Shown piece after piece: positions 1 to 64,000 of a DNA stretch of 64,000 nt; position 1 is the first letter of the stretch, and the number at the start of each line of letters is the position of its first letter. Source of the stretch: an uncultured Bacteroidota bacterium. Lineage in GTDB: Bacteria; Bacteroidota; Bacteroidia; AKYH767-A; OLB10. The position numbers were made by a program, and so were the translations under genes. The notes beneath the pieces were generated by a model that worked only from the letters and a program-made list of their open reading frames with translations, ran no database searches and was not told where the DNA came from. The DNA is taken from assembly GCA_903847585.1 (NCBI GenBank), contig CAINEC010000048.1:24189-88188 (forward strand), read 5' to 3'.

Positions 1-3000
1 ATTTTCCTTCAATCCTCTTAAGTAATCGATGCTACCACGAATAGCAGCTTCGTTCAATACTTTAGTAGTTTCCTGGAACGATGCAGCAGAGATCCAGCTC
101 TTCGTATGTAATGAAGACTGTGTAATACCTTGCAACAATGTTGATGACGTAGCAGGAATTGCATCACGTGCTTCAACTAAACGCATATCCTTACGCTTTA
201 ATTGAGAGTTCTCATCACGTAAACGACGAAGTGTTAAGATCTGACCAGCCTTCAATGTTGTTGAATCACCTGGATCAGTAACAACTTTCTTATCGATGAT
301 TTGATCATTCTCTTCGAAGAAATCGATCTTGTTTACTGATTCTTTCTCTAAGAAACGAGTATCACCAGCATCATCAATAATTACTTTACGCATCATCTGA
401 CGAACGATTACCTCGAAATGCTTATCATTAATTTTTACCCCTTGAAGACGGTAAACTTCCTGAACTTCATTTACAAGATACTCTTGTACCGCAGTTGGTC
501 CTTTAATCGATAAGATATCGTTTGGAGTAATTGCACCATCTGATAGTGGAGTTCCCGCACGAGTAAAGTCACCATCCTGAACAAGGATATGCTTACTTAA
601 TGGAACTAGATATTTCTTCGCTTCACCGTCACGGGAAGTAACGATGATTTCACGATTACCACGCTTAATTCCACCGTAGCTTACGATACCATCAATCTCA
701 GCAACTACTGCAGGGTTCGACGGATTACGTGCTTCGAATAACTCAGTTACACGAGGAAGACCACCGGTGATATCACCTGTACGACCTAACTGACGAGGAA
801 TCTTAACTAAGATCTCACCTGGCTCGATGCGTGCGCCTTCTTCTACTGTAATATGCGCTCCTACCGGGATGTTATATCCTTTTAAAGCTTCTTTACCACT
901 CATTACTTTGATTACTGGAATCTTCGTTCTGTCACGGCTATCGATGATAATTTTCTCTTGGAAACCTGTTTGCTCATCCGACTCTACTTTGTAAGTAACG
1001 CCTTCTTCGATATGCTCGAATGCAACCTTACCACCGAACTCAGAGATAATCACTGCGTTGAATGGATCCCACTCACAAATCATATCGCCTTTCTTCACTT
1101 TACTACCTTCTTTCACGAATAAGTGAGAACCGTAAGGCAAGTTGAATGATGCTAATACCACTTTCGTGTTTTCGTCAACAATTCTTAATTCACCTGAACG
1201 ACCGATCACTACTTCGAAATCCTGATCAGCATCTTGCTTTCCGTGTTTAATGCTCTTTACTTCTTCAAACTCAACTATACCGTCGAATTTAGCTTCAATC
1301 TTGTTATCAGTAGCACCTTTCGTTGCAACCCCACCGACGTGGAACGTACGAAGTGTTAACTGAGTTCCTGGCTCACCGATTGACTGCGCAGCGATAACAC
1401 CTACAGCCTCTCCTTTCTGAACCATACGTCCTGAAGCAAGATTTCTTCCGTAGCATTTAGAACATACACCTTGCTTAGACTCGCACGTTAATACCGAACG
1501 AATTTCAACTGTTTCAATTGGTGATGATTCAATTAATGCAGCAACATCTTCATTAATTTCTTCTCCTGAAGTAACTAATAATTCTGCAGTTTGAGGATGA
1601 ATAATATCGTGTACAGATACACGTCCTAAAATACGATCATATAAACTTTCTACAATCTCTTCTCCGTTCTTCAACGCTGTCATTGCAAGTCCACGTAATG
1701 TACCGCAATCAGTTTCATTGATGATAACATCCTGAGCAACGTCCACCAAACGACGAGTTAAATAACCCGCATCGGCTGTTTTCAAGGCTGTATCGGCAAG
1801 ACCTTTACGAGCACCGTGAGTAGAGATAAAGTACTCAAGGATAGAAAGACCTTCTTTAAAGTTAGAAAGAATCGGGTTCTCGATGATTTCACCACCAGTT
1901 GATCCAGACTTTGATGGCTTAGCCATCAAACCTCTCATACCACCTAACTGACGAATCTGCTCTTTAGAACCACGCGCTCCAGAATCAAGCATCATGTAAA
2001 CCGCGTTGAATCCTTGCTTGTCATTCGTTAATTGCTTCATCAACGTATCTGTAATACGCGAGTTAGTACGCGTCCAGATATCGATAATTTGGTTATAACG
2101 TTCGTTGTTGGTAATGAATCCCATGTTGTAGTTATTCATTACTTCATCAACTTCAACATTTGCTTTTCCGATTAATTCTTCTTTTTGAGCTGGGATGATT
2201 ACATCATTTAAGTTAAATGATAATCCTCCACGGAATGCCATACGGAATCCTAAATCTTTAATATCATCTAAGAATCTTGATGCTTCAGCAACACCTGTTT
2301 CTTTTAATACTCTTCCGATGATATCACGTAACGACTTCTTCGTTAAAAGTTCGTTGATATAACCTACTTTACGAGGAACAACTTCATTTACTAAAACACG
2401 ACCTACAGTAGTTTCTACAATCTTAGACTCAAGTGTTCCATTCACATTAACGTGAGTTTTTACTTTAATCCAAGCATGTAATTCTACGCGACCTTCGTTG
2501 TAAGCAATGATAACCTCTTCTGAACTATAGAAAGTAATTCCTTCTCCAACAACTTTTAAATCGTCAGTAGATTTCTTTCCTTTCGTCATGTAATAAAGTC
2601 CAAGTACCATGTCCTGAGAAGGTACAGTGATAGGAGCTCCATTAGCAGGGTTAAGGATATTATGAGAAGCAAGCATTAATAATTGCGCTTCTAAAATTGC
2701 AGCATTACCTAATGGTAAATGCACCGCCATCTGGTCACCGTCGAAATCGGCGTTGAAGGCAGAACAAACCAATGGATGTAATTGAATCGCTTTACCCTCG
2801 ATTAACTTAGGTTGGAACGCCTGGATACCTAATCTGTGGAGAGTCGGGGCACGGTTTAACATCACCGGATGTCCTTTCAATACATTTTCTAAGATATCCC
2901 AAACAATCGCATCTTTACGATCAACAATTTTCTTTGCACTCTTTACTGTCTTAACTACACCACGCTCAATCATCTTACGGATAATAAACGGCTTGAATAA

Positions 3001-4167
3001 CTCAGCTGCCATATCCTTCGGAAGACCGCACTCATGTAATTTCATTTCAGGTCCTACAACAATTACCGAACGTGCAGAATAATCAACACGCTTTCCTAAT
3101 AAGTTCTGACGGAAACGACCTTGCTTACCTTTCAATGAATCAGATAATGATTTCAATGCACGGTTTGATTCAGTCTTCACCGCATTTACCTTACGGCTAT
3201 TGTCGAATAATGAGTCAACAGACTCCTGAAGCATACGCTTTTCGTTACGTAAGATTACTTCTGGTGCTTTGATCTCGATTAATCGCTTCAAACGATTGTT
3301 ACGAATGATTACACGACGATATAAATCGTTCAAGTCAGATGTCGCAAAACGACCACCATCCAATGGAACGAGTGGACGTAATTCCGGTGGAATAACTGGA
3401 ACTACCTTTACGATCATCCACTCAGGACGATTTTCGATATGTGTATTTGCCTGACGGAATGCTTCAACAACCTGAAGACGCTTTAGCGCTTCGTTCTTAC
3501 GTTGCTGAGATGTTTCATTATCTGCCTGGTGACGTAAATCAAAACTTTGTTGATCTAAGTCTAAGCGAGATAATAAATCATATAATGCATCCGCACCCAT
3601 TTTAGCGATAAACTTATTTGGGTCGGTATCATCTAAATGATGATTTTCCTTCGGAAGTGAATCCATGTGATTCAAGTATTCTTCTTCCGTTAAGAAATCA
3701 AGATAGTTAACTCCTTCAGCTGCTTTCACACCTGCCTGGATAACAACATATCTTTCATAGTAAATGATTAAATCTAATTTCTTAGTTGGCAATCCCAATA
3801 AATAACCGATTTTATTCGGCAATGAACGGAAATACCAGATATGTGCAACTGGAACTGTAAGACTGATATGTCCCATACGCTCACGACGCACTTTTTTCTC
3901 TGTTACTTCAACACCGCAACGGTCACAAACGATTCCTTTGTAACGGATACGCTTGTATTTTCCGCAATGACATTCCCAGTCCTTTACAGGTCCGAAGATG
4001 CGCTCACAAAACAAACCATCTCTTTCAGGCTTGTATGTTCGGTAGTTGATTGTTTCCGGCTTTAGTACTTCACCACTTGATTGTTCAAGGATGTACTCCG
4101 GACTTGCAAGGCTAATCGTAATTTTAGAGAAGTTACTTTTTAGCTTTTGTTCTTTTTTAACCGCCAT
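1..4167 (-). CDS. rpoC: DNA-directed RNA polymerase subunit beta' (partial, C-terminus beyond left edge)
   Basis: Minus-strand open frame from the edge to ATG at 4167; N-terminus reads [73 protein letters not shown] (zinc-binding region); lies downstream of rpoB. Confidence 0.97.
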
Positions 4168-4234
4168 GTATTTTTTTCGGTAAGACGTTATCGTTAGTTT
4201 AAGAGATACTTATTTTAGTTATTCGACTTGATGA

Positions 4235-7200
4235 TTAATCAAGAGATACTTTCAGACATAATCCACGTAATTCGTGTAACAATACGTTGAACGACTCAGG
4301 AATTCCTGGTTGTAACATATTCTCACCTTTCACGATTGATTCGTAAGCTTTCGCACGACCCATTACGTCATCAGATTTCACAGTCAATAATTCCTGAAGG
4401 ATGTTTGCAGCACCGAATGCTTCGATAGCCCAAACCTCCATCTCACCAAAACGCTGACCTCCGAACTGTGCTTTACCACCAAGAGGTTGCTGCGTAATTA
4501 ATGAGTAAGGTCCGATTGAACGAGCATGCATCTTATCATCAACCATGTGACCTAATTTCAACATGTAGATAATACCTACTGTTGCTGGCTGATGGAAACG
4601 CTCTCCAGTACCACCATCAAATAAGTAAGTAGAACCGAATTTAGGTAAACCTGCCTTCGTAATCCATGAATCGATTTCTTCGATTGTAGCACCGTCGAAG
4701 ATTGGAGTTGCGAACTTCACACCCAACTTCTGACCTGCTAATGCAAGTACCGTTTCATAAATCTGTCCAAGGTTCATACGTGATGGTACCCCTAACGGAT
4801 TAAGTACGATATCTACTGGCGTTCCATCTTCTAGGTAAGGCATATCTTCATCACGAACGATTCTCGCAACGATACCCTTATTACCATGTCGACCTGCCAT
4901 CTTATCACCCACTTTCAACTTACGCTTCTTCGCGATATAAACCTTCGCTAATTGCATAATTCCCGTTGGTAATTCATCTCCGATTTGAATCTGGAATTTC
5001 TTACGCTTGATTGCAGCAAGTACTTCGTTTACTTTAACGATATAATTCGTCAATAAACGAGTAATCATATCATTCTTTTCTTTGTCTGTTGTCCACTTTG
5101 TTGGATTGATATTCATGTAATCAATATCAATTAACATTTTTTGTGTGAACTTAGATCCTTTAGGAATGATTACTTCTTTAAATGCATTTACAACACCTTG
5201 AGAAGTTTTTCCGCTAACAAGTTCAAATAACTTATCGATTAATTTTACTTTAACATCTGCTAATTCTTTGTCTTGTTCAGCATCTAAACGAGCAATGATG
5301 TTTTTCTCTTCATCTCTTGCACGCTTATCTTTCACAGCGCGAGAGAATAATTTTTTATCGATAACAACTCCTTTTACAGAAGGTGGAACTTTCAATGAAG
5401 CATCCTTTACATCACCTGCTTTGTCACCAAAGATGGCACGTAATAATTTCTCTTCTGGAGAAGGATCTGTTTCTCCCTTAGGAGTGATTTTACCAATTAA
5501 GATATCACCTTCGATAACTTCAGCACCTACGCGAATCAAACCATTCTCATCTAATTCACGAGTAGCTTCTTCACTAACGTTAGGGATATCCGCAGTAAGC
5601 TCTTCTAATCCGCGTTTTGTATCACGAACCTCTAAGCTATACTCATCAATATGTAATGATGTGAAAATATCTTCACGTACTACACGCTCAGAAATTACAA
5701 TCGCATCCTCGAAGTTATAACCTTTCCAAGGCATGAACGCCACTGTCATGTTACGTCCTAATGCTAACTCACCACCTTGCGTTGCATAACCTTCGCAAAG
5801 TACCTGACCTGCCTTAACCTTATCACCTTTCTTAACGATTGGCTTTAAGTTAATACACGTATTTTGGTTTGTCTTCTGGAATTTAGTTAATCGGTAAACT
5901 TTTAAATCATCGTCGAAGCTTACTAATTTCTCATCATTTGTTCTTACACAACGGATGTGAATTTCGTTCGCATCAACATACTCAACAGTACCTGAATAAT
6001 CAGCATTGATTAACACGCGAGAATCACGCACTACGTGTCCTTCAAGACCAGTTCCTACAATAGGAGCTTGTGGACGTAATAATGGAACTGCCTGGCGCTG
6101 CATGTTCGACCCCATCAAGGCACGGTTCGCATCATCATGCTCCAAGAAAGGAATTAATGATGCCGCAATTGATGCAATCTGGTTTGGAGCAACGTCAACC
6201 AAGTGAATATCTTTCGGATCAACGATTGGGAAATCGCCTTCGAAACGAGCCTTCACTTTTTGATCAGCGAATACTCCTTTTTCATCCACATCAGCATTTG
6301 CCTGGGCAATTACTTTAGTATCTTCCTCTTCAGCTGTTAAATAAATAGGCGCTGTTTGAATATCAATTTTTCCGTCTGTTACCGTACGATAAGGAGTTGA
6401 AATAAATCCTAGTTGATTAATCTTTGCGTAAACACACAACGAAGAAATCAAACCGATATTCGGTCCTTCAGGAGTCTCAATCGTACATAAACGTCCGTAG
6501 TGAGTATAGTGAACGTCACGAACCTCGAAACCTGCACGCTCACGACTTAAACCACCGGGTCCAAGGGCTGATAAACGACGCTTATGAGTAATTTCAGCTA
6601 ATGGATTAGTTTGATCCATGAACTGACTTAACTGATTAGTTCCGAAGAAAGAGTTAATTACACTTGATAATGTTTTTGCATTAATCAAATCAGCAGGAGT
6701 AAATACTTCGTTATCGCGAACATTCATACGCTCACGGATAGTACGCGCCATACGCGCTAAACCTACACCGAATTGAGAATACAACTGCTCACCGACTGTT
6801 CTTACACGACGGTTACTCAAGTGATCGATATCATCAACGATTGCTTTCGCATTAATTAATTCAATTAAGAATTTAATGATCTGGATGATATCTTCTTTAG
6901 TTAAGACCTTCGTATCTTCATCGATATTCAGTCTTAATTTGCGGTTCATTCTATAACGACCTACTTCTCCTAAATCATAACGCTTATCAGAGAAGAATAA
7001 TTTGTCGATGATACCACGTGCTGTTTCTTCATCTGGTGGCTCTGCATTTCTTAATTGACGATAGATATGCTCTACCGCTTCCTTTTCAGAGTTAGATGTA
7101 TCTTTTTGAAGTGTATTGTAGATGATAGCGTAATCATTCGTGTTTGCATCTTCTTTATGCAAAATCACTGATTTAACACCAGCATCAACAATCATATCGA

Positions 7201-8065
7201 TATGTTCATCTTCAAGAATAGTTTCACGCTCCAAAATAACTTCGTTACGCTCGATAGATACTACTTCACCAGTATCCTCATCTACGAAGTCTTCTAACCA
7301 GCTTCTTAAAACTCTCGCTGCTAGTCGGCGACCTACTACTTTCTTTAAACCTGCTTTACTAACTTTTACTTCGTCAGCTAAACCGAAAATCTCAAGGATA
7401 TCCTTATCCGTTTGATAACCGATTGCACGAAGTAATGTTGTTACAGGGAATTTTTTCTTACGATCGATGTACGCATACATGACACTGTTGATGTCTGTTG
7501 CGAACTCAATCCATGATCCTTTAAAAGGAATTACACGAGCAGAGTATAATTTGGTTCCATTCGCGTGGCGACTTTGACCAAAGAATACACCTGGAGAACG
7601 ATGAAGCTGAGATACAACAACACGCTCTGCACCATTCACCACAAAAGTACCTTTTGGAGTCATATATGGGATAGTTCCCAAGTATACATCCTGTACAATT
7701 GTTTCAAAATCCTCGTGCTCAGGATCTGTACAATAAAGTTTAAGTTTTGCCTTAAGAGGAACGCTATACGTTAAACCTCTTTCGATACACTCCTCAAGCG
7801 AATAACGAGGAGGATCTACGAAATAATCCAAGAATTCAAGAACGAAATTGTTTCTTGAATCGGTAATTGGAAAATTCTCGCTGAAAACTTTATAAAGCCC
7901 TTCTTGGGTTCTGTTATCAGCTGTTGTTTCTAATTGAAAGAAATCTTTAAAAGACTTCAATTGTATTTCGAGAAAATCCGGATAATCAATCGGGTTTTTG
8001 CTCTTACTGAAATTGATACGGTTGGCTGCCGTCTTCTCTGATGTGAGACTGTTTAGGGTAGTCAA
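4235..8065 (-). CDS. rpoB: DNA-directed RNA polymerase subunit beta
   Basis: 1276 aa; [47 protein letters not shown] rifampicin region and KPGAGMHGNKG-like C-terminus. Confidence 0.99.
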
Positions 8066-8138
8066 TTGGAAGGAGTTTTAATGTTAAATTATAACAACCG
8101 TTCGGAATAAGCGGTATTCAGCTTATAAAATGATAAAA

Positions 8139-8167
8139 ACCTGCACTACCGGTTTAGTAGCGCAGGT
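8139..8167 (-). terminator. Terminator/attenuator-like hairpin between rplL and rpoB
   Basis: Minus strand: ACCTGCGCTAC TAAACCG GTAGTGCAGGT followed by TTTT; 11-bp stem with one mismatch. Confidence 0.6.
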
Positions 8168-8189
8168 CTGTTAATTACTTGAATTTCAA

Positions 8190-8564
8190 TTACTTGATTT
8201 CAACTTCTGCACCCGCCTCAGTTAACTGAGTCTTTAATGCATTAGCCTCATCTTTAGAAACACCTTCTTTTAATGGTTTTGGTGCTCCATCAACTAAATC
8301 TTTAGCTTCTTTCAAGCCTAAGCCAGTTAAGTCTTTTACTAACTTAACGATAGCTAATTTATTTGCACCAGCATTCTTAAGAATTACATCGAAAGATGTT
8401 TGCTCTTCAGCTGCTGCTGCGCCACCTGCTGCAGGTGCTGCTACTGCTACTGCTGCTGCTGCTGGCTCAATGCCATACTCATCTTTAAGAATTTGAGCTA
8501 GTTCTTGAACTTCTTTTACAGTAAGGTTAACTAACTGTTCAGCGAATGATTTCAAATCTGCCAT
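8190..8564 (-). CDS. rplL: 50S ribosomal protein L7/L12
   Basis: 124 aa with Ala-rich hinge and C-terminal [49 protein letters not shown]. Confidence 0.99.
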
Positions 8565-8631
8565 TTTGTTTATTTTTTTTAAGGATTTTTAATAATTAAT
8601 TGATTTTGTTTTTTGAAGTTTTAAGCGGCGA

Positions 8632-9153
8632 TTAGGCAGCACGTTCTTCCAACGTTTTGAGGATGCCAGCAATTTTGCCTCCTTGACCTGTAAGGCCAGA
8701 GATAACAGATTGTGCAGGTGATTGAAGTAATCCAACGATATCTCCGATAAGTTCGTTCTTTGTTTTTAATGCAGCTAATAAGTCTAACTGATTATCACCA
8801 ACGAATATTCCTCCATCGATAGAAGCGGCCTTCAATACAGGGCGATCACTCTCCTTGCGAAAGTCTTTGATCAACTTAGCTGGAACATTAGGTACTTCAG
8901 CAACCATAATGGCTGATGATCCTTTCATTGCAGGAATCATTTCACTGAAATCTCCTTCAATACGTTCTAAAGCTTTTTTAATCAGAGAATTCTTCGCAAC
9001 TTTCAATTGCACTTGTCTGTTGAAGCACAAACGACGCAACTTACTTGTCTTTTCTGAATTCAGCGTACCGATATCAGCAATGTAGAAGCTTCCTGTACTT
9101 GACAGCGCTACTACTAGCTCATCGATAATCTGGTTTTTTTCTTCTCTGGTCAT
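8632..9153 (-). CDS. rplJ: 50S ribosomal protein L10
   Basis: MTREEKNQIIDELVVALSSTGSFYIADIGTLN...; synteny between rplA and rplL. Confidence 0.98.
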   Translation of the reverse strand: MTREEKNQIIDELVVALSSTGSFYIADIGTLNSEKTSKLRRLCFNRQVQLKVAKNSLIKKALERIEGDFSEMIPAMKGSSAIMVAEVPNVPAKLIKDFRKESDRPVLKAASIDGGIFVGDNQLDLLAALKTKNELIGDIVGLLQSPAQSVISGLTGQGGKIAGILKTLEERAA

Positions 9154-9188
9154 TTGACGTTACGAATTAATGTTTTGAATTGGAATTT

Positions 9189-9878
9189 TTAAATCGATTT
9201 TGGTTCGATTGCAATTCCCGGACTCATTGTACTGCTCATAGAAATACTTTTCATGTATGTACCTTTAGCAGCTGATGGTTTTAACTTTACAATTGTAGAT
9301 AATAACTCATGAGCATTATCGGATAGCTTTTGAGCATCGAATGATACTTTACCGATTGACGCGTGGATAATACCACTCTTGTCAACCTTGAAGTCTATCT
9401 TACCCGCTTTAACTTCTGCCACAGCCTTACCAATGTCATTGGTTACTGTTCCTGTTTTAGGATTCGGCATCAAGTTACGCGGTCCCAGGATTTTACCCAA
9501 TTTACCAACTTTCGCCATTACACTAGGCATAGTGATGATGATATCAACATCTGTCCATCCGCCTTCAATCTTTTGAATGAAATCATCCAATCCAACATGT
9601 TCAGCACCGGCATCTTTTGCCTCTTGCTCTTTGTCGGGCGTACATAATACCAACACACGAACTGTTTTACCAGTACCATGCGGAAGTGTCACGATACCAC
9701 GAACCATTTGATTCGCTTTACGTGGATCAACTCCAAGGCGTACGCTAAGATCTACAGAAGCATCAAACTTAGTATAAGATATTTCTTTTACTAATTTAGA
9801 AGCCTCTTGCAAAGTGTAAGCTTTATTAGCATCTACTTTTGCATAAGCCACCTTCTGGTTCTTAGTTAACTTAGCCAT
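9189..9878 (-). CDS. rplA: 50S ribosomal protein L1
   Basis: 229 aa; [22 protein letters not shown] motif. Confidence 0.99.
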
Positions 9879-9957
9879 TTTAATTTTTGTTTTTGTTTAA
9901 TTTGAGTATCGATCACGGGAAGCAGCAAGCGATAACGATACTACATAGGGTTTATAA

Positions 9958-10401
9958 TTACTCAGCCCAAGGAGCCGTTCCTGTTACATTGATACCAGCA
10001 CTACGAGCTGTTCCTGCTACCATTTTCATAGCAGACTCAACAGTAAAACAATTCATGTCTACCATTTTCGCTTCAGCAATCGCACGTACTTGTTCCCATG
10101 ATACAGAACCAACTTTCTTTCTGTTGGACTCAGCAGAACCTTTCTGAATTTTTGCAGCCTCCATCAATTGAATGAATACCGGAGGAGTTTTGATGATAAA
10201 GTCGAACGACTTATCAGTATAAACTGTAATAATAACTGGTAAAACCTGACCTGCTTTATCCTGAGTTCTTGCATTGAATTGCTTACAGAACTCCATAATG
10301 TTCACCCCTTTCGCTCCTAATGCAGGACCGATTGGAGGTGCTGGATTGGCAGCGCCACCTTTTACTTGTAATTTAATCAGTGCACCTATTTCCTTTGCCA
10401 T
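9958..10401 (-). CDS. rplK: 50S ribosomal protein L11
   Basis: 147 aa; [34 protein letters not shown]. Confidence 0.99.
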
Positions 10402-10485
10402 TTTATTTTAGTGTTTGTATTTACTCTGATGGAGAATCCTGTTCTTGAAATGTGGAAGCATCAACCAAGACAGGCACCAAAGTGA

Positions 10486-11037
10486 TTATGATTCTTTTTC
10501 TACCTGAACGTAGTTTAACTCCAATGGAGTCTTACGTCCAAAAATTTTAACCATTACTTTTAATTTCTTTTTCTCTTCATTCACCTCCTCAATAATTCCT
10601 GAGAAGCTATTGAATGGACCATCTGTTACCTTCACAGTTTCACCTACAACGTAAGGAACATTGATTACCTCTTCACTATCTGCCAGCTCATCAACCTTTC
10701 CTAAAATTCTATTCACCTCAGAAATACGCAATGGAGCTGGGGCTTCGCCCTTTGCACCTAAAAATCCAATTACACCTGTTGTGTTTTGAATCACGTGAGG
10801 AACTTCCCCCAAAAGATTCGCTTCAATCAAAATATAACCAGGATAAAAACTTCTCTCCTTGCTTACTTTTTTACCATCTTTAATCTGATAATATTTCTCC
10901 ATCGGAATTAACACCTGAGAAACATAGTCAGATAATCCTGCACGAACGATTTCAGATTCAAGGTATTGTTTTACCTTTTTTTCCTGACCGCTAATTGCTC
11001 GGATCACATACCATTTTTTGCCTGTAGAATCTGACAT
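10486..11037 (-). CDS. nusG: Transcription termination/antitermination protein NusG
   Basis: KKWYVIRAISGQEKKVKQYLE NGN domain; GETVKVTDGPFNSFSGIIEEVNEEKKKLKVMVKIFGRKTPLELNYVQVEK KOW domain. Confidence 0.98.
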   Translation of the reverse strand: MSDSTGKKWYVIRAISGQEKKVKQYLESEIVRAGLSDYVSQVLIPMEKYYQIKDGKKVSKERSFYPGYILIEANLLGEVPHVIQNTTGVIGFLGAKGEAPAPLRISEVNRILGKVDELADSEEVINVPYVVGETVKVTDGPFNSFSGIIEEVNEEKKKLKVMVKIFGRKTPLELNYVQVEKES

Positions 11038-11042
11038 TGCAA

Positions 11043-11237
11043 TTAAGAAAACAAGTTATAAATTAAATTCAACGACCCTTGGAAAATCATGTCAATTAAA
11101 AAAACGACTACTCCAAACAACAATGTGGCTATTAAAACCACTATCGAACTGCTTTGCAATTCTGACCAAGTTGGCCACGATACTTTATTCATCAGCTCAT
11201 TATATGATTCACTGATATAAGCGCTTATTTTTTGCAT
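11043..11237 (-). CDS. secE: Preprotein translocase subunit SecE
   Basis: 64 aa; YNELMNKVSWPTWSELQSSSIVVLIATLLFGVVVFLID; position between nusG and tRNA-Trp. Confidence 0.95.
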   Translation of the reverse strand: MQKISAYISESYNELMNKVSWPTWSELQSSSIVVLIATLLFGVVVFLIDMIFQGSLNLIYNLFS

Positions 11238-11266
11238 AACTATGTCGTTTTTATTTTCCCTTTAAG

Positions 11267-11339
11267 CACGGGTGGAGAGACTCGAACTCCCAGCCAACGG
11301 TTTTGGAGACCGCTACTCTACCAATTGAGCTACACCCGT
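11267..11339 (-). tRNA. tRNA-Trp (CCA)
   Basis: Minus strand ACGGGTGTAGCTCAATTGGTAGAGTAGCGGTCTCCAAAACCGTTGGCTGGGAGTTCGAGTCTCTCCACCCGTG folds as a cloverleaf with CCA anticodon. Confidence 0.96.
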
Positions 11340-11449
11340 AAATTATTAAATGTGGCTTTTACAAAACTGCATTTTAACGCAATTTTATTTTGTTTTTATC
11401 CGACAAATTCATTAAATTCCGCCGAAAAAAACACCACCTTTTTAAATAG

Positions 11450-11478
11450 GTATGTCCCGACAAACTGTCGGGACATAC
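11450..11478. terminator. Perfect 13-bp hairpin downstream of tuf (possible terminator, or member of a dispersed palindrome family)
   Basis: GTATGTCCCGACA AAC TGTCGGGACATAC; no immediate T-run, but a T7 tract lies further downstream on the minus strand. Confidence 0.55.
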
Positions 11479-11500
11479 TATCTATATTACTTTGTAATAA

Positions 11501-12688
11501 TTAAGCGATGATTTCAGTAACCTGACCAGCACCTACTGTACGTCCACCCTCACGGATAGCGAAACGTAGACCTTTGTCCATAGCAACCGGTTGAATTAAT
11601 TCAACTGTGATTGTTACGTTATCACCAGGCATAACCATTTCACGTCCTTCAGGTAAAGTAATCTCTCCTGTTACGTCTGTTGTACGTAAGTAGAACTGAG
11701 GACGATATTTTTGATGGAATGGAGTGTGACGTCCACCTTCTTCTTTCTTCAATACATAAATCTCAGCTTTGAATTTTGTATGAGGAGTGATTGAACCAGG
11801 CTTCGCGATTACCATACCACGACGGATATCAGTCTTCTCAATACCACGTAATAATAAACCTACGTTATCACCTGCTTCTCCACGATCAAGGATCTTACGG
11901 AACATCTCAACACCTGTACAAGTTGAAGTTAACTTCTCAGGTTGCATACCGATGATTTCAACTGGATCATTTGAGTTGATTACTCCACGCTCAATACGTC
12001 CTGTTGCTACAGTTCCACGACCTGTGATTGAGAACACGTCCTCAACTGGCATAAGGAAAGGTAGATCAACTTGACGAGGAGGAATTGGAATATATGTATC
12101 AACTGACTCCATTAATTCAAGAATCTTAGGCATCCAAGTAGCATCTAGGTTTAATCCACCTAATGCAGATCCACGGATGATTGGAGTGTTGTCACCATCA
12201 TACTCATAGAATGATAATAACTCACGAATTTCCATTTCTACAAGGTCTAACAATTCTGGATCATCAACCATGTCAACTTTATTCATGAAAACAACAATTT
12301 TAGGTACACCTACCTGGCGAGCTAAAAGGATGTGCTCACGAGTCTGAGGCATAGGACCATCAGTCGCAGCAACTACTAGAATAGCGCCGTCCATTTGAGC
12401 AGCACCAGTAACCATGTTCTTCACATAATCCGCGTGACCTGGACAGTCAACGTGAGCATAGTGACGATTACCAGTTTGGTACTCAACGTGTGCCGTGTTA
12501 ATTGTGATACCACGCTCTTTCTCTTCAGGAGCGTTATCGATAGAGGCGAAATCCCTCTTCTCTGCAAGACCTGATTGAGCAAGTACGTTGGTAATTGCAG
12601 CTGTCAGAGTGGTCTTACCGTGGTCTACGTGACCGATCGTTCCGATGTTTACGTGCGGTTTGGAGCGATCAAATTTCTCTTTTGCCAT
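11501..12688 (-). CDS. tuf: Elongation factor Tu
   Basis: 395 aa; [33 protein letters not shown]... Confidence 0.99.
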
Positions 12689-12747
12689 TTTATTAAAGTT
12701 GTTTTTGTTTAAATATTATTATTAATAGTGTTATTTCAATTTACTGC

Positions 12748-12823
12748 TGGAGCCAATGACCAGGATCGAACTGGTGACCTCATCCTTACCATGGATGTGC
12801 TCTACCGACTGAGCTACATTGGC
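12748..12823 (-). tRNA. tRNA-Thr (GGT), 3' CCA encoded
   Basis: Minus strand GCCAATGTAGCTCAGTCGGTAGAGCACATCCATGGTAAGGATGAGGTCACCAGTTCGATCCTGGTCATTGGCTCCA. Confidence 0.95.
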
Positions 12824-12901
12824 ATGATACACTTGGTACACCACAAAGCACAATCGCAGACAAACCCTGCTACCATCTCCCTCACCAATCATTTGACTTT
12901 G

Positions 12902-12974
12902 AGCGGAAGACCGGGCTCGAACCGGCCACCCTCAGCTTGGAAGGCTGATGCTCTACCAAATGAGCTACTTCCGC
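12902..12974 (-). tRNA. tRNA-Gly (TCC)
   Basis: Minus strand GCGGAAGTAGCTCATTTGGTAGAGCATCAGCCTTCCAAGCTGAGGGTGGCCGGTTCGAGCCCGGTCTTCCGCT. Confidence 0.95.
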
Positions 12975-13079
12975 TAATTAAATAAATGCACCTAAGTGCA
13001 TCCTCATTCAAAGATCGAAGGCAAGTCACCTTGCCATGTTTTTCATTCATTGCCTATCTTATCAAGATAGTATTAATTG

Positions 13080-13162
13080 TGGGGAGAACAGGATTCGAAC
13101 CTGTGAAGACATAAGTCAACAGATTTACAGTCTGTCCTCGTTGGCCGCTTGAGTATCTCCCC
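13080..13162 (-). tRNA. tRNA-Tyr (GTA)
   Basis: Minus strand GGGGAGATACTCAAGCGGCCAACGAGGACAGACTGTAAATCTGTTGACTTATGTCTTCACAGGTTCGAATCCTGTTCTCCCCA, with long variable arm. Confidence 0.95.
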
Positions 13163-13265
13163 TAAGCCTTTCTTTTCGGTTTTTACCGAAGTTTACAAAC
13201 GGATTCAAGGACAGTCACTATTTCCACACACACAATTTCTCTCTACGTCTTAAATCTATGGCAAT

Positions 13266-13342
13266 TGGAGCCGATGGAGGGATTCGAACCCCCGACCTAC
13301 TGATTACAAATCAGTAGCTCTGACCAACTGAGCTACATCGGC
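13266..13342 (-). tRNA. tRNA-Thr (TGT), 3' CCA encoded
   Basis: Minus strand GCCGATGTAGCTCAGTTGGTCAGAGCTACTGATTTGTAATCAGTAGGTCGGGGGTTCGAATCCCTCCATCGGCTCCA. Confidence 0.95.
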
Positions 13343-13501
13343 TTGAATTTCAATGAACTATTTAAACGTCCCGTAAAATCGGATTGCAAATTTACTAAAT
13401 GATTTGATTGAAACAAGCATTCTGCATAAAAAAAATTAAAAATCTTCGTTTTTTTTTGAAAAACCCTTGATTGCCATCATTTCAGGATGCAAAGAAAATA
13501 A

Positions 13502-13528
13502 AAAATGCGGACATAAAGCCCGCATTTT
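13502..13528 (-). terminator. Rho-independent terminator of hpf
   Basis: AAAATGCGG acataaagc CCGCATTTT, just downstream of the hpf stop. Confidence 0.7.
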
Positions 13529-13548
13529 AACTATATCTAATTACCAAT

Positions 13549-13848
13549 TTAATTACTTCTTAATTTTTCTTTGTACTTAGTAATCTGCTTTCTTAAAGCG
13601 TCTACAGCACTGTCTGTCGCTTCTTCAAATGATTTGCATTGCTCACTTGCAAACATTGTTTTGCCAGGAGTATTCAATTTTATTTCAGCAATTTTATTTT
13701 CCTTCTCCGTACTCTTATCTAATCTAAGAAATACTTCGCCATCAATAATGTCCTCATAAAAGTGAGTTAGCTTCTCAATTTTTTCTTCAACAAATGCTAG
13801 TAATTTACGGTCTGCATCGAAGTGGATGGATTGAACTTTTAGTTTCAT
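13549..13848 (-). CDS. hpf: Ribosome hibernation-promoting factor (HPF/YfiA family)
   Basis: MKLKVQSIHFDADRKLLAFVEEKIEKLTHFYEDIIDGEVFLRLDKS...; short S30AE protein. Confidence 0.92.
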   Translation of the reverse strand: MKLKVQSIHFDADRKLLAFVEEKIEKLTHFYEDIIDGEVFLRLDKSTEKENKIAEIKLNTPGKTMFASEQCKSFEEATDSAVDALRKQITKYKEKLRSN

Positions 13849-13874
13849 AGTTTTATCTTTTTTAAAATAAGTAA

Positions 13875-14780
13875 TTATGCTTTTGGAAAGGCCTGCTTAT
13901 AGACCTCTTTTAATTTTTCTATTGTATTATGCGTGTAAACCTGTGTAGCCGATAAGTTGCTATGACCAAGCAATTCCTTAATAGCATTAATATCCGCCCC
14001 ATTGTTCAACATTGTTGTAGCAAATGTGTGTCTTAGAATATGCGGACTCTTCTTCTTACCTGTGCTCACCATTTTGATATTAGCCTTTACAATACGATAA
14101 ACGAAGACTGGATACATTTTGTTACCTTTATTATCAGTAAAAAAATAATGACAATTCATACTCAAGTCATTTAAAAATTCTTTTCTGAGCTTTAAATACT
14201 TTTCAATCACCTGTTTAAAACCAATTGTAATAGGAATTTGCCTCACCTTATTTCGCTTACCTGTCACAGTTACAGATAAATTATGCAAATTAACATTCTC
14301 GATTTTCAATTCTATTAACTCTGATAAACGTACGCCTGTTCGGTAAAAAAAATCAAGAATAAGAAAATCTCTTGCTTGCTCGTATACGCTACCATCATTC
14401 GACATATTATCAAATAACGCATCCATCTTTTTATCGTCAAGAAATTCTGGCAGCTTTTTAGAAACTTTTGGCGCTTGAATTTTCAACATAGGATTTCTAT
14501 CAATAACGCCCGTTTTGATTAAAAATTTATAAAATGATCTAAGGGCTGTAATTTTTCTATTAACCGATTTTGGATCTATTCCGTTTTCCATTAAGGATAC
14601 AACCCATGAACGAATAAACAAATGACTTACGTCTTTAACATCATCAATCTCGTAGGTATCTCTAATAAACTTTGAAAACTGACCTAAATCGGTTTGATAA
14701 CTGATAATCGTATGCTTTGAAAATCTACGTTCAACAGTCAGGTAGTTTAAAAAAAGATCAATTTCCTGCACAAGCAACAA
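13875..14780 (-). CDS. xerC: Tyrosine recombinase, XerC/XerD-like
   Basis: 301 aa; TGVRLSELIEL, HILRHTFATTMLNNGADINAIKELLGHSNLSATQVYTH (R..HxxR..H..Y). Confidence 0.85.
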   Translation of the reverse strand: MLLVQEIDLFLNYLTVERRFSKHTIISYQTDLGQFSKFIRDTYEIDDVKDVSHLFIRSWVVSLMENGIDPKSVNRKITALRSFYKFLIKTGVIDRNPMLKIQAPKVSKKLPEFLDDKKMDALFDNMSNDGSVYEQARDFLILDFFYRTGVRLSELIELKIENVNLHNLSVTVTGKRNKVRQIPITIGFKQVIEKYLKLRKEFLNDLSMNCHYFFTDNKGNKMYPVFVYRIVKANIKMVSTGKKKSPHILRHTFATTMLNNGADINAIKELLGHSNLSATQVYTHNTIEKLKEVYKQAFPKA

Positions 14781-14880
14781 GTTTTACATTCAACGTAAAT
14801 ATAAACCTGAATAGTATCTTTTCGCAAGGCTCATGGAAATTAAATTCAATACTTATCGACAGTATATTAACAAAATAAAA

Positions 14881-14910
14881 ATCCTGACCCAATAAATATT
14901 GAGTCAGGAT
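14881..14910 (-). terminator. Terminator downstream of rpsU
   Basis: Minus strand ATCCTGACTCAATA..TATTGGGTCAGGAT followed by TTTTA. Confidence 0.7.
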
Positions 14911-14935
14911 TGTATGACGAAGTAACCAGCTAATT

Positions 14936-15130
14936 TTAAGCCTGCACTGCTGAAATCAATGTGTTCTTGTAAATCGCTTTCTTAATTTCTGTACGGCGAG
15001 TTACTGAAGGTTTTTCGAATGCTTGACGAGATCTTAATTGCTTAACAATACCAGTCTTTTCGAACTTCTTCTTGAATTTCTTAAGCGCTTTGTCAATTGT
15101 TTCGTTTTCCTTGATAGGTACAATAATCAT
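14936..15130 (-). CDS. rpsU: 30S ribosomal protein S21
   Basis: 64 aa; MIIVPIKENETIDKALKKFKKKFEKTGIVKQLRSRQAFEKPSVTRR. Confidence 0.97.
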   Translation of the reverse strand: MIIVPIKENETIDKALKKFKKKFEKTGIVKQLRSRQAFEKPSVTRRTEIKKAIYKNTLISAVQA

Positions 15131-15166
15131 AATTTAAATTCCTCTAGATTTCTATTAAACGGACGG

Positions 15167-15197
15167 CAAAAGTAAAAATATTTTAATTGAAAACAAA
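15167..15197 (-). promoter_or_regulatory. Bacteroidota-type promoter of rpsU (TTTG-N19-TACTTTTG)
   Basis: Minus strand TTTG (15194-15197) and TACTTTTG (15167-15174), ~37 bp upstream of the ATG. Confidence 0.6.
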
Positions 15198-15216
15198 TTG
15201 ATTTTTAAAAATTTGT

Positions 15217-18126
15217 TCACAAATTGGCCAAAAAGACCTCCCCCAAATCCTTCACAGCCGCTTTAAATTCGATTTCAAGCTGCAAAGCAATGCCTTTTAG
15301 TCCTGAACTATCTTTTGCACGCCCTTTAGCTTCCATCTCCTTACAAAGTGCCGAAATCTTTACAGCCCCAATATTTAAACAAGTTCCTTTTAACTTATGT
15401 GCCGACTTCCAAACAGTATCCAAATCGTTACGATTGAGAGCATCGTTAATCGTAGCAATCAATTTTGGAACTTGCAGGGCAAACATTTCTAATAACTGAG
15501 CTGTAAAATTTTTATCGGAAGCCTTCCCTATTTCAACTAATCGTTTTACTGTAGCAAGATCGAGCGTATCAGACTTGCCAGCTAGAGGAGCGGCAGATTT
15601 TACGGTTGTTTTTATTGTCACCTCAGGATTAGGATTTTTAACCCATTTAACTAGCATCCTCTCTAAATCATCAATAGTTATCGGCTTAGAAACATAATCA
15701 TCCATTCCTGCATCAAGACATGCTTTTCTATCTTCAGGAGATGCAAATGCTGTCATTGCAATAATAACAGGTCCCAATTGACCATATTTCATTCTTATTT
15801 GCTTTGTAGCCTCAAAGCCATCCATTACATTCATTTGAATATCCATGAAAACCACATCGTACTTGGTTTTACCAACAGCAACAACCGCATCACCTCCATC
15901 ATTCACTGAGTCGATTTGATAACCAATTCGATTAAATAATTTAGTGGCCAACAATCGATTAATTTCATTATCCTCCACTAAAAGAATTTTAGCTGGTAAT
16001 TGCTTACCCATCTCGAAGTTTGGCTTGTCACTCGCCTGGCTCTTAGGTCGGGTTTCTTTAACTTTTGTTTCCACAATTTTAGTTTCTTTCGTTTTAACTG
16101 TAAAGTAAAAATCACTCCCCTTACCAACTATACTGTCGGCCCAGATTCTCCCACCCATCAATCCAACTAATGTCTTGCATATAGTTAGCCCAAGGCCTGT
16201 GCCTCCATATTTTCTAAATGTTGATTGGTCTGCCTGCGTAAATGCATTAAAAGCGATATCCATCTGCTCAGTTGTCATTCCCATTCCTGTATCGCTTACA
16301 GTAAACTTCAAAAACAAATCCTCACCGCTTCCTTCTGCAACCACATCAATAACAATCTTTCCATGCTCTGTAAACTTGATGGCATTCCCCACTAGATTCA
16401 TCATCACCTGACGTAATCTCGCCTTGTCGCCCAATACTGCTTCAGGGACATTAAGCGCGATATTGGATTTAAGAATCAGCCCTTTTTCTTTTGCTTTTGC
16501 TGATAAGATATCAATGGTTTCTTCTATGACATCTACTACATGAAACGGAGCCTCTTCGAGCTGCATCTTATTCGCCTCGATCTTTGAAAAGTCAAGAATG
16601 TCGTTAATAACTTGTAACAACGCCTCTCCGCTCAATCGCATAATATCCACGAACTCCTTTTGTTGCTCATCTAAACGAGTATTATTTAGCAATTCGGAAA
16701 TTCCAATTAAACCATTTAAAGGCGTACGAATTTCATGACTCATCACTGCTAAAAACTCGGACTTCGCCGCGGTAGCCGCTTCAGCTTTTTCTTTTGCTAA
16801 TCTTAACTCTTCTTCTTTATGCAAACGATCGGTGATATCGCGAGCTGAAAAACTAATCCCAGTAATTAACCCGAGTTCATTTTTCATCGGATACAGCATC
16901 ACCTCGTAAAATGTAAATACACCTTGCGATTCATGACTATCATTATAATTGATGGTCTCACCTTTCAATACTGATTGTATACGACCAACCCACAATTGTT
17001 TATAGCCAGGCTTTAATTTGTTAATGAGATTATCACCTTCTTCCAACAACACTTCATAACAATCTCTGAATAACTTCTTCGCTTGTCCATTGATTACAGT
17101 AACAAGTCCAATAGCATTCAACGACATAATCGACTCGCCTGTATTTTCAACTAACTCAATTAAATTTTCGCGGTTGGAAAGTAAATTGTCTATTGTCTTC
17201 TTTGAATCTGTGTTATCAAAAGCGGTTATAAAAATGACATTTCTAGAAGGTAAAAATGCAGCCATCAAATCGACAACTGCTTTCTTTCTGTTTTTTGTAA
17301 TAATACTTCTTTCTACACTGGATACTGTGGAAACACCTTTAACAAGATCGCTCAACCACTTTTGGTGGATGACAGAGTGCGATGGATGTATTAAATCCTG
17401 CAGCGTAATTTTTTTAAGTTCTTCAACAGTATATCCAGTGATATAGGCAAAATGCTCGTTGACATCAACAAAACGCTGAAAAACATCAATAACAGCAACT
17501 GCATTACTATCGTCTTGAATGGAATCGATTTCTGCTACTGCTGGTGAATGCTCAACATAGTTATTATCTTCCACTTTTGCAACTTCAGGATTGGTAACGA
17601 TTGCCTCTTGAGTAGATGGTGTCGATATTGAATTTCCTACGACATTCCCAGAGCTTTTGGAAGGGATTATTTCTTCTTTTACTAATGGATGATCGAACTT
17701 ACATACGAAGTCGCCATTTTTAAATCGCAACATCGAAATAACTAACGGCATGATATGCCCATTCTTGTTTTTACAATTTATACTTTGACGAGTAAGTCCA
17801 CCATTCTCAGTTGCCACCAACAAGAACTTTATCTCTTCATTTGTTAATTGATCATCGAAAAAATCTGCAAATGATAATTCTTTTAAAACAGATCGCTGAT
17901 ATATTGCAAAAAGTTGTAATGCCATCTGATTAGCATCCAAAGCAGCGTATTTATCCGCACTAAATAGTATAGATGGCAAATCTTGTTGCTCTAAAAACAA
18001 CGACAGCGAAAGATCATCGTTGGTGTCTGATTTTTTCTTACCAAAATGCTTGGAAAAAAAATAAGCTGACACTCCAATAATTACCAGAGTTGTAAAAAAT
18101 AAAATCCAAACGATTGTGGGCATCAT
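15217..18126 (-). CDS. Hybrid sensor histidine kinase (TM - PAS domains - HisKA - HATPase_c - REC - Hpt)
   Basis: [26 protein letters not shown] (H box), [18 protein letters not shown] (G box), [19 protein letters not shown]...[13 protein letters not shown] (REC), C-terminal [16 protein letters not shown] (Hpt). Confidence 0.95.
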
Positions 18127-18200
18127 TGGTTGTTATACACTTTTTGAGGGCCACTTATTCGGAATTTATCTGAAAAAGTTACACAAATCGATAAGTATTT

Positions 18201-19928
18201 TTAGTTAAACTCCTTGATTTTACTTTCCAGGAAATCAGCTAGACTCTTAACATACCCTTCGGAAAAATCAAACTCAATTCCCGCAGTTTTATAAATTTCA
18301 CCGATTGGTTTTGTATATCCTAATGCTAGCGCCTCGAGATATTTTTGCAAAGTTGCACTTTCATCGTTGGAAAAGTTCTTCCACATAGCAATTGCTCCTA
18401 ATTGGGCAAAACCATATTCGATGTAGTAAAATGGAACCTCATAAATATGTAATTGCTTTTGCCATAAATTCTCTTTAGCCTCTTCTAATCCATCCCAATT
18501 AACTGCTTTTCCTGAAAAACGACTATAAGTTTCTTTCCATGCTGCGCGACGTTCTAAACGAGTATGAGTAGGATTAAGATATAACCAGTGCTGGAAAGCA
18601 TCTACAGTCGCAATCCAAGGCAATCCCTTAATTACATCTTCAATATGTTTCAACTGAGCTCTTTTCAACTCGCTATTATCAGCGAAATAACTATCCCAGT
18701 ATTTCATCGACATTAACTCCATCGACATTGAAGCTAATTCAGCAACTTCACTAGGAATATTCTTAAAATCTACTAATCCTAAAGGCTGATCAACAATTGA
18801 CTGTACTGCGTGACCTCCTTCATGCACCATTGTTACTAAATCACGAAGAGTGTTAGTTGAATTCATAAAAATGAATGGCAATCCTGATTCATATAAAGGG
18901 TAGTTGTATCCACCAGGAGCCTTTCCTTTACGAGATTCAAGATCGAGATGTTTACGACTTTGTAATTCCTGAATACAACTTCCTAAAAACGGATTCATCT
19001 TATTAAAGCAATGAATTGTTTTTTCAATTAAATCTGCATGTCCGTTAAATGGACGTAAAACAGATTTACCCTCTGGCTCAGCGGCTAAATCCCAAGGTCT
19101 TAAATCTTCTAAATTTAAGTCTTGTTGATGCGCTCTTTCACTTTGTTCTACTAATGGAACAAGGTGTTTTTCTACTGCCTCATGAAATTTAAAACAATCT
19201 TCTGCGGTATAATCAAAGCGCCCAAGATTAGCAAACATATAATCGCGATAATTATTAAACCCTGCGTTCAATGCTATTTTATGACGTAAAACAAGTAGTG
19301 CATCAAACAAGTCATCGAGTTTTTCTCTGTCTTGTAATCGACGCGACATCATTTTGCGATAAACTTCTTCACGTTTTGTTCTATCGTGAAGCTCCAGATA
19401 ATTGCCAGCTTGTTGCATCGTCAATTCTTTACCATCAACCTCTACCGACATAGCGCCAGCAATTGCAGCATACTCTTGCTCCTTATTTTGCAATTCAGCA
19501 ATAAGCGGAATATTTTCCTCTCGGAATAACTCAACACGTTGTTTTAGCTGACGCAATAAAATATCAAAGCCTGACTTGGTGTAAGAATCAAGTCCTTGAA
19601 AAGCTAATAGTTTTAAATCGAGATCATTACTATATGGAGCAATTTTCGGCTGAATTTCAGACACAAAAAAAGTGTAATCGTTTACATATTGCTCATTGGT
19701 TGTATCGCAACTCATTCGAATATATTTCCAACCAACATCTTCTTGCAAAGCAGCTTCTAATTCACTTCTATCATTAAGCCATTGTTCAAAATCAGCATTA
19801 ATGCTAAGTGTTCTGTTTTTCAAGTCTTCAAAATAAGGAAGCAGGTCATCCCAGCTTTTATATGAAAATTCTTTAGGCAAAAATGTGCGGATAGTTTTAT
19901 ACGCTAGTAAGTCGTTATTGAAATTCAT
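18201..19928 (-). CDS. M3 family oligoendopeptidase
   Basis: 575 aa; zinc motif LVTMVHEGGHAVQSIVD (HExxH) and M3 C-terminal features. Confidence 0.93.
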   Translation of the reverse strand: MNFNNDLLAYKTIRTFLPKEFSYKSWDDLLPYFEDLKNRTLSINADFEQWLNDRSELEAALQEDVGWKYIRMSCDTTNEQYVNDYTFFVSEIQPKIAPYSNDLDLKLLAFQGLDSYTKSGFDILLRQLKQRVELFREENIPLIAELQNKEQEYAAIAGAMSVEVDGKELTMQQAGNYLELHDRTKREEVYRKMMSRRLQDREKLDDLFDALLVLRHKIALNAGFNNYRDYMFANLGRFDYTAEDCFKFHEAVEKHLVPLVEQSERAHQQDLNLEDLRPWDLAAEPEGKSVLRPFNGHADLIEKTIHCFNKMNPFLGSCIQELQSRKHLDLESRKGKAPGGYNYPLYESGLPFIFMNSTNTLRDLVTMVHEGGHAVQSIVDQPLGLVDFKNIPSEVAELASMSMELMSMKYWDSYFADNSELKRAQLKHIEDVIKGLPWIATVDAFQHWLYLNPTHTRLERRAAWKETYSRFSGKAVNWDGLEEAKENLWQKQLHIYEVPFYYIEYGFAQLGAIAMWKNFSNDESATLQKYLEALALGYTKPIGEIYKTAGIEFDFSEGYVKSLADFLESKIKEFN

Positions 19929-19944
19929 ATTGTTTAAGAATAAA

Positions 19945-19968
19945 TAAGCCCCTTAAATAAGGGGCTTA
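19945..19968. terminator. Stem-loop between the DUF5606-like gene and the M3 peptidase
   Basis: TAAGCCCCTT AAAT AAGGGGCTTA, 10-bp perfect stem. Confidence 0.55.
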
Positions 19969-19977
19969 CAACTAGTA

Positions 19978-20502
19978 TTAAGATTCTTTTTCTGTTGATT
20001 TTTTTGCTGCTCTTTTTTTAGGAGCTTTTGGTTTTTCTACAACTTCCTCTGCTGCAGCTTTTACTTCTTCCACCACTTCTTCTACTTGCTCTGTAGCTGG
20101 ATTCATTGCAGCTTCGCTTTCAGGAGATCCCACCATATCTTTAATTAAGCTATACCATGCAAAGATTTTACGGATGTCAGAAATGTGTACTCGCTCTTCA
20201 TCGTATTCAGGCAATACTTTTTTTAATACTCCTTTTAAATCTGCTGGTTCAGATTTAGCATTTACCGAAGTTGACAAAGAATCGTTTTCTTTCATCTTTT
20301 TAAATGCATCATAAAGAGGCATATCTTCTTCGTAAGTATATATTGCTACATCTTTTAACATGACAATTCGCTGAGTAGCTGAAACTGGCATTCTTTTGTT
20401 ATCTGAAATACCTTCAACAACAAAACCTCCATTACGCATCTGCGCTACCATCTTGTACAAACCCGGACTTCCCGGCACTGAAATAATTTTCTCGAAACTC
20501 AT
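19978..20502 (-). CDS. DUF5606-like Bacteroidota conserved protein with Lys/Glu/Ala-rich tail
   Basis: MSFEKIISVPGSPGLYKMVAQMRNGGFVVEGISDNKRMPVSATQRIVMLKDVAIYTYEEDMPLYDAF resembles the DUF5606 core. Confidence 0.75.
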   Translation of the reverse strand: MSFEKIISVPGSPGLYKMVAQMRNGGFVVEGISDNKRMPVSATQRIVMLKDVAIYTYEEDMPLYDAFKKMKENDSLSTSVNAKSEPADLKGVLKKVLPEYDEERVHISDIRKIFAWYSLIKDMVGSPESEAAMNPATEQVEEVVEEVKAAAEEVVEKPKAPKKRAAKKSTEKES

Positions 20503-20706
20503 AGTGTTATTTTATTGAGGTTGCAAAGGTAAAATAATGTTTGATATTTCATAACCCCAAATATTATTTAATCATAAATCAATGTGTTAGACCTCTGAAA
20601 ATTACTCACAGTTATAAACAACAAAAACAGTTGATTTCTTTTTCTATTCACCTCAAATTATCGGTTTTTAATTTTTAAATTCGGAAGATTAAATTTTGTC
20701 TTAATT

Positions 20707-23115
20707 ATGTCGAGCAGAGCAATAAAAAAAGTTGCAGTACTTGGTTCCGGAATAATGGGTTCGCGTATTGCATGTCACTTTGCCAATATTGGCGTTTCTG
20801 TACTATTATTGGATATTGTTCCGAAAGAACTAACAGAAGAAGAATCAAAAAAAGGAATTACGAAAGATCATCCCGCTTTTAAGAACAGAATTGTGGATGC
20901 ATCGCTTAAGAACACCCTTCAATCAAAGCCGTCCTCTCTATATTCTCAATCGGGAATAAGCTTAATTCAGACGGGAAACTTTACGGATGATCTGTCAAAA
21001 ATCAGCGAATGCGATTGGATTATTGAAGTAGTAATAGAGAATTTAGGAATTAAAAAGCAATTGTATGACGAAGTAGAAAAGCATAGAAAGCTTGATACAT
21101 TAATCACAACTAATACGTCTGGGATTCCTATTGGATTATTAACTGATGGACGAAGTGAAAATTTCAAACAACATTTTTGCGGCACTCATTTTTTTAATCC
21201 ACCGCGTTATTTACGATTATTAGAAATTATTCCTGGAAAAGAAACAAAAAAAGAAGTCATCGATTTTCTTATGAACTATGGCTCTCTTTTCTTAGGAAAA
21301 ACTACTATTGAGTGCTTAGATACCCCTGCGTTTATTGCAAACAGAATTGGCGTTTATAGTATTCTATCGCTGTTTCATTTAGTAGAAGAATCAGATTTTA
21401 CAATTAACGATATTGATCTATTTACTGGAACAATTATCGGCCGACCTAAATCGGCGACATTCCGAACTTGTGATGTTGTTGGATTAGATACGCTTGTGCA
21501 TGTAAGTAACAATTTAGCAGCAGCCCTTCCCGAAGGAAACGAAAAGAAAACGTTTGAGCTTCCTGGATTTGTTTCGCAAATGATGGAAAAAAAGTGGCTA
21601 GGAGATAAAACGAAGCAAGGCTTTTTCAAAAAATCAAAAGACGAAAAAGGAAAAACTATTTATTTGTCGCTAGACTTAAAATCATTTGAATACAGTCTTC
21701 AAAAAAAGAACAAATTCGAGTCGATTGAAAGCGCAAAAGGAATTGACGATACCAGACAACGCATAGCAATGCTCATGCAGGCAAAAGATAAAGCCGGCGA
21801 CTTTTTCAGAAAGTCATTCTTCAGCTTGTTTGAGTTTGTATCGAATAAAGTAAATGAAATATCTCCCGACTTATTTCGTATAGACGAGGCGTTAGAAGCA
21901 GGATTTGGGTGGGAATTAGGTCCGTTTAAAACATGGGACGCGATTGGGATTAAAGAGTCCATTAAAGCAATGGAATCATTAGAATTTAAACCTGCGCCAT
22001 GGATTTATTCCATGCTAGAATCAGGAAATAGCTCATTCTATAAATTTGAGAATGGTATTGGTAGTTATTATAATCCTAATACGAATTCCTATGACCTGAT
22101 TCCTAATCAGCAATCAAGTGTTCAGCTGTATCCTTTGCGCAAAGAGAAAACAGTTTGGAAAAACAGTGGATGTAATATCATTGATATTGGTGAAGATGTA
22201 ATTTGTTGTGAGTTCACAACCAAGATGAATACGATGGGCGGGGAAGTCATTGCAGGAGTTAATAAAGCAATTGAGTTAGCAGAGAAAAATTATAAAGGAT
22301 TAGTGATTGGAAATGAAGGGGCGAACTTTTCGGCAGGCGCTAATCTAGCTATGATTTTCATGATGGCCATTGAACAAGAGTACGACGAAATTGATATGGC
22401 AATCCGAATGTTTCAGAACATGAATATGCGTGTACGTTATTCTTCAGTACCAGTTGTTGTAGCTCCATTTGGATTAACCTTAGGTGGCGGCTGTGAAATG
22501 ACTTTACATGCCGATAAAGTGCAGGCGCATGCAGAACTTTATACAGGACTTGTAGAGTTTGGCGTTGGATTAATTCCGGGTGGGGGTGGCTCAAAAGAAA
22601 TGGCATTGAGATTTTCAGATTCATTGAAGGATGGTGACATTCAATTAAACACTTTACGATCTAATTTCTTAACGATTGGACAGGCGAAAGTTTCGACATC
22701 TGCAAAAGAAGCATTTGAGATGGGAATATTAAAAGCAGGAAGAGATGCTATAAGTATGAACAAAAACCATTTGCTTTTCGATGCAAGAAATAGTGTTGTT
22801 GCACTTTCTGATGCAGGCTATACCCAACCACAACAACGAAAAAACATCAAAGTACTCGGTAAACAAGGTCTCGGACTAATATGGGTAGGGGCAAACAGTA
22901 TGAAAAGCGGAAATTATATTTCCAGTCATGATGAGTATATTAGTAAAAAGCTTGGTTATGTGATGTGTGGAGGTGAATTATCTTCTCCAACTGAAGTATC
23001 TGAGCAGTACCTTTTAGACCTTGAAAGAGAGGTATTTCTATCGCTAACAGGCGAAAAAAAGACCTTAGAACGCATTCAATCAATATTAACTACCGGAAAA
23101 CCTTTGAGAAATTAA
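20707..23115 (+). CDS. 3-hydroxyacyl-CoA dehydrogenase / enoyl-CoA hydratase fusion (FadN-like)
   Basis: N-terminal Rossmann KKVAVLGSGIMGSRIACHFANIGV; THFFNPPRYLRLLEIIPG; C-terminal crotonase NTMGGEVIAGVNKAIELAEKNYKGLVIGNEGANFSAGANLAM. Confidence 0.93.
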   Translation: MSSRAIKKVAVLGSGIMGSRIACHFANIGVSVLLLDIVPKELTEEESKKGITKDHPAFKNRIVDASLKNTLQSKPSSLYSQSGISLIQTGNFTDDLSKISECDWIIEVVIENLGIKKQLYDEVEKHRKLDTLITTNTSGIPIGLLTDGRSENFKQHFCGTHFFNPPRYLRLLEIIPGKETKKEVIDFLMNYGSLFLGKTTIECLDTPAFIANRIGVYSILSLFHLVEESDFTINDIDLFTGTIIGRPKSATFRTCDVVGLDTLVHVSNNLAAALPEGNEKKTFELPGFVSQMMEKKWLGDKTKQGFFKKSKDEKGKTIYLSLDLKSFEYSLQKKNKFESIESAKGIDDTRQRIAMLMQAKDKAGDFFRKSFFSLFEFVSNKVNEISPDLFRIDEALEAGFGWELGPFKTWDAIGIKESIKAMESLEFKPAPWIYSMLESGNSSFYKFENGIGSYYNPNTNSYDLIPNQQSSVQLYPLRKEKTVWKNSGCNIIDIGEDVICCEFTTKMNTMGGEVIAGVNKAIELAEKNYKGLVIGNEGANFSAGANLAMIFMMAIEQEYDEIDMAIRMFQNMNMRVRYSSVPVVVAPFGLTLGGGCEMTLHADKVQAHAELYTGLVEFGVGLIPGGGGSKEMALRFSDSLKDGDIQLNTLRSNFLTIGQAKVSTSAKEAFEMGILKAGRDAISMNKNHLLFDARNSVVALSDAGYTQPQQRKNIKVLGKQGLGLIWVGANSMKSGNYISSHDEYISKKLGYVMCGGELSSPTEVSEQYLLDLEREVFLSLTGEKKTLERIQSILTTGKPLRN

Positions 23116-23148
23116 ATAAGTTATTAATTTTAACACCTGAAAAACCTA

Positions 23149-23799
23149 TTGCATATGCATAAGTACAAAATCTTAATCTTGTCCCTTCTGATGATTCCTT
23201 TTATTTGTTTTTCACAAACAGAGGAAAAACCGAAGTATGCTCCGGGCAAAGAAAAACACCGTAACAAAACAGATGAATTTGGTCAGAAGCAAGGTACGTG
23301 GAAGACTTTTAATTCTTACGGTGAAATCATGACAGAAGTTGAATATCTTAATGACAAGCGTCAGGGAGTTTCTAAGCGTTACTATCCTTATAGTAAGTTG
23401 ATGGAAGAACAAGAATTCCAAAATGGTATCAAAGAAGGTGTTTACAAAAGATATTATTACTCTGGCACTGTGAAGCAAGAAGGAGAATATATTGCTGGTA
23501 AGAAAGACGGTAAATGGACACGTTACTTTGAAGATGGAGAAGTTGCAGCAGAAGGATCTTATAAGAATAATAAGAAGGATGGTGAATGGAGAACATTTAA
23601 TCGTAAAGGTCAATTAATTGCTACGTCAACTTACAAAGATGGTATTGATCAGAAAGCAGCAGCTGAAGAGGCAAGAAAAGCTGCTGAAGCGAAAAAGGCT
23701 GCCGATGCTAAGAAAGCAAAAAATAGCGGAAAGCCAGGAGGCACACCGGCTCCATCAGGAGGTAATACTCCTGCTCCAGCGGATACAACCAAAAAATAA
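23149..23799 (+). CDS. Secreted MORN-repeat (YwqK-like) protein with low-complexity Ala/Lys/Pro tail
   Basis: Signal peptide MHKYKILILSLLMIPFICFSQ; repeats such as YFEDGEVAAEGSYKNNKKDGEW and YYSGTVKQEGEYIAGKKDGKW. Confidence 0.85.
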   Translation: MHMHKYKILILSLLMIPFICFSQTEEKPKYAPGKEKHRNKTDEFGQKQGTWKTFNSYGEIMTEVEYLNDKRQGVSKRYYPYSKLMEEQEFQNGIKEGVYKRYYYSGTVKQEGEYIAGKKDGKWTRYFEDGEVAAEGSYKNNKKDGEWRTFNRKGQLIATSTYKDGIDQKAAAEEARKAAEAKKAADAKKAKNSGKPGGTPAPSGGNTPAPADTTKK

Positions 23800-23809
23800 T
23801 TTCAATCAT

Positions 23810-23834
23810 AACCCGCTGAAAAGCGGGTTTTTTT
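23810..23834 (+). terminator. Rho-independent terminator downstream of the MORN gene
   Basis: AACCCGCT GAAA AGCGGGTT TTTTT. Confidence 0.85.
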
Positions 23835-23844
23835 ATAAGATAAT

Positions 23845-25020
23845 ATGAACGCATACATCGTAACAGGATATAGATCGGCAGTAGGGAAAGCACCGAAAGG
23901 GAAATTAAAGAATGTCAGACCTGATGATTTGGCAACAGCTGTTGTAAAGCATTTGATCAACTCACTTGATTCGTTTGACGTTAATTTGATTGAAGATGTT
24001 ATTGTAGGTAACGCAACGCCAGAAGCAGAGCAAGGATTAAATATTGGCCGTATGATTTCATTAATGGGATTAAATACGGTCAAGGTACCAGGAATGACAG
24101 TGAATCGTTATTGCGCATCAGGATTAGAAACCATTGCCATTGCAGCTGCAAAAATAAATGCAGGACTGTCAGATTGTATTCTTGCTGGTGGTGTTGAATG
24201 TATGTCGCCAATTCCATTTGGAGGTTGGAGAATCGTTCCTAACTACGAAGTAGCTAAAACAAATCCTGAATACTATTGGGGAATGGGATTGACTGCAGAA
24301 GCAGTTGCGAAAGAATATAACGTATCACGCGAAGATCAAGATATATTTTCTTTTAATAGTCATCAGAAGGCTGTTAATGCAATTACGACAGGAAAATTTA
24401 AATCGCAGATTACACCTATTCACGTAGAAGAACTTTTTTTAGATGCAAACTACAAGCAACAAAAAGCCTCTTTCACTTTTGATGTAGATGAAGGTCCTCG
24501 AGCAGACACTTCAATTGAAAAATTAAACTCATTAAAACCAGTTTTTGATGCGCAAGGATGTATCACTGCGGGTAATTCATCACAAACATCAGACGGTGCA
24601 GCATTCGTATTAGTGGTATCAGAAAAGTTTTTAAAAGAACATAATCTTGCTCCAAGACTTCGTTTTGTCAATTATGCTGTAGCTGGTGTAGAGCCACGTA
24701 TTATGGGCATCGGACCTGTTGAAGCGATTCCGATGGTATTAAAAAAATCAGGATTGACCTTAAACGATATTAATCTGATTGAATTGAATGAAGCCTTTGC
24801 ATCACAATCATTAGCAGTAATGCGTAAGCTTGATATCAATCAGGAAATTGTAAATGTTAACGGAGGTGCGATAGCGTTAGGTCATCCTCTTGGTTGTAGC
24901 GGTGCAAAACTAACCGTGCAATTGATGAATGAATTAGAGGCGAGAAATCATAGATATGGAATGGTGACTATGTGCGTAGGTACAGGTCAAGGTGCAGCAG
25001 GAATTTTTGAAAAAGTATAA
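23845..25020 (+). CDS. Acetyl-CoA C-acyltransferase (thiolase, FadA-like)
   Basis: 391 aa; [54 protein letters not shown]. Confidence 0.96.
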
Positions 25021-25029
25021 AATTCGATT

Positions 25030-25902
25030 ATGCCTTTAAAAGAGCAATGGATAATTTTAATCAGCACGCCCATTTACTTATTGGTGATTGCTGCTGAAAT
25101 TATTTTAAGCAATATTAAATTAAGGAAATACTACTCTGTTAAAGAAACAATTCTGAATGTTTACTTAAGTGTTTTAAATGCCAGCATCGATATTTTATTT
25201 AGAGTTGTTTATGTTGGTGTTCTATTATGGTTTTACGAGCACCGTATCATTGAAAACTGGACAAGTCCCCTACTCTATTGGATAGCAATTTTTATTGCTG
25301 AAGATTTTATGTATTACTGGGAACATCGTTTTGATCATCAAATACGGTTGTTTTGGGCGGTACATGTTACACATCATTCATCAGAAGAATTTAATCTAAC
25401 AACAGGATTTCGATCATCGGTATTTCAACCAATTTATCGTTTCATTTATTTTATTCCATTAGCGTTATTAGGTTTTTCTCCGTTGGACATCATTTTTGTT
25501 TATGCTGCTACGCAGATTTACGGCATCCTAGTACACACACAATTCATTGACAAGATGCCAGCTTGGTTTGAATCTGTATTTGTTAGTCCTTCGCACCATC
25601 GAGTACATCACGCAAGTAATGTAAAATATCTCGATAGAAATATGGGGATGGTGTTAATTATATGGGATAAATTATTTGGCACCTTCGAAAAAGAAACGAA
25701 GGATGAAAAAATTGTTTACGGCTTGACGAAACCGTTAGATGAAAAACATCATCCTATAAAAATAGTTACCCACGAATGGCAGTCCATTTGGAACGATTTA
25801 AACAAACCTGTAGGATTATCAACTAAATTAAAATATTTGTTTATGCCTCCAGGATGGAGTCATGATGGGAGCACAAAAACATCTGACCAATTACGCGCTT
25901 AA
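25030..25902 (+). CDS. Sterol desaturase / fatty acid hydroxylase family membrane protein
   Basis: His clusters EDFMYYWEHRFDH, HVTHHSSEEFN, SPSHHRVHHASN; hydrophobic N-terminus. Confidence 0.92.
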   Translation: MPLKEQWIILISTPIYLLVIAAEIILSNIKLRKYYSVKETILNVYLSVLNASIDILFRVVYVGVLLWFYEHRIIENWTSPLLYWIAIFIAEDFMYYWEHRFDHQIRLFWAVHVTHHSSEEFNLTTGFRSSVFQPIYRFIYFIPLALLGFSPLDIIFVYAATQIYGILVHTQFIDKMPAWFESVFVSPSHHRVHHASNVKYLDRNMGMVLIIWDKLFGTFEKETKDEKIVYGLTKPLDEKHHPIKIVTHEWQSIWNDLNKPVGLSTKLKYLFMPPGWSHDGSTKTSDQLRA

Positions 25903-25933
25903 TTAAACAAAAAATAAGTTTAATCTTTTTCTT

Positions 25934-27199
25934 ATGCAGCATTCGAAATCAATTGCAAAAAAAATACAATCTTATTGGGAAAAAATAGGACCTGGGTTGG
26001 TTACTGGTGCAAGTGATGATGATCCTTCTGGAATTGCGACCTACTCTCAAGCGGGAGCTGCATTCGGACTAAAAACATTGTGGACAGCAATTATAGCATT
26101 CCCTTTGATGGCTGTTATTCAACAAATGTGTGCAAGAATAGGATTGGTTACATCTCAAGGATTAACTGGTACTTTAAAGAAAAATTATCCACGTTGGGTT
26201 TTGTATTTAATGTTGCTATTCAGTTTCCCTGCGATTGTACTAAACATTGGAGCTGATATAGCTGGAATGGGAGCCGTTGGAAATTTATTATTCCCTTCTA
26301 TTGATCAAAATTATTTTTCGGTACTATTCACCGTTATATTGCTCGTAATGATTATTTATTTGCCCTATCAACGTATTGCATCTATTTTGAAGAATCTATG
26401 CGTTGTGATGTTGGTTTACTTTATTGTTCCATTTTTATTCAAGCAAGATGTTGTTGCTATTATCAAATCTACTTTAATTCCAACTGTGGAATGGAACAAA
26501 GAGTACATCGCTGTGATAGTTGGAATTTTAGGAACTACCATTTCTCCTTATTTATTTTTCTGGCAAGCATCTGTTGAAGTTGAAGAAATGAAGAGTCGGA
26601 AAAAGCATTTAATGGTCAACAAGAAAATAATTCACGAGATGAAGAATGATGTTGATTTTGGAATGGCGGTATCGGGATTTGTGATGTACTTTATCATTTT
26701 GACTACAGGTAGTGTTTTATTCCCAGCAGGCGTAACACAAATTGATACAGTTGAACAAGCTGCATTAGCATTAAAACCGTTAGCGGGCAACATGACCTAT
26801 TTATTATTTGCCATTGGTGTGATTGGAACGGGATTGATTGCAATTCCTGTATTAAGCGGATCACTATCGTATATTTTTACAGAGACTTTTGGATGGGAAC
26901 AAGGTTTAGATAAAAAGTTCCATGAAGCGAAAGGCTTTTATGTCATCATAGCTATTTCACTTTTAGTAGGATTGTCGCTTAATTACGTTGGACTTTCACC
27001 TATACAAGCACTTATTTATACTGCTATACTGTATGGCATCACTGCTCCTGTTTTAATAGGAATCATCTTACACATCTCGAATAACAAAACGGTGATGGGT
27101 AAATTCACGAATGATAGAAAGTCGAACGTTTTAGGATTAACTGCGCTGATTATAATGAGTGCAGCTGCGGGATTACTCATCTATTTTCAATTTAATTGA
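25934..27199 (+). CDS. Nramp-family divalent metal transporter, divergent clade
   Basis: GPGLVTGASDDDPSGIATYSQAGAAFGLKTLW TM1 region and GILGTTISPYLFFWQASVEVEEMK TM6 region; ~11 TM segments. Confidence 0.88.
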   Translation: MQHSKSIAKKIQSYWEKIGPGLVTGASDDDPSGIATYSQAGAAFGLKTLWTAIIAFPLMAVIQQMCARIGLVTSQGLTGTLKKNYPRWVLYLMLLFSFPAIVLNIGADIAGMGAVGNLLFPSIDQNYFSVLFTVILLVMIIYLPYQRIASILKNLCVVMLVYFIVPFLFKQDVVAIIKSTLIPTVEWNKEYIAVIVGILGTTISPYLFFWQASVEVEEMKSRKKHLMVNKKIIHEMKNDVDFGMAVSGFVMYFIILTTGSVLFPAGVTQIDTVEQAALALKPLAGNMTYLLFAIGVIGTGLIAIPVLSGSLSYIFTETFGWEQGLDKKFHEAKGFYVIIAISLLVGLSLNYVGLSPIQALIYTAILYGITAPVLIGIILHISNNKTVMGKFTNDRKSNVLGLTALIIMSAAAGLLIYFQFN

Positions 27200-27272
27200 G
27201 TAGTGTTCGAAAATAAGATTTCATTTTTCTAATGATTTGCGAATATTACTCCGTACCTTGCAAAAAAATTAA

Positions 27273-27713
27273 ATGGCAAAATCGAGCAGTACATCTACTA
27301 AAAAAGATAGAGAAAAGCGAAAGCAAAAAGAGCGTAAAGAGAAACTTGAAAAAAGAGCAGATCGAAAAACAACAAAGGCAAAGACATTCGATGAAATGAT
27401 TGCTTATGTAGATGAATTCGGACGAATTTCTTCCACTCCACCTCCACAACGGCTACCTGTTGATCAGGACAGCATTGAAATATCAGTTACAAGACAATCA
27501 GAAAGCGAAGAAGAAACTGTTAAAACAGGAACTGTCTTTTCGTTTGATGAAGTAAAGGGATATGGATTTATCAAAGAAAGTATTACCAACGAAAGCATTT
27601 TTGTGCATTCATCAGCACTGAGCACTCCTATTAGACAAGGTAATAAAGTAACTTTTGAAGTTGACAAAGGAGATCGTGGATTTTTCGCAGTGAATGTAAA
27701 GCTAGCTGTATAA
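27273..27713 (+). CDS. Cold-shock-domain protein with long Lys/Arg-rich N-terminal extension
   Basis: KTGTVFSFDEVKGYGFIKESITNESIFVHSSALSTPIRQGNKVTFEVDKGDRGFFAVNVKLAV is a CSD; N-terminus KKDREKRKQKERKEKLEKRADRKTTKAK. Confidence 0.9.
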   Translation: MAKSSSTSTKKDREKRKQKERKEKLEKRADRKTTKAKTFDEMIAYVDEFGRISSTPPPQRLPVDQDSIEISVTRQSESEEETVKTGTVFSFDEVKGYGFIKESITNESIFVHSSALSTPIRQGNKVTFEVDKGDRGFFAVNVKLAV

Positions 27714-27746
27714 AACAATCTTTAATCAAACTATTAAAAAGTAAAA

Positions 27747-27776
27747 AGCCCATCTAGGTTAAAACCAGGATGGGCT
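27747..27776. terminator. Bidirectional terminator between two convergent cold-shock genes
   Basis: AGCCCATCTAGGTT AA AACCAGGATGGGCT stem with two mismatches, flanked by AAAAA on the left. Confidence 0.65.
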
Positions 27777-27797
27777 AGTGTTTATTAAAGAATTTTA

Positions 27798-27989
27798 TTA
27801 AGCGATTCTTACGTTAACTGCGTTTAAACCTTTTTTGCCATTCTCGACATCAAAAGTTACATTGTCATTTTCACGGATATCATCTTTTAAACCACTTACG
27901 TGTACAAAGATTTCTTCACCCGTTTCTGCATCTTTAATAAAACCAAATCCTTTTGTTGAATTAAAGAATTTAACTACTCCATTTTTCAT
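27798..27989 (-). CDS. Cold shock protein (CspA family)
   Basis: 63 aa; MKNGVVKFFNSTKGFGFIKDAETGEEIFVHVSGL. Confidence 0.97.
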   Translation of the reverse strand: MKNGVVKFFNSTKGFGFIKDAETGEEIFVHVSGLKDDIRENDNVTFDVENGKKGLNAVNVRIA

Positions 27990-28125
27990 TTTTGTTGTTT
28001 TTTAATAATTGAATGTCAAAGATACAACTAATTACGCTCGATAACCAATTAAAAAGCAATAAATATTTTGAAATTCAAACAATTACAAGATACTTATAGT
28101 AGTTTTCCCTCGTAAAACGAGTTTT

Positions 28126-28575
28126 TTAAGCATCAGGAATATTTGGCTCGACAAGGCATTTTAGCTTCTCTAACGACTCTTGCCAGCCTAAATAGCACAT
28201 TTCAACAGGAATAATAGCAGGAATTCCTTCTTGTGAAACGATGAGTTCAGTACCACATACAACCTCGCGCAATTCGATTCGGGTGATTATTTGTCCTGGC
28301 ATATTCGGATCTTCAAATTCATCAGTATAAACTAAAAGTTCATTGGGAATTATTTCGAGATATTCGCCACCAAAAGCATGACTATTACCTGTTGTGAAGT
28401 TAGTAAACGACATTTTATACTTCCCTCCCACTTTAAAATCCATTGTATGAACTTTACCTGTAAAACCGTTAGGAGGAATCCATGATGCCAATGCATCAGC
28501 ATCTGTTAATGCTTTATATACTTTTTCGGGGGTAGTTTTTAAGATACGATGGATAGAGATACCATTGCTTAACAT
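28126..28575 (-). CDS. SRPBCC / AHSA1-like domain protein
   Basis: IHRILKTTPEKVYKALTDADALASWIPPNGFTGKVHTMDFKVGGKYKMSF. Confidence 0.9.
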   Translation of the reverse strand: MLSNGISIHRILKTTPEKVYKALTDADALASWIPPNGFTGKVHTMDFKVGGKYKMSFTNFTTGNSHAFGGEYLEIIPNELLVYTDEFEDPNMPGQIITRIELREVVCGTELIVSQEGIPAIIPVEMCYLGWQESLEKLKCLVEPNIPDA

Positions 28576-28703
28576 AAAACAATTTTAAATTTAGCGAGTT
28601 ACATTTATAAATAATTTAGAACAACCAAAAGCATTTTCGAAATTAAAAAAATATTGATTATTGCCATCGTATTTGACAGCTTCTGCTAACCATATTTTTT
28701 GTG

Positions 28704-30140
28704 TTAATTTTTCACAATCTTCCCCTGCTTGACAACCCCAGATTTGCTCCTTAAATCATATAGATATACCCCACTAGACAAACTACTTGTATTTATTGAA
28801 GTTGAGGTATCAAATGAACCGCTGAGTACTTTTCTAAGGGCAATATCATATAAGTTTACTTGAACAAATTCATCTAACTCAAAATTTATGTATAATTCAT
28901 CATAAAAAGGATTCGGATAAACAACAATATTGTTATTTCGACTAACCTCATCAACCCCTGTAAGGCAATTAAAAAATGTGTTTGAATAATCGTATGAATC
29001 CACAAAATTTGGAAAACCAAAACCGCTAGTATGCCCTGCTAAACTAACAGCCGAATCATTGTAGTTACAAGCCACCCCTAAATTATTGGGATAATTAATA
29101 ACATCAAGATAAGTATTGACGCCGAAAGGCGATCTTGTCACATATATTTTTCCATTATTAGCTAATTGTAACCCCAAATAATTGTAGTTATTATTTGCAA
29201 TTTGTGTTTTAGATGCCATTACGGCATTAGGATTTCCGCCACCAGCATTTAAGTCGAATTGATAAATACCATTTCCGTTCAACCAACAGGCAATGTAGAG
29301 CTTTGTGTTATCGGGAGAAAATGAAACTCCATAGTAATTCCAATTTAAATTGGCCTGAATTGAAACACAATTGGTAACCATCCCTGAACCTTTATTGAAA
29401 TCAAAATATTCAGCGATTGAAGAACCATTGCCATTTACTATAGCAAGTTTTTCCCCATTGGGTGAAGCTTTTAGTTGGCCTATTGCTCCACCTGTGGCTA
29501 ATGGTGCAATCGGATGTGTAGAACCAACATGAGAAATTACAGTATCCGTAATGCCGGCTGCAGTTAAATGATATGAATAAAATGCATCTGAGAAGTATTT
29601 ATGTGTAATTATCCAGTAATCTATTCCATTGCTATGCCTGACAGCAGTTAATTTTTCTGATACGGTGTCGAGCAATAGAATATTTTTCTGATTTAATACG
29701 ATATCACCCAATCCATTGTCGAGACACATGTCTACAATTGAATACCTAAAGCCATATCGCAAATTATTTTGGTAAAAGGCGTCGGTTGTGAATACATAAA
29801 ACAGCTTACTACTTCCTGGTAGAGGAATAATAAGTGAAGATTGAGTAGATGACCAATGGCCAAGCAAACTATCTCCATTGGGCATTATTTGATGATTTCT
29901 ATTCCATATTTTACTACCATCCGAATAAAACAAAAGCGCTCCAGAACTATCAGACATAACTGCAGTGCCTTCCACACTAGCATCTGTTTGACCGTTTACT
30001 AACGTGATAGGATTACCTGTACTAAAATCTAATCCTACATGGTCACCAAAATACCAAACATTTCCCTGTTTCTGCGAAAAGCATAATGACGGAAATAAAA
30101 TCATAAGGAGCACAAATCTCATAACATTTAATTCAAGCAA
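28704..30140 (-). CDS. Secreted protein with T9SS type A sorting domain
   Basis: Signal peptide; beta-propeller-like repeats (SFSPDNTKLYIACW, QLKASPNGEKLAIVNG); C-terminal VYPNPFYDELYINFE...GVYLYDLRSKSGVVKQGKIVKN. Confidence 0.88.
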   Translation of the reverse strand: MLELNVMRFVLLMILFPSLCFSQKQGNVWYFGDHVGLDFSTGNPITLVNGQTDASVEGTAVMSDSSGALLFYSDGSKIWNRNHQIMPNGDSLLGHWSSTQSSLIIPLPGSSKLFYVFTTDAFYQNNLRYGFRYSIVDMCLDNGLGDIVLNQKNILLLDTVSEKLTAVRHSNGIDYWIITHKYFSDAFYSYHLTAAGITDTVISHVGSTHPIAPLATGGAIGQLKASPNGEKLAIVNGNGSSIAEYFDFNKGSGMVTNCVSIQANLNWNYYGVSFSPDNTKLYIACWLNGNGIYQFDLNAGGGNPNAVMASKTQIANNNYNYLGLQLANNGKIYVTRSPFGVNTYLDVINYPNNLGVACNYNDSAVSLAGHTSGFGFPNFVDSYDYSNTFFNCLTGVDEVSRNNNIVVYPNPFYDELYINFELDEFVQVNLYDIALRKVLSGSFDTSTSINTSSLSSGVYLYDLRSKSGVVKQGKIVKN

Positions 30141-30265
30141 TTATTTATTTCATTAGGCAATAAATGATATATAACATATTATGTTACCAAAGTTACTAAA
30201 ATTATAATTAAGCAATAAAAACCTAAGTATTAAAAACTGTAATTAGTTGCTTGAATCGATTAAAA

Positions 30266-30532
30266 TCATTTCTTTCTATTAAAAATTACATCACTTCGTA
30301 TATAAATATGATTCGATTTGAATATTGAAATATTGTGATAGGATTTTAATTCCGCAATGTTTGTTTCTCGATAATCCATCCACCAACATTTTATTTCAGG
30401 ACACCATTTGGCTTTAAATTCCAATTTGATTTCTGAATTTAATTTTTCATTGTATAAAAAATATAATAACCAAACTTGTTTATTTCGAATTAGGCCTGGA
30501 CGAACCAATATTTTTATCTTTGATTTCATCAA
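30266..30532 (-). CDS. Small protein resembling the N-terminal domain of Bacteroidota tyrosine recombinases (possible remnant)
   Basis: IKLEFKAKWCPEIKCWWMDYRETNIAELKSY resembles the RWxPexKCWyxPyt..n...Lk pattern of Bacteroidota integrase N-termini; the catalytic domain is absent. Confidence 0.5.
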   Translation of the reverse strand: MMKSKIKILVRPGLIRNKQVWLLYFLYNEKLNSEIKLEFKAKWCPEIKCWWMDYRETNIAELKSYHNISIFKSNHIYIRSDVIFNRKK

Positions 30533-30541
30533 ATAATTAAA

Positions 30542-31588
30542 TTATTTTTTTCTAGGTGAACTTCGTTTAATCCGACCCCTAGAAGTTATTTTAGGAGCTG
30601 CTTTTTTTGATTTTACTTTTTTAAAATGAAAAAGTGTATTCAATTTCTTTTGTAAAATTCTTTTATTAGGTAATTGTGTTTTGTAGGCTGCAACCAATGT
30701 TGGCGAAAGACTCCTGCTTAATGCGTACTCTACAACTTGCTGATCTTTATCTCTGCAGAGCAAGATACCCATACTAGGATTTTCATTTGGCTTTCTAACA
30801 TCACGGTCTAATGCTTCTAAATAAAAATTCATTTGACCAATATATGATGGCTTAAACTTATCCGATTTTAATTCGATTGCGACTAAACAGTGTAATGCTC
30901 TATGATAAAAAACTAAATCAATATAAAAATCGGCATTACCAACTTGTAATTTATATTCTTCACCAATAAAAACGAAGTCTTTTCCAAGTTCAAGAATAAA
31001 GTTTTTCATTTGCTCCAGAAGTCCACGTTGTAAATCACTTTCATTATGCGTATCAGGCAAGTTTAGAAACTCGAATACATAAGTATCTTTAAAAGTATTT
31101 TTTAGCCTATTTTGAGTTTCTCTCAACACTGTTGAGAGTTTTGAATTTCCTATCATTGTGCGCTCGTAAAGACTAGCAGATATTTGCCTATCAAGCTCTC
31201 TAAAACTGAAACTTTCTTTTATAGTTAATTTCAAATAAAACTCTCTTTCTTCGACGGACTTACATCGAGAAAATATGGTTAAATTATGAGACCAACTAAT
31301 TTCTCTAAACAGTGTTGAGAGTTTTGGAAAATCTTTGTAAGTATCATAAAACTGCTTCATCCGCCAGAGATTTTTATCTGAAAAACCTTTAGCTTCAGGT
31401 TCACTATTTTGAATATATTCGGCAAGTTCTACTACCACCCCATCGCCCCATTCGGCTTTTTGTATTTTATTACTAATGTATTCACCAATGCTCCAATAGA
31501 GATTAATCATCTCTGTATTGACCGCCTTTATAGCATTTTTGCGAGCTGATCTTATTAATCGTACTACTTGTGAAAATTGTTTATTCAT
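30542..31588 (-). CDS. DUF1016 / YhcG-type PDDEXK nuclease domain protein
   Basis: MNKQFSQVVRLIRSARKNAIKAVNTEMINLYWSIGEYISNKIQKAEWGDGVVVELAEYI and FYIDLVFYHRALHCLVAIELKSDKFKPSYIGQMNFYLEALD nuclease motif. Confidence 0.93.
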   Translation of the reverse strand: MNKQFSQVVRLIRSARKNAIKAVNTEMINLYWSIGEYISNKIQKAEWGDGVVVELAEYIQNSEPEAKGFSDKNLWRMKQFYDTYKDFPKLSTLFREISWSHNLTIFSRCKSVEEREFYLKLTIKESFSFRELDRQISASLYERTMIGNSKLSTVLRETQNRLKNTFKDTYVFEFLNLPDTHNESDLQRGLLEQMKNFILELGKDFVFIGEEYKLQVGNADFYIDLVFYHRALHCLVAIELKSDKFKPSYIGQMNFYLEALDRDVRKPNENPSMGILLCRDKDQQVVEYALSRSLSPTLVAAYKTQLPNKRILQKKLNTLFHFKKVKSKKAAPKITSRGRIKRSSPRKK

Positions 31589-31732
31589 ATTTTAAAAATT
31601 ACTACTACCAAGCCGATGAAAAACGAGCTTGTATTTTCTTGCAAATAAAATTTAAAATAATCAAAATAGCCGTTTGCAAACGTTTAGTTATTAACGAATC
31701 AAGAATTAATAAAATCGGGTTAAACGAAAAAC

Positions 31733-32719
31733 CTAATCCTGATGAGCGGCCCTGCTAAGTCGATCGTTAATGGCAATGCCTAAGTTAATTGATGGTAATA
31801 AAACGGCAAAAATCTCCTTCACATTATCATCCGTATCCAACTTTCGAAGGAAAGAAAATAGGTTAGATGCCGCTTCTTTATAATTGCCAATTGGAGATAA
31901 ATTAAATAGCTGTGCATGTGTTGTTTTTTCAAAATCGCCGAAAACAATTAAAGCGGAATGATTAGTTAAATCATTAAAATTATGATTGCTCGAAATAATT
32001 TTTAAAGGCTTGGTTGGTGCATAATGACTCTTTAACATGCCAGGCGCTTTAGGGTCAGAAGAAGAATTTACTTCTACTTTAATCTCTCCACACACATTGC
32101 GTATATCCTCAAGCGTTAGTCCGCCTAAACGATAAACTATTGGCAACTCACCTTCAAAACCAACAATGGTACTCTCCACTCCAATATCACAAGAACCGCC
32201 GTCAAGAATCATTGGTATTCTATTTTGGAGCTGATCAAAGACATGTTGTGATGTAGTAGGACTAATATATCCGAAAGGATTGGCACTCGGTGCCGCTAAT
32301 GGAAAATCAAGTTTACTCAACAATTGCAAAGTCAAAGAATGATTCGGCATACGAATACCAACTGTGTCTAATCCAGAAGTCACTTCATCAGGAATACAAT
32401 TTTGCTTAGGCAGAACCACTGTTAATGGTCCTGGCCAAAAAGAATCCATCAATTTTTGAGCGTTAATAGGTATATGAGATGCATAACGATTTACATCTGA
32501 TTTGTTACCAATATGAACAATCAATGGATCAAATGAAGGACGTTGCTTCGCATTAAAAATCTCAACAACAGCTGTTTTATCAAGGGCATTGGCGGCTAAT
32601 CCATAAACCGTTTCTGTAGGTATTGCTACAAGTTGTCCACGGTTTAATAAATCAGCTGCTTCCTCTATTGATGATGAAATTTTTGTTTCCACAAGGCTAA
32701 AATAAGCAATGTCAATCAA
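31733..32719 (-). CDS. L-threonylcarbamoyladenylate synthase (Sua5/YciO/YrdC family)
   Basis: GQLVAIPTETVYGLAANALDKTAVVEIFNAKQRPSFDPLIVHI and a C-terminal Sua5 domain (APGMLKSHYAPTKPL). Confidence 0.95.
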   Translation of the reverse strand: MIDIAYFSLVETKISSSIEEAADLLNRGQLVAIPTETVYGLAANALDKTAVVEIFNAKQRPSFDPLIVHIGNKSDVNRYASHIPINAQKLMDSFWPGPLTVVLPKQNCIPDEVTSGLDTVGIRMPNHSLTLQLLSKLDFPLAAPSANPFGYISPTTSQHVFDQLQNRIPMILDGGSCDIGVESTIVGFEGELPIVYRLGGLTLEDIRNVCGEIKVEVNSSSDPKAPGMLKSHYAPTKPLKIISSNHNFNDLTNHSALIVFGDFEKTTHAQLFNLSPIGNYKEAASNLFSFLRKLDTDDNVKEIFAVLLPSINLGIAINDRLSRAAHQD

Positions 32720-32826
32720 TCAGGCGAAGGGTTCATTTTTAATGCTAATAAGTATCACACTATTTTGACAACTAAATCTTGTTAATCATCGTAGTAATGT
32801 GCAGTTTTGTTTAAAATTTTACATCC

Positions 32827-34611
32827 ATGGAAAATACGAATAACCACTTGAAAGGAGGCGCTTTTTTAATTAGCGAATCAGACTATAACGCGAACTTTAT
32901 ACCTGAAGAGTTTAATGAAGAGCACAAGTTAATGGCCGATGCAGCCCATGAATTTTTAAAGCAATATGTCGACCCGCAACTTGACAAAATTGATGCGATG
33001 GAGCCAGGCTTGATGCCTTCATTGCTTGATAAAGCAGGTGAATTAGGATTATTAGGTGTTGCAATACCTGAGAATTTCGGTGGATTTGGAAAAGACTTTA
33101 TTACTTCAATGTTAATGACAGAAGTATTAGGTGCTGGCCATTCTTTTTCAGTAGCTATGGCAGCGCATACAGGAATTGGGACATTACCTATTTTATATTT
33201 CGGAAATGAGTCGCAAAAAGCAAAGTACTTACCTAAACTAGCTACCGGCGAATGGAAAGGGAGTTATTGCTTAACGGAGCCAGGCTCTGGTTCAGATGCA
33301 TTGGCAGCGAAAACGAAAGCTGTATTATCCGAAGATGGAAAACATTACATTTTAAACGGACAAAAAATGTGGATTACAAATGCAGGATTCGCAGATGTGT
33401 TTACTGTATTTGCTCAGGTGGACGGAGATAAATTCACTGGATTCATAGTAGAAAAATCGTTTGATGGATTATCACTTGGCGAAGAAGAACATAAAATGGG
33501 AATTAAAGGTTCATCTACGCGACAAGTATTTTTTAGTGATTGTAAAGTGCCTGTAGAGAATGTACTTGGCGAAATTGGCAAAGGACATTTAATTGCTTTT
33601 AACATCTTAAATATTGGTCGTGCGAAATTAGCCGCTGCTGCTTTAGGAGGAGGAAAACAGGTGATTAATCAGTCGGTGGAGTATGCTAATACGAGAACAC
33701 AATTTAAATTACCTATTGCAAAGTTCGGAGCTATCCGTCATAAACTTGCAGAGCAAGCTATTCGCACGTTTGCTGTTGAATCTGCTATCTATCGTGTTAG
33801 TGATTTGATTGAAGCAAAGGAAATCGAATTAGAGCAATCAGGAAAAAATGCAAGTAGCGCATTACTTGGTGCTGCTGAAGAATATGCTGTCGAATGTGCG
33901 ATTTTAAAAGTTGCAGGTTCTGAACTTTTAGATTTCGTTGTAGATGAAGGTGTTCAAATTTTTGGAGGCTATGGATTCTCCGCTGACTTCCCAATGGATC
34001 GTTCGTATCGTGATTCGAGAATCAATCGAATATTTGAAGGCACGAATGAAATCAACAGATTATTAATTGTTGATATGCTTTTAAAACGTGCGATGAAAGG
34101 AGAATTAGATTTGATGACTCCTGCGATGGCCGTACAAAAAGAACTAATGTCAATACCCGACTTTGGTGCTGAAGATGAGGCATTATTTATTGCGGAGAAA
34201 AAAACATTAGCGCAATTAAAGAAATCTATTTTGATGGTTGCGGGAACTGCTGTTCAGAAGTATATGATGTCGCTAGCAAAAGAACAAGAGATCTTGATGA
34301 ACATAGCGGATATGGCAATTGATGTATTTGTTGCTGAATCATTGTTATTGCGATTGCAAAAACTGGTTGATATCAAGGGAGAAGCTGCATGTAGTCTAGA
34401 ATTGGATATCCTACGTGTTTATTTAAGCAATGCGATTGACCGTGTGAACGTGAATGGAAGAACTGCAATTAACTCAATGTGCGAAGGAGACGAACAACGA
34501 ATGCTTTTAATGGGACTTAAGCGATTCACAAAGCCATCGATGATTAATACAAAAGAAGCGAGACGACGTATAGCCGCGGCGTTATGTGAAGCTAATCGTT
34601 ATTGTTTTTAA
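32827..34611 (+). CDS. Acyl-CoA dehydrogenase (FadE-like, 594 aa)
   Basis: YCLTEPGSGSDALAAKTKAVL, MWITNAGFADVFTVFAQV, FGGYGFSADFPMDRSYRDSRINRIFEGTNEINRLLI. Confidence 0.95.
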   Translation: MENTNNHLKGGAFLISESDYNANFIPEEFNEEHKLMADAAHEFLKQYVDPQLDKIDAMEPGLMPSLLDKAGELGLLGVAIPENFGGFGKDFITSMLMTEVLGAGHSFSVAMAAHTGIGTLPILYFGNESQKAKYLPKLATGEWKGSYCLTEPGSGSDALAAKTKAVLSEDGKHYILNGQKMWITNAGFADVFTVFAQVDGDKFTGFIVEKSFDGLSLGEEEHKMGIKGSSTRQVFFSDCKVPVENVLGEIGKGHLIAFNILNIGRAKLAAAALGGGKQVINQSVEYANTRTQFKLPIAKFGAIRHKLAEQAIRTFAVESAIYRVSDLIEAKEIELEQSGKNASSALLGAAEEYAVECAILKVAGSELLDFVVDEGVQIFGGYGFSADFPMDRSYRDSRINRIFEGTNEINRLLIVDMLLKRAMKGELDLMTPAMAVQKELMSIPDFGAEDEALFIAEKKTLAQLKKSILMVAGTAVQKYMMSLAKEQEILMNIADMAIDVFVAESLLLRLQKLVDIKGEAACSLELDILRVYLSNAIDRVNVNGRTAINSMCEGDEQRMLLMGLKRFTKPSMINTKEARRRIAAALCEANRYCF

Positions 34612-35649
34612 TTGAAATTTGTGAAGAAAATCCTCGTTGGATTATTAGTTGTTTTATTCATTTTTTGTGCATGGAACTACTCCTTGCTATACTATGCATG
34701 CGTACAACTGAAAGGGCAACTTACAATCATTTTTGAGTCGAAGCCAATCGATGAAGTGATCAATGATAAAAGCATCCCGAAGGAAACCAAGGATAAACTC
34801 TTGATGATAGCAGAAATTAAAAAATTTGCTTTAGAGGAATTAGGGTTTCCAAACAACAACAACTACACTACTTTTTACGATCAGCATAATCATCCATTGA
34901 TGTATGTAGTAAGTGCTTGTCCGGAGTTTAGCATGCAGGAATACGAATGGCACTTCCCTATTGCAGGCAATTTTACTTACAAAGGATTTTTCAAGCGTGA
35001 TATGGCAGACCAAGAAGTATTAGCGCGAAAAACAGAGGGACTTGACGTTTATTTAGGAACTGCCTCAGGATGGTCGACATTAGGGTGGTTAAAGGATCCT
35101 GTTTTATCTGGCATGCTGAAAAAAAGCAAGGGAGAACTGGCTGAACTAATCATTCATGAGCTCACGCATTCGTATAAGTATGACAAAAACAATGTTACGT
35201 TTAATGAGAATCTGGCCACCTTTGTAGGGCAAAAAGGAGCAATTTTATTTATCAAAAAGAAATTCGGGAATGAATCACCATTGCTAAAAGAGTACGAGGG
35301 AATTTTGCACGATAATCAATTGTTTGACGAGCGAATGACAAAGGGATATTATGAATTAGACAGTCTATATAAATCGTTTAAGAATGAAACATCAATAGAA
35401 GCCAAAAAGCAAGAGAAAAAAGAATTGACAGAGCATATTCTTGGATCTATTAAAGAGCTCAATTTTGTAGATCAGCATCGATATGATTTTGTTTTTCAGA
35501 AAAGAGACAAGATTAACAACGCCTGGTTTGCATCTTTTAAACGCTATAACACCTTACAACCACGCTTTGAGAGGAGTTTAAACAGTCAAGGGAATGACCT
35601 AAAAAAATGGCTTCAAACGACTGATTTTTCGAGGTTTTCGGGACAATAA
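34612..35649 (+). CDS. Predicted membrane-anchored aminopeptidase (PF10023-like)
   Basis: N-terminal TM segment; AELIIHELTHSYKYDKNNVTFNENLATFVGQKG (HELTH...E zinc-metalloprotease pattern). Start uncertain (TTG 34612 or GTG 34621). Confidence 0.75.
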   Translation: MKFVKKILVGLLVVLFIFCAWNYSLLYYACVQLKGQLTIIFESKPIDEVINDKSIPKETKDKLLMIAEIKKFALEELGFPNNNNYTTFYDQHNHPLMYVVSACPEFSMQEYEWHFPIAGNFTYKGFFKRDMADQEVLARKTEGLDVYLGTASGWSTLGWLKDPVLSGMLKKSKGELAELIIHELTHSYKYDKNNVTFNENLATFVGQKGAILFIKKKFGNESPLLKEYEGILHDNQLFDERMTKGYYELDSLYKSFKNETSIEAKKQEKKELTEHILGSIKELNFVDQHRYDFVFQKRDKINNAWFASFKRYNTLQPRFERSLNSQGNDLKKWLQTTDFSRFSGQ

Positions 35650-35752
35650 TGCTGTATATTGAGAAATCATAGGAGTTTTTCCACAATTAATTTGGATTTT
35701 CAGTCAATAAATTCCCTAAATTCGCTCCCCTAAATCTACAGCAAAAAAGAGC

Positions 35753-37414
35753 ATGGCGATTACAGCAATTTCAAAAAAATCAAAAGCTGCCAAGCAAGTA
35801 GCGAAGGCGCTTATTTTAATCGTAGAAGATGATGCATTACAAGCAGAAATCTTAAAGGATCACCTGGAAAGCAGTACTGAAAACAGCACTATATTAAAGT
35901 TTTCAAGTGGCGAAGAGTGTTTAAAGCAAATTGGAAAGAAAAAGCCAACTATTGCATTCATCGACTATAATCTTAATTCGAAGAATAAAAAATCAATGGA
36001 TGGTTTGATGTTATCGAAGAAAATTAAGGCTATGCACCCGAAGTGTGAGACGATTCTTTTATCAGATAAAAACACTGAAAAAACAATCAACGAAGCTTTG
36101 AAAAAATCATCTGTTAAGTTCATTGCGAAAGATGAAAAATCGTTACACTTAGCTGCAGCGGCAGTTCAAGATACTACGAATCCTTTTCAGGCAATGATTC
36201 AACGTTTTGACATTGCATCGAAAATTATCGGGTTAGAGCAAGATGTTTACAATGTGATTAAAAATCCATCGAAATTGGTTGAGGTGAGCTTACCAATCAA
36301 GATGGATGATGGAAGTATTCAAACTTTTGATGGTTACCGTGTAATTCACTCTACAGCTTTAGGCCCCTCAAAAGGAGGAATTCGTTATTCAACAGCAGTT
36401 GATGCGGATGAGGTAAAAGCGTTAGCAGCATGGATGACTTACAAATGTGCCATTGCAGATATCCCTTACGGTGGAGCAAAAGGCGGAATCAATTGTGAGC
36501 CTTCTAAAATGTCGGTTGGCGAATTGGAGCGTTTAACACGTGCCTATACTGCAGCAATGCAAGATATTTTCGGAGTAGACAAAGATATCCCTGCTCCAGA
36601 CATGAATACTGGCCCTAGAGAAATGGCTTGGATTGTTGACGAGTTCAGCAAAATCAAAGGAAGTTTCACTCCAGGTATCGTTACAGGAAAACCTTTACAC
36701 TTAGGTGGTTCACTAGGACGTGTAGAAGCAACTGGCCGTGGCGTATGTACGTCAGCGTTAGAAGCTCTTTCAAAGATGAAAATGTCACCTAAGAAATGTA
36801 AAGCTGCTGTTCAAGGATTTGGAAATGTAGGTTCAATTACGGCTAAGCATTTTGCTATGCATGGAATTAAAGTGGTAGCCATTTCAGATCATACAGCTGC
36901 ATTCTACGATCCAAAAGGAATTGACATTGAAAAAGCAATGGCTTATCGTGATAGCAATAAAGGAGTATTGAAAGGTTATAAAGGCGGTAAGTTAATCACG
37001 AACGCTGAGTTATTAGAATTACCAGTTGAAATATTAGCTCCTTGTGCTTTAGAAAATCAGATTACTGCTGCGAATGCAAGCAATATAAAAGCAAAGCTAA
37101 TTGTAGAAGGTGCAAACGGTCCAACAACGGCTGGTGCTGATGAGGTCTTAAACAAAAAAGGCACTATTGTAATTCCAGATATCCTTGCTAACGGTGGTGG
37201 AGTAACGGTATCTTATTTTGAGTGGGTTCAAAATAGAACAGGCTACTACTACAGTGAAGAAGAAATCAACAAGCGTGCTGATCGTTGGATGAAACAAGCT
37301 TTTGCAAATGTTTGGAATGTCTCTACGAAGCATAAAATTTCAATGCGTATTGCTGCTTATGTATTTGCATTAGAAAAAGTAGCGAAAGCGATTCGTTCAA
37401 GAGGAAGCTATTAA
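35753..37414 (+). CDS. Response-regulator receiver domain fused to Glu/Leu/Phe/Val dehydrogenase (glutamate dehydrogenase)
   Basis: One uninterrupted 553-aa frame. aa ~19-135 read as REC (ILIVEDDALQ, IAFIDYNLN, TILLSDKN, KFIAKDEKS). aa ~143-553 read as a full-length GDH (NPFQAMIQRFDIASKIIGL, PYGGAKGGI, PAPDMNTGPREMAWI, GFGNVGS). Confidence 0.95.
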   Translation: MAITAISKKSKAAKQVAKALILIVEDDALQAEILKDHLESSTENSTILKFSSGEECLKQIGKKKPTIAFIDYNLNSKNKKSMDGLMLSKKIKAMHPKCETILLSDKNTEKTINEALKKSSVKFIAKDEKSLHLAAAAVQDTTNPFQAMIQRFDIASKIIGLEQDVYNVIKNPSKLVEVSLPIKMDDGSIQTFDGYRVIHSTALGPSKGGIRYSTAVDADEVKALAAWMTYKCAIADIPYGGAKGGINCEPSKMSVGELERLTRAYTAAMQDIFGVDKDIPAPDMNTGPREMAWIVDEFSKIKGSFTPGIVTGKPLHLGGSLGRVEATGRGVCTSALEALSKMKMSPKKCKAAVQGFGNVGSITAKHFAMHGIKVVAISDHTAAFYDPKGIDIEKAMAYRDSNKGVLKGYKGGKLITNAELLELPVEILAPCALENQITAANASNIKAKLIVEGANGPTTAGADEVLNKKGTIVIPDILANGGGVTVSYFEWVQNRTGYYYSEEEINKRADRWMKQAFANVWNVSTKHKISMRIAAYVFALEKVAKAIRSRGSY

Positions 37415-37433
37415 TAAACTTTAAAATCAATAG

Positions 37434-37466
37434 ACGCAGGTTGAATAAAAATCAGCCTGCGTTTTT
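37434..37466 (+). terminator. Terminator of the REC-GDH gene
   Basis: ACGCAGGTTGA ataaaaa TCAGCCTGCGT TTTT. Confidence 0.8.
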
Positions 37467-37480
37467 AATAAAACGATACT

Positions 37481-38137
37481 ATGACAATTCACCGCGAAGG
37501 ATATACGATACTTAGTGTATCAGCAATAATAATGATTGCCTTAAATGCGATTACGTTTTATACTTTAGGAAGCAGCCACTGGCTATTCTTAAGCATTTTA
37601 GTTATTTGCATTGTGCTTTATTTGCTTTTCCTGCAGTTCTTCCGTTATCCAAAGCGCGACTTAACATTAGGAAGTAATTTAGTTGTTGCTCCTGCAGATG
37701 GAAAAGTTGTGGTGATTGAAGAAGTTTACGAAGGTGAATATTTCAAAGACAAGCGTCTTCAAGTTTCTATTTTTATGTCGCCAATTAACGTACATGCTAA
37801 CTGGTACCCTATTGCTGGATTAATCAGTTATGTCGCTTATCACAAAGGGAAATATTTAGTAGCATGGCATCCAAAGGCAAGTACAGAAAATGAAAGAAGC
37901 ACGATTGTAATTCAGAAAGATGATGGTCGTGAAATTTTATTACGTCAGATTGCTGGAGCTTTAGCGAAGCGAATTGTTTACTACCCACATCAGAATGACA
38001 AAATCAGACAATGTGGAGAAATGGGCTTTATTAAATTTGGTTCTCGTGTAGATTTATATTTCCCGTTAGGAACAAAAATCACTGCTCAGATTGGTCAAAA
38101 AACTACTGGTGGTGTAACGGTAATTGCAGAAATGTAA
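37481..38137 (+). CDS. psd: Phosphatidylserine decarboxylase family protein
   Basis: FFRYPKRDLTLGSNLVVAPADGKVVVIEEV, FMSPINVHANWYPI, GFIKFGSRVDLYFP (pyruvoyl processing G-S). Confidence 0.95.
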   Translation: MTIHREGYTILSVSAIIMIALNAITFYTLGSSHWLFLSILVICIVLYLLFLQFFRYPKRDLTLGSNLVVAPADGKVVVIEEVYEGEYFKDKRLQVSIFMSPINVHANWYPIAGLISYVAYHKGKYLVAWHPKASTENERSTIVIQKDDGREILLRQIAGALAKRIVYYPHQNDKIRQCGEMGFIKFGSRVDLYFPLGTKITAQIGQKTTGGVTVIAEM

Positions 38138-38138
38138 T

Positions 38139-39221
38139 TTATTTATTCCAAGAAGCTATTGCAGTAAGGAGAATTACTCTGTGAAATATCCCTTCTTCTT
38201 TGAATTCTGGTTTGGAATATTCAGCAAATAACTGAACTACTCCATCCTCTCCTACTAAACTTTTTAATCTATCTAATTTGCGATCTCGCTCTTCGCGCAT
38301 GCGATATGCTCGTTGGTCGAATGCAGACATTGTAGTTAAGCTAGCCTCTTCTTTATACTTAGCAAAATAATCGCAGTATTTTATACTCTTTACAAAGCTG
38401 CCCGAAGACTTATAATACATTCGATGCATATAAGTACTTAAACCAGCTTCAAATGCTCCAGAATCTGAAGCCACCATTGACTTTCGTCCCATAGCGCTAT
38501 CTGGCCCTGACCATTGCATATCATTATACAAAAGAGTATTTTGTTTCATGACTGCATTCATATCAGAATTCCAAAAACTAATCGGGTCTTTTTTATTAAC
38601 TGAAATTTCCGTTTGAATCCCTCCAGTAATAGCGGCTATTCGCTTCCAACCTGCAATATCAGCAGCTTTGTTAGCAGATTTAGTGACGAACAACGAATGA
38701 ACGATTATCTTCTTCGCTACAGCCTGTTCGCATATTTTCACATATTCGTAACCGTTAGAAGAAACTGATCCATTACCGACAATATAAACCAACTTCAAAG
38801 CATCATCTTTTTTCGACCATGACATATCGCTCACCGCAATGGAAAGCGCAGCACTCACAATCTGATCTCCTTTTTCAATAGAAGGCTTCAATTTATAAAG
38901 CTCCGCATCTATGTAATCGAGATTATAAGTTAAATCTGAGAACACTTTAACATAGCCATCATCTTTACCAAAGCTTGGTCGTGAAAAACAAATTACTCCC
39001 AACCTTAAATCTGGCTTAGGCTTCATAGCGTTTAATTCATTCGCAATTAGCCAAAGATTATCACGAACATCATTTACCAACCCGTTAGTACTGCCACTTA
39101 AATCAAGACAAAATACAATATCTAATGGACGCACATCTTCCTTCTGAGCATGAGCTTGCCCTGTGATAAGTAGTATTAGCAATAAAGAAAATCTTAGAAG
39201 GTATTTCATTTGAACAATCAA
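38139..39221 (-). CDS. Secreted von Willebrand factor A-domain protein
   Basis: Signal peptide; PLDIVFCLDLSGSTNGLVNDVRDNLWLIANEL (MIDAS DxSxS). Confidence 0.85.
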   Translation of the reverse strand: MIVQMKYLLRFSLLLILLITGQAHAQKEDVRPLDIVFCLDLSGSTNGLVNDVRDNLWLIANELNAMKPKPDLRLGVICFSRPSFGKDDGYVKVFSDLTYNLDYIDAELYKLKPSIEKGDQIVSAALSIAVSDMSWSKKDDALKLVYIVGNGSVSSNGYEYVKICEQAVAKKIIVHSLFVTKSANKAADIAGWKRIAAITGGIQTEISVNKKDPISFWNSDMNAVMKQNTLLYNDMQWSGPDSAMGRKSMVASDSGAFEAGLSTYMHRMYYKSSGSFVKSIKYCDYFAKYKEEASLTTMSAFDQRAYRMREERDRKLDRLKSLVGEDGVVQLFAEYSKPEFKEEGIFHRVILLTAIASWNK

Positions 39222-39288
39222 AAATACCTTTCCTATCCTGAATAAAATGGAATATTAAAAAATGCTTTCAACAGCAAAACAACAGATA

Positions 39289-39945
39289 TTAACATTTATC
39301 TATTAGAGGTAAAACTGCATGATTTAAAGCATCCAAAGCCTCTTTAATTTTCCAATTATCACGATTACGAGGTTCCACATAATTGCTAATTCCTCGAATC
39401 TGGGCGGCAGAAATATTAAACTGATTCGCTACATAAAAAACCGCTGCCCCTTCCATCGATTCAACATCAGCTTTATACGTTTTAAGAAGAAGATCGATTG
39501 ATGTAGCGGAGCCAGTTACCGTTTGAACCGTTAGGCCATTAACCTTTTGAATACCTTCTAAATTGATATTAGTTTGAAGAGGAGCAATTACTTTATTTTC
39601 AAAAGGCCTCTCATTTTCACTATGGAGATTTAAGTCGAAAACTGATAAAAACTCGCCCTTATTTTCTGCACCCCAAAAAGCAAATTCATCTGAAACTACA
39701 TTAACGACCTGAACAAGTGATAAATCTCTGTTAATTGCACCTGCTAATCCAATATTTATGATTTGAGAATAGGTGTTTTTATGCAGGGCATTGGTAAGAT
39801 GGAAAACTGTAGCTACCATCCCGACGCCTGTTATAATTACATCCCAATTATTGTTTATTGTTGTAACTACATAAGGCTCAATATGACCACAAATACCTTT
39901 TATCTCGGCAGAGGTAGCTGCAACTAGTAAATTCTTGGTCGACAT
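39289..39945 (-). CDS. mqnB: Futalosine hydrolase (menaquinone biosynthesis)
   Basis: NLLVAATSAEIKGI, VDVESMEGAAVFYVAN-like VESMEGAAVFYVANQF, AAQIRGISNYVEPRNRDNW. Confidence 0.85.
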   Translation of the reverse strand: MSTKNLLVAATSAEIKGICGHIEPYVVTTINNNWDVIITGVGMVATVFHLTNALHKNTYSQIINIGLAGAINRDLSLVQVVNVVSDEFAFWGAENKGEFLSVFDLNLHSENERPFENKVIAPLQTNINLEGIQKVNGLTVQTVTGSATSIDLLLKTYKADVESMEGAAVFYVANQFNISAAQIRGISNYVEPRNRDNWKIKEALDALNHAVLPLIDKC

Positions 39946-40038
39946 GAGGCAAATTTATAACAATAGTTTACAATGATTTACTCTAAAATAAACTAATTTT
40001 GTGCATCCTTGTTCAAGGAGGGTACTAAACCCAAATAT

Positions 40039-40455
40039 ATGATTTACATAACAAGAAAAGAGCACTTTAACGCAGCCCATAAACTTCACCGCGCTGATTG
40101 GACGGAAGAGAAAAATGCCGAGGTGTTTGGAAAATGTGCTAATCCTAACTGGCACGGACACAATTACGAAGTATTTGTAACAGTCAAGGGTGAACCTGCT
40201 GCAGAAACAGGATTTGTCATTGACTTAAAGTTTTTAAGCAAGCTCATCAAAGAAAGAGTAATTGATAAATTAGATCATAAGAACATCAATATGGATGTTG
40301 ATTTTATGAAAGACAAAATGGCTTCTACAGAGATTTTAACAATTGCCATCTGGGAACAATTAGAAGCTGAAATCAATGCAAAAGGATGTTACTTACATTG
40401 CGTCAAACTTTACGAAACAGAAAATAATTTCGTAGAATACTTTGGCGGTAAATAA
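40039..40455 (+). CDS. 6-pyruvoyl/6-carboxy-tetrahydropterin synthase family (COG0720)
   Basis: [53 protein letters not shown] at 40039 preferred over upstream TTG 40009. Confidence 0.93.
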
Positions 40456-40462
40456 AAAACAA

Positions 40463-41083
40463 ATGGAAAACTCAAATAACGATTACAGATATACGAAGAA
40501 GGATATTTATAATCAGGATAAGATTGATTCAATCGCTGGTCATTATAAAAACATCCTACTAGAGCTTGGAGAAAATCCGGAGCGCGAAGGACTTTTTAAA
40601 ACTCCAGAACGCGTTGCAAAGTCGTTACAATTTTTAACGCATGGTTACGGTTTAGACCCTGTTGCTATTTTAAACTCTGCTAAGTTCAAGGAAGAGTATA
40701 AACAGATGGTTATCGTAAAAGACATTGAAGTGTATTCGATGTGTGAGCATCATATGCTTCCATTCTTTGGGAAGGCGCATGTGGCTTATATCCCGAATCA
40801 TTATATTGTTGGATTGAGTAAGATTCCAAGAATTGTAGATGCATTTTCGAGAAGACTACAAGTGCAAGAACGTTTAACAACAGAAATCAGAGATTGCATT
40901 CAGAATACGCTTAATCCTTTAGGAGTAGCTGTTGTGATTGAAGCACAACATTTATGCATGCAGATGCGCGGCGTGCAAAAACAAAATTCGATAACGACTA
41001 CTTCTGCATTTACAGGTGAATTTGAAAACGATAGAACACGAAAAGAATTTATTAGTTTAATTTCTAATCAACGACATATTTAA
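40463..41083 (+). CDS. folE: GTP cyclohydrolase I (FolE1)
   Basis: [55 protein letters not shown] at 40463 preferred over TTG 40442. Confidence 0.97.
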
Positions 41084-41087
41084 AAAC

Positions 41088-41963
41088 ATGAAAGCATATA
41101 TCTTTCCGGGACAAGGGTCTCAATTTGTAGGAATGGGAAAAGAGTTATATGAAAACTCTCCATTAGCAAAAGAGCTATTTGAAAAGGCGAATGAAATTAT
41201 TGGATTTCGCATTTCTGATATGATGTTTAACGGAACCGATGAAGATTTAAAGCAAACCAACGTTACTCAGCCTGCGATCTTTATTCACTCTGTGATACTT
41301 GCAAAGACCTTAGGAGATAGTTTCCAACCTGATATGGTTGCTGGACATTCACTAGGCGAATTTTCAGCTTTAACCGCTAATGGTACACTTTCGTTTGAAG
41401 ATGGTTTACGTTTAGTAATAGAACGTGCAAACGCGATGCAAGCTGCATGTGAAGCGGTACCAGGGACAATGGCTGCTGTATTAGCACTAGATGATTCGAA
41501 AGTAGAAGAAATATGCGAAGGCATCGACAAAGTTGTTGTTGCTGCTAATTATAACTGCCCAGGTCAATTAGTTATTTCAGGATCGATTGAAGGAGTAAAA
41601 GAAGCTTGCGAAAAAATGACTGCTGCTGGTGCTAAAAGAGCTTTATTACTTCCTGTTGGAGGAGCGTTTCATAGTCCGCTGATGGAGCCAGCACGTGAGC
41701 GTTTAGCTGCTGCCATTGAAGCTACGACATTCCACGAGCCAAGTTGTGCAATTTATCAGAATGTAACGGCTATGCCTCACCGCAATGCAGATGAAATCAA
41801 GAAAAATCTAATTGCACAATTAACAGCTCCTGTACGTTGGACACAGTCGGTACAAAGTATGGTATCAGATGGTGCAACCACGTTTGTAGAAGTTGGCCCT
41901 GGAAAAGTTTTACAAGGACTAGTTAAAAAAATACACAAAGAAGCAGAAGTATTATCTGCTTAA
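41088..41963 (+). CDS. fabD: Malonyl-CoA:ACP transacylase
   Basis: AYIFPGQGSQFVGMGKELYE, MVAGHSLGEFSAL. Confidence 0.97.
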   Translation: MKAYIFPGQGSQFVGMGKELYENSPLAKELFEKANEIIGFRISDMMFNGTDEDLKQTNVTQPAIFIHSVILAKTLGDSFQPDMVAGHSLGEFSALTANGTLSFEDGLRLVIERANAMQAACEAVPGTMAAVLALDDSKVEEICEGIDKVVVAANYNCPGQLVISGSIEGVKEACEKMTAAGAKRALLLPVGGAFHSPLMEPARERLAAAIEATTFHEPSCAIYQNVTAMPHRNADEIKKNLIAQLTAPVRWTQSVQSMVSDGATTFVEVGPGKVLQGLVKKIHKEAEVLSA

Positions 41964-41984
41964 TAAATTGTTTAAATTGAAGTC

Positions 41985-43337
41985 ATGGAATTAAATTCAT
42001 TAAATGCTATATCTCCAGTTGATGGTCGTTATTTTAAAGTATGCGAACCATTAACGAATTATTTTTCGGAAGAAGCATTAATCAAATATCGAGTAAAAGT
42101 AGAGGTTGAATATTTCATTGCATTATGTGAAATTCCTTTACCACAATTACAAAATGTTTCTCGCGACAGCTACGCTGGTTTAAGAAAGTTGTATGAAAAC
42201 TTTACAAGTGATGATGCAATACGAATCAAGACAATTGAGCGTACAACGAATCACGATGTAAAAGCTGTTGAGTATTTTTTAAAAGAAGAATTTGACAAAC
42301 TGAATTTAAGCGAACACAAAGAATTTATTCATTTCGGATTAACGAGTCAGGATATCAATAATACATCTATACCATTATCAGTTCAAGAAGCATTGCAAAA
42401 TGTTTACTACAAAGAACTGAATCAGTTGTTAGAGAAATTACATGAGCTAAGTAATGCGTGGAAAAATATTCCTATGCTTGCACGTACTCACGGACAACCT
42501 GCCTCTCCTACTCAGTTGGGAAAGGAAATTTATATTTTCAAACATCGTATTGAGCAACAATTAATACAACTTCAGGAAATCCCTAATACTGCTAAATTTG
42601 GTGGTGCTACTGGAAACTTCAATGCTCACGTAGTGGCCTATCCGCAAATTGATTGGGAGAACTTTGCCAACAAATTTGTTTTGACGTTAGGATTGAAGCG
42701 TTCACCATATACTACGCAAATTGAATCTTATGATAACATGGCTGCATTGTTTGATGCTATGAAACGTATTAATACTATTTTGATTGATTTAAGCAGAGAT
42801 ATCTGGACGTACATCTCAATGAACTACTTCACACAAAAAGTAGTGGCAAACGAAGTGGGATCATCGGCTATGCCTCATAAAGTTAATCCGATAGACTTTG
42901 AAAATGCTGAGGGCAATTTAGGTTTATCGAATGCAATGTTAGAGCATCTATCAGCTAAGTTACCTGTATCAAGATTACAACGCGATTTAACAGATTCGAC
43001 GGTCCTTAGAAATATAGGAGTGCCATTTGCGCATATCTCAATTGCTTTAGCTTCATTAAGCAAAGGGTTAAATAAGATTAGCGTTAATGAGACCGTAATT
43101 CATAATGACCTAGAAAACAATTGGGCTGTTGTTGCTGAGGCTATTCAGACAATTTTACGTCGAGAAGGATATCCTAATCCGTATGAAGCCTTAAAAGCTT
43201 TGACACGTACGGGAGGAAAAATTAATCAAGATACTATCAAAGATTTTATCCATACACTTGAAATAAGTGCGGAGATTAAAGAGGAACTTTCAAAGATAAC
43301 CCCTCATAATTATATTGGGATAAAATACCATTATTAA
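41985..43337 (+). CDS. purB: Adenylosuccinate lyase
   Basis: NAISPVDGRYFKVCEPL, FIHFGLTSQDINNTSIPLS, GSSAMPHKVNPIDFENAEGN. Confidence 0.97.
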   Translation: MELNSLNAISPVDGRYFKVCEPLTNYFSEEALIKYRVKVEVEYFIALCEIPLPQLQNVSRDSYAGLRKLYENFTSDDAIRIKTIERTTNHDVKAVEYFLKEEFDKLNLSEHKEFIHFGLTSQDINNTSIPLSVQEALQNVYYKELNQLLEKLHELSNAWKNIPMLARTHGQPASPTQLGKEIYIFKHRIEQQLIQLQEIPNTAKFGGATGNFNAHVVAYPQIDWENFANKFVLTLGLKRSPYTTQIESYDNMAALFDAMKRINTILIDLSRDIWTYISMNYFTQKVVANEVGSSAMPHKVNPIDFENAEGNLGLSNAMLEHLSAKLPVSRLQRDLTDSTVLRNIGVPFAHISIALASLSKGLNKISVNETVIHNDLENNWAVVAEAIQTILRREGYPNPYEALKALTRTGGKINQDTIKDFIHTLEISAEIKEELSKITPHNYIGIKYHY

Positions 43338-43360
43338 TATACTTAATTAAGAACAAATAC

Positions 43361-43368
43361 TATATTTG
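43361..43368 (+). promoter_or_regulatory. Candidate -7 box TATATTTG upstream of the DMT transporter gene
   Basis: Matches TAnnTTTG; only 15 bp before the ATG at 43384, so the transcript may be nearly leaderless. Confidence 0.4.
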
Positions 43369-43383
43369 TGCAACTAACGCACA

Positions 43384-44229
43384 ATGACTTTCCTTTATTT
43401 GTTTTTCGGCATGATTTGCTTTGGCGCAAGCAATTGCTTATGGAGAAATTTGCAAAAATCTTTTAGCGATTCGCAATTACTCTTATACAGAAGCTTGTTA
43501 ACTGTCCCGCTACTCTTGTTGATTTGCTGGTACATAGACTCCAACTACTTATTAAATCCAATAGATTATATATCACCTTTTTTAAGCGCTGTCCCATGGA
43601 TTGTAATTAGCTTACTTGGACTCTATTTATTTATTGCTTCAATTCGATTGCAAGCTAGTGGGATTTCAGCAGCAGTTGTGTTATGGGGTTCTTTATTCGG
43701 AGTTATGATGTCCTATTTTATTGATCACACTCCATTCCCGAGTAATATATTATCAATTTCTATATTGTCGATTGCAGGACTATTATTAATCGATAGTGAA
43801 TTGTTTAACAAGATTAAACCAAACAAAGGAACAATGTTAGCGATGGGAGCTGGACTTTGCTGGGCAATTGCGAGTAGAGGTTTTAAATCAGAAATTACGG
43901 TAACGCATCCGAGTTTATTTGCTTTATTTCAAGAAATGGTTGTACTGATAATTTCATTAGCATTAGTATTTGCTCAAAGAAAAAGTACAAGTCTTGAGCA
44001 TACTAGCTCTCCAATAAAAGGAATTTTAATAATAGCTTTACTAACTATAGGAGGAATTATAGGAAGCAACCTTGCTATCGTAAATAGCAATATGATGTAC
44101 TTCTCCATGATCAGTGCTGTACAACCTGCTACTACAGTTATTGTTTCCAGATTTTTTCAAAAAGAAGACATCAGCAATCTTCAAATCATCGGGGCCATTT
44201 TATTAATAACTGCGGCGGCATTGAATTAA
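43384..44229 (+). CDS. EamA/DMT-family transporter
   Basis: 10 predicted TM segments; internal duplication typical of EamA; MMYFSMISAVQPATTVIVSRFFQKEDI. Confidence 0.85.
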   Translation: MTFLYLFFGMICFGASNCLWRNLQKSFSDSQLLLYRSLLTVPLLLLICWYIDSNYLLNPIDYISPFLSAVPWIVISLLGLYLFIASIRLQASGISAAVVLWGSLFGVMMSYFIDHTPFPSNILSISILSIAGLLLIDSELFNKIKPNKGTMLAMGAGLCWAIASRGFKSEITVTHPSLFALFQEMVVLIISLALVFAQRKSTSLEHTSSPIKGILIIALLTIGGIIGSNLAIVNSNMMYFSMISAVQPATTVIVSRFFQKEDISNLQIIGAILLITAAALN

Positions 44230-44314
44230 TAAAACCTGATCAACCATTTACTAAACATGCTTTTTATCTGTATCAATTCGAATTGACATGCAGATTATTT
44301 GATTAGATTTGAGG

Positions 44315-45628
44315 ATGTCAGAAACAACGACGTTAAAAAAATCGCTTCGAGGAATTCATATCTGGGCCTTAGCAGTTGGATTAGTTATATCAGGTGAATA
44401 TTTCGGATGGAATTATGGTTGGGCGAGTGGTGGTCCGATGGGAATGTTCATTGCTACCCTACTCGTTACTATTTTTTATTTATGCTTTGTATTTAGCTTC
44501 ACAGAACTCACAACGGCATTACCAGATGCAGGAGGACCTTTCACATTTGCAGATAAAGCTTTTGGAAGAAGAGTTGCAGTATTTACTGGTTATGCAACAG
44601 TAGTAGAGTTTGTTTTAGCAACGCCCGCTATTGCCATAGCATTGGGAAGTTATGTACATTTTTTACACCCGATGCTTGATACGACTATTGTTGCTATTGT
44701 AGCTTATTTACTTTTTACGATTATCAATTTAATAGGCATCAAAGAAAGCGCAGCATTTACACTTATCGTTACCATATTAGCAATTACAGAATTATTAATC
44801 TACATAGGAATAACTTCCACACATTACGAAGCTAGCAATATTGAATTAATAAACACTACTACTACTTTCAAAGATGTATTCTCAGCCATACCATTTGCAA
44901 TTTGGTTATATCTCGCGATTGAAGGAGTTGCTATGGTATCTGAAGAAGTGAAAGACCCTAAGAAGAGTTTACCTATAGGATATATCACTGGTATTATCAC
45001 ACTTTGTATTCTCGCTATCGGCGTGATGTTCTTCACTTGCGCAGCAGTACCTTGGCAACAATTAACAACCATTGATTATCCACTTCCAGAAACGATTGGT
45101 ATCTTATTAGGCAAAGGCAATACGCTTACAACCATTATAGCAGGTGTTGGAATCTTTGGATTGATTGCTTCATTCAATAGTATCATCACGAGTTATTCGC
45201 GACAATTATTTGCGTTATCAAGAGCAGGGATACTTACTCCATCATTAGCACATATTCATATCCGTTACAAAACACCGCATAAGGCGTTATTAGTAGGATT
45301 AGGAATTGGAATCATCAGCATTTTTTCTGGCAAGACAAATGACTTAATTATTTTATCAGCAATGGGAGCTACGAGCATGTATATCGTGAGTATGTTTTCG
45401 TTATTTACATTAAGAAAAAACAATCCGGCACTTGTACGTCCGTTCAAAGTCCCTTACTACCCTATTTTACCAATGATTGCTTTAGTACTTGGTTTGTTAT
45501 GTATGGTGGCCATGTTTTATTTTAATGTTAAGCTTGGATGTATTTTCTTTTTAGGCGGATTCATTAGTATTTTAGCATATGAATTAAATCAGCGAAGCAA
45601 ATCAAATGTACAAGACGCAAATAAGTAA
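44315..45628 (+). CDS. eat: Ethanolamine permease-like APC transporter
   Basis: VGLVISGEYFGWNYGWASGGPMGMFIATLLV; immediately upstream of and overlapping eutB. Confidence 0.9.
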   Translation: MSETTTLKKSLRGIHIWALAVGLVISGEYFGWNYGWASGGPMGMFIATLLVTIFYLCFVFSFTELTTALPDAGGPFTFADKAFGRRVAVFTGYATVVEFVLATPAIAIALGSYVHFLHPMLDTTIVAIVAYLLFTIINLIGIKESAAFTLIVTILAITELLIYIGITSTHYEASNIELINTTTTFKDVFSAIPFAIWLYLAIEGVAMVSEEVKDPKKSLPIGYITGIITLCILAIGVMFFTCAAVPWQQLTTIDYPLPETIGILLGKGNTLTTIIAGVGIFGLIASFNSIITSYSRQLFALSRAGILTPSLAHIHIRYKTPHKALLVGLGIGIISIFSGKTNDLIILSAMGATSMYIVSMFSLFTLRKNNPALVRPFKVPYYPILPMIALVLGLLCMVAMFYFNVKLGCIFFLGGFISILAYELNQRSKSNVQDANK

Positions 45629-46979
45629 TCATAGTTATTGCTTTGAATCTTTAAGAGATTTATTGGCTAAAGCATCTCCGTTAAGAAGTGGTGATGTATT
45701 AGCAGGCGTATGTGCATCGAGTTACGAGGAAAGAATCGCTGCTCAATTAGCTTTATCAAATGTTCCCTTAAAGAATTTCCTGAATGAAGTTGTTATCGAT
45801 TATGATAAAGATGATATCACTCGATTAATAATCGATACGCACGATAAAGAAGCATTTGCAACAATATCTCATTTAACAGTTGGAGGATTTCGTGACTGGC
45901 TTTTATCGACGGAAGTAACGAATGAAATAATCCTTCAGACCAATAAAGGTATCACTCCTGAGATGGCTGCAGCGGTAAGTAAAATAATGTCGCTGCAAGA
46001 TTTAATTTTAGTCGCACAAAAAATTGAAGTTGTTTCTAAGTTTAGAACTACTGTTGGATTAAAAGGAAGATTCTCCACTCGCTTACAACCTAATCATCCA
46101 AATGATGATAACAAGGGTATCATGGCTTCTATTTTAGATGGACTTTTATATGGATGTGGCGATGCAGTAATTGGAATTAATCCAGTAAGTGATAGTGAAG
46201 AAATTGCAATATCCATTCTTTCAATGTTAGAAGAGTTGCGATTGAAATTTGAAATACCAATGCAATCGTGCGTATTATCACATTACAGCTTAACAAAAAG
46301 TATTGCTAATCGTGCGCCAGTAGATTTATTATTTCAGTCAATTGCAGGAACACAAAAAGCGAATGAATCATTTGGTGTTTATTTAAATGATTTAGCGGAA
46401 GCACAAGAAGCTATATTAGCATTAAAACGCAATCCGAATTCTAATCAAGTATTTTATTTTGAAACAGGACAAGGTACTGCATTATCTGCCAATGCTCATG
46501 CAATGATTGATCAACAAACATGTGAAGCACGTGCTTACGCAGTTGCAAGAAAGTTCAATCCGTTTTTAGTGAACTCAGTTGTTGGATTCATCGGACCAGA
46601 ATATTTATTTAATGGAAAGCAAATTATCCGTGCAGGATTAGAAGATCATTTCTGTGGGAAGTTATTAGGATTACCAATGGGAGTTGATGTTTGTTATACT
46701 AATCACGCTGATTGTGATCAAGATGACATGGATAATTTAAGCACTTTACTTGCTGCTGCAAATTGTAATTTTATGATGGCGGTTCCTGGGTCGGATGATA
46801 TTATGTTACAATACCAGAGTACATCGTATAACGATGCTGCCTATCTGCGAAAAGTATTTAATAAGAAAGTTGCTCCTGAGTTTGAAAGGTGGTTAGAGAA
46901 AATGGGGATTCAAAATAAGAATGGGGAATTAGCTTTTGCGAATGAAGAAATCAAAAAACTTTTAAATCATCTTTCGTAA
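45606..46979 (+). CDS. eutB: Ethanolamine ammonia-lyase large subunit
   Basis: LRSGDVLAGVCASSYEERIAAQLALSNVPL, GLKGRFSTRLQPNHPNDD, FETGQGTALSANAH, GVDVCYTNHADCDQDDMDNL. Confidence 0.97.
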   Translation: MYKTQISNHSYCFESLRDLLAKASPLRSGDVLAGVCASSYEERIAAQLALSNVPLKNFLNEVVIDYDKDDITRLIIDTHDKEAFATISHLTVGGFRDWLLSTEVTNEIILQTNKGITPEMAAAVSKIMSLQDLILVAQKIEVVSKFRTTVGLKGRFSTRLQPNHPNDDNKGIMASILDGLLYGCGDAVIGINPVSDSEEIAISILSMLEELRLKFEIPMQSCVLSHYSLTKSIANRAPVDLLFQSIAGTQKANESFGVYLNDLAEAQEAILALKRNPNSNQVFYFETGQGTALSANAHAMIDQQTCEARAYAVARKFNPFLVNSVVGFIGPEYLFNGKQIIRAGLEDHFCGKLLGLPMGVDVCYTNHADCDQDDMDNLSTLLAAANCNFMMAVPGSDDIMLQYQSTSYNDAAYLRKVFNKKVAPEFERWLEKMGIQNKNGELAFANEEIKKLLNHLS

Positions 46980-47723
46980 ATGTCGCTTGAAAAATCAAAT
47001 TCATCTTTACAACGAAATGAACTTAAAAAGTTCACGACGGCTCGTGTTGGGTTAAGCACAAGCGGAGTTTCGTTAAGTACGGAGGAAGTTTTAGCATTTA
47101 GATTAGCACATGCAAGAGCTGTTGATGCTGTATGGGTGGAATGGAATGCTACATCCATACAAGAAAAATTAAAATCGAGAGGAGCTAAAAGTACCATCAT
47201 TGAAAGTACTGCAACCAGTCGACTTCAATATGTACAAAATCCACTTTTAGGTTGCGAACTTAATGGACAATCAATAGAAATTGTAAAAGCAATTAAGAAT
47301 GAAAATGCTATTTCAATTATTCTTGCTGATGGATTATCTCCGAAGGCAGTAGAAGAACAAGGTTGTGAATTAATAACCGCTTTATTGGATGAATTACGTT
47401 CAATCGGAAATCAAATAAATCCGATTTTCATTTGTCGAAATGGAAGAGTCGCCATTGGTGACCAACTAGGAGAAATCACTAAATGTAAAATTGCAATTGT
47501 AATTATTGGTGAGCGTCCTGGCTTAACAACACATCAGAGTTTAGGAATGTACATTACTGCAAATCCATCGCTGCAATCTACCAATGCTGATAGAAATTGT
47601 ATTTCAAATATTCACCAAGAAGGATTAAGTATAGCGCAAGCTTCTAACGAATGCAAAATGCTAATTCAAAAAATGTTGAAGCATAATTTATCGGGATACC
47701 GACTCAATCAATTACCTGATTAA
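46980..47723 (+). CDS. eutC: Ethanolamine ammonia-lyase small subunit
   Basis: LRKFTTARVGLSTSG-like LKKFTTARVGLSTSGVSLSTEEVLAFRLAHARAVDAVW; IVIIGERPGLTTHQSLGMYIT. Confidence 0.97.
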   Translation: MSLEKSNSSLQRNELKKFTTARVGLSTSGVSLSTEEVLAFRLAHARAVDAVWVEWNATSIQEKLKSRGAKSTIIESTATSRLQYVQNPLLGCELNGQSIEIVKAIKNENAISIILADGLSPKAVEEQGCELITALLDELRSIGNQINPIFICRNGRVAIGDQLGEITKCKIAIVIIGERPGLTTHQSLGMYITANPSLQSTNADRNCISNIHQEGLSIAQASNECKMLIQKMLKHNLSGYRLNQLPD

Positions 47724-48457
47724 TTCCATCCAGCGGCTAATACCTCTGCTAAATGCGCCACTTTAATTGGTAAATTATTTTTCTTGATGATAGAATCAAA
47801 GTGCATTAAGCAATCCATATCAGTTGAAATAATCGTGTCAGCGCCAGCATCAATAAAATCCTGAATTATTTTACTTCCTATATCTACTGATAACTTTTCG
47901 TTATTACGATCAAGTCCGCCACTCATACCACAACAAGAATAAGTCGAAGGAGTTTCTATTAAAGTTAACTCTCGCACTTTACTTAAAAGCAATCGAGGCG
48001 CCTGTTTGATTTTCAATTCATGAACGGCTTTACAAGCATCAAACATAACAGCCTTCGAATTATAACGGGCACCTATATCCGAAGCATTCATCACATTCAC
48101 TAAAAAGTCGGAAAGTTCAAACATGTTTTTTTGCACCGACTTATACTGATTATGCAAAGAAGAATTGTGGAATAAGGCAGGATACTGACATTTTACAGTA
48201 GCAGTACATGCAGCTCCAGGACAAACAATATAACGTTCATGCTGTAACTCCATGATGAGCTTTTCACCGACTTCCTTACAATGATCCCAATAACCATCTT
48301 CGAATGCAATTCGTCCGCAGCAAGTCTGCTCGACATTATACTGCACATCGCAACCTAATCGCTCTAACACTTTAATCATATTATTAGCAACATCAGGATA
48401 ATACTGATCTACAAGGCAGGGTATGAATATGTCGACTTTTAAATTCATGGAGGACAA
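47720..48457 (-). CDS. (Fe-S)-binding CCG-domain protein, LutA/YkgE-like
   Basis: DIFIPCLVDQYYPDVANNMIKVLERLGCDVQYNVEQTCCGRIAFEDG and STYSCCGMSGGLDRNN. Confidence 0.92.
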   Translation of the reverse strand: MSSMNLKVDIFIPCLVDQYYPDVANNMIKVLERLGCDVQYNVEQTCCGRIAFEDGYWDHCKEVGEKLIMELQHERYIVCPGAACTATVKCQYPALFHNSSLHNQYKSVQKNMFELSDFLVNVMNASDIGARYNSKAVMFDACKAVHELKIKQAPRLLLSKVRELTLIETPSTYSCCGMSGGLDRNNEKLSVDIGSKIIQDFIDAGADTIISTDMDCLMHFDSIIKKNNLPIKVAHLAEVLAAGWN

Positions 48458-48508
48458 AAATAATTAAATGAATTGGTAATTTGAAGATTTGGAAATGGTC
48501 TTTTGATT

Positions 48509-48793
48509 TCACAAATGAATGTACGATTTAATAGTAGTAACATACCGTTCAAAAGCTTTTAATCCTTTGGAAGTAAGCTTACAGGTGGTTACAGGATACT
48601 TACCTTTGAATCCTTTTTTTATTGAAACATATCCCGCCTTTTGTAATTTATCGAGTTGCAGGCTCAAATTACCAGCAGAAGTATTTGTCTTTTCTCGAAG
48701 GTAAAGAAACTCTGCTTCATCCAATCCAACCAACAAAGAAACAATTGACAGTCGCAGTTGAGAATGTAAAATTGGGTCTAAATCTTTAAACAC
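48509..48793 (-). CDS. Winged-helix transcriptional regulator (HTH_34-like)
   Basis: DPILHSQLRLSIVSLLVGLDEAEFLYLREKTNTSAGNLSLQLDKLQKAGYVSIKKGFKGKYPVTTCKLTSKG. Confidence 0.92.
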   Translation of the reverse strand: MFKDLDPILHSQLRLSIVSLLVGLDEAEFLYLREKTNTSAGNLSLQLDKLQKAGYVSIKKGFKGKYPVTTCKLTSKGLKAFERYVTTIKSYIHL

Positions 48794-49364
48794 GTTGGAT
48801 TTTCATTTTAACACCAGGAACAATACAAGTAAATAGACAGGCAAGTGAAGCCAAAAAACATTGTTGTGATACTTCCAACTTTAAGCAATAAGCCCCAATT
48901 AACATTCCTACTATTCCCATTATTATTGAAAATCTTTCGTTAACAATTCCGCCAGTAACAAAAACTGTTAATCCTAATAATGAACAGAAAATTGGAATGA
49001 CGATATAATTAAACGAGCCAAATTCAGCTGCTAAATAAATTGTGATATAGGCAAACGCAAATCCTGAAAATGCAAACAAATACACTTTATCTGCAATTGA
49101 CTTAGCCGTCTCTTTAAGATCATCCTGCTTTGACCTTCTTGAAGATAAAAACCCACCGATTGGAAATACAACCCAAAACCAACCTTGTAATCCGCTGAGA
49201 GCAGGATCAGAATTCGTCAGCGCAAAATAATTTAGAATATAATAAAGGAAGAGTATTATGCCCCATAGAATAAAATAGTAATAAGCTCCGTGTGGCACCC
49301 TCCTAGCCTCTTGAACAGCTTGTTCAATCGTCTTAATAGATTGTTTGACGTCTAGGTTTTCCAT
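48786..49364 (-). CDS. Integral membrane protein co-transcribed with the winged-helix regulator
   Basis: Several TM segments (YYFILWGIILFLYYILNYFAL, GGIVNERFSIIMGIVGMLIGAYCL); 8-bp overlap with the downstream regulator. Confidence 0.85.
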   Translation of the reverse strand: MENLDVKQSIKTIEQAVQEARRVPHGAYYYFILWGIILFLYYILNYFALTNSDPALSGLQGWFWVVFPIGGFLSSRRSKQDDLKETAKSIADKVYLFAFSGFAFAYITIYLAAEFGSFNYIVIPIFCSLLGLTVFVTGGIVNERFSIIMGIVGMLIGAYCLKLEVSQQCFLASLACLFTCIVPGVKMKIQRV

Positions 49365-49375
49365 AATTTTTTTTA

Positions 49376-49407
49376 CAAATATAAACTAGTTAATATTATT
49401 AACCAAA
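49376..49407 (-). promoter_or_regulatory. Promoter TTTG-N20-TATATTTG with palindrome GTTAATATTATTAAC in the spacer (candidate autoregulatory operator)
   Basis: + strand CAAATATA at 49376-49383, CAAA at 49404-49407, GTTAAT-ATT-ATTAAC at 49389-49403. Confidence 0.7.
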
Positions 49408-49614
49408 TTTTATTAATTTGAAAATTTGATGATTTGATAATTAAAAATAGGATTAGAACATCACGGTAAAAAAAGCAGTTTTACTAATTAGACCAACATG
49501 CTAATAACACTTGCAACTTCATTGTAATTAATTAAACAAGTTATTCATTAAATAATGGCTTATGTTCGTTTACAAACGCTTAAGTTTAGTCATGAAAAAA
49601 AAAGGAGCATTAAA

Positions 49615-50943
49615 TCAGGCCACCTCTCCCCTTTCCCTCTCCATCTTTACCCAACTCAAAAACAATAATCCTAAAAAGAAGAAGCAAGAAATAACAACAA
49701 TAGAATTACGCATACTACCAGTAATAGCGTTAATATATCCGAAGATAAATGTACCCACCACCGTACCTGTTTTATCGCATACATCAAAGAAACTAAAATA
49801 CGATGCATGGTCTTTTGTCTCAGGCAATAACTTCGAATAGGTTGAGCGCGACAAAGACTGAATTCCACCCATCACCATTCCTACACAACCAGCCAAGACG
49901 ATGAAATACGTCTGCTCATTAAATCCATATTTCTTATCACAGAAATAAGCAGCCACACTTAAAATTGTCCAACAAATAATAGAGATTCGCAAAGCGATGA
50001 TGTTCCCAAATCGTTTAGACAAACTGCTAAATATAAATGCTCCAGGAACTGCCACAAATTGAATAATTAAAATCACTGCAATCAACACTTCAGAACTTAA
50101 CTTCAATTCACTCTTTCCAAATAAGGTTGCGACATACATCACCGTTTGTGTGGCCATGTTGTACAAAAAGAAGGATAATAAAAATCGTTTTAGTCGTGGA
50201 GTATGCTTTAATTCACTCCATACTTTTTTCAATTCTTTATATCCTTTTGAAAACAATTGTTTATCGTTTGAATGTTGAGTAGGCAACTCTGGAACATTTC
50301 TAAAAGTAATCTGTGCAAATCCAAACCACCAAATTCCAACTAACAAGAATGATATTCGCGTAGCCACACCTGCAGAAATATTTCCATACCACTGTGGAAA
50401 CATGACCATCGTCAAACAAAAAATAAGTAAGAAAGAACTTCCAAAATATCCTAAAGCAAAGCCTTGTGCAGAGACTTTGTCCTGATCTTCTGGAGCTGCT
50501 ATCTCTGGTAAAAAAGCGTTATAAAACACAATACTTCCTGCGAAACCAATAGCGGCTAACATCGAACAAAATACACCGATATAAATCGTTTCAACTCCTG
50601 TAAAGAAATACATCAGTGAACATGATATTGCTCCCATCGTGCTGAAGAAAAACATAAACTTTTTCTTTTTCCCACTGTAATCCGCCATCGATGATAGCAA
50701 CGGTGACAATAACATAATCACTAAAAACGCAGCTGATATTGCGTAGGTCTGTAATGAATCGCTATTAAAGGTATGCCCTAAAAACTGAACATCATTATTT
50801 CCATCTTCCGTAGCAATTGCATTAAAGTAAATAGGAAACAAGGTGCTTGTAATTACGAGTGAGTATGCAGAGTTTGCCCAATCGTACATCGCCCACGAAC
50901 GCAGGACTTTCTTAGGTGCAGTAACTTGTGCTGATTGATTCAT
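49615..50943 (-). CDS. MFS transporter, UMF1/Atg22-like family
   Basis: VLRSWAMYDWANSAYSLVITSTLFPIYFNAIA; QSLSRSTYSKLLPETKDHASYFSFFDVCDKTGTVVGTF. Confidence 0.9.
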   Translation of the reverse strand: MNQSAQVTAPKKVLRSWAMYDWANSAYSLVITSTLFPIYFNAIATEDGNNDVQFLGHTFNSDSLQTYAISAAFLVIMLLSPLLSSMADYSGKKKKFMFFFSTMGAISCSLMYFFTGVETIYIGVFCSMLAAIGFAGSIVFYNAFLPEIAAPEDQDKVSAQGFALGYFGSSFLLIFCLTMVMFPQWYGNISAGVATRISFLLVGIWWFGFAQITFRNVPELPTQHSNDKQLFSKGYKELKKVWSELKHTPRLKRFLLSFFLYNMATQTVMYVATLFGKSELKLSSEVLIAVILIIQFVAVPGAFIFSSLSKRFGNIIALRISIICWTILSVAAYFCDKKYGFNEQTYFIVLAGCVGMVMGGIQSLSRSTYSKLLPETKDHASYFSFFDVCDKTGTVVGTFIFGYINAITGSMRNSIVVISCFFFLGLLFLSWVKMERERGEVA

Positions 50944-50989
50944 TCTATTTTGTTGATTAGCGAATGTAGTAAATAAATAAAGTGCAAAA

Positions 50990-51018
50990 AAAATCCTGAC
51001 ATTTAATGCCAGGATTTT
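50990..51018 (-). terminator. Terminator of the aconitase gene
   Basis: AAAATCCTGACAT TTA ATGCCAGGATTTT hairpin, one mismatch. Confidence 0.75.
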
Positions 51019-51037
51019 CTTATTGTTTTATTACCAA

Positions 51038-53302
51038 TTAAGCAATCTGTGAACGGATGATGTTTAACGCACCACCAGCTTTGAACCACTCAATCTGATT
51101 TTCGTTGTATGTATGATTTACTGAAATCTCTTCTGAATTTCCATCAGCGTGATTTAACACTAACGTTAATGACTTACCAGGAGCGAATGTTGTTAATCCA
51201 ACAATATCAATCATATCATCTTCACGAATTTTATCATAGTCAGCAGGATTAGCAAATGTTAATGCTAACATTCCTTGCTTCTTTAAGTTAGTTTCGTGGA
51301 TACGAGCAAACGATTTAACTAATACTGCATTCACACCTAAGAAACGAGGCTCCATTGCTGCGTGCTCACGACTTGATCCTTCTCCGTAGTTCTCATCACC
51401 AACTACAATAGAACCAACGCCAGCCGCTTTGTATGCACGTTGTACAGCAGGAACTTCACCATACTCACCAGTGATTCCATTCTTTACATTGTTTGATTTC
51501 TCATTATAGAAATTGATAGCACCCGTTAACATATTATTACTGATGTTATCTAAATGTCCGCGATATTTTAACCACTTACCAGCAGGCGAAATATGATCAG
51601 TTGTACATTTTCCTTTTGCCTTGATTAATAAACGTAATCCTTTGTAGTCAGCACCGTTCCATGCAGCAAATGCATCTAATAATTGTAAACGATCACTCGT
51701 TGTACTTACTTCTACCTTTACATTTGAACCATCAGCAGCCGGAGCCTGATAACCTGCATCTTCTACTGCAAATCCTTTTGTCGGTAACTCATCCCCGTTA
51801 GGAACATCTAATTTCACCTGAACACCATCAGCATTCGTTAATGTATCTGTTAAAGGATTAAATCCTAAATCGCCAGCTAATGCTAATGCAGTTGTAATTT
51901 CTGGAGATGCAACGAAAGCATAGGTATTAGGATTGCTATCCTGACGTGCTTTAAAATTACGGTTGAATGAGTGAATGATTGTATTCTTCTCTTGCTTCTC
52001 AGCTCCTACCCTAGCCCACATTCCGATACAAGGTCCGCAAGCATTCGAGAATACTTTTGCACCAATCTTATCGAAGGTATTAATAAAGCCATCTCTATCG
52101 ATTGTATAACGTACTAACTCAGAACCTGGAGTAATGGTAAATTCAGCTTTAGGAGTAATTTTTTTATCGACTGCTTGTTGCGCTAATGAAGCAGCGCGAC
52201 TAATATCTTCGTAAGAAGAGTTCGTACAAGAACCAATCAAACCAACCTCTACTTTCATTGGCCATCCATTAGCAGCAGCTGTTTCTTTCATCTTGCTGAT
52301 TGGAGTAGCTAAATCCGGAGAGAATGGTCCGTTAATGTACGGCTCTAACTCATCTAAGTTAATTTCAATTACCTCGTCAAAATACTTTTCAGGATTTGCA
52401 TATACATCTGCATCACCTGTTAAGTGCTCACGAATAGCATTCGCGGCTTCTGCAACTTCAGTTCTACCCGTTGCTTTTAAGTAGCGCTCCATACTTTCAT
52501 CATATCCGAAAGTAGAAGTAGTAGCACCAATCTCAGCACCCATATTACAGATAGTACCTTTACCAGTACAGCTCATTGATGTAGCACCTTCACCAAAATA
52601 TTCTACAATAGCTCCAGTACCACCTTTTACAGTAAGGATACCAGCAACTTTTAAAATCACATCTTTCGGAGCTGCCCAACCATTTAATTTACCTGTCAGC
52701 TTCACACCAATTAACTTAGGCCATTTAAGTTCCCAAGGTAATCCAGCCATTACATCACAAGCATCAGCACCACCAACACCAATAGCTACCATTCCTAATC
52801 CACCTGCATTAACGGTATGACTATCCGTTCCAATCATCATTCCGCCTGGGAATGCATAATTTTCTAAAACTACCTGGTGAATAATTCCAGCACCTGGCTT
52901 CCAGAAACCGATTCCATATTTATTCGATACAGAAGCAAGGAAATTGTAAACCTCTTCACTTTCCTTCACAGCAAAAGCTAAATCTTCTTTCGAACTTGTT
53001 TTCGCCATGATCAAGTGATCGCAATGAACAGTACTTGGAACAGCTACCTTCGGACGACCAGCTTGCATAAATTGCAACAAAGCCATTTGAGCTGTTGCAT
53101 CTTGCATGGCTACACGATCCGGATTAAAATCAACATAAGAATTCCCTCTTTCATAAGGAGTAGAAGGATTGTCGCCACATAAGTGAGCGTATAAAATTTT
53201 CTCAGTTAAAGTTAGAGGACGTCCTACTAACGCGCGCGCAGCTTCTACTTTCGCAGGTAGCGAAGCATAAAAGCGCTTAATCATTTCGAGGTCAAATACC
53301 AT
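51038..53302 (-). CDS. Aconitate hydratase (mitochondrial-like type)
   Basis: 754 aa; [65 protein letters not shown]. Confidence 0.97.
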
Positions 53303-53437
53303 TTTATTGAATTTTTATTGATTAAAACTTGATGACTTTTTGGTGGCGCAAAGATACAAATTTGAAAGAAACCATTTTGAACACCCTTCATTATTTTTAT
53401 TCGGATACAGCCTATTATCTGAACAAACAATTTACCT

Positions 53438-55405
53438 TTGCTTCGTAAATTGAATGACGCTTTGCAAAAGCACGCCTCCCTCAACAAGCTATCCCTCGCT
53501 GGATTAATTGTCACCTTAGGAATTATCTATGGTGATATTGGAACATCGCCACTCTATGTAATGAAGGCGATTATTGGTTCGGGCTCGGTGATTAACGAGA
53601 TGGTCATTCTTGGAGGTGTTTCGCTTATTTTCTGGACACTTACTTTACAAACCACGATCAAATACGTTATAATTACACTTCGTGCCGATAACAAAGGCGA
53701 AGGCGGGATTTTCTCTTTATATGCCCTCGTACGGGGAAGTAAAAACCCATGGCTAGTATTCCCAGCTATGCTTGGAGGAGCCACCTTACTTGCTGATGGA
53801 ATTATCACCCCCCCTATTTCTGTTTCATCTGCAATTGAAGGGTTAACGAAAATACAACCAGAACTACCGCTCATCCCAATCGTATTGGTGATTATTTTAT
53901 CGCTGTTTATCATTCAGCGCTTCGGGACGAACTTCGTTGGGAAGTTTTTCGGACCAATGATGTTTGTTTGGTTTTCAATGCTCGCGATTTTAGGAGTTAG
54001 TCAGATGCGATATGCACCTGAAATTTTCAAAGCGCTAAATCCTTATTACGGATGGCAATTACTCGTAAATTATCCAAATGGATTCTGGGTACTCGGCGCC
54101 GTATTTTTATGTACTACAGGAGCAGAAGCTTTGTATAGCGACTTAGGTCATTGCGGAAAACAGAACATTCGTGTGAGCTGGATATTTGTGAAGGCTACTC
54201 TTGTTTTGAATTATATGGGACAAGGAGCATGGTTGTTAAAACACAACGGAGAATTATTAAATGATCGTAATCCGTTTTTTGAATTAATGGCGCCTTGGTT
54301 TTTACCTATTGGTATTGCTATCTCGACTCTTGCTGCAATCATCGCAAGTCAGGCTTTGATATCTGGATCATTTACGTTAATCAATGAAGCCATCCGACTT
54401 AACTTCTGGCCTAAGGTAAAAGTGGTGTATCCAACAGAAATGCGCGGACAACTATATATTCCGAGTGTAAACTGGTTATTAATGTTGGGATGTACTGGCA
54501 TCGTTTTGTTTTTTCAGGAGTCGGCTAAGATGGAAGCAGCTTATGGTCTAGCGATTATTTTAACCATGCTCATGACGACTATACTACTGACGTATTATTT
54601 GCACGAGAAAAAAGTAAATCCTGTTTTGATAGCTATTTTATTGCTAACATTTTTAATAATTGAATTTTCATTTTTAGCAGCCAACCTAAGCAAGTTTTCA
54701 CATGGAGGATGGGTCACATTACTTGTTGCAAGCAGTTTGTTTATCATCATGCTTGTATTGTATTACTCTCGTAAAATCAGAAATCGTTTAGTTGAGTTCG
54801 TTTACATCAAAGATTATTTACCGCTGATTAAAGGACTTAGTGAAGATGAATCTGTGCCGAAATATGCTACACATTTAGTTTATTTAACTAGTGCGAACAA
54901 TCTCGATGAAATAGAAGAAAAAGTTTTTTACAGCATCTTTTATAAAAAGCCCAAGCGCGCAGATGTCTACTGGTTTGTGCACGTAGATGTATTAGATGAG
55001 CCTTACACACTTGAATATAAAGTGACGGAGCTATTGCACGATAAACTCATTCGTATCGATATGCGCATCGGATTCAGAATTGATCCGAGAGTAAATTTAA
55101 TGTTCCGACAAATTGTAACTGAACTTGTAAAGAATAAAGAAGTCGATATTATTTCACGCTATCCTTCATTGATGAAACGCAATTTAGTCGGCGACTTCCG
55201 CTTTGTAGTGATGGAAAAATTCTTGTCGTACGACAACGAATTACCATGGCTACAAAAAATCATCATGGACTTTTATTTCCTTATCAAAAAAATCTCTCTT
55301 CCTGAAGAACGTGCTTTTGGTCTTGACACCAGTTCCGTTACTGTAGAAAAAATTCCGTTGGTAGTTAAACCAATTGAAGGTTTGAAGCTGACGAGGATGG
55401 AATGA
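53438..55405 (+). CDS. kup: Potassium uptake protein, Kup family
   Basis: LSLAGLIVTLGIIYGDIGTSPLYVMKAI; DNKGEGGIFSLYALV; 12 TM plus C-terminal cytosolic domain. Start codon uncertain (TTG). Confidence 0.96.
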   Translation: MLRKLNDALQKHASLNKLSLAGLIVTLGIIYGDIGTSPLYVMKAIIGSGSVINEMVILGGVSLIFWTLTLQTTIKYVIITLRADNKGEGGIFSLYALVRGSKNPWLVFPAMLGGATLLADGIITPPISVSSAIEGLTKIQPELPLIPIVLVIILSLFIIQRFGTNFVGKFFGPMMFVWFSMLAILGVSQMRYAPEIFKALNPYYGWQLLVNYPNGFWVLGAVFLCTTGAEALYSDLGHCGKQNIRVSWIFVKATLVLNYMGQGAWLLKHNGELLNDRNPFFELMAPWFLPIGIAISTLAAIIASQALISGSFTLINEAIRLNFWPKVKVVYPTEMRGQLYIPSVNWLLMLGCTGIVLFFQESAKMEAAYGLAIILTMLMTTILLTYYLHEKKVNPVLIAILLLTFLIIEFSFLAANLSKFSHGGWVTLLVASSLFIIMLVLYYSRKIRNRLVEFVYIKDYLPLIKGLSEDESVPKYATHLVYLTSANNLDEIEEKVFYSIFYKKPKRADVYWFVHVDVLDEPYTLEYKVTELLHDKLIRIDMRIGFRIDPRVNLMFRQIVTELVKNKEVDIISRYPSLMKRNLVGDFRFVVMEKFLSYDNELPWLQKIIMDFYFLIKKISLPEERAFGLDTSSVTVEKIPLVVKPIEGLKLTRME

Positions 55406-55434
55406 TTTTCAATTTGAAAATGTGCTAATGTGCT

Positions 55435-55937
55435 TCCCGATGCGTCGGGATTGAAAATGAGGTGATTTGTCCCGATAGCTATCGGGATTGAGGATTTGTT
55501 GGTTTGCTGATTTATTCAAGAGAACCCATTAATTGAATAATTAATTAAGAACGATCCACTTCTAATTTTTTTCATCAACGACAGGTAGTTTTCTAAAAAA
55601 TTAAAAAAACACCCAATACAATGGGGGGACGGCAGCCCCACCCCGCGGTAAAAATATGCATTGAAAAATATTTAGTCGGTTAATAAGCGTTTACAAACGA
55701 TTAAGTCAATTTGAAAATTTGATGATTTGATGATTTGTCCCGATAGCTATCGGGATTGATAATTTGATCAAAGATTCATCGGATTTGAAGAATTAAAAAC
55801 TGATTACAAAAATATCTAGGTAGCTACCAATCTCATGGTTTATGAAATCATTTTCAATTAGAAAATAAGAACAGGCAATATAAATTTTAAGATTCACCTT
55901 CAAATTGACTCATTTTCAATCCCGATAATCCTCGGGA
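55435..55937. repeat. Cluster of CCCGA...TCGGG palindromes in the kup-glnN intergenic region
   Basis: TCCCGATGCGTCGGGA (55435-55450), TCCCGATAGCTATCGGGA (55470-55487 and 55738-55755), TCCCGATAATCCTCGGGA (55920-55937). Confidence 0.8.
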
Positions 55938-56021
55938 CAAATTAAAAAACCTTTATTTTCTAATAAATTTTCAAGTCACCCCCATAATTTTAGGGGGTAT
56001 CACACATTTTTTTATCTTTTT

Positions 56022-56054
56022 TTTGGATTACCCCCCTTCAAAATCCTATATTTG
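56022..56054 (+). promoter_or_regulatory. Promoter of glnN: TTTG-N21-TATATTTG
   Basis: TTTG 56022-56025, TATATTTG 56047-56054; ATG at 56084. Confidence 0.65.
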
Positions 56055-56083
56055 CTCAAAATTTCTAAAAAATACTGAAAATC

Positions 56084-58270
56084 ATGTTACGATTTACCGC
56101 ATTAGAGAAGAGCAGCAACAGAGCTCCTGTTCCAGTTAACCCTCCATCAAGTAAGGTATCCGATTACTACGGAGTGAATGTTTTTGATAAAGAAAAAATG
56201 CATAAGCATTTATCAAAAGAGGTTTACAAACAAGTAATGGAAGCTACTAATACTGGTCAGCGTATCGACCGTAAAGTTGCAGAACTTGTTGCAGCAGCAA
56301 TGAAAAGCTGGGCTATCAGCATGGGTGCTACTCACTACACACACTGGTTCCAACCTCTAACGGGTACTACAGCCGAAAAGCATGATGCCTTCTTCGAATT
56401 AAGTGATGACGGAAGAGCAATCGAAACATTCAGTAGCTCTGCACTAGTTCAGCAAGAGCCAGATGCTTCTTCTTTCCCGAACGGAGGAATCAGAAATACT
56501 TTTGAAGCAAGAGGTTATACAGCTTGGGATCCAAGTTCTCCAGCTTTTATTATGGATAGCGTTGCAGGACGTACATTATGCATTCCAACAATTTTCGTTT
56601 CTTATACAGGTGAGACATTAGATTATAAAGCTCCTTTATTAAAAGCATTAAATGCATTAAACCAAGCAGCTGTTCCTGTTTGTCAGTATTTCGATAAGAA
56701 CGTTACCAGCGTTTACTCTACTCTAGGAATTGAGCAAGAATATTTCTTAGTGGATATTGATATGTTCAATGCACGTCCTGATTTAGAAATGACAGGTCGT
56801 ACCTTGTTTGGTGCAACTGCCGCGAAAGGACAACAGTTAGAAGACCATTACTTCGGTTCTATTCCCGCTCGCGTATTATCATTCATGGCAGAGTTAGAAA
56901 TCGAATCATTGAAGTTAGGTATTCCATTAAAGACGCGTCATAATGAAGTTGCTCCTTCTCAGTTTGAATGTGCTCCTGTTTTTGAAGATATCAATCTAGC
57001 AGTTGATCATAATTCATTGTTAATGGATTTGATGGAGAAAATTGCACGTAAACATCACTTCAAAATCCTACTTCACGAAAAGCCTTATGCAGGTATTAAC
57101 GGATCAGGGAAGCATAACAACTGGAGTTTAAGTACAAGCACTGGAAAAAACTTATTATCACCAGGAAATTCGCCTAAAAGCAATTTAATGTTCTTGACGT
57201 TTTTCATCAATACAATTAAAGCTGTTCATGAGCATGCCGACTTAATGCGCGCATCGATTGCATCTGCAAGTAATGATCACCGTTTAGGAGCTAATGAAGC
57301 GCCTCCTGCAATTATGTCAATCTTCTTAGGTCAGCAATTATCAGCAGTGTTGGATGAGATTGAAAAATCGGTGAAGGATAAAAAGATGACACCGGAAGAA
57401 AAGACTGCATTGAAATTAAACATTGGTAAAATTCCGGAAATCTTATTAGACAATACTGATCGTAACCGTACTTCTCCATTTGCTTTTACAGGAAATAAAT
57501 TTGAATTCCGTGCAGTAGGTTCAACAGCTAACTGCGGTCATCCAATGACGGTATTAAACACAATCGTTGCTGATCAGTTGAAGAAGTTCCATGTTGAAGT
57601 AGAAGCGTTAGCAAAGAAGGGAATGAAAAACGATGAAGCAATTTTAAAAGTATTGCGTAAGTATATCGTAGAAACAAAAGCAATTCGTTTTGAAGGTAAC
57701 GGTTATAGCGAAGAGTGGAAGAAAGAAGCGAAGAAGAGAGGATTAAATAATATCACTACTACTCCTACTGCGTTAGATGCGTTTGTTTCGAAGAAAACAA
57801 TGAGTTTATTCGAGAGCAATAATATTTTCAATCACCGTGAATTAGAAGCACGTCATGAAATTATGCTTGAAACGTATATCAAGAAAATTCAAATTGAATC
57901 ACGTGTAATGGGTGTTGTTGCAACAAATCATATTATTCCAGCAGCTATTAAGTATCAACATTTATTAGTACAAAATGTAGAAGGCTTGATGGATATTAAA
58001 ATGCCTCGTGAAACTTACTCAGCTCAAGTTGAAATCATCAAAGCAATTTCTAATCACATTACAGTTATTAAGAAAAATTGCGATGCGATGTTGGAAGCAA
58101 GAAAGAAAGCAAATGCAATCGACAATGTTCGCTCAAGAGCAATTGCTTACTGCGATAAAGTAAAATTACACTTCGATGAAATCAGATATCACGTTGACAA
58201 ATTAGAATTAATTGTTGATGATGAATGCTGGCCTCTTCCAAAGTATCGCGAGATGGTAACGATTCGTTAA
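56084..58270 (+). CDS. glnN: Glutamine synthetase type III
   Basis: 728 aa; MTGRTLFGATAAKGQQLEDHYFGSIPARVLSFM, HEKPYAGINGSGKHNNWSLST, NDHRLGANEAPPAIMSIFLG, ENTDRNRTSPFAFTGNKFEFR-like region. Confidence 0.97.
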   Translation: MLRFTALEKSSNRAPVPVNPPSSKVSDYYGVNVFDKEKMHKHLSKEVYKQVMEATNTGQRIDRKVAELVAAAMKSWAISMGATHYTHWFQPLTGTTAEKHDAFFELSDDGRAIETFSSSALVQQEPDASSFPNGGIRNTFEARGYTAWDPSSPAFIMDSVAGRTLCIPTIFVSYTGETLDYKAPLLKALNALNQAAVPVCQYFDKNVTSVYSTLGIEQEYFLVDIDMFNARPDLEMTGRTLFGATAAKGQQLEDHYFGSIPARVLSFMAELEIESLKLGIPLKTRHNEVAPSQFECAPVFEDINLAVDHNSLLMDLMEKIARKHHFKILLHEKPYAGINGSGKHNNWSLSTSTGKNLLSPGNSPKSNLMFLTFFINTIKAVHEHADLMRASIASASNDHRLGANEAPPAIMSIFLGQQLSAVLDEIEKSVKDKKMTPEEKTALKLNIGKIPEILLDNTDRNRTSPFAFTGNKFEFRAVGSTANCGHPMTVLNTIVADQLKKFHVEVEALAKKGMKNDEAILKVLRKYIVETKAIRFEGNGYSEEWKKEAKKRGLNNITTTPTALDAFVSKKTMSLFESNNIFNHRELEARHEIMLETYIKKIQIESRVMGVVATNHIIPAAIKYQHLLVQNVEGLMDIKMPRETYSAQVEIIKAISNHITVIKKNCDAMLEARKKANAIDNVRSRAIAYCDKVKLHFDEIRYHVDKLELIVDDECWPLPKYREMVTIR

Positions 58271-58290
58271 TCGAATTTGAAATAAAAATA

Positions 58291-58325
58291 AAACCCTGAC
58301 AAATTAAATTGTCAGGGTTTTTTAT
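58291..58325. terminator. Terminator between glnN and the TonB-dependent receptor gene
   Basis: AAACCCTGACAA ATTAAA TTGTCAGGGTTT TTT, 12-bp perfect stem. Confidence 0.85.
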
Positions 58326-58356
58326 TGAGTATTATTTTTTTCTACTTATTCAACTT

Positions 58357-60663
58357 TTAGAATGTCATGTTAACACCTAGCGATGGCAACACAGGCAGCT
58401 GATTCACGCGCTTATAACGAATGCGATCGAAGTAAAAAATATTTTCACGATTGTAGACATTAATCAAACTCGCTAAAATTTCCATTTCAGAATGCTCACT
58501 CAACAATAATGTTTTCTTTAAGCTAATATCCATACGATGATAATCAGGCAAACGACCTTGATTTAAATCGCCATAACTAATGCCTAAATATCCATTAGCT
58601 GTTGTTGGATCCGTATACAATCCATTTGCAAAATTCAAGTACTCATAAAATCCTGCTGTCTTTGTAAATGGAAATCCAGAACCATAATTCCAGCGTACAT
58701 TAAGCTCCCAGTTCATATGTTTACCAAACGTATAAGCACCTACGAGGTTCATATTGTGTCTTCTATCGAAATGCGGACTATACGTTCTGATGCCGTCATC
58801 ACGAGTAACTTTTCCTAATGAATAAACTCCCCATAAATAAAATTGCTTCTTCTCATACTTCAGAACAAAGTCAATTCCGTATGCCTTGCCTGATTCAACA
58901 ATATACTCTTTAGTTTTAAAATCTGGCTCGTTAGCGTATGTGCCATTATCGGGATAAATTTTATCACGATTTATATTTGTAAGCTGCGTAAAATCCTTAA
59001 TATATGTTTCAACATTCAACGAAAGGTGTTTTAACAAATCAATTTCACAACCTACAACAAAGTCTCTGGCTTTTTGCAATTTTGAGTTCACTTCTTTTCC
59101 TTTAAACTCATCAGGAAGATTTTCAGGACCAGACAAAAATCCGTAGAATAAATTTACAACATCTCTATCAGAAGAAGTGCTCAATAAATTTTGTGAATAC
59201 ATTCCTCCAGCAAATTTGAAACGCACTTTTTCAGCTGCATTCCATTTAAATCCGATGCGAGGCTCAGGAGAAAATTCAGAGAGCGATGCATAATACTGAA
59301 TACGTACACTAGGCTCTAACACCCATTTGTCGCGGGTAATACGATATTTAATAAAACTTCCGAACTCAGTAGTATTTTCTATTTGTTCCGACTTTAATCC
59401 TGTAATTGTTTGAGCTGTATATTCTGTCCTGAATCCTAACACTTCAAATCCGAATTTCAATTCATTACGATCGATATAATTCACGAAGTTCATTCCCATG
59501 TTGAATCCGTTCACTCCACTCGTACGTGGTTTATCACTTGCCTCTTGCTGTTTGATATTATATCCGGAGTAAGCAAACACACCCTCCATTAACATATTCG
59601 ACCCTTTAGGTACTAACAAAAAATTAGTTCCAAATCCAGTGCTCTTCCATCCTATCGAAGCAATATCTCTAAACTGTGCATCATCCTGAAAATTATAACC
59701 GAACACATTTAACTTACTTCCATTTTCGCCATTCATTGAAACCTTACCATAAACATCATTGAAAGAATACGGCAATCCACCATCGTTAGTATTCACATAA
59801 TCGTAAAATATTTTTGATGACCTATCGAGATAAGAATTTTTTAATGATAACACATAAGATGTACTACTTCCTCCATCAGTTTTTTGCTTTACAATTGGAC
59901 CTTCCACTAACAACTTAGATCCGAAAGTGCTACCGGATATTTTTCCTCGCGTACGCTTTTTGTTTCCATCCCGCGTCGTGATATCCATTACTGCTCCAAT
60001 ACGATCGCCATATTCAGCGCTGAATCCGCCCGTGTATACATCCGCATTACGCAAAATATCGGTATCAAACACCGAGAATAAACCGATCGAGTGGAAAGGA
60101 TTATAAACCACCATTCCATCGAGTAATACTTTATTCATGATTGGCGTTCCTCCGCGAATGTAAAGTTGTCCGCCCTGATCACCACTAAAAACAACTCCTG
60201 GTAAAACTTGTAAGTACTGCGCTAAGTCAGGCTCTCCACCAATGGCAGGCACCATCGAAATATCTTTAGGCGTAATTTTCTGTACCGACACCTGTACTTC
60301 GGTACGCTGCGTTACTTTTTCAGCTGATATATTAATACCTTTCAGATTAATTACGCGACGAGCTAATGTAAATTGCTGCGTTATGACGTTATCGTTAGTA
60401 ATTACAATTTCAGTAGAAGCAGTATCATACCCAATTGCGGTAGCCACTAACATATACTTTCCTGAAGGGATTTTATTCAATGTATAGAAGCCATTCACAT
60501 CCGTTGTTGTTCCTACACCAGTACCTTTTAAAAATACAGGAGTGAATAAAAGTGGTTCTCCATTTTCTCTATCATACAAAAAACCTTTCACGCTTCCATT
60601 TTGTGCGAATGCAATTTGAACTATAAATAAGAAGGAGAATATTAAGTACGCTATTTTTTTCAT
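58357..60663 (-). CDS. TonB-dependent receptor with N-terminal carboxypeptidase-regulatory-like domain
   Basis: Signal peptide MKKIAYLIFSFLFIVQIAFAQ; GSVKGFLYDRENGEPLLFTPVFLKGTGVGTTTDVNGFYTLNKIPSGKYML; plug domain GGEPDLAQYLQVLPGVVFSGDQGGQLYIRGG. Start at 60663 preferred. Confidence 0.95.
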   Translation of the reverse strand: MKKIAYLIFSFLFIVQIAFAQNGSVKGFLYDRENGEPLLFTPVFLKGTGVGTTTDVNGFYTLNKIPSGKYMLVATAIGYDTASTEIVITNDNVITQQFTLARRVINLKGINISAEKVTQRTEVQVSVQKITPKDISMVPAIGGEPDLAQYLQVLPGVVFSGDQGGQLYIRGGTPIMNKVLLDGMVVYNPFHSIGLFSVFDTDILRNADVYTGGFSAEYGDRIGAVMDITTRDGNKKRTRGKISGSTFGSKLLVEGPIVKQKTDGGSSTSYVLSLKNSYLDRSSKIFYDYVNTNDGGLPYSFNDVYGKVSMNGENGSKLNVFGYNFQDDAQFRDIASIGWKSTGFGTNFLLVPKGSNMLMEGVFAYSGYNIKQQEASDKPRTSGVNGFNMGMNFVNYIDRNELKFGFEVLGFRTEYTAQTITGLKSEQIENTTEFGSFIKYRITRDKWVLEPSVRIQYYASLSEFSPEPRIGFKWNAAEKVRFKFAGGMYSQNLLSTSSDRDVVNLFYGFLSGPENLPDEFKGKEVNSKLQKARDFVVGCEIDLLKHLSLNVETYIKDFTQLTNINRDKIYPDNGTYANEPDFKTKEYIVESGKAYGIDFVLKYEKKQFYLWGVYSLGKVTRDDGIRTYSPHFDRRHNMNLVGAYTFGKHMNWELNVRWNYGSGFPFTKTAGFYEYLNFANGLYTDPTTANGYLGISYGDLNQGRLPDYHRMDISLKKTLLLSEHSEMEILASLINVYNRENIFYFDRIRYKRVNQLPVLPSLGVNMTF

Positions 60664-60664
60664 T

Positions 60665-61081
60665 TTATTTAACGGTAGTTTCGCCGAGCTGAAGAATAAC
60701 ATCAAATTCGTGAGGAGTAAGCGCGGTGACAGATAATCGATTTAAACGCAGGAGTTGTATTTGCGCGAGGCGCGGCTCCGACTTAATTGTTGCCAAGGTT
60801 ACAGGATTTTTTAATTTTTTAACGGGCTTTAAATTCACCACCGACCATGTATCATCTTCGGCTGTTGGATCAGGATAATGCTCCTTACTTACTTTAGCAA
60901 CACCAACTACTTCCATTCCTTCGTTGCTATGATAAAACAAAACAAGATCGCCTTTTTTCATCGCACGCATATTGTTGCGAGCAAGGTAATTGCGCACGCC
61001 ATCCCAGAATGTTTCCTTATCAGCCACAAACTGATCCCATGAATATTTAAATGGCTCTGATTTTACTAACCAGTACTGCAT
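60665..61081 (-). CDS. EVE domain-containing protein
   Basis: MQYWLVKSEPFKYSWDQFVADKETFWDGVRNYLARNNMRAMKKGDLVLFYHSNEGMEVVGVAKV. Confidence 0.95.
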   Translation of the reverse strand: MQYWLVKSEPFKYSWDQFVADKETFWDGVRNYLARNNMRAMKKGDLVLFYHSNEGMEVVGVAKVSKEHYPDPTAEDDTWSVVNLKPVKKLKNPVTLATIKSEPRLAQIQLLRLNRLSVTALTPHEFDVILQLGETTVK

Positions 61082-61113
61082 TGTGATTTTTTTAAGAACC
61101 CGAAGGTAAGTAT

Positions 61114-61234
61114 AATTTGCTAATGTGCTAATGAGCTAATTTGCTAAAGTGTCGATGTGGTAACATCCTAATGAGCTAGCGTCTTGACGATTTGGAATTG
61201 CGATGGGTTAATGTGCTAATGGGTTAATGTGCTG
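61114..61234. repeat. Degenerate short direct repeats based on (T)GCTAATG / GTTAATG
   Basis: ATTTGCTAATGTGCTAATGAGCTAATTTGCTAAAGTG...CCTAATGAGCTAG...GGGTTAATGTGCTAATGGGTTAATGTGCTG. Confidence 0.75.
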
Positions 61235-61382
61235 TTTATTTTTAATTATTTAAAACATATAATGCAAGTTAAGATTTATCTCAATTGTGCTTGTGCTATT
61301 AAAGCCCTAAAATTATTTGTTTAAATAAAATTCTTTTCATTGCGCACCTTCAATTTGTTTTTTTTATAATATAATTTTTGAA

Positions 61383-61464
61383 AGTTCTTTCTTTTGTCTT
61401 GACGCAAAACGAAAGAACCAAAGAAAAAGTGGGGTGTAGTGAGCAAGCTACTACACCCCACTTT
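61383..61464 (-). repeat. Composite inverted-repeat element including a 15-bp perfect terminator-like hairpin
   Basis: GTTCTTTCTTTTG..CAAAACGAAAGAAC followed by AAAGTGGGGTGTAGT GAGCAAGCT ACTACACCCCACTTT (61426-61464). Confidence 0.75.
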
Positions 61465-61500
61465 ATACAAAATTTGCAAATTTTTTCCTTGATAAAATTG

Positions 61501-61758
61501 CTACAAATTCAGTGATTTCCTTACAGGCTCGGAACTTCTAAATTTGCTTGACGCAATTTTATCTTCGTCAAAAACCGAATAAACTGAGGCCGTTATAATT
61601 TCGTTCAATAACGATGAATCAAAATTACAAACTGGTGATTCTTCTGAGAACACACATTTGAAAGATGAAAAATAATTTATCTCAACAGGAACGTCTTTAA
61701 ATCTGCCCATGTTTTCATTTATAACAAACAAACGAGTATCTATTTGATAATAATTCAA
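61501..61758 (-). CDS. Uncharacterised small ORF (85 aa)
   Basis: Intergenic ORF followed on the same strand by a strong terminator-like hairpin (61426-61464); no recognised family. Confidence 0.35.
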   Translation of the reverse strand: MNYYQIDTRLFVINENMGRFKDVPVEINYFSSFKCVFSEESPVCNFDSSLLNEIITASVYSVFDEDKIASSKFRSSEPVRKSLNL

Positions 61759-61892
61759 AAAGTATAAATGCTATGAAAGAACATTCGTCCAACTAAATCC
61801 ACCATTGACAACCTAGGTAATAAGCATTCACATACTAATTGAAAATAATTAAGAACATTTAAATACTTTTGAATGAACTATTTTGCCAGTAT

Positions 61893-63974
61893 ATGACGAA
61901 CGTAATCAATCCTTCAGAAAAAAATGCTCAGCGAATTTTAATTATTGGCTGGGATGCTGCCGACTGGATGATGATTGATCCGTTAATTGCCAAAGGCAAA
62001 ATGCCTAATCTTGAAAAACTAATTAGCAATGGTGTACGTGCTAACTTAGGAACACTGGAGCCAAAACTTTCACCACTATTATGGACATCCATCACAACGG
62101 GTAAGACCGCTAACAAGCATTGCATTCTGAATTTCGTAGAGCCAAAACCTGATGGCAGCGGACTTCGAATTTCACGTGCTACGACACGAAAAACAAAAGC
62201 ACTTTGGAATATTTTTTCGCAAGCAGGATTTAAAACAAATGTTGCGGGTTGGTATGCCTCTCATCCTGCTGAACCTGTCAATGGAATTATCATCAGCAAT
62301 GTTCTTTCAGAAGTAGTATCTGACAATAAAAATTTTGTTGAAGAAGGAACTGTTCATCCTTCAAACATGCAAGAGAAAATAAATGAAGGAATTCAATTGC
62401 CGAAAAATTTTCCAGATGACTTACTTTATTTTTTATTGCCAAAGCATAAAGAAATTGGCTCAAGCGACGATCGTATTTCTCAATTAAAAAAATTAATGTC
62501 GTATGCAGTAAGTATTGAGAATAGTATTGTTTCAGCAATGAAAAATTCTTCTTGGGATTTAAGCATGGTATTTTTTGAAACGATAGATACGATGGGCCAT
62601 CATTTCATGCAATACCGACCACCGCGCATGAATCATGTGAGCAATAAAGAAGAGCGATGGTTTGGTGATGTGATGGATCGCGTTTACGAATGGCATGATC
62701 AATCGTTAGGAAGAATATTAGAAGCAGCGGGTAAAGACACTACCGTTATACTCTTATCTGATCACGGATTTCACATCGGAGAAATGCGTCCTAATCTGAA
62801 AGATTTAAGTCCTGAAAAACGCATGGAAAAAGAAGCAAGCTGGCATCGACCATTTGGTGTGCTGGTTGCAAGTGGACCAGGAATAAAGAAAGAAGCTGCT
62901 GTTGCGCCTTGTACAATTTTAGATGTTGTTCCAACAGCGTTAACCCTTATGGGACTTCCAATAGGAAATGATATGGATGGAAGAGCGCTTTCGGAAATTT
63001 TTTCGTTCGATGTAAAAAAGAATACGATTAATTCCTGGGATGAAATAGAAGGAGATGCTGGTTTACATCCCGATGATATGCGTCAAGATCCGAATGAGTC
63101 TGCAGCATCAATACAACAGTTAATTGACTTAGGATATTTAGCTGCATTACCTCAGGATGTGAGTGAACAGCTTGCCTTGGTTCGAAGAGAAAGTAATTTC
63201 AATCTTGCAGTATCGTTAATGTCGCAACATTTATACGATGAAGCAATTACTTATTTTAAAGTATTGCTTGATGAGTTACCAGACAATATTCGTTATGCTA
63301 CCTGTTTATCGCAATGTTATGGCGGATTAAATAAAACTTCGGAAGCTGTTAATGTACTTCGTGATTTATCTCACCGACATAAAACAAATGCAGAGGTTTG
63401 GATTGCACTTGCGCAAGCACTTGCTATTGATAGAGATATTAAAGAGTCAATTACAATTTATGCAGAGGCCATACGAATGATTGGAACATCAATGGATTTT
63501 ACAGAAGCCTTAGCAAATACCGCATTATTGCAAAATCGTTTTGATGAAGCTTATTTACATGCAAAAAAAGCAGTAGCTAAAAATCCCCATGACCCTATTT
63601 GCCATTTGATCATTGCTAAAACTGAATTATACAGAGGGAATTTTGAAGAAGCTGCTGGACATGCATTAGATGCACTGGATTTAACGCAAGCCATACCAGA
63701 AGCACATTACTTATTAGGAGTATCATTAGCATGGTATGGAGATGAAGAAAGTGCAAAACAAAGCTTAGCGTTTGCTGCTGCGTATGATAAAGAATCGCCA
63801 CAAACACCTTTATTTCAATTAGCGATTGCACGCAAAGAAGGAAATAACAGCGATGCTGAGTTATACAAGCGCAAATATGAAGAGGCTTGTTTATTAAAAG
63901 GAACAATGCATCAAAAAGAACATGCTTTTGGAGCAGAGGCTTTTGTTAGAAAATTCGGAAAAAATTTATTCTGA
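61893..63974 (+). CDS. Alkaline-phosphatase-superfamily (type I phosphodiesterase/nucleotide pyrophosphatase-like) protein with C-terminal TPR repeats
   Basis: RILIIGWDAADWMMIDPLIAKGKMPNLEKLISNGVRANLGTLEPKLSPLLWTSITTGKTANKH; LLSDHGFHIGE; TPR-like helices from ~aa 430 onward. ATG 61893 preferred. Confidence 0.9.
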   Translation: MTNVINPSEKNAQRILIIGWDAADWMMIDPLIAKGKMPNLEKLISNGVRANLGTLEPKLSPLLWTSITTGKTANKHCILNFVEPKPDGSGLRISRATTRKTKALWNIFSQAGFKTNVAGWYASHPAEPVNGIIISNVLSEVVSDNKNFVEEGTVHPSNMQEKINEGIQLPKNFPDDLLYFLLPKHKEIGSSDDRISQLKKLMSYAVSIENSIVSAMKNSSWDLSMVFFETIDTMGHHFMQYRPPRMNHVSNKEERWFGDVMDRVYEWHDQSLGRILEAAGKDTTVILLSDHGFHIGEMRPNLKDLSPEKRMEKEASWHRPFGVLVASGPGIKKEAAVAPCTILDVVPTALTLMGLPIGNDMDGRALSEIFSFDVKKNTINSWDEIEGDAGLHPDDMRQDPNESAASIQQLIDLGYLAALPQDVSEQLALVRRESNFNLAVSLMSQHLYDEAITYFKVLLDELPDNIRYATCLSQCYGGLNKTSEAVNVLRDLSHRHKTNAEVWIALAQALAIDRDIKESITIYAEAIRMIGTSMDFTEALANTALLQNRFDEAYLHAKKAVAKNPHDPICHLIIAKTELYRGNFEEAAGHALDALDLTQAIPEAHYLLGVSLAWYGDEESAKQSLAFAAAYDKESPQTPLFQLAIARKEGNNSDAELYKRKYEEACLLKGTMHQKEHAFGAEAFVRKFGKNLF

Positions 63975-64000
63975 TATTAAATTTTATTTCTGTAAAGAGA

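Follow-up and report, generated by a model that had tools for sequence, protein, structure and literature searches.

A receiver domain fused to glutamate dehydrogenase in two sister genera of Bacteroidota: a candidate phosphorylation-switched metabolic enzyme

Standard metabolic enzymes that carry a receiver (REC) domain are already on record as a class, typically with narrow ranges of one family or genus (PMC5847659). The fusion described here, of a REC with a glutamate dehydrogenase (REC-GDH), resembles this class, noted by Galperin, both in placing a REC on an ordinary enzyme and in its narrow distribution, but a GDH output was not found listed in the open-access texts searched, and for REC-GDH the origin of the REC and the divergence between its front and back can be traced. 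The initial annotation of this locus knew of no described GDH output. Neither REC-GDH nor any other REC with a GDH output was found in the open-access texts searched, though a listing in the Galperin reviews of 2006 and 2010 is possible; the wider suggestion of novelty has to be narrowed, REC domains on metabolic enzymes having already been reported (PMC5847659). Within the Bacteroidota, PorX of type IX secretion likewise has an N-terminal REC and a C-terminal enzymatic domain, of the PglZ-type phosphatase-like kind, and is an orphan gene away from its kinase, but it contains no dehydrogenase (PMC10951265). In EpsW-EpsZ of Myxococcus, a single-domain REC activates a phosphoglycosyl transferase, by a proposed effect on its oligomer state; post-translational control of an enzyme by a phospho-REC through oligomer state is also what we propose for REC-GDH, but there the REC is a separate protein and the enzyme is membrane-bound (PMC12802240). 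Ordinary small GDHs (Thermus, Thermotoga, Bacillus RocG/GudB) are 45-48% identical to the catalytic part of REC-GDH over about 410 aa and are without a REC, the alignment starting at the equivalent of residue 140-155. GarA and OdhI of Actinobacteria differ from REC-GDH in being separate FHA proteins that are phosphorylated by Ser/Thr kinases, with no fused REC. They are alike in that phospho-signalling acts directly on enzymes of the 2-oxoglutarate/glutamate node (PMC12321487).

The window, which is the whole 64,000-nucleotide stretch of an uncultured Bacteroidota genome that was analysed, contains the fusion as one unbroken frame with the REC at its N-terminus and the GDH at its C-terminus. 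The features at the locus are as follows.

35753..37414, + strand: REC-GDH fusion gene, 553 aa (open frame, Pfam, orthologues)
35753..35794, + strand: N-terminal tag MAITAISKKSKAAK, kept in REC-less GDHs
35813..36157, + strand: REC domain, residues 21-135 (Pfam and full (beta-alpha)5 fold)
35963..35965, + strand: codon of the phospho-acceptor D71
36065..36175, + strand: alpha4-beta5-alpha5 output face, residues 105-141 (AlphaFold2 model; column comparison with the ancestral-type REC)
36266..36652, + strand: GDH domain I (ELFV_dehydrog_N), residues 172-300 (Pfam)
36704..37405, + strand: GDH NAD(P)-binding domain (ELFV_dehydrog), residues 318-551 (Pfam)
34612..35649, + strand: putative aminopeptidase (PF10023), upstream neighbour of the GDH gene, kept in the fusion clade and in the REC-less G012 and G016
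37481..38137, + strand: phosphatidylserine decarboxylase-like gene (identity from sequence), downstream neighbour, kept with and without the REC

Response_reg matches residues 21-135 with 59.3 bits against a cut-off of 30.2 (E 5e-16, profile positions 1-108 of 111), and the two ELFV domains match the 553-aa protein with 184 bits (ELFV_dehydrog_N) and 260 bits (ELFV_dehydrog). In the AlphaFold2 model, calculated from an alignment of the protein itself and its relatives (mean pLDDT 84.9), a complete (beta-alpha)5 REC at residues 19-141 is directly followed by the GDH fold. Residues 1-16, which carry the tag, are disordered, and alpha5 (128-141) abuts the first GDH helix (144-159) with a break of two residues. 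The initial annotation had described a REC-like domain and a full-length GDH in a single 553-aa frame, and Pfam, AlphaFold2 and Foldseek agree with it, both of the profiles it had proposed as a check, Response_reg and ELFV_dehydrog, being matched far above cut-off. It had also placed D26, D27, D71, S104 and K126 correctly, with 44 residues between the second acidic residue and the phospho-acceptor and 22 between S104 and K126. The short extra loop that it saw after D71 was confirmed; far from being a defect, it characterises the entire REC subfamily. As a single frame conserved across species, the fusion has the architecture of a response regulator with an enzymatic output.

The fusion is present at the same locus in eight further species-level MAGs, one of them cut by a contig end, giving a sample of nine genomes, all apparently uncultured MAGs. 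A search of relatives found it in 7/7 genomes of the genus and in two of the four genomes of the sister genus (G022 and G007; G016 and G020 are without the REC). A scan of GTDB contigs gave full-length fusions at seven loci, 71-95% identical in the alignment; in G006, where the contig begins inside the REC, residues 118-146 are identical. The PF10023 aminopeptidase upstream and the phosphatidylserine decarboxylase-like gene downstream do not vary between members of the fusion clade, and REC-less GDHs elsewhere in the family and order likewise remain paired with the decarboxylase-like gene. Three MAGs are titled 'Chitinophaga pinensis', two with the fusion (L009, L011) and one with a REC-less relative (L027); this label looks doubtful, and the three differ among themselves. 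The range search, carried out within the Bacteroidota over the order, class relatives and a phylum sample, found no further fusions: outside the two sister genera there were none among 42 genomes of the order, none among class-level relatives and none in those 123 genomes of the 396-genome phylum sample whose GDH match was strong. Eight unusually long frames from these searches were read and no REC was seen in any of them. Matches upstream of the GDH frame that contained internal stops (e.g. in G028 and G266) were taken as out-of-frame extension. Within the genomes searched, REC-GDH is confined to two sister genera. The Bacteroidota survey proposed in the initial annotation upheld conservation of D71 in the orthologues that span it, but the architecture is not a general trait of the phylum.

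All of the sequences come from MAG-type assemblies, which would leave room for an assembly chimera or a mis-called start joining two genes. Against this, separate assemblies of other species have the same 534-555-aa frame, the same start, MAIT.ISKK, and an unchanged gene order with the same neighbours, which rules out the assembly artefact that the initial annotation had allowed for. The related reading of the REC as a decaying remnant is opposed by the strong purifying selection on this domain. D26, D27, D71, S104, K126 and F123, the switch aromatic of the REC, are invariant in every fusion copy that spans them, D71 conservation in all such orthologues being a further check that held. With 42/118 REC columns invariant, the chance of five given residues all being invariant is 0.005. 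Among close pairs dN/dS is 0.05-0.13 for the REC and 0.01-0.04 for the GDH. The REC is under purifying selection, and its non-synonymous evolution is several times faster than that of the GDH. A degenerate REC was rejected on the invariant signature and on dN/dS well below 1, and we give chimera, mis-called start and decaying remnant together next to no credence.

The tag MA[ILV]T.ISKK[ST]K also opens the REC-less GDHs of G012, G020 and G016, so that the REC either entered the protein behind a tag that was already there or was removed from this position. Since the REC-less GDHs lie at the same locus with the same neighbours, the GDH was inherited vertically and the REC is an addition to it. 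The REC-GDHs form one clade in the REC tree (support 100/100), which supports a single origin of the REC in these fusions. In the GDH tree the REC trait has to change three times, which would fit a single gain plus two losses.

Both ELFV domains of the enzyme are complete by Pfam, PDB search and Foldseek, the PDB search matching small hexameric-type GDHs from residue about 143 onward and Foldseek aligning the GDH part to solved GDHs with a TM of 0.9-0.96 of target. The catalytic residues K207, K231, K243 and D283 are invariant and shared with the REC-less orthologues, and the key residues of the GGAKGG, PAPD and GFGNVG motifs are invariant among 31 orthologues, in line with the intact catalytic and dinucleotide motifs first read from the frame. 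No NCBIfam equivalog cut-off was reached (best GdhA_Arch, 482 bits against 750); this model is archaeal, and the miss says only that the equivalog models of the library do not fit this bacterial branch. In the G007 REC-GDH (L097 / L016), 20 residues, the equivalent of GGSLGRVEATGRGVCTSALE, are missing at the start of the dinucleotide domain through an in-frame 60-base gap; this enzyme is possibly inactive, or the gap may be a MAG error. No second GDH was found in the window genome (G000), where the remaining ELFV proteins are leucine-dehydrogenase-like, and no glutamate synthase scored above the Pfam cut-off; a weak glutamate-synthase match was rejected as it reads as IMP dehydrogenase. Because neither was found, ammonium, 2-oxoglutarate and glutamate are probably connected in this genome mainly through the fused enzyme.

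The closest RECs to that of REC-GDH stand alone as proteins of about 172-178 aa. They share its extended beta3-alpha3 loop, DYNLNS...AMDG, and end in a hydrophobic helix, read from sequence as a membrane helix (REC-TM). Their genes lie directly after a 115-120-aa HPt gene, and next to a hybrid kinase in G005 and G020. Pairs of HPt (115-120 aa) and REC-TM (172-178 aa) genes are at the following positions.

L224, 4298-5186: HPt and REC-TM pair
L221, 4080-4971: HPt and REC-TM pair, behind a hybrid kinase
L129, 1128-2019: HPt and REC-TM pair, behind a hybrid kinase
L126, 1120-2019: HPt and REC-TM pair

This type is spread across the order and was taken as ancestral; it is apparently an undescribed membrane-tethered terminal REC. 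Two amino-acid permease genes are neighbours of the HPt-REC-TM operon in G004 and G005. At L219 of G007 (4350-4793), a stand-alone REC with the extended loop lies divergent beside a GAPDH-like gene. The REC of REC-GDH has the extended DYNLNS...AMDG loop and has these proteins as its closest relatives by sequence; it lacks the upstream HPt gene and the C-terminal membrane helix, the GDH taking the place of the helix. From this we conclude that it derives from this one subfamily, the ancestral form of which is seen in a hybrid kinase-HPt-REC operon.

The closest REC paralogue within the window genome (41%) is itself part of a fusion, with TonB, and shares its operon with two ExbD-like genes.

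L002, 676-1872 (G000:C72:12712-13905), - strand: REC-TonB (REC 8-113, TonB_C 319-396), REC signature residues intact

REC-TonB was found in G000, G001, G003, G004, G005 and G007, while ordinary REC-less TonB orthologues of about 270 aa are present in G002, G006, G012, G016, G020 and others. Strict co-occurrence of the two fusions was rejected, G002 and G006 having REC-GDH together with an ordinary TonB. No publication on REC-TonB was found in the open-access texts searched. The REC tree places REC-GDH together with REC-TonB (99/96) and sets the HPt-linked REC-TM apart from them, but the REC-GDH stem is long (1.47) and the exact branching of the two fusions is therefore insecure.

These relatives allow another role for the REC, as a docking or localisation module in which phospho-dependent binding of a partner, or of a membrane kinase/HPt complex, would bring the GDH to sites of glutamate or amino-acid handling and leave its turnover unchanged. 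The sister RECs are either membrane-tethered, as predicted from sequence, or attached to TonB, the permease genes adjoin the HPt-REC-TM operon in G004/G005, and the phosphorylated CheY-like domain of Flavobacterium PorX mediates binding to GldL (PMC10951265). REC-GDH, however, has no TM helix, and the near-linkerless joint between alpha5 and the GDH helix in the AlphaFold2 model suits conformational coupling better than a free tether, and we regard docking as unlikely.

Further information comes from the surfaces of the REC that have changed. The alpha4-beta5-alpha5 face is the usual output face of response regulators. Alpha1 is a known surface of partner specificity (PMC2991266). When REC-GDHs are compared with HPt-linked RECs, mean identity reaches 51% for alpha1 and 53% for the beta3-alpha3 loop; it falls to 9% for alpha4, 20% for beta5 and 17% for alpha5. 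The same three elements are 86%, 93% and 68% identical within the HPt-linked RECs and 55%, 61% and 64% within the REC-GDHs. Among columns whose conservation in the HPt-linked RECs is 70% or higher, 31/40 are retained by REC-GDH in residues 20-104 as against 4/28 in residues 105-136 (Fisher 3e-7; p = 2e-5 with the threshold at 80% and 7e-4 at 90%). REC-TonB gave a weaker front/back shift in the same comparison. The half facing the kinase or HPt is thus retained and the output face rewritten, the pattern predicted for an input that was kept and an output that was re-purposed. Relaxed constraint could be another source of the long stem and the rewritten face, but alone it is insufficient because the new face is itself conserved among REC-GDHs.

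The most likely reading, held with moderate confidence, is that REC-GDH is a phosphorylation-switched GDH, a single-polypeptide response regulator with a GDH output. A REC would have been copied from the hybrid kinase-HPt-REC phosphorelay subfamily and inserted near the N-terminus of the GDH of this clade. It would have retained its pocket for phosphorylation and, in alpha1, the docking surface for kinases and HPts, while its re-shaped alpha4-beta5-alpha5 face adjoins the first GDH helix with hardly any linker. An HPt or kinase would then phosphorylate D71 and so move S104/F123 and the alpha4-beta5-alpha5 face, and this movement, transmitted through the first GDH helix, would shift the conformation or activity of the GDH or the packing of subunits in the oligomer. 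The outcome would be an adjusted flux between glutamate on one side and 2-oxoglutarate plus ammonium on the other. Phosphorylation itself, its coupling to activity, the direction of the effect and the identity of the donor are the parts of this model that we infer.

The weakest point of the switch model is the phosphodonor. No kinase or HPt gene adjoins the GDH gene, and searches for the ancestral HPt-REC-TM operon came up empty in the window genome, which is 99% complete, and in G002, G003 and G022. The donor must therefore be another HPt or kinase, or phosphorylation may have been lost. Possible donors are the hybrid kinases with an HPt in the window genome, one of them 17.6 kb from the GDH gene on the same contig.

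15217..18126, - strand: PAS-HisKA-HATPase-REC-HPt hybrid kinase, candidate phosphodonor

The missing operon would also fit a REC that acts as a phosphate sink, or as a phosphorylation-independent structural addition for stability or oligomer packing, on a GDH that works as usual; the output face is without the motif typical of its relatives, and the REC is dispensable in G016/G020. A purely structural role, however, leaves unexplained both the invariance of D26/D27/D71/S104/F123/K126 and the retention of the alpha1 surface, and we consider sink and add-on alike rather improbable. Returning to the switch, it is a speculative idea, and one we hold to be unlikely, that a single phosphorelay was split into direct effectors by grafting its REC onto both GDH and TonB in the same small clade. 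If this were true, glutamate metabolism and nutrient import, for which TonB supplies the energy at the outer membrane, could be set jointly by one HPt signal, without transcription.

The principle of a REC on an enzyme is already known, whereas the GDH output appears new within the literature searched and its conserved architecture is well supported by the orthologous frames. The system lends itself unusually well to experiment: the source of the REC is traced, and the REC-less orthologues at the same locus in close relatives provide natural controls. The sister fusion REC-TonB shows a signalling module spreading to new effectors and which surfaces change as it does so. GDH stands where nitrogen and carbon metabolism branch, and a built-in phospho-switch would put core metabolism in direct contact with a sensor kinase; with a REC grafted onto it and the phosphorylation site kept, a sensor signal may directly control this core nitrogen-carbon enzyme.
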